Below are positions 1-64,000 of a stretch of DNA of 64,000 nt, piece after piece. Source of the DNA: Saprospiraceae bacterium (GTDB taxonomy: Bacteria; Bacteroidota; Bacteroidia; Chitinophagales; Saprospiraceae); the NCBI GenBank assembly GCA_020631355.1, contig JAHDHL010000001.1:235616-299615 (forward strand), read 5' to 3'. The number at the start of each line of letters is the position of its first letter. Positions within the stretch are counted from its first letter, which is position 1. A program made the position numbers and the translations under genes. The notes below the pieces were generated by a model. It did no database searches, was not told the DNA's origin, and worked only from the letters and a program-made list of their open reading frames with translations.

Positions 1-1137
1 GGAACGAAAGTCATCCATGCAGGAATCAAGCCCGACCCGCTTTCAGGAGCGGTAATGACTCCTATTTACCAGACATCCACCTATGTCCAGAATGCTCCTG
101 GCGACCACAAGGGATACGAATATGCAAGAGGGGACAACCCTACCAGAAATACACTTCAGGCCAATCTGGCTGCTTTGGAAAATGGCAAGCATGCCATTTG
201 TTACAGTAGTGGATTAGCAGCAATGGATGCTGTCATCCGAATGCTGAACCCCGGAGATGAGGTATTAAGTACGAATGACCTGTACGGTGGTTCATATAGA
301 CAGCTCGTAAGGGTACACGGTAGGTTTGGCATCAAATCCACCTATGTGGATATGAGCAAACCTAGTTCCATTAAGAAGCACATCAAGAAAAGAACCAAGT
401 TGATTTGGGTTGAAACACCAACCAACCCGATGCTGAACATCGTAGACATCAAGGCGATTTGCAAAATCGCTAAGGAAAAGGGTGTTTTGGTCTGTGTGGA
501 TAACACATTTGCCTCTCCTTTCCTACAGAACCCATTGGATTTGGGTGCCGATATCGTTCTGCATTCCTGTACCAAATATCTTGGCGGCCACTCTGACGTT
601 GTTATGGGAGCAGTGGTTTGTAATGATGAAAAACTTAAGGACCACTTCAAGTTCGTCCAGAATGCCGTAGGTGCTGTTCCTGGGCCACAGGATTGCTTCC
701 TTATGCTTCGAGGAATAAAAACATTACACATCAGGGTACAAAGAGCCTGTGAGAATGCAGCTAAGATTGCGGACTTCCTTAAGGGACACCCAAAAGTCAA
801 TAGGGTTAATTACCCCGGATACAAGGACCATCCTAATCATAAGGTGGCCAAGAAACAAATGAAAATGTTTGGAGCCATGGTATCTTTCGATTTGAAAGGC
901 GATGATTTCAAACAAGCCAAGAAAGTACTAAGCAACACACATTATTTCCTTCTTGCAGAATCATTAGGTGGTGTTGAATCACTTATAGGTCACCCTGCAT
1001 CCATGACGCACGCTTCCATTCCAAAAGAAGAAAGGATGAAAGTCGGATTGACTGACTCCCTGATTCGTTTGAGTGTCGGAATCGAGGATGTTGATGACCT
1101 GATGAAAGATTTGAAATCCGCATTGAATAAGATCTAG
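1..1137 (+). CDS. Cystathionine gamma-synthase/beta-lyase family PLP enzyme, 5' partial
   Basis: The reading frame is open from base 1, so the true start lies just outside the window. Family members usually begin only a few residues before the GTKVIHAG segment seen at the edge, so very little is probably missing. This is a PLP-dependent trans-sulfuration enzyme of the Cys/Met metabolism family, cytoplasmic, which forms or cleaves cystathionine between cysteine, homocysteine and homoserine esters. The PLP-lysine motif HSCTKYLGGHSD is present, as are the upstream YSSGLAAM segment and the VDNTFASP segment with the cofactor-binding Asp. The C-terminal domain has SLGGVESL and the substrate-binding region SVGIED. 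Sequence alone does not separate gamma-synthase from beta- or gamma-lyase. The gene ends 38 bp before a strong terminator. Its likely role with thrA and metH in the same window is methionine/cysteine supply. Confidence 0.9.
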   Translation, partial: GTKVIHAGIKPDPLSGAVMTPIYQTSTYVQNAPGDHKGYEYARGDNPTRNTLQANLAALENGKHAICYSSGLAAMDAVIRMLNPGDEVLSTNDLYGGSYRQLVRVHGRFGIKSTYVDMSKPSSIKKHIKKRTKLIWVETPTNPMLNIVDIKAICKIAKEKGVLVCVDNTFASPFLQNPLDLGADIVLHSCTKYLGGHSDVVMGAVVCNDEKLKDHFKFVQNAVGAVPGPQDCFLMLRGIKTLHIRVQRACENAAKIADFLKGHPKVNRVNYPGYKDHPNHKVAKKQMKMFGAMVSFDLKGDDFKQAKKVLSNTHYFLLAESLGGVESLIGHPASMTHASIPKEERMKVGLTDSLIRLSVGIEDVDDLMKDLKSALNKI

Positions 1138-1175
1138 TCACCGAGAGTTTATTCCGGATTTTCCTATTCGTTTGA

Positions 1176-1215
1176 AAAGGCAATTGAAAATGACTAATTT
1201 CAATTGCCTTTTTTT
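1176..1215 (+). terminator. Rho-independent terminator after the cystathionine enzyme
   Basis: A perfect 14-bp stem (1176-1189 with 1198-1211) closes an 8-nt loop and runs directly into a T tract at 1209-1215. It lies 38 bp past the stop codon and just before the next start at 1232. Confidence 0.9.
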
Positions 1216-1231
1216 AAGTTAAGACTCCTAC

Positions 1232-2593
1232 ATGTTCGGCCTAATGAAAAAACGCTGCGGCGATAGTTGCGGCACAAGCGAAAAGGAACAATATCGACTG
1301 CATTATTGCGGTACCTGTAAATCAATCGGTAGTATTTATGGGCAAAAGTCCAGAATGCTACTCAATTTCGATGTCGTATTCCTTTCAGAATTGCTCAGTC
1401 AATTATCCAAGGAAGATACCAATACTTGGCAGGAGGGTTATTTGAATCACAATTGTTTTGCTCCGATTGAGAAGGATAAAATCCCTACCGCCTTAAAATA
1501 TACCTCAGCAGTCAATGTTTTCCTCAGTGCACTCAAAACACAAGACCACATCCATGACCAACCATCCTTATTCTGGAACGGATTCAATCGGTTATTTCAT
1601 TCTGATTTTGAAAAGGCCCAGAACGAACTGCTAAAATTCGGAGTGGATATCCCTCTCATCAAGCAATTATTCCATTCTCAATTCCATATTGAAAAAAGAC
1701 AATATGAACTCCCATCATATGCTGAGCCAACAGCAAAAATAACAGCTGCCATCTTTGGAAGCGGAGGCTACGTCATCTGTAAAGCAACAGAACAGCTCAA
1801 CATCATCGGATATCACTTCGGAATAATTGCCTATCTCGTTGACGCCTTGGATGACTTTGAAAAAGATTATAAAAAGAAACGATTCAATGCCATTCGAAGT
1901 GCATATCAAATTGATAATTCGGAAATCCCTTTAGAAATAAGGGAAAAAATAATCCAACTAATCGAGGATTCCTGTGATGTAATCATTCAAACCATACGAC
2001 GACTTCCTCTCAGTGATTCGCAAAAGCAGACATTCACAAGCCGGCTTCATCTGAATGTGGCCATATTCACTCAATTAGAAAATTCGCTCCCCAAAACTGA
2101 TACTTTGGGTTATTCATGGAAAGATAGCAGCGAGAAAGCCGGGGCGATTGTACGCAACATACCCAATCCCATTAAACGACAGATACAATACGCTGCAATA
2201 ACGTTAGCCGTATATGTCCATCCTGACACTTGGGAACAACTCCGACAATTGGATATTAACCAAATAGAATCCACAACAATAGGAGCCAGCCTGATATCAG
2301 CCCTGGCATGTTATGCAGGAAAAAAGAGGCAGAAAATCAAAAGGAAACTAAGGAAATGGTCAAGATGGAATCGCTGTGTAGAATGTAATTGTTGTGATAA
2401 TATTTGTAATTCATGCCAATGCTGCAATTATGTGGAGGATTGTTTTTCAGGTACAGCATGTGGTGATTGTTGCAATATCTGTCAAGATACGACTGACAAA
2501 TGCTGTACGGATGTAACGAAACTGGTTCTTTGGATTCTATTAGGTATAATCATCATAATGATACTGGGAATAATTATTATTGCAATTAGTTAG
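1232..2593 (+). CDS. DUF5685-like protein with cysteine-rich tail and C-terminal membrane anchor
   Basis: 453 residues. The N-terminus (MFGLMKKRC, then YRLHYCGTCKSIG) matches the opening of DUF5685 family proteins, whose function is unknown. The central part is mostly helical and carries an aspartate-rich motif, D204-ALDD-FEKD, followed by KKKRFNA. This is reminiscent of the Asp-rich Mg-binding motif of all-alpha prenyl synthases, but that resemblance is my inference. Residues 382-425 hold 15 cysteines in 44 residues, many as CC or CxxC. They are followed by one hydrophobic segment (about 430-453) that ends the protein. No signal peptide is visible, so the body and Cys-rich part may be cytoplasmic with a tail anchor, or the tail may place them differently. 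The gene stands alone between a terminator and a 112-bp gap. The family assignment is fairly safe; any enzymatic role is not established. Confidence 0.8.
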   Translation: MFGLMKKRCGDSCGTSEKEQYRLHYCGTCKSIGSIYGQKSRMLLNFDVVFLSELLSQLSKEDTNTWQEGYLNHNCFAPIEKDKIPTALKYTSAVNVFLSALKTQDHIHDQPSLFWNGFNRLFHSDFEKAQNELLKFGVDIPLIKQLFHSQFHIEKRQYELPSYAEPTAKITAAIFGSGGYVICKATEQLNIIGYHFGIIAYLVDALDDFEKDYKKKRFNAIRSAYQIDNSEIPLEIREKIIQLIEDSCDVIIQTIRRLPLSDSQKQTFTSRLHLNVAIFTQLENSLPKTDTLGYSWKDSSEKAGAIVRNIPNPIKRQIQYAAITLAVYVHPDTWEQLRQLDINQIESTTIGASLISALACYAGKKRQKIKRKLRKWSRWNRCVECNCCDNICNSCQCCNYVEDCFSGTACGDCCNICQDTTDKCCTDVTKLVLWILLGIIIIMILGIIIIAIS

Positions 2594-2705
2594 CGGATTA
2601 CACATTTCCATACAACAATAAGAAGTTTCTTTTGTCATTATGATATGGACAAAGTATAACCCAATATTTTAGCTCCTAACAACCATAATAATAAATGAGA
2701 GAATT

Positions 2706-3503
2706 ATGAGTTTTTTCAACTATAGGAAAGGTATGTTCCTAGTTGCCATTTCATCCACTCTACTCGTCAGTTTATGCAATCCATCCGAAATCATTGATTC
2801 TACTGAAAGAATCAATATTGAGGATTATTATTTTCCTATTGATGAGTTAAAGAATGGACGGGTATACGAATACAGAACCATAGACCTGGATAATAACGAC
2901 ACTCTTTTTGGTAGATTTACTTATTCCGTTACAGTTGAAACTGATTCCGGTAAGTACCTCATCAACAACAATTACGACCAAACGTTTTTCAACGACCAAT
3001 TGGTCGTGAACGAGGTGGTTAGTAATGGTATCTTGGTCAAGCAATACAAACTCATGGCCGTAGCACCGGGAGAAGAAACCCAAATCATCGAGAATGCTGA
3101 AATCGTAAAGGGAAATGCATTTCCTTTTGATGTACCATTGGATGGCGGCGGTGTTACTCCTATGGAAATGAAATTCGCCGACCCCAACGACCCTTTAGAA
3201 AAAATCACCTTTATCAGAGAACGGAAATACCTTGGTGATACGACTTATACATTCCATGGCAAGGATGTTCCTGCTGTTATTTTTGCTGCTAATGAAATCA
3301 GACAGTTCAGACATATTGACGATGGGGATTTCGATAATACTACCTATGCCACGGAAATCTACGCTAAAGGTATCGGATTGATATCCAGGAAATATAATAT
3401 TGGAGATGTTCAACTCGAATCTTTCCTCTATGATACTTTCAGTATGGATAAGTTCGAAATGATTGCTGAGAAATACTGGAATAAAGAGTCAGAAATTCAA
3501 TAA
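2706..3503 (+). CDS. Exported protein of unknown function, possibly a lipoprotein
   Basis: 265 residues. The first 25 residues form a signal sequence with a basic start (NYRKG), a hydrophobic stretch and a cysteine (LLVSLC). The Leu just before the Cys is unusual for a lipobox, so lipid attachment is uncertain. The rest is rich in beta-strand patterns (RVYEYRTIDLDNNDTLFG, then a late EIYAKGIGLISRKY segment). The late segment resembles the C-terminal part of DUF3108-type periplasmic proteins, but I cannot assign a family. The gene ends 12 bp before uvrB and is probably cotranscribed with it. That arrangement does not by itself imply a repair role. Confidence 0.75.
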   Translation: MSFFNYRKGMFLVAISSTLLVSLCNPSEIIDSTERINIEDYYFPIDELKNGRVYEYRTIDLDNNDTLFGRFTYSVTVETDSGKYLINNNYDQTFFNDQLVVNEVVSNGILVKQYKLMAVAPGEETQIIENAEIVKGNAFPFDVPLDGGGVTPMEMKFADPNDPLEKITFIRERKYLGDTTYTFHGKDVPAVIFAANEIRQFRHIDDGDFDNTTYATEIYAKGIGLISRKYNIGDVQLESFLYDTFSMDKFEMIAEKYWNKESEIQ

Positions 3504-3515
3504 AAGAAAAACCAC

Positions 3516-5540
3516 ATGTCATTTGAATTGATTGCCCCTTTCACACCAACAGGGGATCAACCACAGGCCATTAGGGAATTGACCAATGGCATCATCTATG
3601 GAGAAAAACACCAATGCCTATTGGGTGTCACGGGTTCGGGCAAAACATTCACTATGGCCAATGTCATCAAGGAACTGAACAGGCCTACTCTTATCCTGAC
3701 CCACAACAAAACCCTAACGGCCCAACTATATGGTGAATTCAGTCAATTCTTTCCTAATAATGCTGTGGAATACTTCGTATCCTACTATGACTATTACCAA
3801 CCCGAGGCATACATTTCCGCTTCGGATACTTACATTGAGAAAGACTTATTAATCAATGAGGAAGTAGATAAATTGCGACTAAGGGCTACATCCTCCATCC
3901 TGTCAGGCCGTAGGGATATCATTGTTGTAGCTTCGGTTTCCTGTATTTATGGCATGGGGAATCCGGAAGATTATAAATCGGGAATCGTCAGATTATTCAA
4001 AGGCAAACAAATGTCCCGAAACCACCTATTGTACCAATTGGTGGATATTTTGTACGCTCGGTCGGAAGACCTTTCCCGTGGAACATTCAGGGTCAAGGGA
4101 GATACTGTTGACATACACTTACCCTATGTTGATTATGGTTATAGAATTACGTTCTGGGGTGATGAGATAGAGGAAATCGAACAGATTGAGCTAGCATCAG
4201 GAAAACGCATCACTTCATTGGAACATGCAGCCATCTTCCCTGCAAACCTATACATTGCCCCCAAGGACAAAATGAAACAAATCATTCGGTCCATTGAGGA
4301 TGAATTGCATAAACAAGAAAAGTATTTCATGCGTGAGGCGAAGATTGACGAAGCTAAACGCATCAAGGAACGTGTAACATTCGACCTCGAAATGCTTCGT
4401 GAATTGGGTTACTGTTCAGGGGTAGAGAATTATTCTCGGTTCTTTGATGGCAGAACGCCCGGTTCTAGGCCATTCTGCCTATTGGATTACTTCCCTGACG
4501 ACTATGTGATGTTTGTGGATGAAAGTCATGTGACACTCCCACAGGTCAGGGGTATGTGGGGTGGAGATAGAGCCAGAAAAATGAGTTTGGTCAATTTTGG
4601 TTTCAGACTTCCGTCCGCACTCGATAATCGACCATTGAGTTTTGAGGAATTCGAAAAACTAACCAACCAAATCATTTATGTCAGTGCGACTCCTGCTGAT
4701 TATGAGTTGGAAAAAACAGAGGGAGTCGTCGTCGAACAGGTCGTGAGGCCCACAGGACTATTGGATCCTCCAATTGATGTACGTCCTAGCATCAATCAGA
4801 TTGATGACTTATTGGAAGAAATCGACCAGAGAATCCAGAAAGAAGAACGAGTCCTAGTCACCACACTAACCAAGCGGATGTCAGAGGAATTAGCACGATA
4901 CATGTCCGACCTCAATATCAAATGCAAATACATCCATTCCGAAGTGGACACCATGGAAAGGGTAGAAATACTAAGGGATTTGAGATTAGGCGAATTCGAT
5001 GTACTAATCGGGGTAAATCTACTCAGAGAGGGACTCGATCTCCCTGAGGTTTCCTTGGTTGCCATTTTGGATGCTGACAAAGAAGGGTTTCTTAGAAATG
5101 AGAAATCGCTGACACAGACGGCAGGACGTGCCGCTCGTAATGCCAATGGACTCGTCATCATGTATGCGGATAAGATCACGAAATCCATGCAACGCACCAT
5201 AGATGAAACCAACAGGCGACGAGCCAAACAGATGGCCTACAATGAGGAGCACAACATCACACCTCGAACCGTAAGAAAATCCAAGGACGAAATCAGAAAA
5301 CAGGAATCCATCCTATCCATCAGGGGAGACCAGGAAATGTTTTACGTTGAACCTGAAGAAGCAAGTATCGCCGCAGATCCCATAGTGGATTATGCCAACA
5401 GGGAACAATTGGAAAAAATGATTCTGGAAACAGAGAAGAAAATGAAAGCAGCCGCAAAGGACCTTGATTTCATTTCAGCCGCTCAATTCAGGGATGAAAT
5501 GAATGCGCTAAGAAAAAAATTGAAAGAGAAGTTTCAGTAG
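3516..5540 (+). CDS. uvrB: Excinuclease ABC subunit UvrB
   Basis: 674 residues, the usual length for UvrB, the DNA damage-verifying helicase-like subunit of nucleotide excision repair that receives damage from UvrA and recruits UvrC. Walker A is G37-VTGSGKT. The beta-hairpin that inserts between the strands is YYDYYQPEAYI. The DExx box is DESH. The helicase C-terminal motifs include NLLREGLDLPEVSLVAILD and TAGRAARN. A C-terminal UVR motif (the last 45 or so residues, REQLEKMI...LRKKLKE) for UvrC contact is intact. The ATG lies 12 bp after the upstream exported-protein gene. No defect is seen. Confidence 0.99.
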   Translation: MSFELIAPFTPTGDQPQAIRELTNGIIYGEKHQCLLGVTGSGKTFTMANVIKELNRPTLILTHNKTLTAQLYGEFSQFFPNNAVEYFVSYYDYYQPEAYISASDTYIEKDLLINEEVDKLRLRATSSILSGRRDIIVVASVSCIYGMGNPEDYKSGIVRLFKGKQMSRNHLLYQLVDILYARSEDLSRGTFRVKGDTVDIHLPYVDYGYRITFWGDEIEEIEQIELASGKRITSLEHAAIFPANLYIAPKDKMKQIIRSIEDELHKQEKYFMREAKIDEAKRIKERVTFDLEMLRELGYCSGVENYSRFFDGRTPGSRPFCLLDYFPDDYVMFVDESHVTLPQVRGMWGGDRARKMSLVNFGFRLPSALDNRPLSFEEFEKLTNQIIYVSATPADYELEKTEGVVVEQVVRPTGLLDPPIDVRPSINQIDDLLEEIDQRIQKEERVLVTTLTKRMSEELARYMSDLNIKCKYIHSEVDTMERVEILRDLRLGEFDVLIGVNLLREGLDLPEVSLVAILDADKEGFLRNEKSLTQTAGRAARNANGLVIMYADKITKSMQRTIDETNRRRAKQMAYNEEHNITPRTVRKSKDEIRKQESILSIRGDQEMFYVEPEEASIAADPIVDYANREQLEKMILETEKKMKAAAKDLDFISAAQFRDEMNALRKKLKEKFQ

Positions 5541-5623
5541 AAGACGATCATATATTCAGCTATTTCCTACTTTTGTAATGCCTCAGAATACAGCTATCCT
5601 ATTGATGGCATTAAGTGCGTCTC

Positions 5624-7012
5624 ATGCTAGAATGGTTTTCACAAATCGGGGATTTATTGGATTACGGTTGGGATATTGGTGAATGGTATCTAACCCGAAG
5701 GATGATTCTATTTTCCGGACTCATCATCTTGGGTGGATTTATCCTCAGAAGATTCATTGTCGGGAACTTATTATCCTTTATCCGAAACAAAGGAACCATT
5801 GAAGAAAGGGACAAATCCAAGCTACAACGCATCATCAACATCATCGTTTTTGCTGCTACATTTATCGGTGTATTAAAGGTATTGGGGCTGGATTATACCA
5901 TTCATGAATTCTACTTCACACAAACAGATACCGACCAGAATGAGATAGAAAGAATTATCCCATTGCGCATTACTTCTTTCTTTCTCCCCATCATCATATT
6001 CAAACTGGCCCAACTCATAGACCTCATCTTTGGTAATATTCTACTTGACAGGTATTATAATTCACAATTAGGTTCAGAAACACAAGGTAACAACGAAGCT
6101 AAGTCCAAGGCCAATAAAACCATCCAATACCTGGTTTATGCCATTGCTATCGTCACAACCCTGAAATACCTCAAACTGGACGTCGGATTGGACCCTCTGA
6201 AGGATGGCGGTCATTTTACTTTGACCAATACCCTGGAAGCCATTACCACCCTCCTTATTGCATGGCTCATCATTTGGGTCATGACCAATATCATACTACA
6301 ATCCTACTATAAACGTAAGAATGTAGATGTAGGAAATCAATATGCATTCAATCAGTTATTAAAATATGTCGTTTACGTCATCGCAATGCTGATTGCACTC
6401 CAAAACAATCTCCATTTCAACCTCAATATCCTATTGGGTGGTGCCGCTGCATTATTGGTCGGTATCGGTCTGGGATTACAGCAAACTTTCAACGACCTCA
6501 TTTCCGGTATCATTCTTCTTTTCGAAAGAACTATCGAAGTGGGGGATGTCGTGGAAGTCGGCGGATTAGTTGGTACCGTTACGAGGATTGGTATCCGAAC
6601 ATCTGTGGTATTGATTCGGGACAATACTTCTGTGGTAGTACCGAATTCGAAATTCATTACGGATAACGTCGTTAATTGGTCCCACAACGATGAAAAGAAA
6701 GTCCGATTCCAAATAGCTGTGGGTGTTGCATATGGAAGTGATACGGAATTGGTCAAAAAAACCCTCCTAAAAGTCGCAGATGAAAATCCCGATGTATTAC
6801 AACGGCCTGCATCATTTGTCCGTTTTGTGGACTTCGCAGATTCATCACTCAACTTCGAACTTCATTTCTGGTCTAGGAATTTCATCAGAATAGAAGATGT
6901 AAAAAGTGACCTTAGATTCCAAATAGATGCCGATTTCAGAAAGAATGGTATTGAAATACCATTCCCTCAGCGAGTTGTTTGGTCTGCAGGTCATACAAAT
7001 GATGCAGATTAA
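5624..7012 (+). CDS. MscS-family mechanosensitive ion channel
   Basis: 462 residues from the ATG at 5624; an in-frame GTG nine bases earlier (5615) is an alternative. This inner-membrane channel releases osmolytes on hypo-osmotic shock or sets membrane tension responses. Several hydrophobic segments occur in the N-terminal half. They are followed by the pore-lining helix (GGAAALLVGIGLGLQQT), the FNDLISGIILLFER linker and the beta domain (VEVGGLVGTVTRIGIRTSV, then VVVPNSKFI), all typical of MscS. The C-terminal cytosolic vestibule ends in PFPQRVVW. The extra N-terminal membrane segments make it larger than E. coli MscS, like the MscM/YnaI type. It sits 83 bp after uvrB. Confidence 0.93.
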   Translation: MLEWFSQIGDLLDYGWDIGEWYLTRRMILFSGLIILGGFILRRFIVGNLLSFIRNKGTIEERDKSKLQRIINIIVFAATFIGVLKVLGLDYTIHEFYFTQTDTDQNEIERIIPLRITSFFLPIIIFKLAQLIDLIFGNILLDRYYNSQLGSETQGNNEAKSKANKTIQYLVYAIAIVTTLKYLKLDVGLDPLKDGGHFTLTNTLEAITTLLIAWLIIWVMTNIILQSYYKRKNVDVGNQYAFNQLLKYVVYVIAMLIALQNNLHFNLNILLGGAAALLVGIGLGLQQTFNDLISGIILLFERTIEVGDVVEVGGLVGTVTRIGIRTSVVLIRDNTSVVVPNSKFITDNVVNWSHNDEKKVRFQIAVGVAYGSDTELVKKTLLKVADENPDVLQRPASFVRFVDFADSSLNFELHFWSRNFIRIEDVKSDLRFQIDADFRKNGIEIPFPQRVVWSAGHTNDAD

Positions 7013-7032
7013 TATTTTTGACACTATTTTTG
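7013..7032 (+). promoter_or_regulatory. Candidate Bacteroidota promoter -7 boxes upstream of thrA
   Basis: Two copies of TATTTTTG (7013-7020 and 7025-7032) match the Bacteroidota -7 consensus TAnnTTTG. Either would give a leader of roughly 110 bases before thrA. I see no convincing -33 TTG at the usual spacing, so support is only the -7 match and its position. Confidence 0.3.
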
Positions 7033-7054
7033 TTAGTAAATACACATTAAGCAA

Positions 7055-7080
7055 AATCATCATTTAACTCAGTGATGATT
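7055..7080 (+). other. Hairpin in the thrA leader
   Basis: AATCATCA (7055-7062) pairs with TGATGATT (7073-7080) over a 10-nt loop. The right arm overlaps a short frame starting at 7075 with three Ile and five Ser codons that ends at 7122. No T-tract terminator follows, so attenuation is only a possibility. Confidence 0.35.
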
Positions 7081-7152
7081 CCGCAACCAATCCTAGCCAA
7101 TTCATCCATTTCATCTTCTTAATACTTGATATTTTCAATTACGAACTAACTT

Positions 7153-9618
7153 ATGAAGATTCTTAAATTCGGAGGCTCATCCGTAGCAAAGCCTGAACGT
7201 ATATTACAAATCATAGATATCCTCAAATCATACTATTCCAGAGGTGAGAAATTTTGTGTTGTTTTCTCCGCATTCGGAGGTGTGACCGATTCCCTTATCA
7301 ATATGTGCAAACTGGCAGAAAAAGGAGACGAATCCTTTGTCAGTGAGCTCGAATCATTCAAGGAAAGACATGTCAATGCCGCTACTGAATTGATTGATGT
7401 GGCCAGTTTGACTAAAGTTTTGGAAGACCTAGCTGAGAACCATCAGAACCTCCGAGACTTACTCCAAGGCATTTACCTACTAGGAGAAGCATCACCAAGA
7501 ACCTTAGATCATGTCCTATCCTTTGGAGAAAGAAATTCCGCCTATATCATTTCCCATACCATGAAAAGGCATGGTATCAACGCATCTTATCTTGATGCAA
7601 GAAAAGTCATTCGTACCAATAGTGCTTTCAATGCTGCAAAGGTCGATTTTGATGTGACCAATAAGAATATACAACAGCATCTCAACCAACATCCGGAAGT
7701 CCAAGTCATAACGGGATTCATCGGAAGCAATGAACAAGGAAATACGACAACGCTCGGACGAGGTGGTTCTGATTACACTTGTTCGATTTTCGCGGCAGCT
7801 AGCCAAGCAGATTCCATAGAAATATGGACTGATGTGGATGGTGTCATGACAGCAGACCCACGAAAGGTTTCCAAGGCATTCACCATTCCTACGATGACTT
7901 ATGCCGAAGCTATGGAAATGTCTCATTTTGGAGCGAAGGTTATTTACCCTCCTACACTCCAACCTGCCTTAAGGGCTAATATTCCATTGTATATAAAAAA
8001 TACATTCAATCCTGAATTCATCGGAACACTCGTATCTGACAAAAAGGATGACGGTAAGGTTCCTGTAAAAGGTGTCACTTCCATTGGGAATATATCACTA
8101 CTCACCCTACATGGTGGAGGGATGGTCGGTGTTCCGGGTATCTCAGCCAGATTATTCGGAGCATTGGGTAGGGCCAAGGTCAATATCATCCTCATCACAC
8201 AAGGCTCATCCGAACATTCCATTTCCTTTGCCATTAATCCGAATCAAACAAAGACGGCTGTGGATGCCATTCACAGTGAATTCGAATTCGAAAAGCAAGC
8301 ACAACTCATACATCCTGTTAAGGTAGAAGACGACCTTTGTGTTGTAGCAGCTGTAGGCGAAAATATGAGATATCGCCCCGGAATGGCTGGCAGATTGTTC
8401 AATTCACTTGGTAAAAATGGTGTGAATATCGTAGCCATAGCCCAGGGATCATCCGAATTGAATATTTCCACGGTCATCAAAAAAACGGATGAGAACAAGG
8501 CACTGAATGCCATGCACGAAGCATTCTTCCTTTCAGAAACCAAAACGCTACACGTTTTCATGGTAGGAGTAGGACTCATTGGAGGCACACTCATCGAACA
8601 GATTCGTTCACAATCCCAGAAACTCAAGAAAGAACAGGCCCTCGAAATCAAGATTATCGGATTATCAAACAGTAGAAAAATGCTTTTTGATGCCAATGGT
8701 ATTGATCTTGAAAATTGGCAGGACCATCTCGAAAACAAAAGCGAACCACTGGAATCGCTTTCGCATTATATCCAAAGAATGACATCCCTCAACTTACAGA
8801 ATAGCATCTTCTTGGATAATACTGCCAGCAATGATGTAGCTTCTCATTATGAGCGGATTCTCAATGAAAGCATATCCATTTCAACACCCAACAAGATTGC
8901 TGTTTCATCCAGTTACATCCAATATCAGAGGCTTAAGAATATCGCCAAACTGAGGAATGTACATTTCATGTATGAAACCAATGTAGGAGCAGGATTACCT
9001 GTTATTTCAACATTGAATGACCTTATGAATAGTGGGGATAGCATCATCAGGATAGAAGGTGTACTTTCTGGTTCCTTGTCATTCATATTCAATAATTTCA
9101 AGGAGGGCTCCTCTTTTGCGGATATTGTCAATCAAGCCAAGGAAGCCGGTTATACCGAACCTGACCCTAGAACAGATTTGAGTGGTGCCGATGTAAGGAG
9201 AAAAATTCTGATTCTTGCAAGGGAATCCGGATACGCTCTGGAAAGTAATGATATCATCATCGACCCAATACTGCCCGAAGCCTGTATGAATGCACCAACT
9301 GTGGATGCCTTTTTCGAAGAATTGGTCAAAGCGAATGATTATTTCGAATCCAAACTCAAGGAAGCATCCAGTAAGCATCAGAAATTGAGAGTCATCGCTT
9401 CCCTTGAAAATGGCGAAGCTCGCATTGCCATGCAAGCAGTTGATTCGAGTCATCCATTCTATTCATTGGACGGTAGTGACAACATGATTGTTTTCACCAC
9501 TGAACGATACAAGGAACGTCCCTTGGTCGTCAGGGGCCCCGGAGCTGGTGCAGCTGTAACAGCAGCCGGTGTCTTTGCAGAAATCATTACCATAGGTAAT
9601 CGATTGGTCAGTGAATAA
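7153..9618 (+). CDS. thrA: Bifunctional aspartokinase I/homoserine dehydrogenase I
   Basis: 821 residues, almost the same length as E. coli ThrA. It catalyses the first (aspartate to aspartyl-phosphate) and third (aspartate semialdehyde to homoserine) steps of the aspartate pathway that leads to Thr, Met and Ile. The N-terminal kinase begins with KFGGSSV at residues 4-10 and has GRGGSDYT. Two ACT regulatory segments follow (around residues 310-460: GVPGISARLFGAL and RPGMAGRLFNSL). The dehydrogenase NAD-binding motif is GVGLIGG. The catalytic region has TNVGAGLPVI, GVLSGSLSFIFN and the Lys/Glu-containing EAGYTEPDPRTDLSGADVRRK region. Threonine feedback via the ACT domains is expected from the family. 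thrB and thrC do not follow here, unlike the enterobacterial operon. Confidence 0.98.
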   Translation: MKILKFGGSSVAKPERILQIIDILKSYYSRGEKFCVVFSAFGGVTDSLINMCKLAEKGDESFVSELESFKERHVNAATELIDVASLTKVLEDLAENHQNLRDLLQGIYLLGEASPRTLDHVLSFGERNSAYIISHTMKRHGINASYLDARKVIRTNSAFNAAKVDFDVTNKNIQQHLNQHPEVQVITGFIGSNEQGNTTTLGRGGSDYTCSIFAAASQADSIEIWTDVDGVMTADPRKVSKAFTIPTMTYAEAMEMSHFGAKVIYPPTLQPALRANIPLYIKNTFNPEFIGTLVSDKKDDGKVPVKGVTSIGNISLLTLHGGGMVGVPGISARLFGALGRAKVNIILITQGSSEHSISFAINPNQTKTAVDAIHSEFEFEKQAQLIHPVKVEDDLCVVAAVGENMRYRPGMAGRLFNSLGKNGVNIVAIAQGSSELNISTVIKKTDENKALNAMHEAFFLSETKTLHVFMVGVGLIGGTLIEQIRSQSQKLKKEQALEIKIIGLSNSRKMLFDANGIDLENWQDHLENKSEPLESLSHYIQRMTSLNLQNSIFLDNTASNDVASHYERILNESISISTPNKIAVSSSYIQYQRLKNIAKLRNVHFMYETNVGAGLPVISTLNDLMNSGDSIIRIEGVLSGSLSFIFNNFKEGSSFADIVNQAKEAGYTEPDPRTDLSGADVRRKILILARESGYALESNDIIIDPILPEACMNAPTVDAFFEELVKANDYFESKLKEASSKHQKLRVIASLENGEARIAMQAVDSSHPFYSLDGSDNMIVFTTERYKERPLVVRGPGAGAAVTAAGVFAEIITIGNRLVSE

Positions 9619-9649
9619 AGAATTGATATATTGGAACAAATTCCCAATT

Positions 9650-10501
9650 ATGCTTAGAATCCTGTTCCTTATGTCAATGACCATACTCATGTTATCATGC
9701 AACGAAAAAAATAATGTTGAATCCACTATTCCAAAAGAAGTGGACGAAACTCCTCTACCTTCGGTAAAGACTCCAGAGGAGGACCTAGGAAAATTCGGTT
9801 TTAAGGAGGGGCTTAGTCCCAAGGATAATCCCATTGCGGAATCCGACCAACTTGTCATCGTCGTCGTACCTGATGATGAAACCATCCAAGGTGTCATGTA
9901 CCAATTCGAAAGAGTCGGAGAAAACTGGCAACAAGAGGGAAAAACCATTCTTGTAAGCATTGGTAAGAACGGTCTTGCATGGGGAAAAGGCGAAATGGAT
10001 GAAAGGGTAATGAGGGGATTCAGAAAACAGGAGGGAGACGGAAAAGCACCTGCAGGAATATTTACTTTTGGTAAGGCATTCGGATATGCGGGTACTGAGG
10101 AAGCTACTGCATTCAAATTACCATATGTCCAATCTACGGATACCTATTTTTGTGTGGACGATGTGAATTCGGCCTACTACAATAGTGTTGTAACCACGGA
10201 CGATGTCAACAAGGATTGGAATAGTGCCGAAGACATGCTACGTAAGGATGGATTATATGAATGGGGCGTTTTTGTCAATCATAATACCCCTGCTGATTCA
10301 GGTGACGGCTCCTGCATTCTCATGCACGTTTGGAGAGGGCAGGGCAAACCCACTGCAGGATGTACGGCCACATCAAAAATCAACTTACTGAAAGTGTTGC
10401 ATTGGTTGGACCCGGAAAAAAATCCAAGGCTTGTCCAGATTACCAAGGATGGTTATCCACAAATGAAAAATTGGTTCGGATTACCCGATATTCCATTGTA
10501 G
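9650..10501 (+). CDS. L,D-transpeptidase (YkuD) family lipoprotein
   Basis: 283 residues from ATG 9650. I chose this start because it gives a compact lipoprotein signal (MLRILFLMSMTILMLSC); a GTG at 9611 overlapping thrA would add 13 residues without benefit. The Cys of LMLSC is the likely lipid site, so the protein probably sits in the envelope. The catalytic region reads H-VWRGQGKP-TAGCTA, matching the His...(S/T)xGC motif of L,D-transpeptidase enzymes. These make 3-3 peptidoglycan crosslinks or attach proteins to peptidoglycan. Upstream, GKNGLAWG and KQEGDGKAPAGIFTFGKAFGY are the typical substrate-side segments of the YafK/ErfK-like branch. The gene follows thrA closely and may share its transcript. 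Confidence 0.85.
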   Translation: MLRILFLMSMTILMLSCNEKNNVESTIPKEVDETPLPSVKTPEEDLGKFGFKEGLSPKDNPIAESDQLVIVVVPDDETIQGVMYQFERVGENWQQEGKTILVSIGKNGLAWGKGEMDERVMRGFRKQEGDGKAPAGIFTFGKAFGYAGTEEATAFKLPYVQSTDTYFCVDDVNSAYYNSVVTTDDVNKDWNSAEDMLRKDGLYEWGVFVNHNTPADSGDGSCILMHVWRGQGKPTAGCTATSKINLLKVLHWLDPEKNPRLVQITKDGYPQMKNWFGLPDIPL

Positions 10502-10550
10502 ACAATAATATCGTCAAAAGAGTTTTATATTAGGTCAAAATGCACCACCC

Positions 10551-11252
10551 ATGAGTGATTCCAAAACACCGGAAAGAATTACGTTCAAACATCTATGGAG
10601 ACAAGTTGTCGCTGTCCTCAATTTTGAGAAAGGATTACCTTTTACCATCTGGCAATTCCTAGTTCATCCTAGGGCTGCTAGTGAGGCTTACCTATTCGGG
10701 GATAGGAAAAAATTCATGGACCCGATCAAATTCATGTTTCTAGCCGTAACGATTGCTGCGTTCATTACACTGAAATTCACCAATACGGAAAGTATGTTGT
10801 CGAATGGATTCGAAGATTTCGAACAGGGGGATGAGATGTTAAAGACATTTACTGCTTACATGGAAAAGTACTACAATGTTTTCCTCTTTGCCAATGTGCT
10901 TTTCTATGCATTCATGACCAAAATCCTATTCACAAAGAAAGGATGGTTCTATACGGAGCATCTTAGCATCAATATGTATATGTATGGCGCAGTTACCTAC
11001 TTTACTCCGTTGATTCTCTTGGTGCCCTATGAGTACCATATGACTTACATGATGGTATTCGGCATCCTTATTTCCATCTACTTCATTTGGGGGTACAAAA
11101 AGATATTTGAGGAAGACTGGCCTATTGCGATTGGAAAGAGTCTACTTGTGTTGATAGTTGCTTCGTTCCTTTATTCCTTTCTCTTATTCTTCATCGTCGG
11201 AATTATTGTAGGATACCAAACGGCACTCAATAATGATATGATGGTGAAATAA
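10551..11252 (+). CDS. DUF3667-like membrane protein lacking the zinc ribbon
   Basis: 233 residues. The opening (RITFKHLWRQVVAVLNFEKGLPFTIWQFLVHPRAASEAYLFGDR) is typical of DUF3667, a Bacteroidota inner-membrane family of unknown function. Family members usually carry an N-terminal CxxC zinc-ribbon, which is absent here. Four or five hydrophobic segments follow (about residues 60-80, 110-130, 145-190 and 200-225). The stop is only 4 bp from the convergent flippase-like gene, with no terminator between them. Confidence 0.8.
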   Translation: MSDSKTPERITFKHLWRQVVAVLNFEKGLPFTIWQFLVHPRAASEAYLFGDRKKFMDPIKFMFLAVTIAAFITLKFTNTESMLSNGFEDFEQGDEMLKTFTAYMEKYYNVFLFANVLFYAFMTKILFTKKGWFYTEHLSINMYMYGAVTYFTPLILLVPYEYHMTYMMVFGILISIYFIWGYKKIFEEDWPIAIGKSLLVLIVASFLYSFLLFFIVGIIVGYQTALNNDMMVK

Positions 11253-11256
11253 CAAA

Positions 11257-12399
11257 TTATTCGGATGCCTCCAATCTTGCCAATTTAGCTTTTCTTCTAT
11301 CATTCAATCTTTCCCTCAACCACCAAGGAATAATGATTGCACCTGCAATCAGGTAAGGGTAATAGGAGAGTAATCTCCAAATCAAAGCAATGATGAAAGA
11401 AATGGTTTCTTCCAGATTATAACCTGCTTGTGAAAGGAAATTACCGAACACCACTTCCGCAAATCCAGCTCCACCAGGTGATGGTAATAGCAATAGAATC
11501 ACGAATAAGTGTTGCAACTTCGCATACAACTCTGTTTGGGTCCAGAAATCCAAGGAAACCAAATTAGGGTCTGCAAAAGCAATAATCAGGCAATTCAGTA
11601 CGACAAATCGGGTAGACCAAGCCAAAGCTGTGGATAAGTATGCCTTAATGTGGAAAAGTTTACTTCGTTTCGTGATTTCCTCAGATGCAACGATGATATC
11701 ATCTCCCAACTCATCCGCTTTATCACGGAATCGCTTCATGAACCACAGTTTACAGAATCCTCTCACTATGGCCTTGAAATGTTTGGGATTAAAAAAGAGA
11801 CCGTAGAAGAAAAAGCCTCCGTATAAAATCATAAGTGCGAATGTTACATAAAACGTCCATTCCCCAAATGCCAATCCCTCCAGCTTAGGTACCACTCCTC
11901 CACCGAAGACCAATAACATCAAAGGAATAGCTGTAACGAAGAATAACGTATCCACAACTATCGTATAGATAATGAGCGCAGTAGTCTTTGCGGCTCCTAA
12001 TTTTTCTTGGGATAATACGAATAATGCCACCGCAGAACCTCCGACACTGGTAGGGGAAACAGCCGAACTGAATTCCCATATGAATATCAATTGTATGGCT
12101 TTACGCCAATTGAAGAAATTCTCAGTCAGGACCCTTAATCGGAAAGCATAGGCAAAATGCCTTACGACCATCATCATTCCTGCCATGAAGATCCAGAACA
12201 ATGTATGGCCATTCCATTTGATGGAGAGGAAAGCATCATGATCCCAGTTGCTGTATAGCATATAACCAATGACCGCCAGTCCTATGAGCATAGGAATGAT
12301 AATTCGGTTCATCTTAATGGAATTCAGGACCTTTTCTTCTTCTTCAGTGAATTCATCGTCCTCCAATTCCACTTCGTTATTCTGTTTCTGTTGGATCAA
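11257..12399 (-). CDS. Flippase-like / lysylphosphatidylglycerol synthase TM-region protein (UPF0104)
   Basis: 380 residues. The acidic N-terminus (VELEDDEFTEEEEKV) is followed by seven or eight hydrophobic segments. Family marks of the UPF0104/YbhN-like flippase domain are seen: RHFAYAFRLRVL, WEFSSAVSPTSVGGSAVALFVLSQE and LLLLPSPGGAGFAEVVFGNF. The last is the conserved PGGxGxxE motif near the C-terminus. It is an inner-membrane protein likely to handle lipid or lipid-linked substrates, but the substrate is unknown. Its start overlaps the end of scpA by 23 bp, which suggests translational coupling. Confidence 0.87.
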   Translation of the reverse strand: MIQQKQNNEVELEDDEFTEEEEKVLNSIKMNRIIIPMLIGLAVIGYMLYSNWDHDAFLSIKWNGHTLFWIFMAGMMMVVRHFAYAFRLRVLTENFFNWRKAIQLIFIWEFSSAVSPTSVGGSAVALFVLSQEKLGAAKTTALIIYTIVVDTLFFVTAIPLMLLVFGGGVVPKLEGLAFGEWTFYVTFALMILYGGFFFYGLFFNPKHFKAIVRGFCKLWFMKRFRDKADELGDDIIVASEEITKRSKLFHIKAYLSTALAWSTRFVVLNCLIIAFADPNLVSLDFWTQTELYAKLQHLFVILLLLPSPGGAGFAEVVFGNFLSQAGYNLEETISFIIALIWRLLSYYPYLIAGAIIIPWWLRERLNDRRKAKLARLEASE

Positions 12400-13141
12400 G
12401 TTCTTCCTTTTCTTTTTTGTATATCCAAAAGTTATTCATTCCCTCACCCACGATTATACCTACCTCCTCTAACTGTATCAACTCCAGGATGGCTAAAAAG
12501 TTAAACAGTGCATGAATTCTATTCTCACATTTACCAAAAATGGAGACGAAATCAGATTTTTCTTCCTGAAAGACCAAATTCCTAACGAAATCCTTTTGGT
12601 CTTCTAGTGTATAATTGTATCGGATGACCTTGTGTACGCGTATCTTCTGTCTGTCCTCATATCGTTCGATGACCTTCTCAAAGGTTTGCAACAACTTGAA
12701 CAAATTCAAAGATTCCAACTCGGCATCCACCAAAGCTTTTTGAGCCAATTGCTTGAGTTCCTTGGAAGCATTCCCCCTAGCCTTACGCTTGGAACGCATT
12801 TCTTCCAAATCACGCATTTCGTCAAGAATGCTCTTATAACGCTTGTACTCCAATAGCTGTTGTACCAATTCTTCCCTTGGGTCAATCTCATTCCCCTCCT
12901 CATCCAATTCCTTTCTGGGCAGCAACATCTTTGCCTTGATTCTACAAAGCGTCGCAGCCACTACAATGAATTCGCTGGCCATATCAATGTTCAGCGTTTC
13001 CATTTGATGGATATAATCCAAGAAATCATTGGTAATCGTCGAAATGGGAATATCATATATATCCAATTCGTCCCTTTCTATGAAGAAAAGGAGGAGGTCA
13101 AAAGGCCCCTCGAATTGTGGTAATACGATATTATAGGTCAT
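12377..13141 (-). CDS. scpA: Segregation and condensation protein A
   Basis: 254 residues. ScpA is the kleisin subunit that bridges SMC heads with ScpB in chromosome condensation. The N-terminus carries the family signature FEGPFDLLLFFIERDELDIYDI and the first helix region SEFIVVAATLCRIKAKMLLP. The acidic linker (EEGNEIDPREELVQQLLEYKRYK) and a C-terminal winged-helix region (LFNFLAILELIQLEEVGI) complete the kleisin layout. No scpB or smc lies in the window. The gene is first of a two-gene run with the flippase-like gene. Confidence 0.96.
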   Translation of the reverse strand: MTYNIVLPQFEGPFDLLLFFIERDELDIYDIPISTITNDFLDYIHQMETLNIDMASEFIVVAATLCRIKAKMLLPRKELDEEGNEIDPREELVQQLLEYKRYKSILDEMRDLEEMRSKRKARGNASKELKQLAQKALVDAELESLNLFKLLQTFEKVIERYEDRQKIRVHKVIRYNYTLEDQKDFVRNLVFQEEKSDFVSIFGKCENRIHALFNFLAILELIQLEEVGIIVGEGMNNFWIYKKEKEELDPTETE

Positions 13142-13366
13142 ATCCGGCTATTTCCGTTTTTGGGACTGCGAAGTTACTTCATTTATCGCTAATTGTCATG
13201 TGTTTGTATCCTAAACTTCCCCGCCCCAACATAAGACCTCATTTTGAATGTACGTCACTTGACAATGCCCCTTTCTTATCTGTTTCCCTCCTGACAATTG
13301 AACCATACCTTCCACATTCAATTTATAATTTGAATAACTTTAGATAACTGACAGAATCATATCATT

Positions 13367-15916
13367 ATGAAATATTCATTTTCCATTATCCTCCTTTTGA
13401 TTTCTTCTTTACTACTTGCTCAAAATTCTTTTGAACAAGCCATAAGAAAAATGGAAAATGACCATCGGGTCACTACTCGATTGAATTCGCATTTAGGTAA
13501 CACCCAATTCGTCCGCTTTTCCCAAGATGCTCCATTACAGCTTCAAGGAAACAACCTTTTAGATAAGGTGAATGATTTTTTCAATAGATATGAGAACATC
13601 TTCATTACTCCGGAAGACAATAGTCACTGGGTTTTCGTCAAGGAACATACTGACCCTACAACAGGTTCCCAACATATTTCCCTACAACAACATTACGATG
13701 GCATACCCGTCTATGGTGCAATATTGAGGTTCCATTTTACTCCGGATTCACGCCTGAGTACCATCAATGGTTGGGTTATTCCCCATTTACAATCCCATCA
13801 CAATCAGCTACTCAACCAAGCCGAAGCCAGTCAATTGGCCAGTCAGTATATGATTGGCAAATATAAGTCCCAGCCTATATCCCCTTTAGGAATCGAATCA
13901 ATTGAATTGTCCTATTACAAAGAGGGATTCATTCAGAATCAACCCAAAGGCCCTGTGCACATGGCTTATAATATCGTCGTATCCGACGGACATAACATAC
14001 GGGAACGCATCATTCTGAATGCAGAAAAAGGCATTGTAATACACGCCCACTCCATGGTGTGTTCCGTATTGAATCGTTCGTTGTATATCAATAGCCTGGA
14101 TAGCCTTGTTTGGGAAGAAGGTGATAACTTTCCCGGAAATCTTGAAGAATGGCCTGCAAGACAAATCATAGCAACGGAGCATACTTATAATTTCTTCCTG
14201 AATTCATTCGGTGTAACATCCTTTGATAATAATGATGCGGAAATGGTCATTCTGCATGCTCCCATAGGAATGGGTTGTCCTAATGCCTCTTGGAATGGGG
14301 TCAGAACCAATTTTTGTGATGGTGTGGGAACCGATGATGTAACCGGACACGAATGGGCCCATGCCTACAACCAGTTTTCAGCTGATTTGATTTATGCCTG
14401 GCAATCAGGTGCACTGAATGAGGCTTACTCTGATATTTGGGGAGAAACCATAGACCTTATCAACAACTTCGATGACGATGATGAAAATTTGGGTCTAAGG
14501 AATGAATGCAGTGATACGGACCGCTGGATGATGGGAGAGGATGCAACAGCTTTTGGTGGAGCAATTCGTGATATGTGGCTCCCTAGTTGTTTCAGTGACC
14601 CGGATGTGGTGGTTGATACATTCTATTTTTGTAATCCATCGGATAATGGGGGCGTACATTCCAACTCAGGAGTCATTAATCATGCTTATGCATTATTGGT
14701 GGATGGAGGCAATTTTAATGGTGTGAATATCCAAGGAATCGGCTTGACCAAAGCAGCACATATTTTTTGGAGAGCCCAGAATTTCTACCTTACACCCATC
14801 AGTGATTTCACTGCATTCTCAGATGCTCTGGAAGCATCCACAATGGACCTAATGGGACAAAATCTGGAGGGACTTTCAACAGGAGCTCCAATCGGGCCAT
14901 CAGGAGAAATCATCACTGCTGCAGATTTGACATCCATTAACGATATCATTGATGTTCTCTTACTCAGGGAAGAACCAGTGTGTGACTTCCAAACCATATT
15001 ACAGCCCGATGCTCCAGCTCCTTGTGAAACACTGGATGCTGTTTTCTTTGATGATTTTGAAAATGGGTTGGATGGATGGATCGTAGAGGCATTACCTGAG
15101 AATCCTGATACATGGAATGCTCGTGAATGGTCTATTGTTACCGATTTACCCAATGAAAGAGATGGGTCTGCTATCTATGTCCCCAATCCCATAATAGGAG
15201 ATTGCCAAACAGACTTGGAAAATGGTATCGTCCGATTGGAAAGTCCTACAATCGTATTTCCTGATGGTGATGATATTTTTCCTCATTTATCATTCACACA
15301 TTATGTTGCTACGGAACCCAATTGGGATGGAGGAAATCTGAAATTCAGTATTGATGGTTCTGATTGGGCTACAATTTCTTCATTGGCATTCATACATAAT
15401 GGATATAATGGCATGTTGAATCCCAGTGACAACCCACTAGGCGACCAGAGGGCTTTCACAGGTGTGGATGAGGGAGGTCACTTCAGCTCATGGGGTGAAA
15501 GTCAGATTGACCTCAGTACCCTTGGTGCAACAGGAGGAAGTGAGGTTCGCATCAGATGGGAATTGGGTGAGGATGGATGCAATGGTAGGGACGGATGGTA
15601 TTTGGATGATATCTTATTCTATACCTGTAATGAGAGTACCACATCCAGTAATGAATTCCTTTCCAATGATTATCTAATGATTTTCCCCAACCCTGTACAG
15701 GAACAATGTGTGGTAACATTCCAGGATGCAATCACTGGCTCATGTAATTTGAATATCATTGATATCTCGGGTAGATTACTCATGGAAAAACACATTTCCC
15801 TATCTAATAGGAATCGAATTATCCTGAATGACCTAGGCTTCCTTCCCAAGGGCATCCATTTCATACATGCTGAAATCAATGGAATCAACTATTTTGGAAA
15901 GATGGTAAAAATCTGA
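13367..15916 (+). CDS. Secreted M4 (thermolysin-like) metallopeptidase with T9SS sorting domain
   Basis: 849 residues. The signal peptide is MKYSFSIILLLISSLLLAQ. The N-terminal FTP/PepSY-like propeptide (about 45-240) includes HYDGIPVYGAILRFHF. The zinc site is H328-EWA-H332 with E352 in NEAYSD, exactly 20 residues on as in thermolysin, and the transition-state His is H439 (SGVINHAY). All catalytic residues are therefore kept. A beta-sandwich region (about 560-750, with DGWYLDDILFYTC) may be a jelly-roll accessory domain. The last 75 or so residues (IFPNPVQEQCVV, then FLPKGIHFIHAE, ending MVKI) form a type A sorting domain. The protein is therefore likely exported by T9SS and cell-attached or released to digest extracellular protein. 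It stands alone, upstream of DUF4269 by 8 bp. Confidence 0.95.
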   Translation: MKYSFSIILLLISSLLLAQNSFEQAIRKMENDHRVTTRLNSHLGNTQFVRFSQDAPLQLQGNNLLDKVNDFFNRYENIFITPEDNSHWVFVKEHTDPTTGSQHISLQQHYDGIPVYGAILRFHFTPDSRLSTINGWVIPHLQSHHNQLLNQAEASQLASQYMIGKYKSQPISPLGIESIELSYYKEGFIQNQPKGPVHMAYNIVVSDGHNIRERIILNAEKGIVIHAHSMVCSVLNRSLYINSLDSLVWEEGDNFPGNLEEWPARQIIATEHTYNFFLNSFGVTSFDNNDAEMVILHAPIGMGCPNASWNGVRTNFCDGVGTDDVTGHEWAHAYNQFSADLIYAWQSGALNEAYSDIWGETIDLINNFDDDDENLGLRNECSDTDRWMMGEDATAFGGAIRDMWLPSCFSDPDVVVDTFYFCNPSDNGGVHSNSGVINHAYALLVDGGNFNGVNIQGIGLTKAAHIFWRAQNFYLTPISDFTAFSDALEASTMDLMGQNLEGLSTGAPIGPSGEIITAADLTSINDIIDVLLLREEPVCDFQTILQPDAPAPCETLDAVFFDDFENGLDGWIVEALPENPDTWNAREWSIVTDLPNERDGSAIYVPNPIIGDCQTDLENGIVRLESPTIVFPDGDDIFPHLSFTHYVATEPNWDGGNLKFSIDGSDWATISSLAFIHNGYNGMLNPSDNPLGDQRAFTGVDEGGHFSSWGESQIDLSTLGATGGSEVRIRWELGEDGCNGRDGWYLDDILFYTCNESTTSSNEFLSNDYLMIFPNPVQEQCVVTFQDAITGSCNLNIIDISGRLLMEKHISLSNRNRIILNDLGFLPKGIHFIHAEINGINYFGKMVKI

Positions 15917-15924
15917 TTTCACGA

Positions 15925-16461
15925 ATGGATTTTTTAAATCTTGAATATCTATCCAAAGGAAATCCAAAACAGAGAAAAGCCTATAAAAGTCTGACCCAAC
16001 TTGGTATTTTCCAGTTGCTTCGAAAGTACGACCCGATTTTGGTCGGAACGATTCCGATTGATATTGATATACCTGAAAGCGACTTGGACATCATCTGTCA
16101 TATCCAAGATATTCCATCATTCAAAAATCATCTTAACGAACTGTTCCAATCCTACTGTTCATATAGGATTCGGGAGAAACAGATTAGAAATCAAACCTGC
16201 ATCATTGCTTCTTTTGATTACGATGGTTTCCTCATTGAGATTTTCGGTCAGCATACTCCCACGGTACAACAATGGGCTTATTTACATATGGTGATTGAAC
16301 ATGAAATCATTCAGAAAAACGGGCCTGGTTTCAAGGAACAAATCAGATTGCTAAAATTGCAAGGTATAAAAACAGAACCCGCATTTGCCCAATTATTGGG
16401 TATACAGGGAGACCCTTTCCAAGGCCTGATTGATTATCATAAAAATAAGAAAGCCGATTAG
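15925..16461 (+). CDS. DUF4269 family protein (nucleotidyltransferase-like)
   Basis: 178 residues. The segment DPILVGTIPIDIDIPESDLDIIC is the DUF4269 signature. The GTxPxxxxxxxSDLD pattern resembles the GS...DxD metal site of polymerase-beta-type nucleotidyltransferases. A third acidic candidate is in DGFLIEIFGQ. No substrate is known. It starts 8 bp after the M4 peptidase, so the two may share a transcript although their roles look unrelated. The stop codon lies inside the terminator hairpin. Confidence 0.85.
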   Translation: MDFLNLEYLSKGNPKQRKAYKSLTQLGIFQLLRKYDPILVGTIPIDIDIPESDLDIICHIQDIPSFKNHLNELFQSYCSYRIREKQIRNQTCIIASFDYDGFLIEIFGQHTPTVQQWAYLHMVIEHEIIQKNGPGFKEQIRLLKLQGIKTEPAFAQLLGIQGDPFQGLIDYHKNKKAD

Positions 16462-16483
16462 GATAATCCTAATCGGCTTTCTT
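16447..16483. terminator. Bidirectional terminator between DUF4269 and the CotH gene
   Basis: An almost unbroken palindrome (16447-16464 with 16466-16483) has A-rich and T-rich ends on both sides, so it can serve both converging genes. It includes the DUF4269 stop codon at 16459-16461. Confidence 0.85.
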
Positions 16484-16505
16484 GGCATATTGATTACGAT
16501 TCGAA

Positions 16506-19500
16506 TCAGTTCATCTTAACCAATTCCCTAACCAGATAGTCATTACCAACATTCATTTTCACGAAGTAAACACCAGAACTCAAGTTCGATAAGGCGTCTA
16601 TGGAAATGATATGCTTACCTGCTCCCAACTGACCTTGGTTGGATTGGTAAACCAACTGTCCTCTTACGTCGAAGATTCCGATTTGCACCTCACTGGCATC
16701 CAATAATGTCATATCAATCACTACATTCTGACGGAAAGGATTCGGATACACATCCACACCTCCTACAGAATTAGGCAAATCCTCCACATCCACATTACAG
16801 CCAGTGGCAAATGTCGTTTCTACATAATCACTTTCTATTCCATTCGAACAAACAGATTTGACCTGGAACAAATAGTTACCACAAGGTACCAAACCGAATA
16901 GGTTGTACATTGGAGAGAATTGGGAAGTCTCATTCCATGTTGTTTCAAGTACCCTTCTGTATCGAATCAGGTATTGTTCCGCATTGGATGGTCCCTGCCA
17001 TGTAACTTCGACATTATCAAAGTCGATATCCGCATTGAAATTCGTAGGTTCAGCACAACCTACTGCACTGAACATCAGATTAACGGTAACGATGGAATCA
17101 CAACCCAAATAATTCGTAAGGGTTTCTGTACCTGTCGGATTGGCTTCATTATAGACCGTTCCATTCACAGTGACACTATAACCATCTCCTTCGTCTCCCA
17201 TATAAGATTCCAAACCTGTGGAATTAGGATTGAATATCAAATTGATATTTACGGTACTATCCTGACCATTGGCAGCTCCGCCAACAATCGTTTCCGTACC
17301 TGTCGGATTGGTTTCGCTGTATACGGTTCCATTTACAGTGACGCTATAGCCATCTCCTTGACACCCTAGATAAGTTTCATTACCAATTCCAGGTGTTACA
17401 GGTGTGAATACCAGATTGATGGTCACTGTACTATCACAACCAGCTGCATTTACCAATACTTCCGTACCTGACGGATTACTTTCGTCGTATAAGGTTCCAT
17501 TAACGGATACACTATAGCCATCTCCCTCATCTCCTATATAATTCTCAACACCAGTACTTTCAGGATTGAATGTAAGATTCACTACAACGGTACTATCCTG
17601 TCCATCATATGCGCCTCCAATGATTACTTCCGTACCTGTCGGGTTATTTTCATCATAAGTGGTTCCATTGACGATGACACTATAACCATCTCCCAAACAA
17701 CCATTATAAGAAACATTACCTTGTCCCGGCGGGTTAGGAATATTAGAGAAGAAAGCCACTACATTATCATTTGTCTGAATTGCCATACTGATGGCATCAG
17801 CGTATTGGTCAGGTCCGAAAGTGTGATTGGCCACTGTCCAATAATTGAAGAACCAACCTGTGGCAGGCTGCGCTGTAAGTGTCATATCTGTTCCTCCGAA
17901 ATAATCGCCTTGATAAGGGTAAGCCAAAGGAATCACTGTATTCACCTGAACATCATTAGGAGAACCTACGGGATCCACATTAACCGTAATGGTATATGGA
18001 CCAGTCACTTCATAACAATCCGTGATACCTGTATCAATGATTGTACAACGTGTTTGGATGAATGCTCTCAAATCCTCTACATTATCCAACCATCCTTGCA
18101 TTGTACCACCCCATCTAGCTATCTGGCGAGGCATCTCAGGAGATATTTCCGCTACCATTTCATCCAATAATCCCTCCATGTACTCACACGTGAAGTAGGT
18201 ATTATTCAAATCCGCATAACGATTGATATATAGATTGTAGAAATCATCATTTTCATACAATGATGTCAACATCTCAACGTGTCCCTCCGGGTCTCCGAAT
18301 GAATCCAATTCCTCAGGGTCACAAGGGTCGGCCTGAGGACCTGTATCGGGTACACCTGTATAATTGATATAATGACCGAATGTCGCATCCATATCCCAAA
18401 GTGCATAACGCCATCTTTGTTTCTGGCCATCAGGATTACGTCCTCTCCACCAAGCAGTATTCCAATTCAACCAATCCGAACAAACCACATGTGTATTCAG
18501 AATGATGTAATCCACCAAACTCTCCACTTCCAACTGTGAGGTTACATAATCGTAATTCGCCTGAACGGACATATCATTCGTAATGATATAATTATGTAGT
18601 GTATTCCAATCTGTCATATCACCATACTCAGCCCAGGTAGCACCCCATGTCTTGATGAAATCAATCCACTTTCTTCCTTGGTTGTAATAAAATTGGGTGA
18701 AATCATTATCATCTACTTTCTCCCTCATATCATACACACCCCAATACTGACCATTCATATAAATGATACAGAACTTACTCGTTCTTTCATCCATTTCCAT
18801 ACCTGCCCTTTGGGAAAGGGTATGTACATATGAATCCCTTACATGAGCTCCATCCTCGAAAGGATAGTTATCATTGGCCGCAGCCTTAAGAATCAATCTT
18901 TGGAATTCTGTTCGGGTCTTATTGGGGAAAATTTGGTCATGAACAGCATAGTCATGTCCGAATTGGTCCCTTACGATGAAATCCACACCTCTTTGGTCAT
19001 AAGCCCAGGAATCATTTCCATGCTTATTATACTCTCCCAAAGCTTCATGAATCAACACCTGATTGGCATCAAAGTACTCAAAGTGTCCCTGTGGTTCAGC
19101 TCCCCAAGAACCGCCTAACAGATTCGGCAAGCCTGAACCTGAAATGGACAAAACGGAAATCGTATGGGTATCATCAACGAAGTAAGTATTCGTTTCGATG
19201 AAACTTGGAGGAACATTAGAATCAGAACTGAAACCCTTTGCCCTTACCACCGTGGTTTGGTTCAATGTAATAGGGCCGGTATACACAGGGTCAGTTTCTT
19301 CAGGTTCGTCACCATCCAAAGTATAATGAACGGTAACATTGGGATCTGTCACATTGATGGTGACCTCTACAGAACCGGAAAACAAACCAGCTGCGGGAGC
19401 AATCTGGGGTTTCTCGGCATAATATGCACTTACATTGGTATTTGAATTACCCGGTGACGGGTTTGTTTCAATACCCCATGTAGCTCCACCATCCGTGGTC

Positions 19501-19937
19501 CTTGCCCATGCGTGATTCATCTGGCAAGGATCATCTATATCATGAAAATCTATGATTTGAAGATTCGGGTCGGAAAAAACCACTGCTTCATTCTGCTTTG
19601 TTTGTGTAATCTTGAAATTGGAATGGATATCATTGCCTGTGACTTCATTCCTATCATCACACCAAATCAATAGGTGGTCATTTCCTTGAATGACGACTCC
19701 TGCTGGGATTTCCCACTTATCCAGATTGGTCAGTTTATCACTAAGGTAATAACCTGATAAATCCACTGGACTGGAACTGGTATTGTACAATTCAATGTAA
19801 TCTTCGTACTCGCCATAATTATCCAAAAAGGCATCATAATTGGCAGCAGAAAACTCATTGATAACCACTTGGGCTCTCAGGGAAGTCATGGAAAGCCCAA
19901 TGCATACAAATAAGATAATGAGTTGATTTACTTTCAT
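16506..19937 (-). CDS. Secreted CotH-kinase protein with lamin-tail domain, repeats and T9SS sorting domain
   Basis: 1143 residues. The signal peptide is MKVNQLIILFVCIGLSMTSLRA. A lamin-tail domain follows (about 24-132, VVINEFSAANYDAF, YIELYNTSS, VDLSGYYLSD). Next is a chitobiase-C-like segment (about 176-240, VHYTLDGDEPEETDPVY). The CotH kinase region (about 340-640) has RLILKAAANDNYPFED, MNGQYWGVYDMREKVD and the metal-binding ALWDMDATFG. CotH proteins are atypical protein kinases known from spore coats. A segment on a double-glycine-rich linker follows, then four tandem repeats (about 740-958). A fibronectin-III-like domain (about 960-1050) and a type A sorting domain (VDVYPNPFRQNVV to the end) complete it. 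It is expected on the cell surface through T9SS. Substrate and partner are unknown. Confidence 0.93.
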   Translation of the reverse strand: MKVNQLIILFVCIGLSMTSLRAQVVINEFSAANYDAFLDNYGEYEDYIELYNTSSSPVDLSGYYLSDKLTNLDKWEIPAGVVIQGNDHLLIWCDDRNEVTGNDIHSNFKITQTKQNEAVVFSDPNLQIIDFHDIDDPCQMNHAWARTTDGGATWGIETNPSPGNSNTNVSAYYAEKPQIAPAAGLFSGSVEVTINVTDPNVTVHYTLDGDEPEETDPVYTGPITLNQTTVVRAKGFSSDSNVPPSFIETNTYFVDDTHTISVLSISGSGLPNLLGGSWGAEPQGHFEYFDANQVLIHEALGEYNKHGNDSWAYDQRGVDFIVRDQFGHDYAVHDQIFPNKTRTEFQRLILKAAANDNYPFEDGAHVRDSYVHTLSQRAGMEMDERTSKFCIIYMNGQYWGVYDMREKVDDNDFTQFYYNQGRKWIDFIKTWGATWAEYGDMTDWNTLHNYIITNDMSVQANYDYVTSQLEVESLVDYIILNTHVVCSDWLNWNTAWWRGRNPDGQKQRWRYALWDMDATFGHYINYTGVPDTGPQADPCDPEELDSFGDPEGHVEMLTSLYENDDFYNLYINRYADLNNTYFTCEYMEGLLDEMVAEISPEMPRQIARWGGTMQGWLDNVEDLRAFIQTRCTIIDTGITDCYEVTGPYTITVNVDPVGSPNDVQVNTVIPLAYPYQGDYFGGTDMTLTAQPATGWFFNYWTVANHTFGPDQYADAISMAIQTNDNVVAFFSNIPNPPGQGNVSYNGCLGDGYSVIVNGTTYDENNPTGTEVIIGGAYDGQDSTVVVNLTFNPESTGVENYIGDEGDGYSVSVNGTLYDESNPSGTEVLVNAAGCDSTVTINLVFTPVTPGIGNETYLGCQGDGYSVTVNGTVYSETNPTGTETIVGGAANGQDSTVNINLIFNPNSTGLESYMGDEGDGYSVTVNGTVYNEANPTGTETLTNYLGCDSIVTVNLMFSAVGCAEPTNFNADIDFDNVEVTWQGPSNAEQYLIRYRRVLETTWNETSQFSPMYNLFGLVPCGNYLFQVKSVCSNGIESDYVETTFATGCNVDVEDLPNSVGGVDVYPNPFRQNVVIDMTLLDASEVQIGIFDVRGQLVYQSNQGQLGAGKHIISIDALSNLSSGVYFVKMNVGNDYLVRELVKMN
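17062..17720 (-). repeat. Four tandem protein repeats in alternating A-B-A-B order
   Basis: Within the CotH protein, four units of about 55 residues share GDGYSVxVNGTxYxExNPxGTE. Units 1 and 3 continue GGAxxGQDSTV, while units 2 and 4 continue with GCDSxVT. The array therefore seems to have grown by duplication of a two-unit block. The repeats match the style of surface-protein stalk modules in Bacteroidota. Confidence 0.85.
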
Positions 19938-20119
19938 AAATATCGGTTTGAAATCGAGTGCAATTAAAATTTAAGGTAGGAAGGGATACCTATCTGTGGT
20001 ATGAAATTAAACATTTAATAGCAGAAACTCCACTTTAGGCTCTACGTCCATACATTTATGTCAACTGCTTTCCAATAGGATAGTTCCCCTGTCACAATAA
20101 AGTAGCATTCTAAAACCGA

Positions 20120-20140
20120 CATATGTTAATTAATCATATG
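20120..20140. promoter_or_regulatory. Paired CATATG boxes around TTAATTAA, operator-like
   Basis: Two CATATG boxes (20120-20125 and 20135-20140) flank TTAATTAA (20126-20133) in the 286-bp divergent region between the CotH and histidine kinase genes. The near symmetry suggests a protein-binding site. Nothing else distinctive is seen in this gap. Confidence 0.25.
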
Positions 20141-20223
20141 TTTGTCCTAGTAAAACAATTGAACAATACTATCGTATAAACAAAGAACTCAACAAGAAAT
20201 CAAAATTACGATTTAAACTTTTT

Positions 20224-22365
20224 ATGTCACGCCAAACAAACAAGGCTAGGGGGGATGCCATTGAGAAAATCTTGCAACTGATTGAACAGCAAACATTTCT
20301 ATGTTCATCAGATTATGACGATTTGGTTCTCATCAACAGCATCAACAATCGTATGCTTGCATTGGATGCACGTACGACAGAATCCTATTTTGACATATTA
20401 CAAAACAACCAAACAGAGGTCAATGAGCTAGGACGAGAAATCGTTGCTAATGATAAACGACTGGATTACGACCAACTCTACCATGCGCTTTTCCAGAATT
20501 CCTTTGATGGAATTATCCTTTATGATATTGAAAGTAAGAGTATCATAGATTCCAATCACGCAACTTCTGTCATCCTTGGATATTCCAGACGGGAACTAGA
20601 GAATCTCCACTTCACAGATATCATATATTCTGAGGAGCAAGACTGGGAAATGCTCAGGCTTATCCTGAATATCATTCGTCAGATAGAAATGGGGTCCGAA
20701 TTCAATTTCAACCATGCATTCAAAAGGAAGTCAGGAGAAATATTCCCCATAAATGTTTCCCTGTTACCTGTCATATCCAGAAACAAGAAGCATGTTCTTT
20801 TCGTTCTGAGGGATTTGAAAGAAATCGTGGATAAGGAGAGGCAAATCAGGGAAAGTAATGAGGGATTCCAGTCTATCTTCCAGATGAATCCGCTCGGCAT
20901 ATCCGTGGCTAATATGGATAATGTCATTGTTGAGATAAACCAATCCTGCGCTGATATCCTTGGTTATGAGGTTGACGAATTGGTAGGAATGTCCTTTTCC
21001 GAATTATATCCCAAGAATTACTCCCTTGAAAACAAATATAAGGTAGAACAACTCATCCAAGGGGATATTGATGTCATAGAGTTGGAGAAACAGTATGTAA
21101 GGAAGACCGGAGAAATCATCATGTGCCACATCTGGGTAAATATCCTACACCGTAATAATGAGCAGTTTTTCATTACATGCATACAGGATATTACGGAACA
21201 ACACCAACTGAATCTACAAACCAAGGAACGAGAGGAACGATATAGTACCCTTTTCAATAAATCACTAGAAGGAATCGTGGTTTTGGATTTCCAAAAAAAC
21301 GAAGCCATCGATGTGAACCCCAGTGCTGAAAAGCTCTTTGGATCAAACAGGGAAAACCTCTTGGCATCCAGTATGCCGCAACAAAGTCCGGAATACCAGA
21401 AAAATGGTAGAAAGTCCCTTGATATACTGAAGGAAAAACTGACCCAGTTCAGAAATGAAGAAAAAGAAATAAGTTTTGAGTGGCAATTCATCCGTTCCAA
21501 TACCGGTGAATTATTCGATGCCATTGTTACGTTCTCACCAATCACGTTGAATGGTATCCAATCTGCCGTGATGTTTGTGAATGACCTTACAGAACAGAAG
21601 AAAGCAGAGAAAAAAATCTCTCAGCAACTCAAGGAATTAGACAAGAAAAACAAGCAACTCAAGCATTATATCCATTCCAATCTGGAATTGGAAAGCTTTG
21701 CTTATGTGGCATCCCATGACCTGAAGACGCCGCTGAGATCCATTGGTAGTTTTACCCAGTTGCTCGACAGGCGATACAGTCATCTATTCGATGATGACGC
21801 TAAGGATTACATGGACTTCATCATGACGAATGTCAAGAGTATGAGTAGTCTGATTCAGGACTTGCTTTCTTATTCCAGAGTGAATACCAAGGAATTGGAT
21901 GTGGAGGATATCAACCTGAATATTCTAGTAGCGGATTTGATAGAAATCCACAATATTCCAGAACATCAGGATGTCGAATTCCTTGTGGATGAATTGCCAA
22001 TGACCATCATGGGTAATCGTACCAAATTGAAACAAATATTCCAGAATCTGGTGAGTAATGCCATCAAGTTCAAAACTAAAACGGATATCCCTAAGATAGA
22101 AATCAATTATCAGGATAATGGGGAATACCATCAATTCGAAGTCAGGGACAATGGAATTGGTATAGAGGATGAGTTCAAGGAGAAGATATTCCTGGTCTTC
22201 CAGAGATTACACACAAAAGTGGAATATGAGGGTTCGGGTATCGGATTGGCTATCTGTAAGAAAATCGTAGAACAGCATCAGGGGGAAATCTGGGTCGAAT
22301 CGGAATTCGGAAAGGGTTCTTCATTTATCTTTAGCATCAAGAAAGAACTGGATAAACTGGCATAA
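20224..22365 (+). CDS. Cytoplasmic sensor histidine kinase with three PAS domains
   Basis: 713 residues. No signal peptide or membrane segment is visible, so it should sense an internal signal. PAS domains lie at about 80-195, 216-325 and 339-455, each with typical openings (YHALFQNSFDGI, FQSIFQMNPLGI, YSTLFNKSLEGI). A coiled linker (about 458-490) leads to the dimerisation helix with phospho-acceptor H498 (SHDLKTPL). The ATPase domain has an N-box NAIKFK, DNGIGIE (G1) and GSGIGLAICKKIV (G2). All residues for autophosphorylation are present. No response regulator is adjacent, so its partner is elsewhere. The C-terminus is closest to phytochrome-like, KaiC-type HWE-less kinases. Confidence 0.95.
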   Translation: MSRQTNKARGDAIEKILQLIEQQTFLCSSDYDDLVLINSINNRMLALDARTTESYFDILQNNQTEVNELGREIVANDKRLDYDQLYHALFQNSFDGIILYDIESKSIIDSNHATSVILGYSRRELENLHFTDIIYSEEQDWEMLRLILNIIRQIEMGSEFNFNHAFKRKSGEIFPINVSLLPVISRNKKHVLFVLRDLKEIVDKERQIRESNEGFQSIFQMNPLGISVANMDNVIVEINQSCADILGYEVDELVGMSFSELYPKNYSLENKYKVEQLIQGDIDVIELEKQYVRKTGEIIMCHIWVNILHRNNEQFFITCIQDITEQHQLNLQTKEREERYSTLFNKSLEGIVVLDFQKNEAIDVNPSAEKLFGSNRENLLASSMPQQSPEYQKNGRKSLDILKEKLTQFRNEEKEISFEWQFIRSNTGELFDAIVTFSPITLNGIQSAVMFVNDLTEQKKAEKKISQQLKELDKKNKQLKHYIHSNLELESFAYVASHDLKTPLRSIGSFTQLLDRRYSHLFDDDAKDYMDFIMTNVKSMSSLIQDLLSYSRVNTKELDVEDINLNILVADLIEIHNIPEHQDVEFLVDELPMTIMGNRTKLKQIFQNLVSNAIKFKTKTDIPKIEINYQDNGEYHQFEVRDNGIGIEDEFKEKIFLVFQRLHTKVEYEGSGIGLAICKKIVEQHQGEIWVESEFGKGSSFIFSIKKELDKLA

Positions 22366-22396
22366 AAAACAAAACCCCCTACTTTACAGTAGAGGG
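22364..22396 (-). terminator. Terminator of the - strand beta-helix gene
   Basis: On the - strand a stem with CCCTCTACT against AGTAGGGGG (22375-22396, one bulge) is followed by a run of T with a single G (22374-22364). It lies downstream of the gene ending at 22423 and abuts the stop of the converging kinase gene. Confidence 0.7.
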
Positions 22397-22422
22397 TCAA
22401 TCATTCTAAAAACAATCAAACA

Positions 22423-25239
22423 TTAATTCGTCTTCATCACCTTTCTGGTAGAAAGTATTTCATTATTATCATTTTGAATCCTGATGATATAGATACCTGC
22501 TGGCCAGGTTTGCATATCAACTGAAACCTCACTTGTCAGCCTTCCTTGTTTCAGTGGTTGTCCATTACTGTTCAAGACTTCCCAATTCAATGTATTGTCT
22601 TCCAAATCAGACTTCTGAATGGTTAGTACACTGACAACAGGATTGGGGTAAACACGGATTTCGGTATGTCCCTCCAACTTCAGTGTTTTCATTTCTGAGT
22701 ATTCGTAAGTCCCGTCAAAATCCAATTGCTTAAGTCTGTAATAGTAAGTATCCGTATTCAAATTCCTATCCACGAATGAGAAGTATGCCTCCTCTGCCGA
22801 CGTTCCGTTTCCTCGGACAAAACCCAAGTATTCCCATTGGCCGTCGCCTGTTGATCGCTCTACTTCAAAGCCATAATTATTCGTTTCAGAAGCTACCGTC
22901 CATTCCAATAAGGCATCATTCTTACCTGAGAGATTCACATCGAATGTCAGCCATTCCACTGGTAATGCACCACTACCAGCACTACTGGTTCCGCCGCCTC
23001 CGCCAGTGAATTGTGCAATCACATAATCCGCTGTATATGCTCCACAGAAATCACCCAAGGCCCAAGTCGAGGAACTTGCAGTGGCACCATGTGCATACTG
23101 CCAATAGCCATTGGTATTATAAGCTGTTGCTTGTGGAACATTAGCATGGCCATTATCCGGATTAGGATCATAGGCTGTTCCGTTTATTTTGTAGAAAAAC
23201 AAATCCGTAGCAGTAACCGTAGTCGGAGCCAAGGAGCCATTCAAATCCGTGATATCATTATTATCGAAGAATGTTCTGACTTCTATATCCGTTGTAGGCT
23301 GTGTAGTGGGAGTTACATCCCAAAACTTATTCATCACATACCAAGGTGAACCATTCACTACATAATTCGCAGGAGGATTGGTAATCAGACTCGCTGCACC
23401 AGTATTATACAGACTGGTATTGGCGACCTGTACTTGGAATGTACCATCTCCGACCACTCCGATATTATTACCATTTTTCTTCAATGCCAACAATACGATA
23501 TCATCACTTCGATTAGCAGGCGTATTTGAGTCATTGAAATAATACGTCCATCCGTCATAGGTGGTTATTTCGTAATCTGCAGTTAGGGTTGTATTCGTAC
23601 TTGTAAGGATATTGGTAATGATAGGATTCTCGTATGCTCCCATATCAACGGTTGTGTTCTCAACCCTATTCATTCCATCCAAATCAGTTGCTAGGGTTAC
23701 TGCCGAATTATCACCCGCATCCAATGCAGGAGAGCAGAATTGCAGGTGGTAATCATTGTTACTTGCGTCCACGAACTGAGGGTTTACTCCTATCTGATTG
23801 TTGGATACGTTCGTTACGTTGGATGGCATGGATGTCGTTATTGTATGACTGACCTGAATGTTTCCATAGGAATTATAGAAATCATTATTCACACTATTGA
23901 TATTATAGGTATTATCCCAAAGGATACAGTTCTTTAAGACAGCATTCGCAGCTGTACCATTACTTCTATTCGCAGTAACACCTCCCGAATTCTTTGCGAA
24001 AGTACAATTGGTAATATTGGTATTATTGGTTCCTGAGGACGATGTAGTCACGTTGACGGCCATGATATTACCCAGTACATTATCACGGAATAAACAATTT
24101 TCCACGTTGAAATTGAGGGTAGCGGATAATGTTGCCCTAGTGTTGATGGCATAACCTGTATTTCCTGCAAAAACACAATTCCTGACATCAGCATTGAAAT
24201 TGACTGTTCCACAATCAGCGTAGATTGCGCCTCCTGTATGAGAATTATTGCCAATGAAGGAACAATCCTCAATCAGTGGATAGAATGTGTAGTTATCAAC
24301 CTTAGTCAAGTAAACTGTTGCTCCTTGGGCCTGGTTCGTAAATGAACATCTGCGAACAATGGCATTGGTAGTAGCACCCCAACCCACCAAGGCCAAGGCT
24401 TCACCACTTGAGGTCGATGAATTATTATCGAAAGTACAATCCTCCAACAACATGGAACCAGCCCTATTGTGAACGGCACCTCCAATATTGGAACATGAAT
24501 TACTGATAAAGGAACTATTCCTGATGATGGGATTACCCACACCTCCGAATCCGGAATAATTGAAAAGTGCTCCTCCCTCATTCGCGTGATTATTCTCAAA
24601 AATCAAATTTTCCAAAACAGGGTGCGAATCCATACGAACCGGTTGGTTCCAGGGTGTTTGTCTGATGGCGACATTATATAATCCACCTCCTGATGTTCTG
24701 TTATAATTCGAATTTTGGCCACCGCTATTACTACCTGCCCCATAGCCATCTGAGATGGTGAAACCATCCAAGACAGTTGTATTGTCCACATAGGCAGTGA
24801 TGACAACATGATATGAATTATCAGCGGTGGAACCGAGTGTGCCCAAATCACCTGACAAGCGGGATACGTTTATCTGTACATCTCTTTGGTTCCTTAGTGT
24901 TTCATTGCCCGCAAAACCTCCGTATATGCCAAGGTTGGTCTTTTCTATGTAGAATGTGTAATCACGGGTATAATTCCCGGTAGGGAAGCCTGCTGCATCC
25001 AATGGATAAGCCGTAGGATAATAGATACCTGCCTTGACCCAAATCTCATCATTGGCTTGTGCCGCATCAATGGCTACTTGCAGGTCATTGACTGCTGTAC
25101 TCCAATCGGAAGCATTGAGTGGCAAGGGTAATCTTGTTGCTGTGGCATTGGCTGTGGCGGCATCCACAAGAATGATATCCGCTTTCGCTAGCGGCATGAA
25201 AAACAATAGGGTTAATGTTAGGTTGAATAAATGTTTCAT
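22423..25239 (-). CDS. Secreted right-handed beta-helix protein with T9SS sorting domain
   Basis: 938 residues from ATG 25239, chosen because it puts the signal peptide MKHLFNLTLTLLFFMPLAKA at the N-terminus; a start 16 codons earlier is also open. Residues 25-560 have parallel beta-helix repeats (GGLYNVAI, FENNHANEGGALFN, NNSSTSSGEALALV), with choice-of-anchor Q-style passages (SPALDAGDNSAV, MNRVENTTVDMGAYEN). An anchor segment with VEWLTFDVNLSG and LLEWTVASETNNYGFEVERS follows, then a type A sorting domain (RVYPNPVVSVLTIQ to the end). It is a surface protein exported by T9SS, and the beta-helix may bind or cleave polysaccharide. No catalytic residues can be named. Confidence 0.92.
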   Translation of the reverse strand: MKHLFNLTLTLLFFMPLAKADIILVDAATANATATRLPLPLNASDWSTAVNDLQVAIDAAQANDEIWVKAGIYYPTAYPLDAAGFPTGNYTRDYTFYIEKTNLGIYGGFAGNETLRNQRDVQINVSRLSGDLGTLGSTADNSYHVVITAYVDNTTVLDGFTISDGYGAGSNSGGQNSNYNRTSGGGLYNVAIRQTPWNQPVRMDSHPVLENLIFENNHANEGGALFNYSGFGGVGNPIIRNSSFISNSCSNIGGAVHNRAGSMLLEDCTFDNNSSTSSGEALALVGWGATTNAIVRRCSFTNQAQGATVYLTKVDNYTFYPLIEDCSFIGNNSHTGGAIYADCGTVNFNADVRNCVFAGNTGYAINTRATLSATLNFNVENCLFRDNVLGNIMAVNVTTSSSGTNNTNITNCTFAKNSGGVTANRSNGTAANAVLKNCILWDNTYNINSVNNDFYNSYGNIQVSHTITTSMPSNVTNVSNNQIGVNPQFVDASNNDYHLQFCSPALDAGDNSAVTLATDLDGMNRVENTTVDMGAYENPIITNILTSTNTTLTADYEITTYDGWTYYFNDSNTPANRSDDIVLLALKKNGNNIGVVGDGTFQVQVANTSLYNTGAASLITNPPANYVVNGSPWYVMNKFWDVTPTTQPTTDIEVRTFFDNNDITDLNGSLAPTTVTATDLFFYKINGTAYDPNPDNGHANVPQATAYNTNGYWQYAHGATASSSTWALGDFCGAYTADYVIAQFTGGGGGTSSAGSGALPVEWLTFDVNLSGKNDALLEWTVASETNNYGFEVERSTGDGQWEYLGFVRGNGTSAEEAYFSFVDRNLNTDTYYYRLKQLDFDGTYEYSEMKTLKLEGHTEIRVYPNPVVSVLTIQKSDLEDNTLNWEVLNSNGQPLKQGRLTSEVSVDMQTWPAGIYIIRIQNDNNEILSTRKVMKTN

Positions 25240-25332
25240 TAGAATGTTTGATTGATGAATACTTACTGATTTCAAGCAGTAGTTCAACCAGCATCTGATC
25301 TGTTACCCTACTGCCTTAAGTTTTTTCAAAAT

Positions 25333-25911
25333 TTATTTTATTGCGGCAAAAGCAATGGCTCCCTCATCCCACGGGCCTGCATCCCGGATAGCAGGAAGTA
25401 CTTCCTCCGGTGTATCCACAAATGCCCACATCCTGAGGTGTTCCTCGGCCATAAAGTGTTCCTCAACAGACCTCTCCAGCATTTGTTTGAGGGGATCGTA
25501 ATATCCATTGGTATTCAATATGACAATGGGTTTTGTGAATAAACCCAATCGTTTCAAAGTCAGTACTTCGAACAATTCCTCAAAAGTACCTGTCCCACCT
25601 GCCAACGTAACGACAGCATCCACACCCTCTATGAGTTTTTCCTTACGTTCTGCCATCGTTTGTGTGAATGTGAATCGACTCACACCCTTATGGCCCCATT
25701 CCACATCGTCCATGAACTGGGGCATGATTCCATGAATATTACCCTCGTGTTCGATGTAGGTATCTGCCAATTGGCCCATCAAGCCTCCTGAACCACCTCC
25801 GAAATTGATTTCGATATCATGTTGGATGAATATTTCGGCCAATTTTTTAGTTGCCTTGAAAAAGGAATCATCAATTTTCCTACTTGAAGCACAATAAACA
25901 CAGATTTTCAT
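25333..25911 (-). CDS. LOG-family (TIGR00730) Rossmann-fold protein
   Basis: 192 residues. It begins MKICVYCASS, the standard family start. It has the GGGSGGLMG nucleotide-binding turn and the catalytic motif AGGTGTFEEL, a variant of PGGxGTxxE with Ala in place of Pro. Characterised members are cytokinin riboside 5'-monophosphate phosphoribohydrolases, but in bacteria of this type the function is mostly unproven. The gene is flanked by an unrelated beta-helix gene and the M56 pair. Confidence 0.92.
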   Translation of the reverse strand: MKICVYCASSRKIDDSFFKATKKLAEIFIQHDIEINFGGGSGGLMGQLADTYIEHEGNIHGIMPQFMDDVEWGHKGVSRFTFTQTMAERKEKLIEGVDAVVTLAGGTGTFEELFEVLTLKRLGLFTKPIVILNTNGYYDPLKQMLERSVEEHFMAEEHLRMWAFVDTPEEVLPAIRDAGPWDEGAIAFAAIK

Positions 25912-25940
25912 CTCTCTAGATTTTTCGCAAAGGTAGACAT

Positions 25941-25975
25941 AAAAAAGCGTGTGATGAATAACTTCATCACACGCT
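25941..25975 (-). terminator. Terminator of the blaI-M56 unit
   Basis: A perfect 13-bp stem (25946-25958 with 25963-25975) with loop TAAC is followed on the - strand by six T (25946-25941). It lies about 30 bp past the M56 stop. Confidence 0.85.
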
Positions 25976-26004
25976 ATGATTCATTTGGTTTAATGGGAAA
26001 AGTG

Positions 26005-27150
26005 TTAGTCCACTGAATGCAAGGTATCTATTACCTCTCCTGTCACGGGGTCAATTGTCATGATGGTTTCGCTAAAGTCATCCGGATTGAATGTGACCAG
26101 TGTATCGACTCCGCCCGGAGGTGTGGGAGGCACCTCCTCCAAAGTTCCGGATAAGTTTTCGTCCGTAAAGATTACATATTCGATGGTTTCCTCCATTGTT
26201 ACAGGGTCAAAGATTATGACAGTATCCACTATCTGACCCTCTAATTCGGGAGGCATAGGAGGGAAAGTATCTTGTTCCAAGTTAGGAATTCCATTATCAT
26301 CCCCTACCAATTGATAGACTTTATAATCCTTGAATGAGAATGCTACCAAGGTGAGGAATACGATAGGAATCGCAACGGCAAATTGCCAAGGTTTTGAATT
26401 GAAATCAGAGTTCATCATTTTAATTCGTTTTTCAAATAGTGAATAAAAGTTATGTACTAGAGGGCTTTTCGTATTGATGGATACCTGTTGGACAAGGTAA
26501 GCTTCATAAGCATCCTGCCCTATGATTGATATCGTGCCGCTATCCGCTAGGTATTCGTGGATTTCCACCATTCTTTTCCTATACAGCAACACGATGGGAT
26601 TGAACCAGAAAATTATCTGTACAATCTCAAGGAATAGTATATCCCAACTGTGCTTTTGTCGGATGTGGATTCTTTCGTGTTCTTCTTCTTCTTTCGTAAT
26701 ATTCTTGCCTTGTGGAACCAGCAAATAATGGAAGAATGAACTAATGGGTAATTCGTCACCTCGAATCATGACCTCGGTGTATCCGGATTTTCTTTTTCGT
26801 TCTCCTTGCCCGATGATTCTCTTAAGGGTGAGTAATCTCCGTGTAAACAAGGAAAGCATCAATAAGACGCCCAAGGCATAAATCGCAATGATGGTGTGTA
26901 TCCATTCCCAAGTAAAATGAGATGCTCCATCGGAAGTCGCAATGGCAACAGGTTGTTGGATTTGCTGCTGGATGACCTTTACATATTCCGGATACACGGG
27001 GATTTGTATGAGTGGTACCAATATGGATAAGAACAAGGAAGATAATAAGTAAAACCGATTAAATCCGTGATGATGCTTATCCTTGTAAAGGAAATGGAAA
27101 GCTGTATAAAACAACAACATACAGATAGCTGATTGCAGGAAGTAAATCAT
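26005..27150 (-). CDS. M56 family (BlaR1/MecR1-like) membrane metallopeptidase
   Basis: 381 residues. The protein has four hydrophobic segments, in which the zinc motif HERIH and the following HSWDILFLEIVQIIFWFNP and EIHEYLADS mark an M56 peptidase. The family senses an outside signal and cleaves the partner BlaI/MecI repressor. Here the outer part is short. It is a Pro-rich stretch with two similar units (VDTVIIFDPVTMEETIEYV and VDTLVTFNPDDFSETIMTI) and no penicillin-binding domain. Its signal is therefore unlikely to be recognised as in BlaR1. It overlaps blaI by 4 bp, a coupled pair. Confidence 0.9.
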   Translation of the reverse strand: MIYFLQSAICMLLFYTAFHFLYKDKHHHGFNRFYLLSSLFLSILVPLIQIPVYPEYVKVIQQQIQQPVAIATSDGASHFTWEWIHTIIAIYALGVLLMLSLFTRRLLTLKRIIGQGERKRKSGYTEVMIRGDELPISSFFHYLLVPQGKNITKEEEEHERIHIRQKHSWDILFLEIVQIIFWFNPIVLLYRKRMVEIHEYLADSGTISIIGQDAYEAYLVQQVSINTKSPLVHNFYSLFEKRIKMMNSDFNSKPWQFAVAIPIVFLTLVAFSFKDYKVYQLVGDDNGIPNLEQDTFPPMPPELEGQIVDTVIIFDPVTMEETIEYVIFTDENLSGTLEEVPPTPPGGVDTLVTFNPDDFSETIMTIDPVTGEVIDTLHSVD

Positions 27151-27512
27151 TGGTCAGAATCTTTTTTGTATTTGGAAAGAATATCTTGTACCTGTTCATT
27201 CGTTAGTTTTTCCTCCTTGATGAAAAAACTCAGTAGCTTCTCAGGAGACCCTCCAAAATACCCCTTGAGTAAATGTCCTAGGATGGATTTTTGGTAGGCT
27301 TTCTTGGAAATCAGCGGATAATACTGATGGCTTTTCCCTACAGTATTATGGTCTACGAATCCCTCCTTTTCCAATTTTCTAATCATGGATAATACCGTAT
27401 TGTAAGGTGGCACGGGTGGTTCGATTTTTTGCATGACTTCCTTGGCAAAGGCCTTTTTCAGCTTCCAAAGAATGTTCATGACTTCTTCTTCCTTATTATT
27501 CAATCGTATCAT
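27147..27512 (-). CDS. BlaI/MecI-family winged-helix repressor
   Basis: 121 residues. It has the family layout of winged helix (about 1-70; MNILWKLKKAFAKEVMQ, YNTVLSMIRKLEKEGFVDH) and a C-terminal dimerisation part. Members bind palindromic operators and are cleaved by the M56 partner. The 4-bp overlap with the downstream M56 gene supports such a pair. A palindrome upstream of its start is the obvious operator candidate. Confidence 0.93.
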   Translation of the reverse strand: MIRLNNKEEEVMNILWKLKKAFAKEVMQKIEPPVPPYNTVLSMIRKLEKEGFVDHNTVGKSHQYYPLISKKAYQKSILGHLLKGYFGGSPEKLLSFFIKEEKLTNEQVQDILSKYKKDSDQ

Positions 27513-27528
27513 AATCCAAAGTTATTTG

Positions 27529-27565
27529 TAACGAAAAATTCATTTATATAACGAAACTTTCGTTA
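27529..27565. promoter_or_regulatory. Candidate BlaI operator: palindrome plus half-site
   Basis: TAACGAAACTTTCGTTA (27549-27565) is a perfect 17-bp palindrome about 37 bp upstream of the blaI start. A copy of the half-site TAACGAAA lies at 27529-27536. Site position and symmetry fit autoregulation by the repressor; no binding data exist here. Confidence 0.6.
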
Positions 27566-27586
27566 CAGGTTACATGTCATTCCCAT

Positions 27587-27629
27587 AAAAAATTAAAAAA
27601 GCTGATTGAAATGATTCCAATCAGCTTTT
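27587..27629 (-). terminator. Terminator of the choice-of-anchor V gene
   Basis: A 12-bp stem (AAAAGCTGATTG at 27597-27608 with CAATCAGCTTTT at 27618-27629) is followed on the - strand by a T-rich run through 27587. It lies 24 bp past the stop of the gene ending at 27653. Confidence 0.8.
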
Positions 27630-27652
27630 AAAACATTGATAATCAAAGTCTT

Positions 27653-29695
27653 TTACTTTTTCAAAACTCTCTCAGAGCTCAATATTTTTCCATCCAAAGA
27701 CCAAGAAACGATATACATTCCTGTTGGTAATGAAGATAAATCCACCCTATTTCCTTGTGCTTTTACCTTTAATTGTCCCAGCGCATCGTAGACATGAATC
27801 ATTGTTTCCTCATTATCCGCATCATTCAAGTAAACGAATGATGATGTTGGATTGGGATAGATGCCCGATTCGTTCAGGGGCTGCACCTGTCTTAATACAC
27901 CACAGTTCGATTGGGATTCGTAGGCTCCCATATCAATGGTACCAAAAAATCTATCATTGCCATCAATATCCACACTGAGACCGTTGGCGTTGGCATTATT
28001 ACCCATATCCACAGCAGGCGAGCAAGCATCCAAGGAGAAATCCGGGTTAGCCATCAAGTCCCCTACAATATCAGAATACAGATTCGAGGTACTATTACCT
28101 ATGATGGTAGAACCCTGAATGTAGCAATTCTCGGTGTTCAGATTAAGGATATTATTATTGAATGCTACCACATTCTTATCAAAATTCAAATCCTGGTGTG
28201 CTATGATGGTATTGTAGATATTCACATCCAACATATCATTATTCCCTACCTGGAATGTCATCAGGGCTTTGTTATTACTTCCTCCGATAATCGTAGAATT
28301 ATATATTTCCGATGTTTGGTTCCGATTGGTAGCGATGTAAGCCACAGCATTGGCATTGGCTGCCTGGTTATTTGCGATGATGGAATTCTCAATCAGGGTA
28401 TATAGGGAATTATTGATTTCAACGGCGCAACGGAAATTGGATATATTATTCGAGATGCGTGATGATCTGATGTACATGTTGGTCATGTTACTGTGATAAA
28501 GCGCACTACCGAATTCGGCCTCATTCTGAACGAAAGTAGAATGCTGAATCTCCACTGATGGTGAAAGGGTAGCAAAGACTCCTGCTCCATAAATGGCCTT
28601 GTTCCATTTGACTTCGCAATCCCTCAATGTAATGGTGGAATTAACGACATATAATCCACCTCCCCTTGATCTACCAAATGAATTGGCATTATCAGCATTC
28701 CCATCACGAATGGTCAAGCCATCCAGTAGCACATTATCCACATCCTTGACTCTTACCACATGGAAAGAATTCCCACCGTAGGTAGAAACACCATCAATGT
28801 TACCGGAGAGTATGGTTTCGTAAAGACCAGGATTCCTATCGCCACCTCCATTAGGATATCCTCCCTCAAGGCTTGAGGAATTAGGGACATCAAATGCAAT
28901 CCCACGACCAGTTCCTGATGTTGGGTAATAAGTTCCTGCAGCAATCTTAATCTTGAATCCGACTCCTATGGCCAAGGCATCCTGTAAGTCAGTATATGCA
29001 TCCGACCATGAAGAACCATCATTATTACCCGTAGCCATCTGATCGACATAAAGTGTAGGCTCGCAAGGGGGACAATTGGCACCTCCGCAGTCGATACCTG
29101 TTTCGTCCTGATTCATTATACCATCAGAGCAAGTAGGAAGTGGAGCCTCTGAAAAGGATTCTATCATTGCAGGAGTCGCTTCATCGCCTCCTGTACCTGA
29201 ACCATTCACGGCATTTCCTATAAAATGGAAATTGACCGTGCCTGTCCCTGCAGAGGGAGCTGTCCAAGGAACGGAAAATGTACCTGTTGAGCTTTTTGCA
29301 TTCTGTTCCAGATAGTCCACACCATTTAGGTTTACCACATTTGTTTGGGTAGTGGTGGGGGCTCCCATTGTTCCCGCATTAGAATTAGAAGATGTCAATG
29401 CAACTGCCTGTGCTCCATAGAATGGTGCAGAACCTGTTACTTGTAATATTACGGTATATATTTCTCCTGGTACGTAACTAGTTACAGGAACATTATTCGC
29501 ATCGAATAATTGCAGAGAAGCATCTGCATTGAAATTACCTCCGGAATGACAATCGCCACACGTTATACTTGAAAGGGGAGACCCTGTTCCGTCCAATGAA
29601 TTTGTATTGGCGATACCTGCTGACCTAGAACTGAAAACAAAGTATCCCAAAAACATGAATATAATCCCTGCTAGAATTGTATTTCTCCTACTCAT
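27653..29695 (-). CDS. Secreted choice-of-anchor V / beta-helix protein with T9SS sorting domain
   Basis: 680 residues from ATG 29695; an upstream TTG at 29743 is unlikely because the ATG gives a proper signal anchor (SRRNTILAGIIFMFLGYFVF). The N-terminal part is a choice-of-anchor V (Reeler-like) domain with CGDCHSGG, a CxxCH motif, and the tail FHFIGNAVNGSG. A spacer with conserved Cys (CSDGIMNQDETGIDCGG) follows. The large middle is a right-handed beta-helix (about 230-560; YVDQMATGNNDGSSW, GGNSFHVVRVKD, AVDMGNNANANGLSVDIDGN) and the end a type A sorting domain (GIYPNPTSSFVYL to KK). It is closely similar in order and wording to the beta-helix half of the gene at 42156. Confidence 0.9.
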   Translation of the reverse strand: MSRRNTILAGIIFMFLGYFVFSSRSAGIANTNSLDGTGSPLSSITCGDCHSGGNFNADASLQLFDANNVPVTSYVPGEIYTVILQVTGSAPFYGAQAVALTSSNSNAGTMGAPTTTQTNVVNLNGVDYLEQNAKSSTGTFSVPWTAPSAGTGTVNFHFIGNAVNGSGTGGDEATPAMIESFSEAPLPTCSDGIMNQDETGIDCGGANCPPCEPTLYVDQMATGNNDGSSWSDAYTDLQDALAIGVGFKIKIAAGTYYPTSGTGRGIAFDVPNSSSLEGGYPNGGGDRNPGLYETILSGNIDGVSTYGGNSFHVVRVKDVDNVLLDGLTIRDGNADNANSFGRSRGGGLYVVNSTITLRDCEVKWNKAIYGAGVFATLSPSVEIQHSTFVQNEAEFGSALYHSNMTNMYIRSSRISNNISNFRCAVEINNSLYTLIENSIIANNQAANANAVAYIATNRNQTSEIYNSTIIGGSNNKALMTFQVGNNDMLDVNIYNTIIAHQDLNFDKNVVAFNNNILNLNTENCYIQGSTIIGNSTSNLYSDIVGDLMANPDFSLDACSPAVDMGNNANANGLSVDIDGNDRFFGTIDMGAYESQSNCGVLRQVQPLNESGIYPNPTSSFVYLNDADNEETMIHVYDALGQLKVKAQGNRVDLSSLPTGMYIVSWSLDGKILSSERVLKK

Positions 29696-29893
29696 ACATT
29701 TAAAGATTTGATAAATTAATGACTTGTTCGATGGGAGATTCAAAGAAAGGGTCGGTGGAGTACATCAAAATTCATACTAATTTTAACACCACCAATTTAT
29801 GACATTATAATGTAGGAAAACGGATTTGGGTTTATTGGACATATGATTTATATCTATTCCTTGGATTTTGCGCTATTTGAATGGAATGATTCA

Positions 29894-30655
29894 TCACTCC
29901 ACATCAATGAGTTGCCACTCCGAATTCGGTACTTTCGTCAGTTTTACATTGACATTCAGGTCCTTGACTTCACCAAGGACCTTTATCCTAAGCTCAGCTG
30001 TGCCCGTCCCATTCACAATCTTGATATTGCCAGTAGGAATGACGCCATAACCTGTTATACCTCCGGTTTCCCTAACAATTGTTTCGTTTTGCTCTATACC
30101 TTGTACTGCAACCTTGTAAGCATCCGAATTTTTTAAAAGTGAAGCCACAGAAAAGAACATACTTACAAAGAGCACAGATACGACCCCCATAAGAGCGAGT
30201 ACCCTAAGAATCTTAGACGGTCTGTTCGGATTGGGAACCACTATCGTATTGGCAGCTTTGTCCCCTATTCTTCTTTTGTCCTGGCTTGTGGTCAGGATGA
30301 AAAACTCAATAGGCCAAATGATGAGGGATAGATTACGAATGAATAATTTAATAACTGAGGGAGTTTGGTCGGGTTGTTCTGCATTTCGTACCCTGATTCC
30401 CATAATCCACTTGCCTAGGCTTATTCCCTTAATGGAATCCTTTGCAAAGTAGAGTATGAAGCCACCAATTATAATCAAAGGGAATCCATTTAAGAGTCGC
30501 AATGCATTCTTCGCATCCATAAAAGCTGATTCCATAGAGAAGAAGACTATTGCAATCATTAATTGCATCACTATCAAATGATCAATTGCAAAAGCTACTA
30601 TTCTTCTTTCTACACCTGCGGTGCTAATGGGTTGTTGCTCTTTGTTGGTTTCCAT
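29894..30655 (-). CDS. RDD family membrane protein
   Basis: 253 residues. The RDD mark is the ERRIVAFAIDHLIV opening, and the paired KGISLGKWIMGIRVRN later is also typical. It has about four hydrophobic segments and a C-terminal soluble part (SDAYKVAVQGIEQNETIV to the end) that is probably outside the membrane. The role of the family is unclear, with links to transport. It lies 89 bp downstream of metH in the same direction. Confidence 0.85.
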   Translation of the reverse strand: METNKEQQPISTAGVERRIVAFAIDHLIVMQLMIAIVFFSMESAFMDAKNALRLLNGFPLIIIGGFILYFAKDSIKGISLGKWIMGIRVRNAEQPDQTPSVIKLFIRNLSLIIWPIEFFILTTSQDKRRIGDKAANTIVVPNPNRPSKILRVLALMGVVSVLFVSMFFSVASLLKNSDAYKVAVQGIEQNETIVRETGGITGYGVIPTGNIKIVNGTGTAELRIKVLGEVKDLNVNVKLTKVPNSEWQLIDVE

Positions 30656-30744
30656 TGATAATTATTACTTACAGTGAAGAAACTGCCTGAAAATGATTTG
30701 ATGATAATCGATTATTAGGCACTGGACAATCAGATTCTGAATTA

Positions 30745-33700
30745 TCAGTAATTAATAAAACTTCCCATCCATCTTTCGGCTTCCTCTATTGTCCAGCCTT
30801 TCCTATTGGCATAATCCTCTACTTGGTCTTTGGAAACATCACCTAAACCAAAGTACTTGGATTCCGGATGTGAAAAATACCAACCACTCACGGATGCAGC
30901 GGGATACATAGCGCAATTTTCCGTCAGGGTAATTTCTGCGTTCTCAGTTACATTCAATAATTCGAATAAGGTTCTTTTTTCGGTATGTTCAGGGCAAGCC
31001 GGATAACCCGGTGCAGGTCGGATTCCCTTGTATTTTTCAGCAATCAGTGCTTCATTATCCAATGTCTCATCATTGGCGTAAGCCCAGATTTCCTTTCTGA
31101 TTTTCTCATGCAACAATTCGGTAAATGCCTCTGCGAGACGGTCAGCCAGTGCCTTGACCATTATTGCATTATAGTCATCATTGGCTTCTTCGAAAGCCTT
31201 GACCTTACTTTCAATACCCAATCCAGCAGTTACTGCGAATGCTCCGATGTAATCCTTTTTACCTGTAGACTTAGGAGCGATGAAATCAGAGAGACAGAAG
31301 TTGGCCTGTCCGGGAGCTTTTTTCCTTTGTTGCCTCAAATGATTCAATACATGAATCACCTCGGTCCTGTTTTCATCCTTATAGATTTCCACTTGGTCCC
31401 TATCTATGGAATTGGCTGGAAAAACACCTAGAACAGCTTTGGCCTTTAGCCATTTCCCATCCACCATTTGCTTAAGCATTTTTTGTGCATCAATGAAAAG
31501 GGATGTTGCTTGTTCTCCTACTTTATCATCTTTCAGGATAGCGGGATATTTACCCCAAAGCTGCCATGAGGTAAAGAATGGTGTCCAATCAATATATTGA
31601 GTGATTTCTTCCAGGCTGAAGTCTTCAAAGGAAATGATTCCCTGTTGATTGGGAGCAGGCGGTGTATAATTATCCCAATCCAATTGAATTTTATTGGCTC
31701 GGGCCTTTTCTATTGGAATGTATTTCTTGATTTGTTTCCTATTTCCGAATTTCTCCTTGATTTCCTCATATTCCAATTGAATCTTTCCGATGAAATTGGC
31801 CTTATTATCATTGAGTAAGTCAGAAGCAACCGTTACGGATTTCGATGCATCCAAAACATGAATAACCCCACCCGAATACTCCGGTGCAATCTTGACTGCC
31901 GTATGGGTTCTGGAAGTCGTTGCGCCACCAATCAAGAGTGGTATCTTGAAATCCTGGCGTTCCATTTCCTTAGCTACATGGACCATTTCATCCAAACTTG
32001 GTGTAATCAACCCACTCAAACCAATGATATCCACATTTTCCTCCTTCGCTTTCTTCAGGATGTTCGCAGCAGGAACCATTACCCCCATATCCACGATTTC
32101 ATAGTTGTTGCACCCTAGGACAACCCCTACAATATTCTTCCCGATATCATGGACATCACCCTTGACGGTTGCCATAAGAATCTTTCCCTTGGAACCTGAA
32201 TCGGAATCCTGTTTTTCTTCCTCAATGAATGGGTTCAGGTAAGCTACGGCCTTTTTCATTACCCTAGCAGACTTCACTACTTGGGGGAGGAACATCTTTC
32301 CCTCTCCGAATAAGTCACCTACGATATTCATACCATCCATCAATGGCCCCTCGATGACCTCCAATGGTCGGTCATATTGCTGCCTTGCTTCTTCTGTATC
32401 CTCCTCGATGAATTCGGTGATACCCTTGACCAAGGCATGACTCAACCTTTGCTGTACGGTTCCTTCTCGCCAGGTCAAATCCTGTTGTCTTTTCTTTCCG
32501 CCTTGCCCCTTTACCTTTTGTGCATATTCGGTCAGTGCATCCGTTGCGTCAGGATGCCTATTGAACAGCACATCTTCCACCAATGTCTTCAGTTCTGCAG
32601 GAATATCCTCATATACCTCAAGCATACCTGCATTCACGATTCCCATATCCATTCCGGCCTTAATGGCATGATATAGGAACGCAGAGTGCATGGCTTCCCG
32701 AATCACATTATTCCCTCGATAAGAAAACGAAATATTACTCACTCCGCCACTTACTTTGACAAGTGGCATTTTCTCTTTTATTTGTCTTGTAGCTTCGATA
32801 AAATTGATTGCATAATCGTTATGCTCATCAATACCTGTTGCGACAGCAAAGATATTAGGATCAAAAATGATATCCTGAGGAGGAAAACCAACCCTATTCA
32901 CCAGAATATCATACGCTCGTTCACAAATGGCTACTTTCCGGTCTATGGTTTCTGCCTGTCCTTCCTCATCGAATGCCATGACTACTGTTGCGGCACCATA
33001 TCTTCTAACGATTTTGGCTTGGCGAATGAATTCTTCCTCTCCCTCTTTCAGGGAAATGGAATTGACAATAGCTTTTCCTTGGACACATCTTAATCCTGCC
33101 TCAATCACACTGAACTTTGAGGAGTCAATCATGATTGGCAACTTGGCAATGTCCGGTTCGGAAGCAATCAGGTTCAGGAATCTGACCATTGCAGCTTCTG
33201 AATCCAGCATCCCCTCATCCATATTGACATCTATAACCTGGGCTCCTCCCTCAACTTGTTGCCTGGCTACGGATAGTGCTTCAGCATATTTTTCCTCCTT
33301 AATCAATCGGGCGAATTTCCTTGAGCCAGTCACATTGGTTCTTTCACCTACATTGATGAAGTTCATATCCTCCCTAACCGTAAGTGGTTCCAGTCCAGCG
33401 TATTGGGATTCAGTCGTTCGGTTGATTACATTCCTAGGTTTTCTACCCTTGACCTTATCCGCCATTGCTCTGATATGGTCAGGTGTCGTTCCGCAACAAC
33501 CTCCCACGACGTTGACGAATCCAGCTTCAACGAATTCGTCAATGTAGCCACTCATTTCATTCTCATCCTGATCATATTCACCAAAACGATTGGGTAGGCC
33601 TGCATTAGGATATGCACTGACGAGGCAATCGGCCATTTTGGATAATTCCTCAATGTGAGGACGCATTTCCGTTGCACCCAAGGCGCAGTTAAAACCGATG

Positions 33701-34410
33701 GAAAAGAGATTAGCATGATTTACGGATACCCAAAACGCTTCAGCGGTCTGTCCTGATAAGGTTCTTCCACTTGCATCCGTAATTGTTCCTGAAACCATGA
33801 TGGGTAGGGCAACTCCTTTATCTTCATAGACCTTATCTATGGCAAAGAGTGCTGCCTTTGCGTTCAAAGTATCAAAAATCGTTTCTACCAAAATCAAATC
33901 AGCACCACCATCCACTAGACCAGAAACTTGGGTATAATATGCATCGGCCATTTCCTCAAAAGTAACAGCCCTATACCCTGGGTCATTCACATCCGGAGAA
34001 ATGGATAGTGTCCTATTGGTAGGACCGATGGCTCCTGCTACGAATCTGGGTTTATCCGGAGTAGAATAGGCTGCACAAGCCTTTTTGGCTACTCGAGCTG
34101 ATTCATAGTTAATTTCGTAGGCCAATTCTTCCATTTGGTAATCAGCCTGTGCAATGACAGTACCACTGAACGTATTGGTTTCTACAATATCGGCGCCCGC
34201 TTCCAGATAAGCCTTGTGGACTGCTTCCACAATATCGGGCTGGGTGATGGACAACAAATCATTATTCCCTTTCACATCACAGGGATGATCCTTGAATCGT
34301 TCTGTCCGGAAATCTGCCTCTGTGAGTTTATATTGTTGGAGCATGGTTCCCATTGCTCCATCAATGACTAAGATTCGTTCCTTTGCTATCTCTCTGATAT
34401 CCTTACTCAT
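30745..34410 (-). CDS. metH: Cobalamin-dependent methionine synthase
   Basis: 1221 residues from ATG 34410, chosen because [25 protein letters not shown] is the standard MetH start; a further 40 codons are open upstream but look non-coding. Order: homocysteine-binding domain (zinc site [10 protein letters not shown]), pterin-binding domain (about 355-620; [14 protein letters not shown]), cap helices, cobalamin domain with the DxHxxG motif ([15 protein letters not shown]; His is the Co ligand) and SAM-binding reactivation domain ([17 protein letters not shown]). It transfers methyl from 5-methyltetrahydrofolate to homocysteine. It implies a need for vitamin B12, and I saw no B12 riboswitch motif upstream. 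Confidence 0.99.
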
Positions 34411-34433
34411 TACGCCGTCTTTTTTAAGAAGTC

Positions 34434-34441
34434 CAAAGATA
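34434..34441 (-). promoter_or_regulatory. Candidate -7 box for metH
   Basis: On the - strand TATCTTTG matches TAnnTTTG and lies 24 bases before the metH ATG, a good place for a -7 element with a short leader. No -33 TTG at the expected distance was found. Confidence 0.35.
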
Positions 34442-34606
34442 TGAAATGCTGTATTGAAGAGGTATGAATTAATACAATTTAGATGTACCAATTGTTCCTT
34501 GGATTGGAGTTTATTGGATATGCTCTGCAATTTTCAAGTCTATCGCAAAGCAACCATTCCTTAAATTATTCCGTCTTGGAAAAAACACATGCAAAATTCA
34601 TCCCCT

Positions 34607-35557
34607 ATGAAACAACTATTATTCCTCACCTTAATTTCCTTTTTGTCATCATTTTCTTTCGCCCAAGAAAATGATGACAATTTCTTTTTCAAGACAAGTA
34701 ATGATTCATTAGGAAAATCCTACGGCATGGCATTAATGCCTCCTGTTTTCGATACCATTACAATCAAAAAAATCACCCAATATAAAACAGGACATTCATA
34801 CCCTATCCTCAATATTAAAACCGACACAATCTATAGTGATAGTTTCATCCTAACCCAACCTAATCATTATCACATAATAAAAGAATATGCTGACACTATC
34901 CATCGAATAGAATTATTCCAAGAAAGATACTCATGGTTAGATAGTAAGGCTTGCAATCATAATTATGAATATGTAACGGAGACTTATATTCTACAAGACG
35001 AGCATCAATCCTGGCATTTCGAAAAAGGATTTTTCTTGAATAGCGAAAATTGGAAAATAAAAAAACACCCTCCACTATATGCGACTAGGATTCTGAAAGT
35101 AGTAAAATCTCCTTGTGACCCGAGAACAAACATAAACCCTGCGCAATACCGAACTGTAATTTATGTAAAACCCCACAAGGATATTAAGGATTGGCAAATG
35201 AAAAACATCAATTCTTTGTGTAAAAAATATAGGGTCATCAAAAATATAACCAGGACAACGGGCTTTACAACCACTCCTGAAATCACTGAAAATTTCACCA
35301 GTAAAAAACTGATAAAAAACTCAAGGAAAGCATTGATTGAAATCCAATCCAACATCCAGAATAAAGAATTAAAGCTCATTCAAAAACAACTATATTATTT
35401 TGGCCATTTCAATGGCCAAATATCCGGAACACTTGACGAACCAACCCAGATAGCCATATTGGATTATCAATACAGAAACAACTTACCTATCGGGCAAATA
35501 CACCAGAAGTTCATCCAGCATATACTAAGTCGCAAAACTCCTTTCAATCCTATATAA
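34607..35557 (+). CDS. Exported protein with peptidoglycan-binding-like C-terminus
   Basis: 316 residues from ATG 34607 (signal peptide MKQLLFLTLISFLSSFSFAQ). The body is not recognised. The last 75 residues fit a PG_binding_1-like fold: KLIQKQLYYFGHFNGQISGTLD, then TQIAILDYQYRNNLP and IHQKFIQHI. The composition is somewhat AT-rich (18 G/C in 34741-34800). The next gene also acts on peptidoglycan, so together they look like a wall-related pair. An 17-bp hairpin follows the stop. The function beyond possible wall attachment is unknown. Confidence 0.75.
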   Translation: MKQLLFLTLISFLSSFSFAQENDDNFFFKTSNDSLGKSYGMALMPPVFDTITIKKITQYKTGHSYPILNIKTDTIYSDSFILTQPNHYHIIKEYADTIHRIELFQERYSWLDSKACNHNYEYVTETYILQDEHQSWHFEKGFFLNSENWKIKKHPPLYATRILKVVKSPCDPRTNINPAQYRTVIYVKPHKDIKDWQMKNINSLCKKYRVIKNITRTTGFTTTPEITENFTSKKLIKNSRKALIEIQSNIQNKELKLIQKQLYYFGHFNGQISGTLDEPTQIAILDYQYRNNLPIGQIHQKFIQHILSRKTPFNPI

Positions 35558-35560
35558 ACA

Positions 35561-35598
35561 CTAAGAATCACCTTTTCTAAGGAAAAGGTGATTCTTAG
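35561..35598. terminator. Long hairpin after the PG-binding-like gene
   Basis: A perfect 17-bp stem (35561-35577 with 35582-35598) closes loop TAAG, starting 3 bp after the stop codon. A T tract is not immediate but TTTTT follows at 35611-35615. It is likely the end of the transcript, less certain than the other terminators. Confidence 0.6.
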
Positions 35599-35627
35599 CT
35601 GACTGCTTCCTTTTTCACCCCAAACAA

Positions 35628-35663
35628 AATTATCAACAAAATAAAATTATTTTGTTGATAATT
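35628..35663. repeat. Long AT-rich inverted repeat upstream of the glucosaminidase gene
   Basis: A perfect 17-bp inverted repeat (35628-35644 with 35647-35663) with only two bases between the arms. It lies 82 bp upstream of the next start. The pattern (ATTATTTTGTTG) could act as an operator or extruded cruciform; no function is established. Confidence 0.8.
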
Positions 35664-35744
35664 AATTGGTGACCATTAAACATTTTGGTTAAAAAATGGA
35701 ACGTGATTTAGGTATTTTTTGTTTTTATATTAAACGCCTTAATC

Positions 35745-36467
35745 ATGAAATTAATTCAGCAAAAAATAATTCAATCCAAACATTTATTGAATGTTTATTT
35801 ACATCAATTTTCAGGTAATTTAAAACTAAATGGTTTTAAATATTTAATTATTATTTTCGCAGGATTAATCATTTCCACAAAAGATGTGGATTTCCAATTA
35901 AAATTAACAAAAAACGAAACGAATCAAAAAACAAACCATACAGATAGTTTAATACAAAAAATATCTTTTTCAGAAAAAGAACAACCCCCTAAACCACAAT
36001 TAATAAAATACACATCAGAAAAAGAAAAAAGATTTTTATCATATATTGATAAAAACCATAAATTAGCTATTATAGAAATGAAAAAATATAAAATACCTGC
36101 CTCTGTAACATTGGCACAAGGTATTTTAGAAACAAATGGAGGAAAATCAAAATTAGCAACAAATTGCAATAATCATTTTGGAATAAAATGTTTTTCAAAA
36201 AAATGCAAAAAAGGACATTGCAAAAATTTCAGTGACGACTCACATAAGGATTTTTTCAGAAATTATTCTTCTACAAAAGAATCATACAGAGCTCATTCTA
36301 TTTTTCTACAAAAAAATAGATATAAAAAATTATTTAATTATAATTCTAAAGATTACAAATCCTGGTGTTACGAATTAAAAAATGCAGGTTATGCAACCGA
36401 CCCTAATTATCCCAATAAATTAATTTCAATTATTGAAAAATATAAACTTTATCAATTTGATGAATAA
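35745..36467 (+). CDS. AT-rich glucosaminidase-domain protein (FlgJ-like)
   Basis: 240 residues. One hydrophobic segment (KYLIIIFAGLIIS, about 33-45) anchors it to the membrane. After a low-complexity linker, the catalytic domain (about 85-240) is a glucosaminidase (Mannosyl-glycoprotein endo-beta-N-acetylglucosaminidase-like). It has SVTLAQGILETNGGKSKLA with the catalytic Glu, CNNHFGIKC, FRNYSSTKESYRAHSIFL and the GYATDPNYPNKLI region. Such enzymes cut between sugars in peptidoglycan. It lacks the C-terminal LysM domains common in family members. Base use is strikingly AT-rich compared with its neighbours (15 of 60 bases G/C at 35881-35940). The stop codon lies within the first of a set of inverted repeats. 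Confidence 0.88.
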   Translation: MKLIQQKIIQSKHLLNVYLHQFSGNLKLNGFKYLIIIFAGLIISTKDVDFQLKLTKNETNQKTNHTDSLIQKISFSEKEQPPKPQLIKYTSEKEKRFLSYIDKNHKLAIIEMKKYKIPASVTLAQGILETNGGKSKLATNCNNHFGIKCFSKKCKKGHCKNFSDDSHKDFFRNYSSTKESYRAHSIFLQKNRYKKLFNYNSKDYKSWCYELKNAGYATDPNYPNKLISIIEKYKLYQFDE

Positions 36468-36492
36468 ATCGAAATTCGATTTATTCATCAAA
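36456..36492. repeat. Inverted repeat 1 of the cluster, over the glucosaminidase stop codon
   Basis: Perfect 18-bp arms (36456-36473 and 36475-36492) with a single base between them. The left arm holds the last codons and stop of the glucosaminidase gene. Its right arm shares bases 36484-36492 with the left arm of repeat 2, so the two hairpins cannot form together. Confidence 0.85.
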
Positions 36493-36527
36493 AAATGCGG
36501 ATTAAATAATCCGCATTTTTTGATGAA
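36484..36527. repeat. Inverted repeat 2 of the cluster, overlapping repeat 1
   Basis: Perfect 21-bp arms (36484-36504 and 36507-36527) with two bases between. The core stem is ATGCGGATTA/TAATCCGCAT and it ends in a six-T run on the right arm, so it could terminate transcription. Confidence 0.88.
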
Positions 36528-36537
36528 ATATTTACGT

Positions 36538-36584
36538 TACAATTAATGGGTTTGGATACGATGTATCCAAACCCATTAATTGTA
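36538..36584. repeat. Inverted repeat 3 of the cluster
   Basis: Perfect 22-bp arms (36538-36559 and 36563-36584) around loop GAT. The arms contain TTAATGGGTTTGGATAC. No T tract follows, so it is unlike a plain terminator. Confidence 0.88.
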
Positions 36585-36652
36585 TTCACACTTTGATTCC
36601 CTCAACCATTCCTCCTTTACCTTGTTTCCCAATCATCCATCAATGAAGCTTG

Positions 36653-36694
36653 TCGCAATTGGATGTAGCGAATTTTCACTACATCCAATTGCGA
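36653..36694. repeat. Inverted repeat 4 of the cluster
   Basis: Perfect 16-bp arms (36653-36668 and 36679-36694; TCGCAATTGGATGTAG) over a 10-nt loop. It is about 50 bp upstream of the next start. A small CTTGAA/TTCAAG repeat follows (36698-36703 with 36716-36721). Confidence 0.85.
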
Positions 36695-36710
36695 AGACTT
36701 GAAATTGTAA

Positions 36711-38762
<2,052 letters not shown>

Positions 38763-38783
38763 CTAATATGTCCTTTAGGATAC

Positions 38784-38816
38784 AAACTGATGCCAGTCAA
38801 TGACTGGCATCAGTTT
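38784..38816. terminator. Bidirectional terminator between the flavoenzyme and omega-amidase genes
   Basis: A 16-bp palindrome (38784-38799 with 38801-38816) with T runs at its right end and A runs at the left serves both converging genes. The stop codon of the - strand gene (38810-38812) lies in its right arm. Confidence 0.88.
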
Positions 38817-39586
38817 TTTATTTCGAATTCATCCCGATCATTCAGGAATGGTAATTTCTTCCTAATCTCATGGATTTCATTCCGCTCTAGGGTAAAGGTT
38901 AGGATTCCCTCCCTATCAATTAGTTCCTCATACACTTCTCCATATGGATTGATAATAGCGGAATGCCCATCATAATCAATTCCATTGCCATCCTTTCCCA
39001 CAATGTTCACCCCTAGCACAAAACATTGATTCTCTATCGCCCGCGCTTGTAATAATTTAGCCCAGGCATCACTGCGTTTTTTAGGGAAATTCGCCACATA
39101 AATCAATACGTCATAATTTTCCACATTCCTAGCCCAAACAGGGAATCTCAAATCATAGCAAATCAGTGGACATATCTTCCATCCATGATAATCAAACACC
39201 AGTTTTTCGGCTCCTCCCCTAAATGTTTCGTGTTCCTTGGCCAAGGTGAACAAATGCTTCTTGTCATATTGCAAGTGGGTACCATCAGGATGCATCCAAA
39301 TGAATCGGTTATAGTAAGCATTATCCTCACTGATAATCAGGGAACCACAAATTACCATATCCAATTCAGAAGCCATCTTCCGCATCCACGCTACACTCTC
39401 CCCATCCATTCCCTCTGCCAATTCAAGCGCATTCATGGAGAAGCCCGTACTGAACATCTCCGGAAGAATAATCACATCCGTTTTTCCTTTCAGGTTAACT
39501 ATCCTATCTCCAATTCGGGATAAATTCTCATTTGGGGATTCCCAAACAAGACTCATTTGCACCAATGAAACCCTTAGCTGATTCAT
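38810..39586 (-). CDS. Carbon-nitrogen hydrolase family, omega-amidase-like (YafV)
   Basis: 258 residues. It is a nitrilase-superfamily hydrolase with the Glu-Lys-Cys triad: Glu in LPEMFSTGFS, Lys in YDKKHLF, Cys in CYDLRFP. The FSTGFSM and CYDLRFPVWARN segments are close to omega-amidase YafV, which converts alpha-ketoglutaramate and alpha-ketosuccinamate to the 2-oxo acids. Function is by family resemblance only. It is cytoplasmic, without signal peptide, and lies 36 bp downstream of an ABM-family gene on the same strand. Confidence 0.9.
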   Translation of the reverse strand: MNQLRVSLVQMSLVWESPNENLSRIGDRIVNLKGKTDVIILPEMFSTGFSMNALELAEGMDGESVAWMRKMASELDMVICGSLIISEDNAYYNRFIWMHPDGTHLQYDKKHLFTLAKEHETFRGGAEKLVFDYHGWKICPLICYDLRFPVWARNVENYDVLIYVANFPKKRSDAWAKLLQARAIENQCFVLGVNIVGKDGNGIDYDGHSAIINPYGEVYEELIDREGILTFTLERNEIHEIRKKLPFLNDRDEFEIKN

Positions 39587-39622
39587 AATTGATTCTTTTT
39601 AGAATAATGGAGGATTCTCATA

Positions 39623-39949
39623 TCACTTTCCGAACATATAATCCCTTTCCACCTTTGCAATCCTTAGTTGATATTCCCCATACCAATCAGACTTCCCTTT
39701 ACGCTGCGCCTCCCTATGTTCCACATGCTTTTTCCACTTGGAAATGGATTCCAAATCTTTCCAATAAGACACCGTCACACCAAATCCATTATCATCCCGA
39801 TAACTCTCATGAGAAAGATATCCCTCTTGTTCCGAAGCCAAACGAACCATCCTTATGGCCATATTATCATAGGCTTCCTTGTCCCCATCATTTCGTTTTG
39901 ATGAGAAAATAACGGCATAATATGGAGGTGATGGTGTTTTAGGCAACAT
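39623..39949 (-). CDS. Antibiotic biosynthesis monooxygenase (ABM) family protein
   Basis: 108 residues. The ABM fold is suggested by YYAVIFSSKR, ENMA-like helix (AYDNMAIRMVRLASEQEGYLSHESYR) and VSYWKDLESISKWKKHVEHREAQ. This small ferredoxin-like family includes monooxygenases and heme-degrading enzymes but most members are uncharacterised. It precedes the omega-amidase-like gene on the - strand, a pairing that may be a short operon. Confidence 0.85.
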   Translation of the reverse strand: MLPKTPSPPYYAVIFSSKRNDGDKEAYDNMAIRMVRLASEQEGYLSHESYRDDNGFGVTVSYWKDLESISKWKKHVEHREAQRKGKSDWYGEYQLRIAKVERDYMFGK

Positions 39950-40028
39950 AATGGATGGGTTTTTGCTGAATTCAAATATCCATTTTCATTAATATGAAAA
40001 TAAAATAACGGAAACCCTAAGGAACTAT

Positions 40029-40036
40029 TATTTTTG
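40029..40036 (+). promoter_or_regulatory. Candidate -7 box upstream of aspS
   Basis: TATTTTTG matches TAnnTTTG in the 228-bp gap before aspS, leaving a leader of about 135 bases. Only the -7 match supports it; the rest of the gap shows nothing distinct. Confidence 0.25.
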
Positions 40037-40177
40037 CAATCCAATTGGTTAGTGCAAGGTAAATAGAATCGTTACTAAGTGTATTGATAATTCTCATTTT
40101 ATTACCAATACGATTTTAGCAAGATGATCATTGAATCCTTGAAACTTTAAAATCTTTCATTTTAAAATCATTTCAGT

Positions 40178-41956
40178 ATGTATCGTACTCACAATTGCGG
40201 AGAATTACGCATGGAAAACGTAGGCGAGGAAGTGGTACTCAGTGGATGGGTACAAAAATCCAGGGACTTAGGTTACATGATGTATACAGACCTGCGAGAT
40301 CGATACGGCATCACCCAACTGATTTTCAACGAGCAAGTTACCGAAAAGGAGCTGTTCGAATCAGCCAGGACATTGGGTAGGGAGTATGTCGTAAGAGTAA
40401 AGGGTAAGGTGATTGAACGTCAATCCAAGAACCCGAACATCCCAACAGGAAACATCGAAATCGAAGTAACCGATCTCGATATATTGAATGCCTCCAAGGT
40501 GCCGCCTTTCACCATCGAGGACGATACGGACGGAGGTGATGATCTTAGAATGAAGTATCGCTACCTAGACCTAAGAAGAAAACCCGTCCAGGAGAATTTG
40601 TTCTTCCGTTCACAATTGGCTGTTGAAACGAGGAGTTATCTTTCCAAGGAGGGATTCATCGAAGTGGAAACGCCGGTACTGATTAAGAGTACACCAGAGG
40701 GTGCTAGGGATTTTGTCGTTCCTAGTCGAATGAACAAGGGACAATTCTATGCATTACCACAATCCCCACAAACATTCAAGCAAATCTTGATGGTGGGTGG
40801 GTTTGATAAATATTTCCAAATCGTAAAATGCTTCAGGGATGAGGATTTACGAGCGGACAGGCAACCTGAATTCACGCAGATTGACTGCGAAATGTCTTTC
40901 GTCACGCAAGAGGATATCCTAAATACATTCGAGGGACTGACCAGATACTTGTTCAAGACCTGCTTGGATGTGGAATTACCCCAATTCCCTAGGATGACCT
41001 ATGATGACGCTATGCGCCTATATGGTTCGGATAAGCCTGATGTTCGTTTCGGAATGCAGTTTGTGGAGTTGGGCAAGGAAGATTTACCAGAGGGATTCCC
41101 TGTTTTTGATAGTGCCGAATTGGTGGTAGGTATCAATGCTGAGGGACAAGCCGGCGAATATTCCAATAAGGATATCAAGAAACTGACTTCCTGGATGCAG
41201 CGTCCCCAAATCGGAGCAAAAGGATTGGTTTATGTGAAGTTCAACGAAGACGGAAGTATCAAATCCAGTATCGGTAAGTTCTACTCTGATGAAGTACTCG
41301 CCCAATGGGGAGAGAAATTCGGAGCTAAGAAAGGCGATATGTTACTCATCCTTTCTGGTGAGGAAGAAAAAACCCGTAAGCAACTGAATGAATTGCGTTT
41401 GGAAATGGGTTCAAGAATGGGATTGAGAAAGCCTGATGACTATAAGCCTCTATGGGTAGTTGACTTTCCATTGTTAGAGTGGGATGAGGATACTGAACGT
41501 TTCCATGCGATGCACCACCCATTCACTTCCCCCAAGAAAGAGGATGTGGAAAGGATGCTCAATGGCGACCACGAAACAATGAAAGCCCTTAGAGCTGATG
41601 CCTATGACATGGTCATCAATGGTGTGGAAATCGGTGGTGGCTCCATTCGTATCCATGACAGGGATTTACAATCTAAGAATTTCGACCTACTTGGTTTCAC
41701 CAAGGAGGAAGCAGAAGCTCAATTCGGATTCCTATTGGGAGCATTCGAATATGGCGCACCACCACATGGTGGCCTGGCATTCGGTTTCGATAGGTTATGT
41801 GCTGTTATGATGGGGCAGAATTCCATCCGCGACTTCATTGCATTCCCTAAGAATAACCAAGGAAGGGATATGATGATTGATGCACCATCACCTATCCATG
41901 ATGAACAATTCGATGAGCTTTGTATTCAGTTGAACTTACCTGAAGAAGAAGCTTAA
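40178..41956 (+). CDS. aspS: Aspartyl-tRNA synthetase
   Basis: 592 residues, the full length of the bacterial-type enzyme. It charges tRNA-Asp. The N-terminal OB-fold anticodon-binding domain ([31 protein letters not shown]) is followed by the class II core with motif 2 ([18 protein letters not shown]) and motif 3 ([11 protein letters not shown]). The GAD insertion domain is present (about 290-420). Whether it is discriminating or nondiscriminating cannot be told. It stands alone with its own terminator. Confidence 0.99.
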
Positions 41957-41984
41957 TCACATATCATAAGGAGAAAAATCACCG

Positions 41985-42020
41985 ACTCCATTGTCTTAAA
42001 AGGCAATGGAGTTTTTATTT
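41985..42020 (+). terminator. Terminator of aspS
   Basis: ACTCCATTG (41985-41993) pairs with CAATGGAGT (42004-42012) with further pairing inside, directly followed by TTTTATTT. Confidence 0.85.
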
Positions 42021-42155
42021 TGGAGCCATAACAGAACAACCCAAAACCTTTCTTCCATACAAAAGAATGGGTTATCTTTAGTAAAGAAACCCATCCAAAG
42101 ACTACCGATTCTTTATCAGGTATGAAGTATATTCATCTTCATTAAAACAACAACC

Positions 42156-45100
42156 ATGAAATTCCCCACTTCCCTTTTTGCATTCTTTCTTGTTACAGGA
42201 ATCATCCATTCCATTCATGCCCAGGGAACGTTCTTTGGTGAGAGATATGATATTGTTTCTGATTCAACGATATATTCTTACCCTAACCATTTCGACTTAG
42301 TGGATATTGACCATGACGGTTTTACAGATATCGTTTTCTCTAGTAGCTTTTCTGAGTATCGTAAAGTGGCTTGGTATCCCAATAATGGAGATGGCACATT
42401 CGGACAGTACAAAGTAATAGAGGGGGATTTGAATTTCATCATAAACAAAGTGATATCTGCAGATTTGGATGGAGATGGATTCACGGATATCCTTGCCTAT
42501 GGATTCAGCCAAGTTGAGGGATATATCTTATCATGGTATAAGAATAATGGAGCAGGCATTTTCAGTGACAACCAAATCATAACAACGCAAATTTCATATG
42601 AAGCTAATGTACAACTAGGTGATCTAAATGATGATGGACACATGGACATCTTCGTCGTGGAACCCAATCCGAATGGACACATGGCTTGGTTTGAGAATGA
42701 TGGGATGGCCAACTTCTCCGACAAGGTCATTATTTCTGCTTATAGCTGTATCGTAATAGAAGATCCTTTCATTGGTGACATCAATATGGATGGCCATACA
42801 GATATTGTCATGAGTTGTGAATCCCAAGGCATAAAATGGTATGCCGGGAATGGCACAGGAACTTTCAGTACAGGAATCAGCATCAATGCTAACATCTATG
42901 GTGACATTGAGTTTGTGGATATGGATGAGGATGGGGATTTGGATTTTCTTTGTTCTTCCGATGAGGATGAAATCATTCTACAGAAAAATCATGGGGCAGG
43001 AATTTTTGACAATCCCATCGTACTGTATAGCCTCCCTTCCAATTATCTGATTGTCCCCTTTAAAATGGCTGATATAGACGGGGATTCAGACTTGGATATC
43101 ATTACCGAATTAGACCCTGGCAACTATGACTATGCAAGTGAATTGGTCTGGATAGAAAATACAGGTAATCAAATCTATGGAAGCCCTATCTATTTTGATT
43201 CCGCTTTCTATGGACCGCATAATATCAAAACAGGTGACCTCAATAATGATGGAACATTAGATATCGTAGCCATTGCTCGTAATAAGTTCGAATTCTCTGG
43301 TAAAGGAGAATTCGTTTGGTATGATGATGTAGGAGGAACTGAAAACTTTAGCCAGCAATTCAACCAGTTACAATTCACCCCTGAGAATAATCAAATTTCA
43401 ATAGATTGGGATTCAGACGGGGATATGGATATTCTAACGTGGAGGGGCATACGTGTCCATCTATTTGAAAATGATGGTACCGGTAATTTTTCAAGTATCG
43501 ATTTGGGTACCCTCCATTTTGAAACCAATATATACTACCAACTTGATGAAGTCAGAATCGAACCAGTAGATATGGATGAGGATGGAGATATGGATATTGT
43601 ACTGTCTTATGGCAAGACAGTCAACTGGCATGAAAATGATGGGAATAATTCATTCACCTCTCATACCATAGAAAATCTGGATACACCTTGGGGTTTTGAT
43701 GCAATGTATGTCGGTGATGTGGATTCAGATGGGGATATTGATGTCATTTGCAGCGAAAAGGATTTAATCTGGTATAAGAACGATGGCGCCCAGAATTTTA
43801 CTCCAGATATCATTTACACCATTCCTAATTATTACTACCAACAATTCACCCAAATCTTGAGTGCGAATATCGACGCTCCCTCCCATAAGGAACTTGTCCT
43901 GAGAACCAAGCAAAATGAAGTTTACTGGATCAAGAACTGGGGGAATAACGTATTCGGGGACATTCTTAAATATGTAGGAGAAGTTGACAACCTGAATGCC
44001 ATCGGAATAGAAGATATGGACTCCGATGGCGACAATGATATTTATATCCAAACTAACATTGTTGATAATTCAGGTTGGTTCGCCAATGATGGCGTAGGTA
44101 ATTTCGGGAGCCTGAACTCGCTCCCTGATTATATTAATCAAATTGAATGGTATGGCTCTGTCCAGCATCACCTAAGTAATGCTGATATTGATGGAGATGG
44201 TGATCCGGACTTGATATCTTCAGTAAGGGACGGAATACTCTGGTATGAAAATATGGGTAATGGCAATTTCCCTAACCACCCCATATTGGTAGTTGCAATA
44301 AAAGAATCCTTCCATCATCTTTGTGCTGATTATGATGGGAATGGAACGTTGGATATCTCCACTTTTATCCAAACTGGCACCAATTCAGCCAATACGAAAA
44401 ATTACATGGTATGGATTAGCAATCAATATGACCAAGGATTATTTGTGGATCAGAATGCATCGGGTAGCAATGATGGTAGTTCATGGGAGAATGCATTCCT
44501 TGATTTGCAGGATGCCCTTGCCATAGCCCAGGATGAGGACATCATATATATTGCAGAGGGCAACTATCTGCCTACCAATGATGGAAAAAGAGGCGTCTAC
44601 TTTGATATTCCCAATGGTGTTACATTGGTTGGGGGTTATAACACAGGTGGTACAATACTAGACCCCTCATTGTATCCCACGATACTCTCGGGTGACATTG
44701 ACAATGACATGAGCCTTGATGGCAATTCATTCCATGTGGTGACTATCAAGGATGTGAATGATGTCAAACTTGAGAACCTAACCATACAGGGAGGCAATGC
44801 GGATCATCCCTCGTCTTTCTCAAGAAGTAAGGGGGGAGGAATATTCATCAAGAATGCGACTGCTTGCTTGGAAAACATACAGTTCATAGGAAATCGTGCC
44901 ATCAAAGGGGGAGGACTCTACGCTACCAATACATCATTTGTGGATATTCATCATTCTCATTTCGAACAGAATGAAGCGGGGAATGGAGCAGCTTTGTATT
45001 GTAGCTATGGAACCGAATTCTCACTTCATTATTCATCCGTTATAGATAATACATCCACAGTTCGTTGTGCCATTGAGGCATACAATACTCCTTATTCACA

Positions 45101-45935
45101 AATATCCCACTGCCTGATTGCAAATAACGAATCCGTGTATGCCAATGCCATCGGCCTTACGGCCAATACACTTGACCAAACCGTTGATATCAATCATTCT
45201 ACCATTTTGGGTGGCAATGCAGATAAGTTCCTGATTACCATGCAAACAGGACAGAATTATGAGTTGGATGTAATGATGGTCAATAATATTATAGCACACA
45301 ACGATCCTGATTTCAACAGGAATGTCATAGCTTTTAACCCTGGGATTTTAAATTTCAATCATCATCATTGCTACTTCCAAGGCTCATCTGTCATTGGAAA
45401 TGGGAATAATAATTACTTTTCTGCCATTGATGGACCTCTGTATTTCGATGCGGCATATACTCCTATCCCTTGCGCCCCGACTGTTAATGTCGGAGACAAT
45501 ACAAGTCTTGACCATGATTATTATCTCGAAGACTTAGCTGGGAACCAGCGATTCAGGCACATGAATATAGATATCGGTGCTTTTGAAACCCAAACAGAAT
45601 GCAGTACCACACTGAATCCTCTATCTAAGTTTGCGGATGATACAACTGAAGAATCCATCCAAAATAAGGATGCTAGTATAAACGAATTCGTTATCAGTCC
45701 AAACCCTACGAATGGGTTACTCTATATTGATTTTGAATTAGAATCAAACAGCACACTTGAATGGAGACTCACTGATATATTGGGTCGCACCATCTTTTAT
45801 GAAAAAGAAAATTCCCAAAAGGGAATGAATCATAAAACATTGGATTTACATCCCTTAGATACAGGAATATATTGGCTATCTGTTTACCAGGCAAATAAGA
45901 TTACAACGTATAAGGTGATGAAATCAAGTCGTTAG
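42156..45935 (+). CDS. Secreted VCBS/FG-GAP and beta-helix protein with T9SS sorting domain
   Basis: 1259 residues. The signal peptide is KFPTSLFAFFLVTGIIHSIHAQ. The first 750 residues form FG-GAP/VCBS-type repeats with calcium-site patterns such as DLDGDGFTDI, DLNDDGHMDI, DMDEDGDLDF and DIDGDGDPDL; these fold as a beta-propeller. A parallel beta-helix follows (about 760-1150; DQNASGSNDGSSWENAF, DGNSFHVVTIKD, RSKGGGIFI), whose order and wording mirror the gene at 27653. The C-terminus is a type A sorting domain (FVISPNPTNGLLYIDFE to KSSR). It is therefore an exported T9SS surface protein, perhaps an adhesin or matrix component. No enzymatic motif is identified. Confidence 0.92.
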   Translation: MKFPTSLFAFFLVTGIIHSIHAQGTFFGERYDIVSDSTIYSYPNHFDLVDIDHDGFTDIVFSSSFSEYRKVAWYPNNGDGTFGQYKVIEGDLNFIINKVISADLDGDGFTDILAYGFSQVEGYILSWYKNNGAGIFSDNQIITTQISYEANVQLGDLNDDGHMDIFVVEPNPNGHMAWFENDGMANFSDKVIISAYSCIVIEDPFIGDINMDGHTDIVMSCESQGIKWYAGNGTGTFSTGISINANIYGDIEFVDMDEDGDLDFLCSSDEDEIILQKNHGAGIFDNPIVLYSLPSNYLIVPFKMADIDGDSDLDIITELDPGNYDYASELVWIENTGNQIYGSPIYFDSAFYGPHNIKTGDLNNDGTLDIVAIARNKFEFSGKGEFVWYDDVGGTENFSQQFNQLQFTPENNQISIDWDSDGDMDILTWRGIRVHLFENDGTGNFSSIDLGTLHFETNIYYQLDEVRIEPVDMDEDGDMDIVLSYGKTVNWHENDGNNSFTSHTIENLDTPWGFDAMYVGDVDSDGDIDVICSEKDLIWYKNDGAQNFTPDIIYTIPNYYYQQFTQILSANIDAPSHKELVLRTKQNEVYWIKNWGNNVFGDILKYVGEVDNLNAIGIEDMDSDGDNDIYIQTNIVDNSGWFANDGVGNFGSLNSLPDYINQIEWYGSVQHHLSNADIDGDGDPDLISSVRDGILWYENMGNGNFPNHPILVVAIKESFHHLCADYDGNGTLDISTFIQTGTNSANTKNYMVWISNQYDQGLFVDQNASGSNDGSSWENAFLDLQDALAIAQDEDIIYIAEGNYLPTNDGKRGVYFDIPNGVTLVGGYNTGGTILDPSLYPTILSGDIDNDMSLDGNSFHVVTIKDVNDVKLENLTIQGGNADHPSSFSRSKGGGIFIKNATACLENIQFIGNRAIKGGGLYATNTSFVDIHHSHFEQNEAGNGAALYCSYGTEFSLHYSSVIDNTSTVRCAIEAYNTPYSQISHCLIANNESVYANAIGLTANTLDQTVDINHSTILGGNADKFLITMQTGQNYELDVMMVNNIIAHNDPDFNRNVIAFNPGILNFNHHHCYFQGSSVIGNGNNNYFSAIDGPLYFDAAYTPIPCAPTVNVGDNTSLDHDYYLEDLAGNQRFRHMNIDIGAFETQTECSTTLNPLSKFADDTTEESIQNKDASINEFVISPNPTNGLLYIDFELESNSTLEWRLTDILGRTIFYEKENSQKGMNHKTLDLHPLDTGIYWLSVYQANKITTYKVMKSSR

Positions 45936-45978
45936 GATGCTATTATGGTCTGGTGCCTAAAGTTTAGATTATGAATAC

Positions 45979-46986
45979 TTAATCCAGCTTTAATGTCCAA
46001 TCCATAATTTTGGTAATCGCTTCGTCTTTCATACGATACAATTCCTTTTCCATTCTGGTAGGTCCGATTTTGGTATTGAGCCAGTGGTTCGTATCATCAA
46101 TCACCTTGATAGTTATCATCTTATTATTGAACCGCTCCAAGATTTCCGTTTCCCTATCACTACTCACTATCTTATCTTCCGAACCCATCAGGTACAACAT
46201 GGGCTTATCCAATTCTTTAAGGATTTTTTCATGATTGAGCCTGATTAAATCTATCTGAAGTGGATTAATTACAAGATGCAAGGCTTTCTTGAATCCCATT
46301 TCTTTCATTTTTCGCTTAGCGATTTTTTTCAGTTCCTTTTCATTCTCATGTGCAACAACCAAGGAAATCATCTCATCCACAAATTGCACGACAGCGGCCT
46401 TACTCTTACCCTTAACCGAATAAAATCCATCGCTATTACATTCAGCTTGGTATTTTATGAACGCCCCATTTTTTTCAACAGGTGTACCAATAAGGATAAT
46501 GAAATCATAAGCACATTTCTTCCCATAGGAATCAAGGGAAGCCATTCCTCCCATACTATGTCCTAGGACTCCAATTTTTTTCCCGATGAATCGATCATCA
46601 TTCCTCAAATGTCGGAAGCATGCACTAAGGTCATTAGATAGCGTTGTTGCTTTATAGTCGTATTTACCTTTGGATTTACCCACACCCCTTTCATCAAACC
46701 TATATATGGCAATACCATTCTCAAGGAAGTTTTCAGCCAGCACAAAGTGGGAATGTCGGGTATCTTTCCCACTTCCCGGAACTATGATAACCAATTTATC
46801 ATATCCTGACTTGGGCGATATGAGCGTACCACCTAATTCTATTTTTGCCGCTCTGTTCTCAAAATTAATTTCCTCATATTCATACTTTATCGAATCAATG
46901 ATTTCCTGCTCATATTCAAATATAACTTGTGAATGAACAGTGTGAATAAGGAGTATGGATAGTAAGGTTGTATATGATATTTTCAT
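45979..46986 (-). CDS. Exported alpha/beta hydrolase
   Basis: 335 residues from ATG 46986, chosen for the signal peptide MKISYTTLLSILLIHTVHS; an ATG four codons earlier is an alternative. It shows the nucleophile elbow GHSMGG with Ser, the opening IVPGSGKDTRHSH, and a late Asp/His pair (MGSEDKIVS and DTNHWL). This layout is typical of alpha/beta hydrolases; substrate unknown. It is transcribed convergent to the VCBS/beta-helix gene with 43 bp between stops and no terminator. Confidence 0.85.
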   Translation of the reverse strand: MKISYTTLLSILLIHTVHSQVIFEYEQEIIDSIKYEYEEINFENRAAKIELGGTLISPKSGYDKLVIIVPGSGKDTRHSHFVLAENFLENGIAIYRFDERGVGKSKGKYDYKATTLSNDLSACFRHLRNDDRFIGKKIGVLGHSMGGMASLDSYGKKCAYDFIILIGTPVEKNGAFIKYQAECNSDGFYSVKGKSKAAVVQFVDEMISLVVAHENEKELKKIAKRKMKEMGFKKALHLVINPLQIDLIRLNHEKILKELDKPMLYLMGSEDKIVSSDRETEILERFNNKMITIKVIDDTNHWLNTKIGPTRMEKELYRMKDEAITKIMDWTLKLD

Positions 46987-47225
46987 ATGGAAATGCATTT
47001 GGTATTAATGGTGTTTGAGGTATTCTAGCATCATTAAGTATGTATCCTAAAGAGGATTATATTGAAGTATATTGCACTATTGGATTCTTTTATGGAATTT
47101 ATATTTCAATTATCTAATCCTTATAATGATATCCTGACCGACTACTTTTTTCAAATCCCTAGCTATAATTGCACTTGAGATATTTTTGAATCAAGACGGC
47201 ATCATAATATCAATTACACCTGACA

Positions 47226-48293
47226 TCAAAACAAACTCAACTGAGGTTTCTTCATCTGTTCGAACAAATCCAAGTTGTATGGTGGGGTAGTCCTCCCTCT
47301 GAGATATTTCTCCCTCGCCAGTTTGAACTGCTGTTTGACCATCATGGCATAATGCCCCTCTCCGGACATTCGTTTCCCAAATCTGGAATCAGACAATTGG
47401 CCGCCATGCACATCCTTGATTTGATTGATGATCTTATCAGCTTTATCAGGCATGACCTTGGTCAGCCAATCCATGAAGATTTCACCTACATCACCATTGA
47501 GCCTAACCATCGTATAACCTATGGACCTTGCGCCTCTTTCAGCAATTTCCTTGGCCAAAGGAAGAATCTCGTGGTCGTTCAATCCCGGAATAATCGGTGC
47601 CATCATGACATTAACAGGCACACCTGCCTTATGCAAACGTTCTACCGTTTCCAATCTTCTTAAAACGGATGAAGTCCTAGGTTCCAGCACCCGTCTCATC
47701 TCATCATCCAATGTGGTGATTGAAATAGAAACATGAACCAAACCATGCTGAGCTAATTTCTCCAATATATCTAAATCCCTCAAGATTAAGCTATTCTTAG
47801 TAATCACGCTTACAGGGTGCCTGTATTTCCAGCAAACCTCAAGTATCTTTCTTGTGATTTCCTTTTCCTTTTCAACTGGTTGGTAACAATCCGTATTCCC
47901 GGATAACATGATAGGGGCGGGCTTCCAGTTCTTGGACTTGAATTTCTGTTCCAATAATTCGGGAACATTCTGCTTGACCAAAATCTTTTGTTCAAATTCC
48001 AAGCCTGCACTATATCCCCAATAGGTATGGGTATTCCTAGCATAGCAATAAACACAACCGTGTTCACAGCCTTGATAGGGATTCATGGAATAACCTGCGG
48101 GAATATCAGGACTTTTCACCTTATTGATGATGGTTTTGGGATGGACAGGAATGAATTCAGTCCTGATTTTATCATCCGACTCATGTTGTTCCCAGTCAAT
48201 AGGCTGAGTATCATACTGTAATCGATGAAATGGATTTACAGTATTGATTTGTGCTCCTCGTCCTTTGATGTACTGTATTTCTGCATACTTCAT
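47226..48293 (-). CDS. PA0069-family radical SAM protein
   Basis: 355 residues. The radical SAM cluster motif is C-EHG-C-VY-C (GCEHGCVYCYARNTH), followed by SGNTDCYQP and SVSITTLDDEMRRVLEPRTSS. This is typical of the spore-photoproduct-lyase-like PA0069/Rv2578c family, of unproven function. It is a cytoplasmic 4Fe-4S enzyme using S-adenosylmethionine. It is monocistronic, divergent from prfB across a 286-bp gap. Confidence 0.92.
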   Translation of the reverse strand: MKYAEIQYIKGRGAQINTVNPFHRLQYDTQPIDWEQHESDDKIRTEFIPVHPKTIINKVKSPDIPAGYSMNPYQGCEHGCVYCYARNTHTYWGYSAGLEFEQKILVKQNVPELLEQKFKSKNWKPAPIMLSGNTDCYQPVEKEKEITRKILEVCWKYRHPVSVITKNSLILRDLDILEKLAQHGLVHVSISITTLDDEMRRVLEPRTSSVLRRLETVERLHKAGVPVNVMMAPIIPGLNDHEILPLAKEIAERGARSIGYTMVRLNGDVGEIFMDWLTKVMPDKADKIINQIKDVHGGQLSDSRFGKRMSGEGHYAMMVKQQFKLAREKYLRGRTTPPYNLDLFEQMKKPQLSLF

Positions 48294-48410
48294 ATTTTTA
48301 ATTTAAAACAATTATTTTTAATAATCAAATTATTGACAAATATTTTGTTTTAAACAGGTACTATGATTAATATTTTGGAACTCCAAGAGTAACATTCCTG
48401 TTAACATCAT

Positions 48411-48418
48411 TACATTTG
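48411..48418 (+). promoter_or_regulatory. Candidate -7 box upstream of prfB
   Basis: TACATTTG matches TAnnTTTG exactly and sits about 160 bases before the prfB start in the divergent gap. The -33 element is not obvious. Confidence 0.3.
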
Positions 48419-48579
48419 CAAACTGGAAATGAAAGACTTCAAACCTTTTCATTCCTAATTAGAATTAAATATTTCAATTGAATTGATTGTTATCTATCCT
48501 GTTGTCAGAAATATGGATTATATCCACAGCGATACAACCTGATAATACCTTTCATCTCAACATTCAAAAACACAGTACC

Positions 48580-49672
48580 ATGACACCTGATCAATTAAAA
48601 GGTCTTCGTACGAAAATGGGCACCCTTGCCCACTATCTTTGACGTCCCTAACAGGAAAATGAAAATTGAGGACAAGGAAGCCCTCAGTCTTGACCCTAAT
48701 TTCTGGGACGACCCCAAAAGAGCCGAATCCATTCTCAAGGAAATCAAACTCCATAAATATTGGGTAGGTATATACGAGGATACCGAACAAGTAGTCGAGG
48801 ACACAGCCGTCCTCTACGATTTCTATAAGGAGGGGGAAAGTACGGAGGAAGAAGTGGAAGAATCCTACCTTGAGGCCGTTAAGAAAATAGAGGAAATGGA
48901 ATTCAGGGCGACCTTGAACAAGAAAGAGGACGAGCTGAATTGTATTCTTGAAATCAATGCAGGTGCAGGAGGAACGGAAAGCTGCGACTGGTCATCCATG
49001 CTCGAACGGATGTATGTCATGTGGGCGGAAAAAAATGGTTTCAAGGTAAAACAACTGGATCGCCAAGAGGGGGATGTTGCTGGCATCAAATCCGTGGAGA
49101 TGGAAATCACCGGTGAGTTTGCTTACGGGTTACTCAAGGGTGAGAATGGCGTACATCGTTTGGTTCGAATCAGTCCATTCAATGCCCAGGGAAAAAGAAT
49201 GACTTCGTTCTCGTCGGTATTTGTACATCCTGTTGTGGATGATAGTATCGAAATCAAGGTCAATCCTGCTGATTTGAAATGGGATACATTCAGAGCCAGT
49301 GGAGCGGGTGGACAGCACGTAAATAAGACAGAATCAGCCGTAAGGGTAACACATATTCCGTCTGGTTGTGTGGCAGAATGCCAAGAGGAGCGTTCGCAGC
49401 ATATGAATAGGGAAAAGGCCATTCAAAAACTGAAGAATCTACTTTATGAATTGGAACTCCAAAAACAATATGCTGAAAAGGATAAGGTGGAAGCAGGGAA
49501 AATGAAAAATGAATGGGGCTCCCAAATCCGTTCCTATGTATTAGATGATAGATGGGTCAAGGATTTGCGCTCAGGATATAAGGTCCATAATCCGGATAAG
49601 GTTCTGGACGGGGATTTGAATGAATTCCTGAAATCTGTCCTGATGATGAATTCACTGAAGATAGAGGATTAA
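48580..49672 (+). CDS. prfB: Peptide chain release factor 2, decoded by programmed +1 frameshift
   Basis: The gene starts at ATG 48580, reads 20 codons to CTT (48637-48639) then meets in-frame TGA (48640-48642). A +1 slip at CTT TGA C gives Asp and continues from 48641, for 363 residues in all. RF2 recognises UGA and UAA stop codons. SPF (the RF2 tripeptide for stop recognition) is in RISPFNAQG, and the GGQ hydrolysis motif is in GAGGQHVNKTESAVR. RF2 lacking the frameshift would begin far inside the N-terminal domain, so the join 48580-48639 plus 48641-49672 should be annotated. The TTG at 48626 is not the start. Confidence 0.95.
48634..48643 (+). promoter_or_regulatory. prfB programmed frameshift site
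   Basis: TAT CTT TGA C matches the conserved slippery site of bacterial RF2 genes, which autoregulates RF2 through its own UGA codon. The upstream Shine-Dalgarno-like stimulator of enterobacteria is absent (the preceding bases are CCTTGCCCAC). Confidence 0.9.
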
Positions 49673-49704
49673 TCATACCCCGGCAGTCCAAATCTCGTAT
49701 AAAC

Positions 49705-49738
49705 TAAAAGCCCCGCTTGTAACCAAGCGGGGCTTTTA
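49705..49738. terminator. Bidirectional terminator between prfB and the TPR gene
   Basis: A perfect 15-bp GC-rich stem (49705-49719 with 49724-49738, core AGCCCCGCTTG) closes loop TAAC, with A and T ends fitting both converging genes. Confidence 0.93.
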
Positions 49739-49765
49739 TCATTACATCAATTGATTATTGATGTA

Positions 49766-51190
49766 TCAATTGGCGCGGATGGTAACTGTCTCACCTATCC
49801 AACATCCAATCTTATAGGTTCCTCCAACTTTGTATCCATTCATGAATACATCTTCCTTAGCTGGAAGCTGGCCACTATATGCGTTAATATTCTTACTAGC
49901 ACTTGCCTGCACCTCAGGATCAGAATCCACTGACTTGGCCTTGCTCCACTGATTCACAGCAGCGATGATTACCATTCTCTGTTCGAAACCATTCTTTCCA
50001 CAGCTTCTTGCAGACTTGGCATACAAGTCACCCAATAGGATATATGGCTTTCCGTTGCTTGGATTCAAGGAAGTCGACTTTCTGATATGCTCCCTAGCCT
50101 TGGAATACTGCTTCAGTTTACGACCATATGTTACAGCCAGATAATAGTGTAAATCGGCCTTTGCAGATGGATCGGACTCTTGGTCGATAGCTTCCTTATA
50201 CTTCGTTACGGCAGTATTGTAATCTCCTGTCTTGTAAGCTTGGTTAGCAACATAAGCAGGGTTGTTATCCAACTGCTCTTGCTTCAATCTCGCCAATTCC
50301 TCTCTCTGGGCAGCTTTCTTATTAGCCAAATCCGTTTCCATTTTCTTGTAGATTTCCATCATCAATGGTTCGGACTCCGTACATCCATATTGTGCCAAAC
50401 GAGCGTATACACTTTCGTAGGTAGCCTTATCATTAGGATTCGCGTCATACTCAGGTTTAATCTTGGCCAAGTGGTATGAACAACCGAAAATCTCATCAGC
50501 AATCTGCTCGAATCTTTGGTTTGCCAAATCCTTTTGTTGCTGATAATAATTAGAAAACTTAGGATTACCTGCGATATTCTTATCACATACCTTATTCAGG
50601 TATTCATGGACTCCCCTTGCCTTATCACCATCTAAAGTCTTATCCAGGAAGAAATTAACAGCAATATCAGCATAAGGGTAGATAACGCTATAACCCAAAT
50701 CTTCTCCTGATAACTGAGCCGCTTCTTCCAAGACATCAAAGATTACAGATCTATCGTGGTTGAATGTGTAGTAAAGTTCGAAAGCCTTATTTTCCAAAAG
50801 GTATCCTTTCTTATCCTTTCCTGTCTTATCCTTTGGATAACAGGCATATTCCTTATCATAAAGACCTAGGAATGTTTCCAACATAACCTCTTTCTTGGAT
50901 TCATCCGCCTCAATGGCGTAAACTTCCTTGATGAGGGTTCTTCCGTCGCTATAGTGCAATGCACGCTTACCATCTGCTGCTGGTGCGGATTCGTATACCT
51001 TTTGCCATAAAGGATATGCTTTCTTAAATTCCTTAGCTTTCAAAGCATCTCTATAAAACATATGGGTATTCTCCAAATCGTCCTTACTGGCTGACCCCTC
51101 CCAAGTTTCGCATTGTGCATGCATAGAAGTAGCCGTGAATACCAAAGCTACCATTGTGAGTAGTGATGTGTAAACCGTTTTCAACTGCAT
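49766..51190 (-). CDS. Exported TPR-repeat protein
   Basis: 474 residues from ATG 51190, chosen because it gives the signal peptide MQLKTVYTSLLTMVALVFTATSMHA; an ATG 18 codons earlier overlaps the upstream gene. The middle and C-terminal part has TPR-like helical repeats (VANQAYKTGDYNTAVTKYKEA, YYLAVTYGRKLKQYSKAREH, PYILLGDLYAKSARSC). The family function is unknown; such proteins are periplasmic scaffolds. It starts 1 bp after the outer-membrane protein gene, suggesting a shared transcript with purH and coaX upstream. Confidence 0.85.
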   Translation of the reverse strand: MQLKTVYTSLLTMVALVFTATSMHAQCETWEGSASKDDLENTHMFYRDALKAKEFKKAYPLWQKVYESAPAADGKRALHYSDGRTLIKEVYAIEADESKKEVMLETFLGLYDKEYACYPKDKTGKDKKGYLLENKAFELYYTFNHDRSVIFDVLEEAAQLSGEDLGYSVIYPYADIAVNFFLDKTLDGDKARGVHEYLNKVCDKNIAGNPKFSNYYQQQKDLANQRFEQIADEIFGCSYHLAKIKPEYDANPNDKATYESVYARLAQYGCTESEPLMMEIYKKMETDLANKKAAQREELARLKQEQLDNNPAYVANQAYKTGDYNTAVTKYKEAIDQESDPSAKADLHYYLAVTYGRKLKQYSKAREHIRKSTSLNPSNGKPYILLGDLYAKSARSCGKNGFEQRMVIIAAVNQWSKAKSVDSDPEVQASASKNINAYSGQLPAKEDVFMNGYKVGGTYKIGCWIGETVTIRAN

Positions 51191-51191
51191 A

Positions 51192-52559
51192 TTAATTGTA
51201 TTTACTTTTGTAGAACCAAAGGTTATCATTAAGAGTGAATCCAATGGTTAGTTTAAAATATGTTTCCTTGAGGAAATCGGGGTTTCCATATTGTCCGATC
51301 TCCGCTGCTAAATTAACGGATGAGCTAATACTTCTATTGCTACCATCCGTCTTCACAGGTAAGCCCACCCCGAAGGTGATGGCTTTCTGAGAGAAGCTTC
51401 CTATTCCCTCAATATTCCTTGGGTCTGTTTTATAATATCCTCCTAATCTGTAAGTTATCCTCTTTGCATAACCTTTATAAGCGCCCAGATTCGGTGTATA
51501 TTCTGCTCCTACGGCAATTCTAAACGAATTGTTAAGCTGCTCCGTTGACAAATCATTCACATAATTCGCCCATCCTTGATAGGTATAATCGAAGCCTGCT
51601 CGCCACTTACCATCCCTTGCTATCATTAGGCCTGCCCCCACTTCAGCGGGCAAATTGATTCGGCCTTGCTGGCCTGGTTCCGTAGGAATCGTATCTATGG
51701 CCGTTGGTATGGAACCCAGGACCTGTCTCCTTTCGTATAGGAAATCCGTGGATGTATTGACCCTGTTCTGGGAATTCCCATAAACACCCATTGTAATCCT
51801 AGTCCTTGGCTTCCTCAGCAGTCTACCCTTATCATCGAATTCCTGCTCCTGAGGCAAAACGTATTCATACATTACACCTGCATTCCAGATAAAACCACTG
51901 ATTCTTGACTCCTGAATGAATCGATTTCTGAATTCACCATCCAAGTCCAAGAAGTAATCCCAATGTTCTGACGACTGTTTTCCAAAAAGGTATCCAATAT
52001 TCAAGCCTGCAGATACATTTTTATATCTAAAGGATGTACCCCAAAGGAATTTATAGGTTCCTCCGGTACCTTCAAAAGTACTTTCGACATCACCGATTTC
52101 CGGTATGGTCTGGGTACTCACCAAATCATATCCCACCCTGGAATAAGGTGTAAGACTGAGTGTCATACCAATATTATAAGGACGCGGTTTTCTTTCGTTC
52201 AATTTGTTCAATGTATTGAATAAGGGGAATCCCAAACCCAAGTAACTCAGATTACCCGTGCTTACCCTATCGGAATCAGTCGCTGTCTTCAATCCCTTAT
52301 ATTGGTAGAAACCACCTGCTTCAAAGGCTGTCTGAATCAAAAAGCCACTGGCTGCAGGATTCTGAACATTCATTCTGAAATTATCATGATAAGTTGCCGT
52401 TAAGCCGGGAGTGGCATTCAAGGTGGCAAAATTAAGATCATTGAGGTTACCCAATCCCAATATGGTGTAGGGGTCATTTTCTTTAGGCTGGGCTATCAGG
52501 GTCAATCCCAGAAATAGCATGATAACCACCAAGCTTACTGATCGAAGATCATTCTGCAT
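51192..52559 (-). CDS. Outer-membrane beta-barrel protein, FadL/OMPP1-like
   Basis: 455 residues. The signal peptide is ...LVVIMLFLGLTLIAQ. Many alternating hydrophobic strands (YLGLGFPLF, NIGMTLSLTPYSRVGY, RITYRLGGYYKTD, FKLTIGFTLNDNLWFYKSKY) suggest a barrel, and the opening NDPYTILGLGNLND with NPAASGF resembles FadL/PorV-type transporters of Bacteroidota. The substrate is unknown. It overlaps coaX by 11 bp. Gene order coaX followed by this kind of protein recurs in the phylum to my knowledge, a point not checked here. Confidence 0.8.
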   Translation of the reverse strand: MQNDLRSVSLVVIMLFLGLTLIAQPKENDPYTILGLGNLNDLNFATLNATPGLTATYHDNFRMNVQNPAASGFLIQTAFEAGGFYQYKGLKTATDSDRVSTGNLSYLGLGFPLFNTLNKLNERKPRPYNIGMTLSLTPYSRVGYDLVSTQTIPEIGDVESTFEGTGGTYKFLWGTSFRYKNVSAGLNIGYLFGKQSSEHWDYFLDLDGEFRNRFIQESRISGFIWNAGVMYEYVLPQEQEFDDKGRLLRKPRTRITMGVYGNSQNRVNTSTDFLYERRQVLGSIPTAIDTIPTEPGQQGRINLPAEVGAGLMIARDGKWRAGFDYTYQGWANYVNDLSTEQLNNSFRIAVGAEYTPNLGAYKGYAKRITYRLGGYYKTDPRNIEGIGSFSQKAITFGVGLPVKTDGSNRSISSSVNLAAEIGQYGNPDFLKETYFKLTIGFTLNDNLWFYKSKYN

Positions 52560-53271
52560 TATATCGTAATATTTTATTCAATCCAATTAATACCAAATGG
52601 GGTTCTATAAAGGTATTCCAATCCACTAACTGGTCCAAAAGGGGAGCATCCCCTCCTGTAAGAATGACTGTAAGGGCTTCCGTATCCCGATCAAATCGCC
52701 GGGCGAATCCTTCTGCCTCCATTACCGTTCCCCAAACAGCTCCAGCCCTAATGGCCGTTTCTGTACTATAACCCCGATTCGTATCGGGATGCTGCTTACT
52801 CACCAAGGGTAATGCTGCCGTAAATTCATCCATTGCCCTTAATCGCATACTGATTCCGGGAGCAATATTCCCTCCCATATATATTCCATGTCTATTAATG
52901 AGGTCATATGTGATGCAGGTTCCTGCATCAATGACGAGACAACCTTTTTCCGGAAAACATTCCATGGCACCAATTACAGCAGCCAATCTATCACGCCCTA
53001 GGGTATCTGGTGTCCTATAGGTATTCTGTATGGGCATTGCCGTGGTGTCGGTCAACCTGATATAAAAATAGTGGTCATTCAGAAATGACTCAAATTCAGG
53101 ACTAACCTCTGCTGTAGAACAAAGAATGACATTTTCTATCCGATACTTCAGAAGCCATTCTTCCATTCCTTTCCAGTCATCATTGGGAAGATTGTGGTAT
53201 TCCAAATGTTCTTTTCCTTTGAAAAGTGCCAATTTGGCCCTTGTGTTCCCTATGTCAATCGCTACATTCAA
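52549..53271 (-). CDS. coaX: Type III pantothenate kinase
   Basis: 240 residues. It phosphorylates pantothenate, the first step of coenzyme A synthesis. It shows the ASKHA fold marks MNVAIDIGNTRAK, TPDTLGRDRLAA, DAGTCITYDLI, GGNIAPGISMR and VILTGGDAPLL. CoaX needs no feedback by CoA, according to the family. It lies 10 bp after purH and overlaps the outer-membrane protein gene by 11 bp, a tight - strand run. Confidence 0.97.
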   Translation of the reverse strand: MNVAIDIGNTRAKLALFKGKEHLEYHNLPNDDWKGMEEWLLKYRIENVILCSTAEVSPEFESFLNDHYFYIRLTDTTAMPIQNTYRTPDTLGRDRLAAVIGAMECFPEKGCLVIDAGTCITYDLINRHGIYMGGNIAPGISMRLRAMDEFTAALPLVSKQHPDTNRGYSTETAIRAGAVWGTVMEAEGFARRFDRDTEALTVILTGGDAPLLDQLVDWNTFIEPHLVLIGLNKILRYNAE

Positions 53272-53281
53272 TACAATGGGA

Positions 53282-54808
53282 TTAGTGTCGGAAGTGGCGT
53301 ACTCCCGTAGTCACCATTGCCAATTCATTTTCATTACAATAGTCGATACTCAACTGGTCATTCTTGGAACCACCCGGTTGAACCACTGCAACGATTCCTG
53401 CATTATGCGCTAATTCCACACAATCAGGAAATGGGAAAAATGCATCGGAAGCCATTACGGCACCGGTCAAATCAAAACCAAACTGCTTGGCCTTGTCTAT
53501 GGCTTGCTTACACGCATCCACACGGGATGTCTGTCCACAGCCCATACCTATCATTTGCTTATCCTTAACCAGTACGATGGTATTTGACTTAACATGCTTT
53601 ACGCATTTGTTGGCATATTCCAAATCATCCAATACAGCCGTGTCAGGAGCTTTCTTTGTCACCTGATTGAACTGTTCTGCGCTTTCCATCTGCAAATCCG
53701 CATCCTGCTCGATTACACCATTCAGTAAACTTCTGTAGCTCTTTGGTTGCACGTTGTAAGCACCTATCTTAAGAATCCTCCTTGTTTTCTTTGATTTTAA
53801 CACCTCCAAAGCATCATCATCAAAATCCGGAGCAATCAGAATCTCATAGAATCTGGAATTGATGTCCTCAGCCGTTTGTTTATCAATGGTCTTGTTACTG
53901 ACCAATATTCCGCCAAAAGCGGAAATATCATCACAAGCCAAGGCTGCTTTCCATGCATCGAAGATGTTGGAACGAGTCGCAACACCACATGCATTCGTAT
54001 GCTTGATTACAATAAAAGTCGGATCACCATCCGCAAATTCCCTCATGAAAGATACACCTGCATCCACATCCACGAGATTATTATAGGAAAGTGCCTTTCC
54101 GTGTAATTGTTGGAACATCCCCTCCAAATCACCATAGAATGTGGCACTCTGGTGTGGATTTTCTCCATATCGAAGGACTTGTCCCTGGTCATGACTTACC
54201 TTAAATGCGGTTTCTCCCAAGGAACGATTGAAGTAGTTGTGGATAGCCACATCATAATTGGAGGATACCGCAAATGATTTCCTTGCCAATCTTTTCCTAT
54301 CCTCAATATCTGTGCTTCCTGCTTTCTCCTCTAATAATTGTAATAAATAATCGTATTCATCCACAGAGGGAACAATCACAACATCCTTATAATTCTTGGC
54401 TGCAGCACGAATGAGTGAAATACCACCTATATCTATCTTCTCGATAATGGTTGCCTCATCATCCGTTGAAGCGACGGTCTTTTCGAATGGATACAAATCA
54501 ACAATAACAAGATCTATTTCAGGTATGGCATACTGCTCCAACTGCCCTAGGTGATCGGCTTCCCTACGGGCTAGGATTCCTCCGAAAACCTTTGGGTGTA
54601 ATGTTTTCACCCTACCATCCAGAATGGATGGATAGGAGGTCAATTCCTCTACGGGCGTAACAGGTATATCCAAGTTCTCAATGAATCTTTGGGTACCTCC
54701 TGTTGATATGATTTGGATGCCCAATTCGTGCAGTTTCTTAGCAATGGCATCTATGCCATCCTTATGGAATACCGATATTAAAGCTGACTTGATTTTTATC
54801 CTTGACAT
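53282..54808 (-). CDS. purH: Bifunctional AICAR transformylase/IMP cyclohydrolase
   Basis: 508 residues from ATG 54808; a longer start (54868) has no typical PurH sequence. It performs the last two steps of IMP synthesis. The N-terminal cyclohydrolase begins KSALISVFHKDGIDAIAK and has ISTGGTQRFI, VEELTSYPSILDGRVKTLHP and LRYGENPHQSA. The transformylase follows, with the Lys-His motif VIKHTNACG and the Asn-rich end (PGGSKNDQL). It leads the run purH-coaX-outer-membrane protein-TPR. Confidence 0.98.
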   Translation of the reverse strand: MSRIKIKSALISVFHKDGIDAIAKKLHELGIQIISTGGTQRFIENLDIPVTPVEELTSYPSILDGRVKTLHPKVFGGILARREADHLGQLEQYAIPEIDLVIVDLYPFEKTVASTDDEATIIEKIDIGGISLIRAAAKNYKDVVIVPSVDEYDYLLQLLEEKAGSTDIEDRKRLARKSFAVSSNYDVAIHNYFNRSLGETAFKVSHDQGQVLRYGENPHQSATFYGDLEGMFQQLHGKALSYNNLVDVDAGVSFMREFADGDPTFIVIKHTNACGVATRSNIFDAWKAALACDDISAFGGILVSNKTIDKQTAEDINSRFYEILIAPDFDDDALEVLKSKKTRRILKIGAYNVQPKSYRSLLNGVIEQDADLQMESAEQFNQVTKKAPDTAVLDDLEYANKCVKHVKSNTIVLVKDKQMIGMGCGQTSRVDACKQAIDKAKQFGFDLTGAVMASDAFFPFPDCVELAHNAGIVAVVQPGGSKNDQLSIDYCNENELAMVTTGVRHFRH

Positions 54809-54918
54809 TATGTGGAAGGTTGAAATGATTGTTAATTCCAATAATGCGTGCAAAGGTACGTTTTTCAATCAAATTGAAAGGAATAGCATTATAGTGGTAA
54901 CAAAAAATTAATCAGGTA

Positions 54919-55731
54919 TTATTGCAGGAAATCATCCCAGTCCTTTCTTTCGGAATCGTTATCTTTTTTCTTATTCAGATTCATCCTGATTCCTGTCGTA
55001 GGGGAATCCATCTCAGTAGGGATAGCCGCATCGAGTACTTCCGCCGTAGCTGTGGCTTGTACACGGGAGTCTTCTTCGTGCAATTTGACCAATTTCCAAG
55101 TATAGTAAATACAAATGGCCAATATGACCAGTGCCAGCATGGATAATTGAGGAATGCTATTCTGCAATAAAAAGAAATCATATGCACCGTGAATCAATAC
55201 TGCCCCCACAAATCCAAGAAAAAGATGGAATAGTCCTTTGGAAGAAGTCCTGAACTTAGCCAATCCGATATGGTACCCCATAAAAATGGCAATTGCCGCA
55301 TGTGCAGGGACTGCTGTGAATGCACGCAGTATCACCGTATCCAAACCATAGAGGTTCGAGTATATCAGATTCTCTATGGTTGCGAATCCCATTCCGACCA
55401 TAACGGTATATACAATTCCATCTAGTGGTTCATCAAAGGCTTTCCAAGGATATGCAAACAACATCACACAAACGAACTTGACCAATTCCTCACTGAATCC
55501 TACCACTCCGAAAGCCAAGATGAATGTTTGGAGAATATCACCTGATTCCGTTATCCCTAAGGTAAAGGCAAAACGTTCCATCAGTATGGCAGGAAAAGAA
55601 CTACCAACTCCGGCCAGAAAGCAAGCTATTAGTAATAAGATGGGTTCCCTATTGTGACGATCCCGATAAAACATCCAACAACAAATGGCAATACCAGGTA
55701 GGATAGCTAATATGGTTTGGATAATACTCAT
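54919..55731 (-). CDS. PrsW-family intramembrane metalloprotease
   Basis: 270 residues. It has seven or eight hydrophobic segments and the PrsW marks GFSEELVKF (a Glu-Glu pair in a TM helix), AFTAVPAHAAIAIFMGY and VLIHGAYDFF. PrsW in Bacillus cleaves an anti-sigma factor. The substrate here is unknown. The C-terminal cytosolic part ends in RKDWDDFLQ. It is 110 bp upstream of purH on the same strand. Confidence 0.9.
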   Translation of the reverse strand: MSIIQTILAILPGIAICCWMFYRDRHNREPILLLIACFLAGVGSSFPAILMERFAFTLGITESGDILQTFILAFGVVGFSEELVKFVCVMLFAYPWKAFDEPLDGIVYTVMVGMGFATIENLIYSNLYGLDTVILRAFTAVPAHAAIAIFMGYHIGLAKFRTSSKGLFHLFLGFVGAVLIHGAYDFFLLQNSIPQLSMLALVILAICIYYTWKLVKLHEEDSRVQATATAEVLDAAIPTEMDSPTTGIRMNLNKKKDNDSERKDWDDFLQ

Positions 55732-55758
55732 TCTATCGATGATTGTTAATAGGCTAGG

Positions 55759-55782
55759 ACAGATGGTTGAGGAACCATCTGT
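55759..55782. other. Hairpin between prsW and the ABC permease gene
   Basis: ACAGATGGTT (55759-55768) pairs with AACCATCTGT (55773-55782) over GAGG. On the - strand no T run follows, so it is a poor terminator for the ABC permease; it may lie in the prsW leader. Function unknown. Confidence 0.5.
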
Positions 55783-55851
55783 TTATTTCACAAAATTAAC
55801 CTTTAAGAGTATTAATAATAGGATTCGTAGTTTTTTCTATCCACTAGGATA

Positions 55852-57177
55852 CTAATCCCTGTAAAAAATCCACTTACCCAATTCCTTGAATGTTACTTTC
55901 TTTCCGTACATCAGGATACCTACCCTATATATTCTTCCGGAAAGCCATACAAAAAATGCCACTGAAGCTATCAGTATAGCCACTGACAATGCAATCTCCC
56001 ACCAAGCTGGTTCAAAAGCCAATCTAGCCGGCATGACTATCGGAGAAAAGAATGGCACCATGGATGACCATGTAGCCAATGAACTGTTCGGATTCTGAAC
56101 CACAGCAAACATGATATAAAAAGCCATGATAACAGGTAGCGTAATCGGTAAGGTCAAGGATTGGCTTTCGCCCGCATCATCCCCCATTGCGGAACCCACG
56201 GCTGCGAACAAGGATGAATACATTAGATATCCTCCCAAGAAATAAACGATGAACAAAGGAATAATCAACAACCAATTCTGATTCATCAATTCGGCTATGA
56301 ACAAGCCTACTTCCTTTTCCATCTTACTCATTTCAGCCATATCAACTCCTGACATTTGGGTATTGGCAGACTGTATGGCCTGTGGGTCTATATTGAATAC
56401 CAATGTCGATGCACCTAAAATCAATGGAATGAGTATTCCCCAAATAGCTACTTGGGTCAAACCCACCAATCCTACACCTACTATCTTTCCCATCATGAGA
56501 TGGAAAGGCTTGACAGATGACACCATGACTTCAACAATCCTATTGGTTTTTTCCTCCATTACACTCCTCATCACCATCATTCCGTATAGGAATACGGCAA
56601 AATACATGATGAAACCCATTGCTCCACCAATTCCTGTTGCAATCAGACTCGCAGTGGTACTCACTTCCTCATCGTCCTCTTTAGCTTTTTTCCTGTCGAG
56701 GGTAACGGAAGTTTTCAGGCTATTCAGACTATCCTGATTGAATCCGTATTTCCCGGCCTTATAGGTATAGATATTCCTCTCTATATCAGATTCAATCTTT
56801 TCTATGATGCCAATTCCCATTACTCCCTCGGAGGAATAATAATTCACACGATAGTCCTTACTCGACAAATCAGTAATCGGGGGCAATTCCAAAACCGCAT
56901 CAAACCCCTCTTTCTCCTTGTATTCCCCTACGGGCCCCGGAACCTTAACAAAGGTTAGTCCTTTCCCCTCCTTTAGGTTCAGGGAATCTCCCAGAATATT
57001 CGTAGCATCTATAACTGCAACATTCCTGTGTTCCTCTCCCTGATAGGTCATCACGAAACCTACTACAATGAAAAAGATACCAATAGCCAAGGGCGTAAGA
57101 ATCGTAGCAAGGATGAATGATTTCTTCTTTACCCTTGAGAGATACTCCCTCTTGATGATGAGTAATAATTTTTCCAT
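55852..57177 (-). CDS. ABC-2-type exporter permease
   Basis: 441 residues. The N-terminal membrane segment (RVKKKSFILATILTPLAIGIFFIVVGF) is followed by a periplasmic domain (about 60-170) and five further hydrophobic segments (about 175-420). It is an ABC-2 permease of the NatB/YhaP type. EEKTNRIVEVMVSSVKPFHLMMGKIVGVGLVGL is the typical ABC-2 signature. Its start shares one base with the stop of the ATPase gene. The transported substrate is unknown; the name NatB is a family label only. Confidence 0.9.
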   Translation of the reverse strand: MEKLLLIIKREYLSRVKKKSFILATILTPLAIGIFFIVVGFVMTYQGEEHRNVAVIDATNILGDSLNLKEGKGLTFVKVPGPVGEYKEKEGFDAVLELPPITDLSSKDYRVNYYSSEGVMGIGIIEKIESDIERNIYTYKAGKYGFNQDSLNSLKTSVTLDRKKAKEDDEEVSTTASLIATGIGGAMGFIMYFAVFLYGMMVMRSVMEEKTNRIVEVMVSSVKPFHLMMGKIVGVGLVGLTQVAIWGILIPLILGASTLVFNIDPQAIQSANTQMSGVDMAEMSKMEKEVGLFIAELMNQNWLLIIPLFIVYFLGGYLMYSSLFAAVGSAMGDDAGESQSLTLPITLPVIMAFYIMFAVVQNPNSSLATWSSMVPFFSPIVMPARLAFEPAWWEIALSVAILIASVAFFVWLSGRIYRVGILMYGKKVTFKELGKWIFYRD

Positions 57178-58085
57178 TAGGCAGTTGTTTTTGAATCCTC
57201 CACTACTTTGATGAATATCTCATTGACGGTAGGTAATATCTCCTCAAATGAATCAATGAAAACCCCGTGCTCTATCAATTTCCCCAGATATTGATTGGAA
57301 TACTGGTCATCTGTTACCTTGATGGTCATTTCATTCGCTTTCTGCTCTATAATCTGGATACCCTCATGATGGTAATTCGGTAATTCCCCCTTGAATCGAA
57401 TACGGAACAAGTGCTCCTTGAATTGTTCCTTTACCTCCTTGACAGAACCATTCAATACATTTTCGCCTTGGTTAATCATGACCATATACTCACATATTTC
57501 CTCTACCTGTTCCATTCTATGGGTCGACAAAATGATACTGGTCCCCTTGGATTTCAGCTCGAAGATTTCCTCTTGAATCAAATTCGCATTGATAGGATCC
57601 AAACCAGAGAATGGTTCATCCAGAATCAATAATCTGGGTTTATGGATGACCGTTGAGATGAACTGGATTTTCTGTTGCATCCCCTTGGAAAGCTCCTGCA
57701 CTTTCTTCTTTCTCCAATCTGAAATCCCGAATTTATCCAACCAGTAAGCCAATTCCTTTTCTGCATCAGCTTTGGACATTCCCTTGAGGCGCGCGAGATA
57801 AATCAGGTGTTCCCCGACTTTCATTTGCTTATAGAGCCCTCTTTCCTCTGGCATATATCCAATCTTTGATGGATGCCTATGGTCCAATTGTCCACCATCA
57901 AGGGATACTGTCCCCTCATCTGCTTGGGTAATTCCTGTAATGATTCGAATCAGCGAAGTCTTACCGGCACCATTTGGTCCCAACAATCCGAATATACAAC
58001 CAGCAGGTACCGAAAACGTAACTCCGTTTACGGCCTTATGGTTGCTATATTGCTTATGGACATTATTAACATCAAGTATATTCAT
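57177..58085 (-). CDS. ABC transporter ATP-binding protein
   Basis: 302 residues. Walker A is GPNGAGKTSL, the signature is LSKGMQQKIQ, Walker B is LLILDEPFSGLDP, and the switch is STHRME. The C-terminal extension (about 220-300) matches the DUF4162-type tail of exporter ATPases. It pairs with the permease, overlapping by one base, and starts 22 bp after dapD. The complex exports an unknown compound. Confidence 0.95.
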   Translation of the reverse strand: MNILDVNNVHKQYSNHKAVNGVTFSVPAGCIFGLLGPNGAGKTSLIRIITGITQADEGTVSLDGGQLDHRHPSKIGYMPEERGLYKQMKVGEHLIYLARLKGMSKADAEKELAYWLDKFGISDWRKKKVQELSKGMQQKIQFISTVIHKPRLLILDEPFSGLDPINANLIQEEIFELKSKGTSIILSTHRMEQVEEICEYMVMINQGENVLNGSVKEVKEQFKEHLFRIRFKGELPNYHHEGIQIIEQKANEMTIKVTDDQYSNQYLGKLIEHGVFIDSFEEILPTVNEIFIKVVEDSKTTA

Positions 58086-58107
58086 TGGCGTTGTATCTAT
58101 CCGTCAA

Positions 58108-58923
58108 TTAAACAGCTACCGAATGATCCCTTAGGGCATCATTCAAGGAAACTTTCTTATCTGTACTTTCCTTTCTCTTTCCGATAATCAGTGCACAGGA
58201 AACCTGATATTCCCCTGCGGGGAATTTTTTTGTATATGTACCGGGAATCACAACTGACCTAGCAGGCACCCTGCCCTTGTAGGTAATCGGTTCGTCTCCT
58301 GTCACATCTATTATTCTGGTCGATTTGGTAATTACTACATTGGCACCCAAAACAGCTTCTCTTTCTATGATTGCACCCTCAACAATGATACAACGTGACC
58401 CAATGAAACAATCATCCTCTATAATGGTCGGTGTAGCCTGCAAAGGTTCCAAAACACCTCCGATACCAACACCTCCACTCAAATGGACATTCCTACCTAT
58501 TTGTGCACAGGAAGCCACTGTAGCCCAAGTGTCTATCATTGTACCAGAACCAACGTGCGCACCTATATTCACATAAGAAGGCATCATAATCACTCCCGGC
58601 TCCAAATAAGACCCATGGCGAGCAATAGCATGAGGTACGACCCTTACTCCCTGTTCCTTATAATTATTCTTCAATGGAATCTTATCATGGAATTCGAATG
58701 GACCGACCTCAATCGTTTCCATTTTCTGGATAGGGAAGTACATGATGACTCCTTTCTTTACCCATTGGTTGACTTGCCACCCCTCATCGGTAGGTTCGGC
58801 CACCCTGACCTTTCCCTTATCCAATAATTCCACCAAATCCCTAATTGCTTTCTGATAATCGGCATCCTTTAATAAGTCGCGATTATCCCAAGCTTCCTCG
58901 ATTTTTTGTCTTAAAGTTTCCAT
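58108..58923 (-). CDS. dapD: Tetrahydrodipicolinate N-succinyltransferase
   Basis: 271 residues. Hexapeptide repeats form a left-handed helix (GVIMMPSYVNIGAHVGSG, ATVASCAQIGRNVHLSGG, IIEDDCFIGSRCIIVEG). RIVPHAIARHGSYL and the opening helices (LRQKIEEAWDNRDLL) are typical DapD. It makes N-succinyl-2-amino-6-oxopimelate for lysine and meso-diaminopimelate. It is first in a run with the ABC exporter 22 bp on. Confidence 0.98.
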   Translation of the reverse strand: METLRQKIEEAWDNRDLLKDADYQKAIRDLVELLDKGKVRVAEPTDEGWQVNQWVKKGVIMYFPIQKMETIEVGPFEFHDKIPLKNNYKEQGVRVVPHAIARHGSYLEPGVIMMPSYVNIGAHVGSGTMIDTWATVASCAQIGRNVHLSGGVGIGGVLEPLQATPTIIEDDCFIGSRCIIVEGAIIEREAVLGANVVITKSTRIIDVTGDEPITYKGRVPARSVVIPGTYTKKFPAGEYQVSCALIIGKRKESTDKKVSLNDALRDHSVAV

Positions 58924-58937
58924 AGGAGAAATAATAC

Positions 58938-58945
58938 TATTTTTG
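58938..58945 (+). promoter_or_regulatory. Candidate -7 box for the MORN lipoprotein gene
   Basis: TATTTTTG matches TAnnTTTG about 73 bases before the lipoprotein start in the divergent gap with dapD. A TTTG-like -33 box is not at the usual distance. Confidence 0.3.
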
Positions 58946-59017
58946 ATATAGTTAAAACCAATAACTTAATTAGCTTGCAAAGCTAATTCATTTTCCCAAC
59001 CTTTAAAATTGAAGGAA

Positions 59018-59650
59018 ATGTATTACAGATTATTGATCATGGTCGTTATATCCATATCGGTGCTAAGTTGTAAAAGTGATACCGAAATGCATAAAGTAAT
59101 GGACGAACAGGGGAATTTGGTCGAAGAATACGAAAGAAGTACCAAGGATTTCAGTAAGCAGGGGATTTTCAAAAAATATTACCCCAATGGAGGAAGTATC
59201 ATGGAAATCGCCCATTATGATAAGGATTCATTGCATGGTGAGCATATTCGTTTTTATAATAATGGGGACACGCTGAACGTAGCGATGATGCAAAAAGGAC
59301 AATTCGAAGGGTATTTCAGGGAATATTATCCCGGAAATAAAATCATGCAATCCTACCAACATGTGAACGGTGCCATTAATGGAAGATTCTTGGAATACTA
59401 CGAATCAGGTAAGTTGAAAGGGGACTTGCAATTCAAGAATAACAAGGAGGACGGACCTTTTGTGGAATACCATGAGAATGGCAACAAATCATTTGAGGGG
59501 AATTACAAACTAGGAAAGGAAGTTGGGGAATTATTGAAGTATAATGAGGAAGGAGAACTGATAAGGAAAATGAATTGCGAATTATTCGATGCGTCTGGAG
59601 TGATTTCCAATATTTGTTCCACAACATGGAAAGCGGAAGGAGAGGAGTGA
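59018..59650 (+). CDS. MORN/YwqK-like repeat lipoprotein
   Basis: 210 residues from ATG 59018; an earlier TTG (59009) would add three residues. The lipoprotein signal is YYRLLIMVVISISVLSC. Five or six repeats of the form (K/E)YYxNGxxxGxxxxYxxxG (KYYPNGGSIMEIAHY, RFYNNGDTLNVA, EYYPGNKIMQSYQHV, EYYESGKLKGDLQF, EYHENGNKSFEGNY) follow, as in MORN-like or YwqK proteins. These are often annotated as antitoxins but no toxin gene is here. It lies 32 bp before porQ, so both may be cotranscribed. Confidence 0.8.
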   Translation: MYYRLLIMVVISISVLSCKSDTEMHKVMDEQGNLVEEYERSTKDFSKQGIFKKYYPNGGSIMEIAHYDKDSLHGEHIRFYNNGDTLNVAMMQKGQFEGYFREYYPGNKIMQSYQHVNGAINGRFLEYYESGKLKGDLQFKNNKEDGPFVEYHENGNKSFEGNYKLGKEVGELLKYNEEGELIRKMNCELFDASGVISNICSTTWKAEGEE

Positions 59651-59682
59651 TAGGGAGGTGACAAACTTTAAGATAGTCTATT

Positions 59683-60741
59683 ATGAACATATTGATAAGA
59701 AGATGGGTATTGACTTGTAGCATTGCTTTACTATTCGTGCATTCATATGCACAAATAGGTGGCAATAATGTGTACGAATTCCTCAATCTTTCCCAATCTC
59801 CTAGAGTTACAGCCTTGGGTGGCTCCTTGATAACAGTCAAGGATTCAGATGTGGCACTGGCCTATACCAACCCTGCCGCTTTGAATGCTGCAATGGATGA
59901 CCAATTGACATTCGGCTCCGAATTCTACCTCGCCGGAACTGTGAATGGTTATGCAGGATATGGATATCATCTGGATAAGGCAGACTTGACATTACATGGT
60001 GGTATCCATTTCATTTCTTATGGAACTTTTGACGCGAGGGATGTATTCGCCAACAATGTGGGCTCTTTCAAGGCTTCGGAATATGCCATTACTGTCGGTG
60101 CAGGCAAGCAACTCAGCGACAAACTATCCGCAGGGGCCAACCTGAAAATCATCACCTCCCAATTGGAGGGTTTCAATTCTTTTGGTATGGCTATGGATTT
60201 TGCAGGCATGTATGCTGATACCGCTAAGAATTTTACTGCTTCAATCGTATTCAAGAATGTAGGAAGTCAGTTTTCCACATATAACGGAATCCGTGAACCC
60301 ATTCCTTTCGAAATCCAAGCGGGTTTTTCCAAAAAACTCAAATATCTTCCTTTCAGATTATCCATTATTGCTACTAATTTACAGCGTTGGAATATCCTTT
60401 ATGACGACCCAAACCAAGAGGATGAGACACTGCTCTTTGGCGAGGAACCCAAGGAAGCATCCAAGGCCCAAATTTTCGTGGATAATTTCTTTAGGCATTT
60501 TGTATTCAACGGGGAATTCCTCTTTGGGAAGAAAGAGAATTTCCAACTCAGGTTCGGTTACAATCATCTGAGGAGAGCCGAAATGTCACTGGATAACCTA
60601 AGAAGTATGGCCGGATTCTCACTAGGAACAGGATTCAAGATTAAGAAATTCAAACTGGACTACGGTATGGGCTTCTATAATGTTGGAGCTACAGTGCACC
60701 ACATTGGCATTTCCACTAATTTCAACGAATTCAGAAAGTAA
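59683..60741 (+). CDS. porQ: Type IX secretion system protein PorQ
   Basis: 352 residues. The signal peptide is RRWVLTCSIALLFVHSYA. The mature start, GGNNVYEFLNLSQSPRVTALGG, is the PorQ signature, followed by DVALAYTNPAALN and beta strands of an outer-membrane barrel. PorQ works with PorV, PorU and PorZ to anchor cargo cut at the sorting domain. Its presence fits the five sorting-domain proteins in this window. It stands without other por genes. Confidence 0.92.
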   Translation: MNILIRRWVLTCSIALLFVHSYAQIGGNNVYEFLNLSQSPRVTALGGSLITVKDSDVALAYTNPAALNAAMDDQLTFGSEFYLAGTVNGYAGYGYHLDKADLTLHGGIHFISYGTFDARDVFANNVGSFKASEYAITVGAGKQLSDKLSAGANLKIITSQLEGFNSFGMAMDFAGMYADTAKNFTASIVFKNVGSQFSTYNGIREPIPFEIQAGFSKKLKYLPFRLSIIATNLQRWNILYDDPNQEDETLLFGEEPKEASKAQIFVDNFFRHFVFNGEFLFGKKENFQLRFGYNHLRRAEMSLDNLRSMAGFSLGTGFKIKKFKLDYGMGFYNVGATVHHIGISTNFNEFRK

Positions 60742-60853
60742 GATTATTGACTTATCCCACAATTTGTTAATCAGCGTGCAACTATTTTACGAATTGTCCC
60801 GTCTTGGAATAGAGAAACTATAAAAAACATAAATCATATAAGGGAGGGGAACC

Positions 60854-61051
60854 ATGTATGCACTTATTTTCACAAATACTATCTTAGGCGCTTATCTCGC
60901 CTATATCATAGCGGAAAAAAGGAAAAATGCAATTCGGAATCGATCATTCTGGATGATACTTCTATTCCTAATCATTTCGTTGTCCATCACTCTGATCAGC
61001 ATTGTACCTCAGGAGAGTCTGGAAACCGTCAAGGATAGTATGCTGCCATAA
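60854..61051 (+). CDS. Small two-helix membrane protein
   Basis: 65 residues with two hydrophobic segments (YALIFTNTILGAYLAYIIA and SFWMILLFLIISLSITLISI) separated by a basic stretch EKRKNAIRNRS. It is preceded by AAGGGAGGGGAACC, an apparent strong Shine-Dalgarno, which is rare in this phylum. Function unknown. It ends 2 bp before the convergent LpxH-like gene. Reality is likely but not certain; it has no homologue that I recognise. Confidence 0.55.
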   Translation: MYALIFTNTILGAYLAYIIAEKRKNAIRNRSFWMILLFLIISLSITLISIVPQESLETVKDSMLP

Positions 61052-61053
61052 AT

Positions 61054-61953
61054 CTATGCTGGTTTTGTGGACTCCATTTCGTCCATGATATTGGTATGGC
61101 TTACCTTGCCATTCTCAACTACAATCCTAATGCTTGGATTCAGTGTCCTTTGAGCAAGTTCTTCCATGGTCATATCCTCCGCATCTATCTCCACACTGAA
61201 ATCGAAATCTTCTTCCCTATATCTGAAAAGGGTCCATTTGCCATCCGCATATTCCAAGGAGGTCAGATTCTCCAACCAATCTCCTGAGTTCAGATATACC
61301 GTACTTCCAAAATCATTGGTGTGCCTCTTGATGGTCGGACGATGAACGTGGCCACAAATGACATAGTCATAGCCTTTTTCGATTCCGATATCAATTCCCT
61401 TTTGCTCGAAATCATTCATTTTCTTGACTGCACTCTTAACGCTATCCTTTATCTTCTTGGATATGAATACGGGTTTCAATCCCATCTTCCTCAACAACTT
61501 ATTCAGTTGCCTATTGAAGAAAATAGACCAATCATAGCACCAACCTCCAAATTGTGCCAACATCTTGGCGACCCCACCAACCGAGTGGTCAAACGCATCT
61601 CCATGGAATACCCAAGCGGTCTTTCCATCAACCTCAAGTAACAAACTATCTGCAAGGTGGATATTGGCAAAGGAGAATTCGGTATATTTCCTCAATAAAT
61701 CATCATGATTCCCTGTCGTATGGTAGGTAGGAACACCCGATTTAGCAAAATTCATGATTTCCTGAAGGACCGCAGTGTGCTCCTCTGGAAAATAATACTT
61801 ATTGAATTGCCATATATCTATGATATCCCCGTTCAACACCAGTAGTTTCGGTTGTATGGTTCTCAGATATTTAAGCAACTGCATTGCACTGGCACCAAAG
61901 GTACCAAGGTGGGTATCAGAAAGAATCAATATGTCTACTTCCCTTCTTTCCAT
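61054..61953 (-). CDS. LpxH-like UDP-2,3-diacylglucosamine diphosphatase
   Basis: 299 residues. It is a metallophosphoesterase with SDTHLG, GDIIDIW, GNHDD, HGDAFDH and GHVHRP, and the late NSGDW, the usual set of Mn/Mg ligands. LpxH cuts UDP-diacylglucosamine to lipid X in lipid A synthesis. The protein is longer than enterobacterial LpxH (240) due to a tail (about 245-299) and belongs to the LpxH-like branch common in Bacteroidota. The specific reaction is inferred. Confidence 0.82.
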   Translation of the reverse strand: MERREVDILILSDTHLGTFGASAMQLLKYLRTIQPKLLVLNGDIIDIWQFNKYYFPEEHTAVLQEIMNFAKSGVPTYHTTGNHDDLLRKYTEFSFANIHLADSLLLEVDGKTAWVFHGDAFDHSVGGVAKMLAQFGGWCYDWSIFFNRQLNKLLRKMGLKPVFISKKIKDSVKSAVKKMNDFEQKGIDIGIEKGYDYVICGHVHRPTIKRHTNDFGSTVYLNSGDWLENLTSLEYADGKWTLFRYREEDFDFSVEIDAEDMTMEELAQRTLNPSIRIVVENGKVSHTNIMDEMESTKPA

Positions 61954-62033
61954 CAGGTGAGTCCAAGATAATTGAGTTTAATTATGCCCTTATCAACCAA
62001 TCCGGGCATGAATAAAGTTTCAAGATACAACAA

Positions 62034-62070
62034 ATATCCCTTCAGATGCCATTAACATCTGAAGGGATAT
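62034..62070 (-). terminator. Hairpin after the alpha/beta hydrolase gene
   Basis: A perfect 15-bp stem (62034-62048 with 62056-62070) with a 7-nt loop. The - strand continues TTTGTTG after the stem. It lies about 30 bp past the stop at 62101, so it likely ends that transcript. Confidence 0.75.
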
Positions 62071-62100
62071 GATTGAATTAACAGTAATTTAAAAGTGGGG

Positions 62101-62874
62101 TTATGCCTCTACTTTCAAACCCTTTAGGAATCTTTCTAGGATATCATTAAAGACCTCGGGTTTTTCCATCATCGGTGCGTGCCCGCATTCATCTACCCAA
62201 TGCAGTTCCGAATGTTTGATTAATTCATTGAAACGCTCTCCCACGATAGGAGGAGTAACCTTATCCTGCTTACCCCAAATCAATAGAGTAGGGGCTGTAA
62301 TCTGATGTAACTTATCCCCTAGATTATGACGTACCGCAGACTTGGCTGTCTTCACTACCCTAATGGCCTTGTTCCGGTCACTAACGGTATCAAAAACCTC
62401 ATCCACCAACTCCTTATTGGCGATATTCGGCGAATAGAAAACATCCTCTGTTTTCTTCTTGATATACTCATAACTCCCACGTTGTGGGAATCCCGTACCG
62501 AAAGCACTTTCGAACAATCCCGAACTTCCTGTAAGCGTGATGGAATTGATTCTGTCCGGATTATCCAATGCATACAATAATGCGACATGGCCACCGAGTG
62601 AATTACCTAGGACATTGACTTTCTCATATTCCTTGAATTCAACGAAATCCTTTACGTGTTCCACCAATGCGGAAACAGATACTTGCTTGATGGGTAAGTC
62701 AAATATGGGTAGCAAAGGAACAACTACACGATATTCCTTTCCGAAATGTCCCAATATTCCTTGGAAATTACTCAACGCACCAAACAAGCCGTGAAGCAAC
62801 ATAATTACCTCACCATCCTCTGGTCCGACTTCAACATACTTATACTTACCGTCCTCTTTCAAATTACTTTTCAT
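62101..62874 (-). CDS. Alpha/beta hydrolase
   Basis: 257 residues. The oxyanion HG loop is HGLFGALSNF, the nucleophile elbow is GNSLGGH with Ser, and the acid and His are in WGKQDKVTP and DECGHAPM. It has no signal peptide and should be cytoplasmic. The substrate is unknown. It is divergent from the purine nucleoside phosphorylase gene over 125 bp. Confidence 0.9.
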   Translation of the reverse strand: MKSNLKEDGKYKYVEVGPEDGEVIMLLHGLFGALSNFQGILGHFGKEYRVVVPLLPIFDLPIKQVSVSALVEHVKDFVEFKEYEKVNVLGNSLGGHVALLYALDNPDRINSITLTGSSGLFESAFGTGFPQRGSYEYIKKKTEDVFYSPNIANKELVDEVFDTVSDRNKAIRVVKTAKSAVRHNLGDKLHQITAPTLLIWGKQDKVTPPIVGERFNELIKHSELHWVDECGHAPMMEKPEVFNDILERFLKGLKVEA

Positions 62875-62999
62875 TGAAACAGATAAAATTTTAACGCAAA
62901 TGTACGATTTTTAGAATTTGCGCCATTACATAAATCATTTCTTTGTATGATTGTCCTTGTAAAATAGGGGTTAAAAGAGCAGTTACAAGATAAGTTCTG

Positions 63000-63815
63000 A
63001 TGGATTTATACCAAAAAGTAGAGGAAGCCTATCATTTTTTGCGAAATCAGCTGAAAGTGGTTCCGGAGTATGCAATTGTTGCAGGTACAGGTTTATCATC
63101 CCTGGCGGATGAGGTAAGTCATGCCACTGTGATTCCTTACAACTCCATTCCGCATTTCCCAAAACCTACCGTAGAGGGCCATGATGGCAGAATGGTTTTC
63201 GGAATTTTGGGTGGCAAGAATATAGTAGTACTCAAGGGGCGCTTTCATTATTATGAGGGTTATGATATGGATGAGGTTACATTCCACATCAGGGTTTTGA
63301 AAATGTTGGGGGTAGCGAAACTCATCATCACCAATGCCTCAGGTTCCTTGAATCCTAATATATATCCTGGGCATATCGTGTTCATCAAGGACCACATCAA
63401 CATGCAGCCTGCGCACCCCTTGAGAGGCTTGAATGATGCGAGATTAGGAAAAAGATTCCCGCCCATGGATCGGGTGTATGATTCATCCATGCTGGAAAAA
63501 GCATTGGCGATTGCCAAGTCAGAGACTTTTGAACATCACAAAGGAATCTATGTGGGTTTGCAGGGGCCCAGCCTTGAAACACCTGCCGAATATTCTTTTT
63601 ATGGTAGAATGGGAGGGGATGTAGTAGGAATGTCCACCGTTCCCGAAGTGATTGTTGCCGCACAGTGCGAACTACCTGTATTGTGCATTTCCTTATGTAC
63701 CAATAATCCCTTCGATGGAGAGGTTGCAACTTCGATAGAGGAAGTATTGGAAGTAGCCGAACAAGCCGGGAATAAAATCAAAAAGGTTATTTCCCGTTTT
63801 ATCCAAGAATACTAA
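63000..63815 (+). CDS. Purine-nucleoside phosphorylase
   Basis: 271 residues. It cleaves inosine/guanosine with phosphate for purine salvage. The trimeric type I enzyme shows VAGTGLSSLAD, the phosphate-binding GRFHYYEGY, NASGSLNPN, the purine site GPSLETPAEYSFYGRMGGDVVGMSTVPEV with the Glu, and the CTNNPF region. The gene's stop overlaps the convergent - strand gene end by three bases. Confidence 0.95.
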   Translation: MDLYQKVEEAYHFLRNQLKVVPEYAIVAGTGLSSLADEVSHATVIPYNSIPHFPKPTVEGHDGRMVFGILGGKNIVVLKGRFHYYEGYDMDEVTFHIRVLKMLGVAKLIITNASGSLNPNIYPGHIVFIKDHINMQPAHPLRGLNDARLGKRFPPMDRVYDSSMLEKALAIAKSETFEHHKGIYVGLQGPSLETPAEYSFYGRMGGDVVGMSTVPEVIVAAQCELPVLCISLCTNNPFDGEVATSIEEVLEVAEQAGNKIKKVISRFIQEY

Positions 63816-64000
63816 TCCAAGGAAATAACTTTCAATTCTTCTATCATAGGTGGACCGTCAGGATCCATTCCCTCATCCTGAATTTCCCTTTTGATGATAA
63901 CATCCTTGTTTTCCTCGTCCCAAATGGCAAAATAATTACTTCCTCCACCAGCCCACCAAGTACTGGCGGTAGCTAATACATGCTCGAATTCGACCTCCGT
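63812..64000 (-). CDS. C-terminal end of an unidentified protein, 5' partial
   Basis: A - strand frame stays open from the window edge at 64000 to a TAG at 63812-63814, giving 62 residues. It includes HVLATASTWWAGGGSNYFAIWDEE and a tail GMDPDGPPMIEELKVISLD. The stop overlaps the purine nucleoside phosphorylase stop by a few bases. The remainder lies outside the window and I do not recognise the family. Confidence 0.6.
   Translation of the reverse strand, partial: TEVEFEHVLATASTWWAGGGSNYFAIWDEENKDVIIKREIQDEGMDPDGPPMIEELKVISLD

Follow-up and report, generated by a model that had tools for sequence, protein, structure and literature searches.

The four perfect inverted repeats that follow a glucosaminidase gene in the window (the whole 64,000-nucleotide stretch of DNA analysed, from a host with a 6.16-Mb draft genome) form the downstream side of a palindrome bracket belonging to one clade of GH73 glucosaminidases, whose other copies come from the host itself and from relatives, those with names being Saprospiraceae MAGs. 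Comparison of the copies suggests that the locus could be a heritable hotspot of replication template switching, which would both make palindromes and re-perfect them; we give this explanation a probability of roughly 0.48.

Palindromes around the glucosaminidase gene

The bracketed gene (35745-36467, plus strand) encodes a GH73 glucosaminidase (Pfam PF01832, E = 2e-36); it has a GC content of 23%, the lowest among 1,422 ORFs examined, and a GC3 of 14%. A repeat search placed the four downstream repeats exactly, to the base, where an earlier note on this DNA had put them. Palindrome 1 (arms 36456-36473 and 36475-36492, plus strand; 18-nt arms, 1-nt spacer, -19.0 kcal/mol) holds in its left arm the final codons and stop of the gene; that it covers the stop codon had been claimed and is correct (TAA at 36465-36467 of ORF 35745-36467). 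It does share nine bases (36484-36492) with palindrome 2 (arms 36484-36504 and 36507-36527, no strand assigned; 21-nt arms, 2-nt spacer, -26.5 kcal/mol), where a GC core is flanked by A6 and T6 (A6/U6 in RNA). The T run reported for this repeat is thus present, palindrome 2 is the sole member of the downstream four to have one, and by its form it is the most like an intrinsic terminator, namely a bidirectional one. Palindromes 3 (arms 36538-36559 and 36563-36584; 22-nt arms, 3-nt spacer, -31.0 kcal/mol) and 4 (arms 36653-36668 and 36679-36694; perfect 16-nt arms, 10-nt spacer, -27.0 kcal/mol), also with no strand assigned, have no T run; palindrome 4 can alternatively be read with 20-nt arms, one mismatch and a spacer of 2.

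Chance does not account for the four hairpins. The folding proposed in the earlier note was carried out and gave -100.5 kcal/mol for the 271-nt region against -41.7 +/- 4.1 for shuffled sequences (z = -14.4), and block-shuffled copies of the window contained no perfect inverted repeat longer than 12. Of the window's perfect repeats, 12 combine an arm length of 15 or more with a spacer no longer than 12, and seven of these fall within 2.1 kb (34643-36694); elsewhere in the window such repeats occur singly, in agreement with the contrast that had been drawn with ordinary terminators.

The earlier note missed two palindromes upstream of the gene and one in the preceding ORF. The first upstream palindrome (35561-35598, no strand assigned; 17-nt arms, 4-nt spacer) directly follows the stop of the preceding ORF and is terminator-like on the minus strand only; the second (35628-35663, no strand assigned; 17-nt arms, 2-nt spacer) is nearly all A/T. 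A promoter-like motif, GGAAC-N17-TGTTTT (35698-35725, plus strand), stands at -47 from the glucosaminidase start codon. The preceding ORF (34589-35557, plus strand), in which a domain search found a PG_binding_1 domain, contains its palindrome (34643-34680, plus strand; 16-nt arms, 6-nt spacer) at the junction of signal peptide and mature protein; this palindrome is not evident in aligned homologues, L187 and L167 differing at the site. Downstream, a perfect palindrome with 12-nt arms (37036-37059, plus strand) lies in the FadH-like coding sequence. The outer neighbours look like metH and a FadH-like gene, judging by sequence and by the naming in the earlier note, and the order metH - PG_binding_1 ORF - glucosaminidase is found at L187 too.

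Rarity in the host and restriction to one clade

Host DNA was read for hairpins in stretches, 1.87 Mb and then 2.27 Mb (37% of the genome). Clusters of at least three perfect repeats (arms of at least 14, within 300 bp) occur at two places in the 1.87 Mb, and both flank glucosaminidase paralogues: the window gene and C130:34261-35052, the latter sitting between thyA and a GDPD gene; as the C130 stretch was chosen for its paralogue, the fair claim is that nothing else examined matches. A search of the 2.27 Mb that tolerated mismatches gave 289 long hairpins and only three overlapping hairpin pairs, all at the two bracketed genes. Among the 1,422 ORFs of the 1.87 Mb, these two genes rank lowest in GC content (0.23 and 0.26 vs 0.415 +/- 0.029 among ORFs; GC3 0.14 and 0.21 vs 0.43). 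As a side observation, hairpins on both sides of an apparent tRNA gene, downstream of a parB-like gene, were seen at G000:C114:252716-253033.

Comparison of 85 glucosaminidase loci (80 from genome contigs and five from the host) placed 11 of them in a single clade, whose members are similar over their full length, the N-terminal membrane segment included; L197, a contig-edge fragment, is counted among the 11. All 11 copies have palindromes downstream, and upstream palindromes (at least one hairpin each, with 12-nt arms and one or two mismatches allowed) are present in every copy that has upstream sequence; these counts include related sequences and cover one genus, with nine genomes, several of them incomplete, and mechanical ORFs. 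A single simple terminator at this place in relatives, which the earlier note had named as the finding that would speak against its reading, was looked for and is not what the relatives have. The remaining 74 homologues have either no hairpin or at most one per side. A quick tree separates the 11 bracketed genes from the rest by a branch with SH-aLRT support of 97, which indicates that the bracket has one origin on this tree. The clade genes are 6 to 19 GC points below their own flanks, whereas other homologues are never more than 6 below. Profile searches of 150 family and nine genus genomes recovered no further full-length members, scores falling from at least 373 to 288, and no clade member was found in two incomplete genus genomes. 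The order thyA-glucosaminidase-GDPD is kept in four species and the order metH-PGBD-glucosaminidase in two; since these neighbourhoods are conserved across species, the clade copies are vertically inherited. The clade proteins are about 51-59% identical to that of the window, from which we infer that low GC content and brackets have persisted while synonymous sites turned over many times.

The 260-nt flanks of the 11 loci contain 46 hairpins, with a mean arm of 18.6 nt, 72% of them perfect, and an arm GC content of 29%; 10 of the 25 neighbouring pairs overlap. AT-richness alone was rejected as their cause, as the same AT-rich flanks yielded 0.1 hairpins when shuffled, and hairpins are missing from the flanks of the nine further host genes whose GC content is below 0.31. 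In five copies a palindrome with a coding left arm spans the stop codon, and in the other copies the downstream palindrome begins within about 45 nt. Upstream members occur between divergent genes at C130-type loci and others. None of the 11 loci has a palindrome wholly inside the glucosaminidase gene. The number, position and spacing of the palindromes differ among copies, and the overlap of hairpins is absent or located elsewhere in copies other than that of the window; L186, L192 and L194 have no downstream overlapping pair or no stop-codon hairpin.

The stretch from the upstream palindromes to the start codon contains the motif GGAAC-N17-[TC]GTTT[AT] (GGAAC-N17-YGTTTW) at -46 to -68. It keeps the same spacing in 10 of the 10 testable clade copies, L191 having the variant GAAAC, and is absent from the 71 other homologues compared. 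A palindrome extends into the motif in L189 and L192. GGAAC is similar to the -35 element recognized by ECF sigma factors. A genome-wide regulon defined by the motif was considered and rejected, the motif showing no excess over a reversed control elsewhere in the host, outside the bracketed genes.

Two further observations concern loci outside the clade. L193, the sister of the bracketed clade, has a similar N-terminal segment and normal local GC content, with neither brackets nor the GGAAC-N17-YGTTTW motif, so that the three traits appear to arise together on one branch. At L365 (211-273, 1349-1404 and 2514-2567) and L218 (on the flanks of its gene), several inverted repeats of 22-27 nt with 8-12 nt spacers surround different, non-AT-rich glucosaminidase genes, and possibly represent another palindrome family.

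Sequence turnover and the origin of the palindromes

At conserved neighbourhoods, comparison of orthologues shows that the sequences of the hairpins change, while near-perfect pairing and arrangement persist. The upstream hairpin at C130 reads TATTTTG-TTAAATCGCTGA-AAA-TCAGCGATTTAA-CAAAATA and its orthologue at L186 reads TTTAA-TTAAATCACTGA-TTT-TCAGCGATTTAA-TTAAA. The core TTAAATCGCTGA/TCAGCGATTTAA is common to both, with one A-C mismatch in L186; the loop is AAA at C130 and its reverse complement TTT at L186, an apparent inversion (the single clear orthologous case); and the outer arms differ between the loci yet still pair, both arms having changed together. In the stop-codon hairpin, compared between C130 and L191, the left arm tracks the diverged codons and the right arm tracks the left. 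A palindrome within the GDPD coding sequence (L186:5873-5907 and the matching L191 site; 14-16 nt, two species) has one arm formed by the conserved DFDCG codons, which a variable stretch matches, and one A-T to G-C pair change between L186 and L191 affects both arms. All of these signatures were read from species that have diverged, with protein identities of about 50-60%. Coding sequences of neighbours contain eight palindromes in the 21.2 kb lying no more than 1.5 kb from the gene (nine were called by script, one being reassigned to a 5' leader) vs one in the next 63 kb (p = 1e-4), a small count that includes one homologous pair and uses mechanical ORFs; the rate in the host genome is 0.11 per 10 kb.

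Arm homogenization and spacer inversion are published signatures of template switching (PMC8604942), which can create perfect stems in one step (PMC8794818). The palindromes of the bracket have perfect or homogenized arms with short spacers, and their arms co-change between orthologues. At a template-switch hotspot, a nascent strand would fold back or jump and copy a nearby stretch as its reverse complement, giving a palindrome; subsequent switches between the arms would restore perfect pairing and at times invert the loop, and switches that run on would sometimes produce a second palindrome that takes the right end of the first as its own left end, an arrangement seen in hairpins 1 and 2. Those arising within the hydrolase gene would be purged by selection, while intergenic and some tolerant coding sites would retain them. 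The trigger would be local to the unit, e.g., strand opening in very AT-rich DNA or, alternatively, bursts of transcription from the unit's own promoter. Transcription of the unit is a candidate because transcription-linked hotspots are known in bacteria (PMC11838912) and RNA-DNA hybrids are reported to initiate quasi-palindrome mutation in yeast (PMC3820800).

A hotspot would account for the palindromes in neighbouring genes, their chaining, the co-changing arms and the rapid turnover. It alone gives no reason why palindromes stand beside every copy, at its borders, and never wholly inside; with none wholly inside the glucosaminidase gene, a hotspot centred on that gene would need selection. 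Against it, moreover, a blind process would not place palindromes so regularly beside the stop codon and just upstream of the motif, and brackets of this kind are not seen at the host's other AT-rich genes. The main rival is a selected, sequence-independent insulator, in which hairpins (RNA, cruciform DNA or both) would flank a privately regulated hydrolase gene and block read-through in both directions or protect the transcript, structure being selected while sequence drifts. Possible, if on the unlikely side, it would explain why hairpins stand at the stop codon and on the outer side of the promoter-like motif, why all 11 copies have them across duplications and divergence, and why none lies inside the gene, a GH73 autolysin being perhaps worth insulating. 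However, a T or A run of at least 5 is found in only 8 of 46 bracket hairpins, compared with 128 of the 278 long hairpins elsewhere in the genome (p = 2e-4), and mismatches on the sense strand (7 G-T vs 4 A-C) are too few for a test of RNA-level selection and give no clear preference for wobble pairs; palindromes also occur inside neighbouring coding sequence, and vary between copies in number, position and spacing. The hotspot and the insulator may both hold, mutation supplying palindromes and selection keeping them. That the clade delimits itself by palindromes under continual renewal, local mutation making them and selection retaining them because hairpins or cruciforms shield an AT-rich, privately regulated hydrolase gene from its neighbours, is a more doubtful proposition.

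The readings offered in the earlier note fared unevenly. That ordinary intrinsic terminators are stacked after one gene, with nothing more to it, seems improbable: hairpin 2 has the terminator form, and long perfect hairpins are the usual 3'-end signal of the host (105 per 285 convergent and 152 per 1136 tandem junctions), but clusters and overlaps are confined almost exclusively to the bracketed genes, most members have no U-tract, and some lie between divergent genes, where the host has six hairpins per 280 junctions, two of the six belonging to C130. The attenuation proposal, i.e., a conditional switch in which hairpins 1 and 2 would be alternative folds coupling translation at the stop codon to termination, is very unlikely, though the two arms do compete for their shared bases, full stems being mutually exclusive, and chained overlaps follow the stop in several copies. 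Within one transcript hairpin 1 can form its full stem while hairpin 2 retains 12 pairs, so that both can coexist, an overlapping pair or the stop-codon hairpin is missing from the three copies named above, and downstream gene order varies among copies. In the case of a structured small RNA, Rfam returned only weak matches below gathering thresholds, and the sequence is not conserved. Most remote, and not among the readings of the earlier note, is a mobile gene cassette or moron-like insertion with palindromes as its ends, for which the odd base composition, the motif, the hairpins at both ends and the copies at different loci would speak; the neighbourhoods conserved by vertical inheritance, the palindromes without shared sequence or other genome copies, and viral loci without brackets argue against it, as do matches in phages, plasmids and viral contigs that are distant or confined to the catalytic domain. 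Having matches below the level of the clade, a phage, plasmid or viral source was rejected. The nearest of the earlier proposals is a remnant of palindrome expansion, but the palindromes form a recurring bracket whose arrangement is conserved and whose sequence is renewed. Besides their possible origin at a template-switch hotspot, individual members such as hairpin 2 probably also terminate transcription.

Relation to known systems

Like intrinsic (Rho-independent) terminators, the brackets place a hairpin beside a stop codon, and hairpin 2 adds its GC core and T6; they differ in being mostly devoid of a U-tract, AT-rich in the stems, multiple, overlapping and present also upstream, between divergent genes. 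Phage morons, too, are self-contained AT-rich genes with their own promoter and hairpins at the end; here, in contrast, the genes are chromosomal and vertically inherited, with palindromes on both sides and no phage context. REP and BIME elements (PMC2817692, PMC3733652) are likewise clustered palindromes of 20-50 nt between genes, whereas the brackets have no sequence family and are tied to one gene; REP elements were excluded, as a search of the whole host genome for copies of the arms, which the earlier note had suggested, returned self-matches only. Coding palindromes of nematomorph mitochondria (PMC6649704) are similarly long and perfect, with arms kept identical, and are frequently gained and lost, but they are spread over the genome of an organelle, whereas those described here are local, on a bacterial chromosome and mostly outside the central gene. 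The closest likeness is with template-switch quasipalindromes (PMC8604942, PMC8794818, PMC7202029), which also have perfect, co-changing arms, short spacers and apparent loop inversion and reach into coding sequence; the known cases are scattered hotspots, unlike the grouping of palindromes around one gene clade, at each orthologue and paralogue. No account of a comparable gene bracket turned up in literature searches among open-licence papers.

Template switching is a known, usually scattered source of palindromes. Here palindromes recur at one gene, species by species and paralogue by paralogue within a genus, and the gene also has an extreme AT bias and a promoter-like motif of its own. The locus makes it possible to test what causes a lasting palindrome hotspot in bacteria, and whether selection can keep hairpins without conserved sequence as the borders of a gene.
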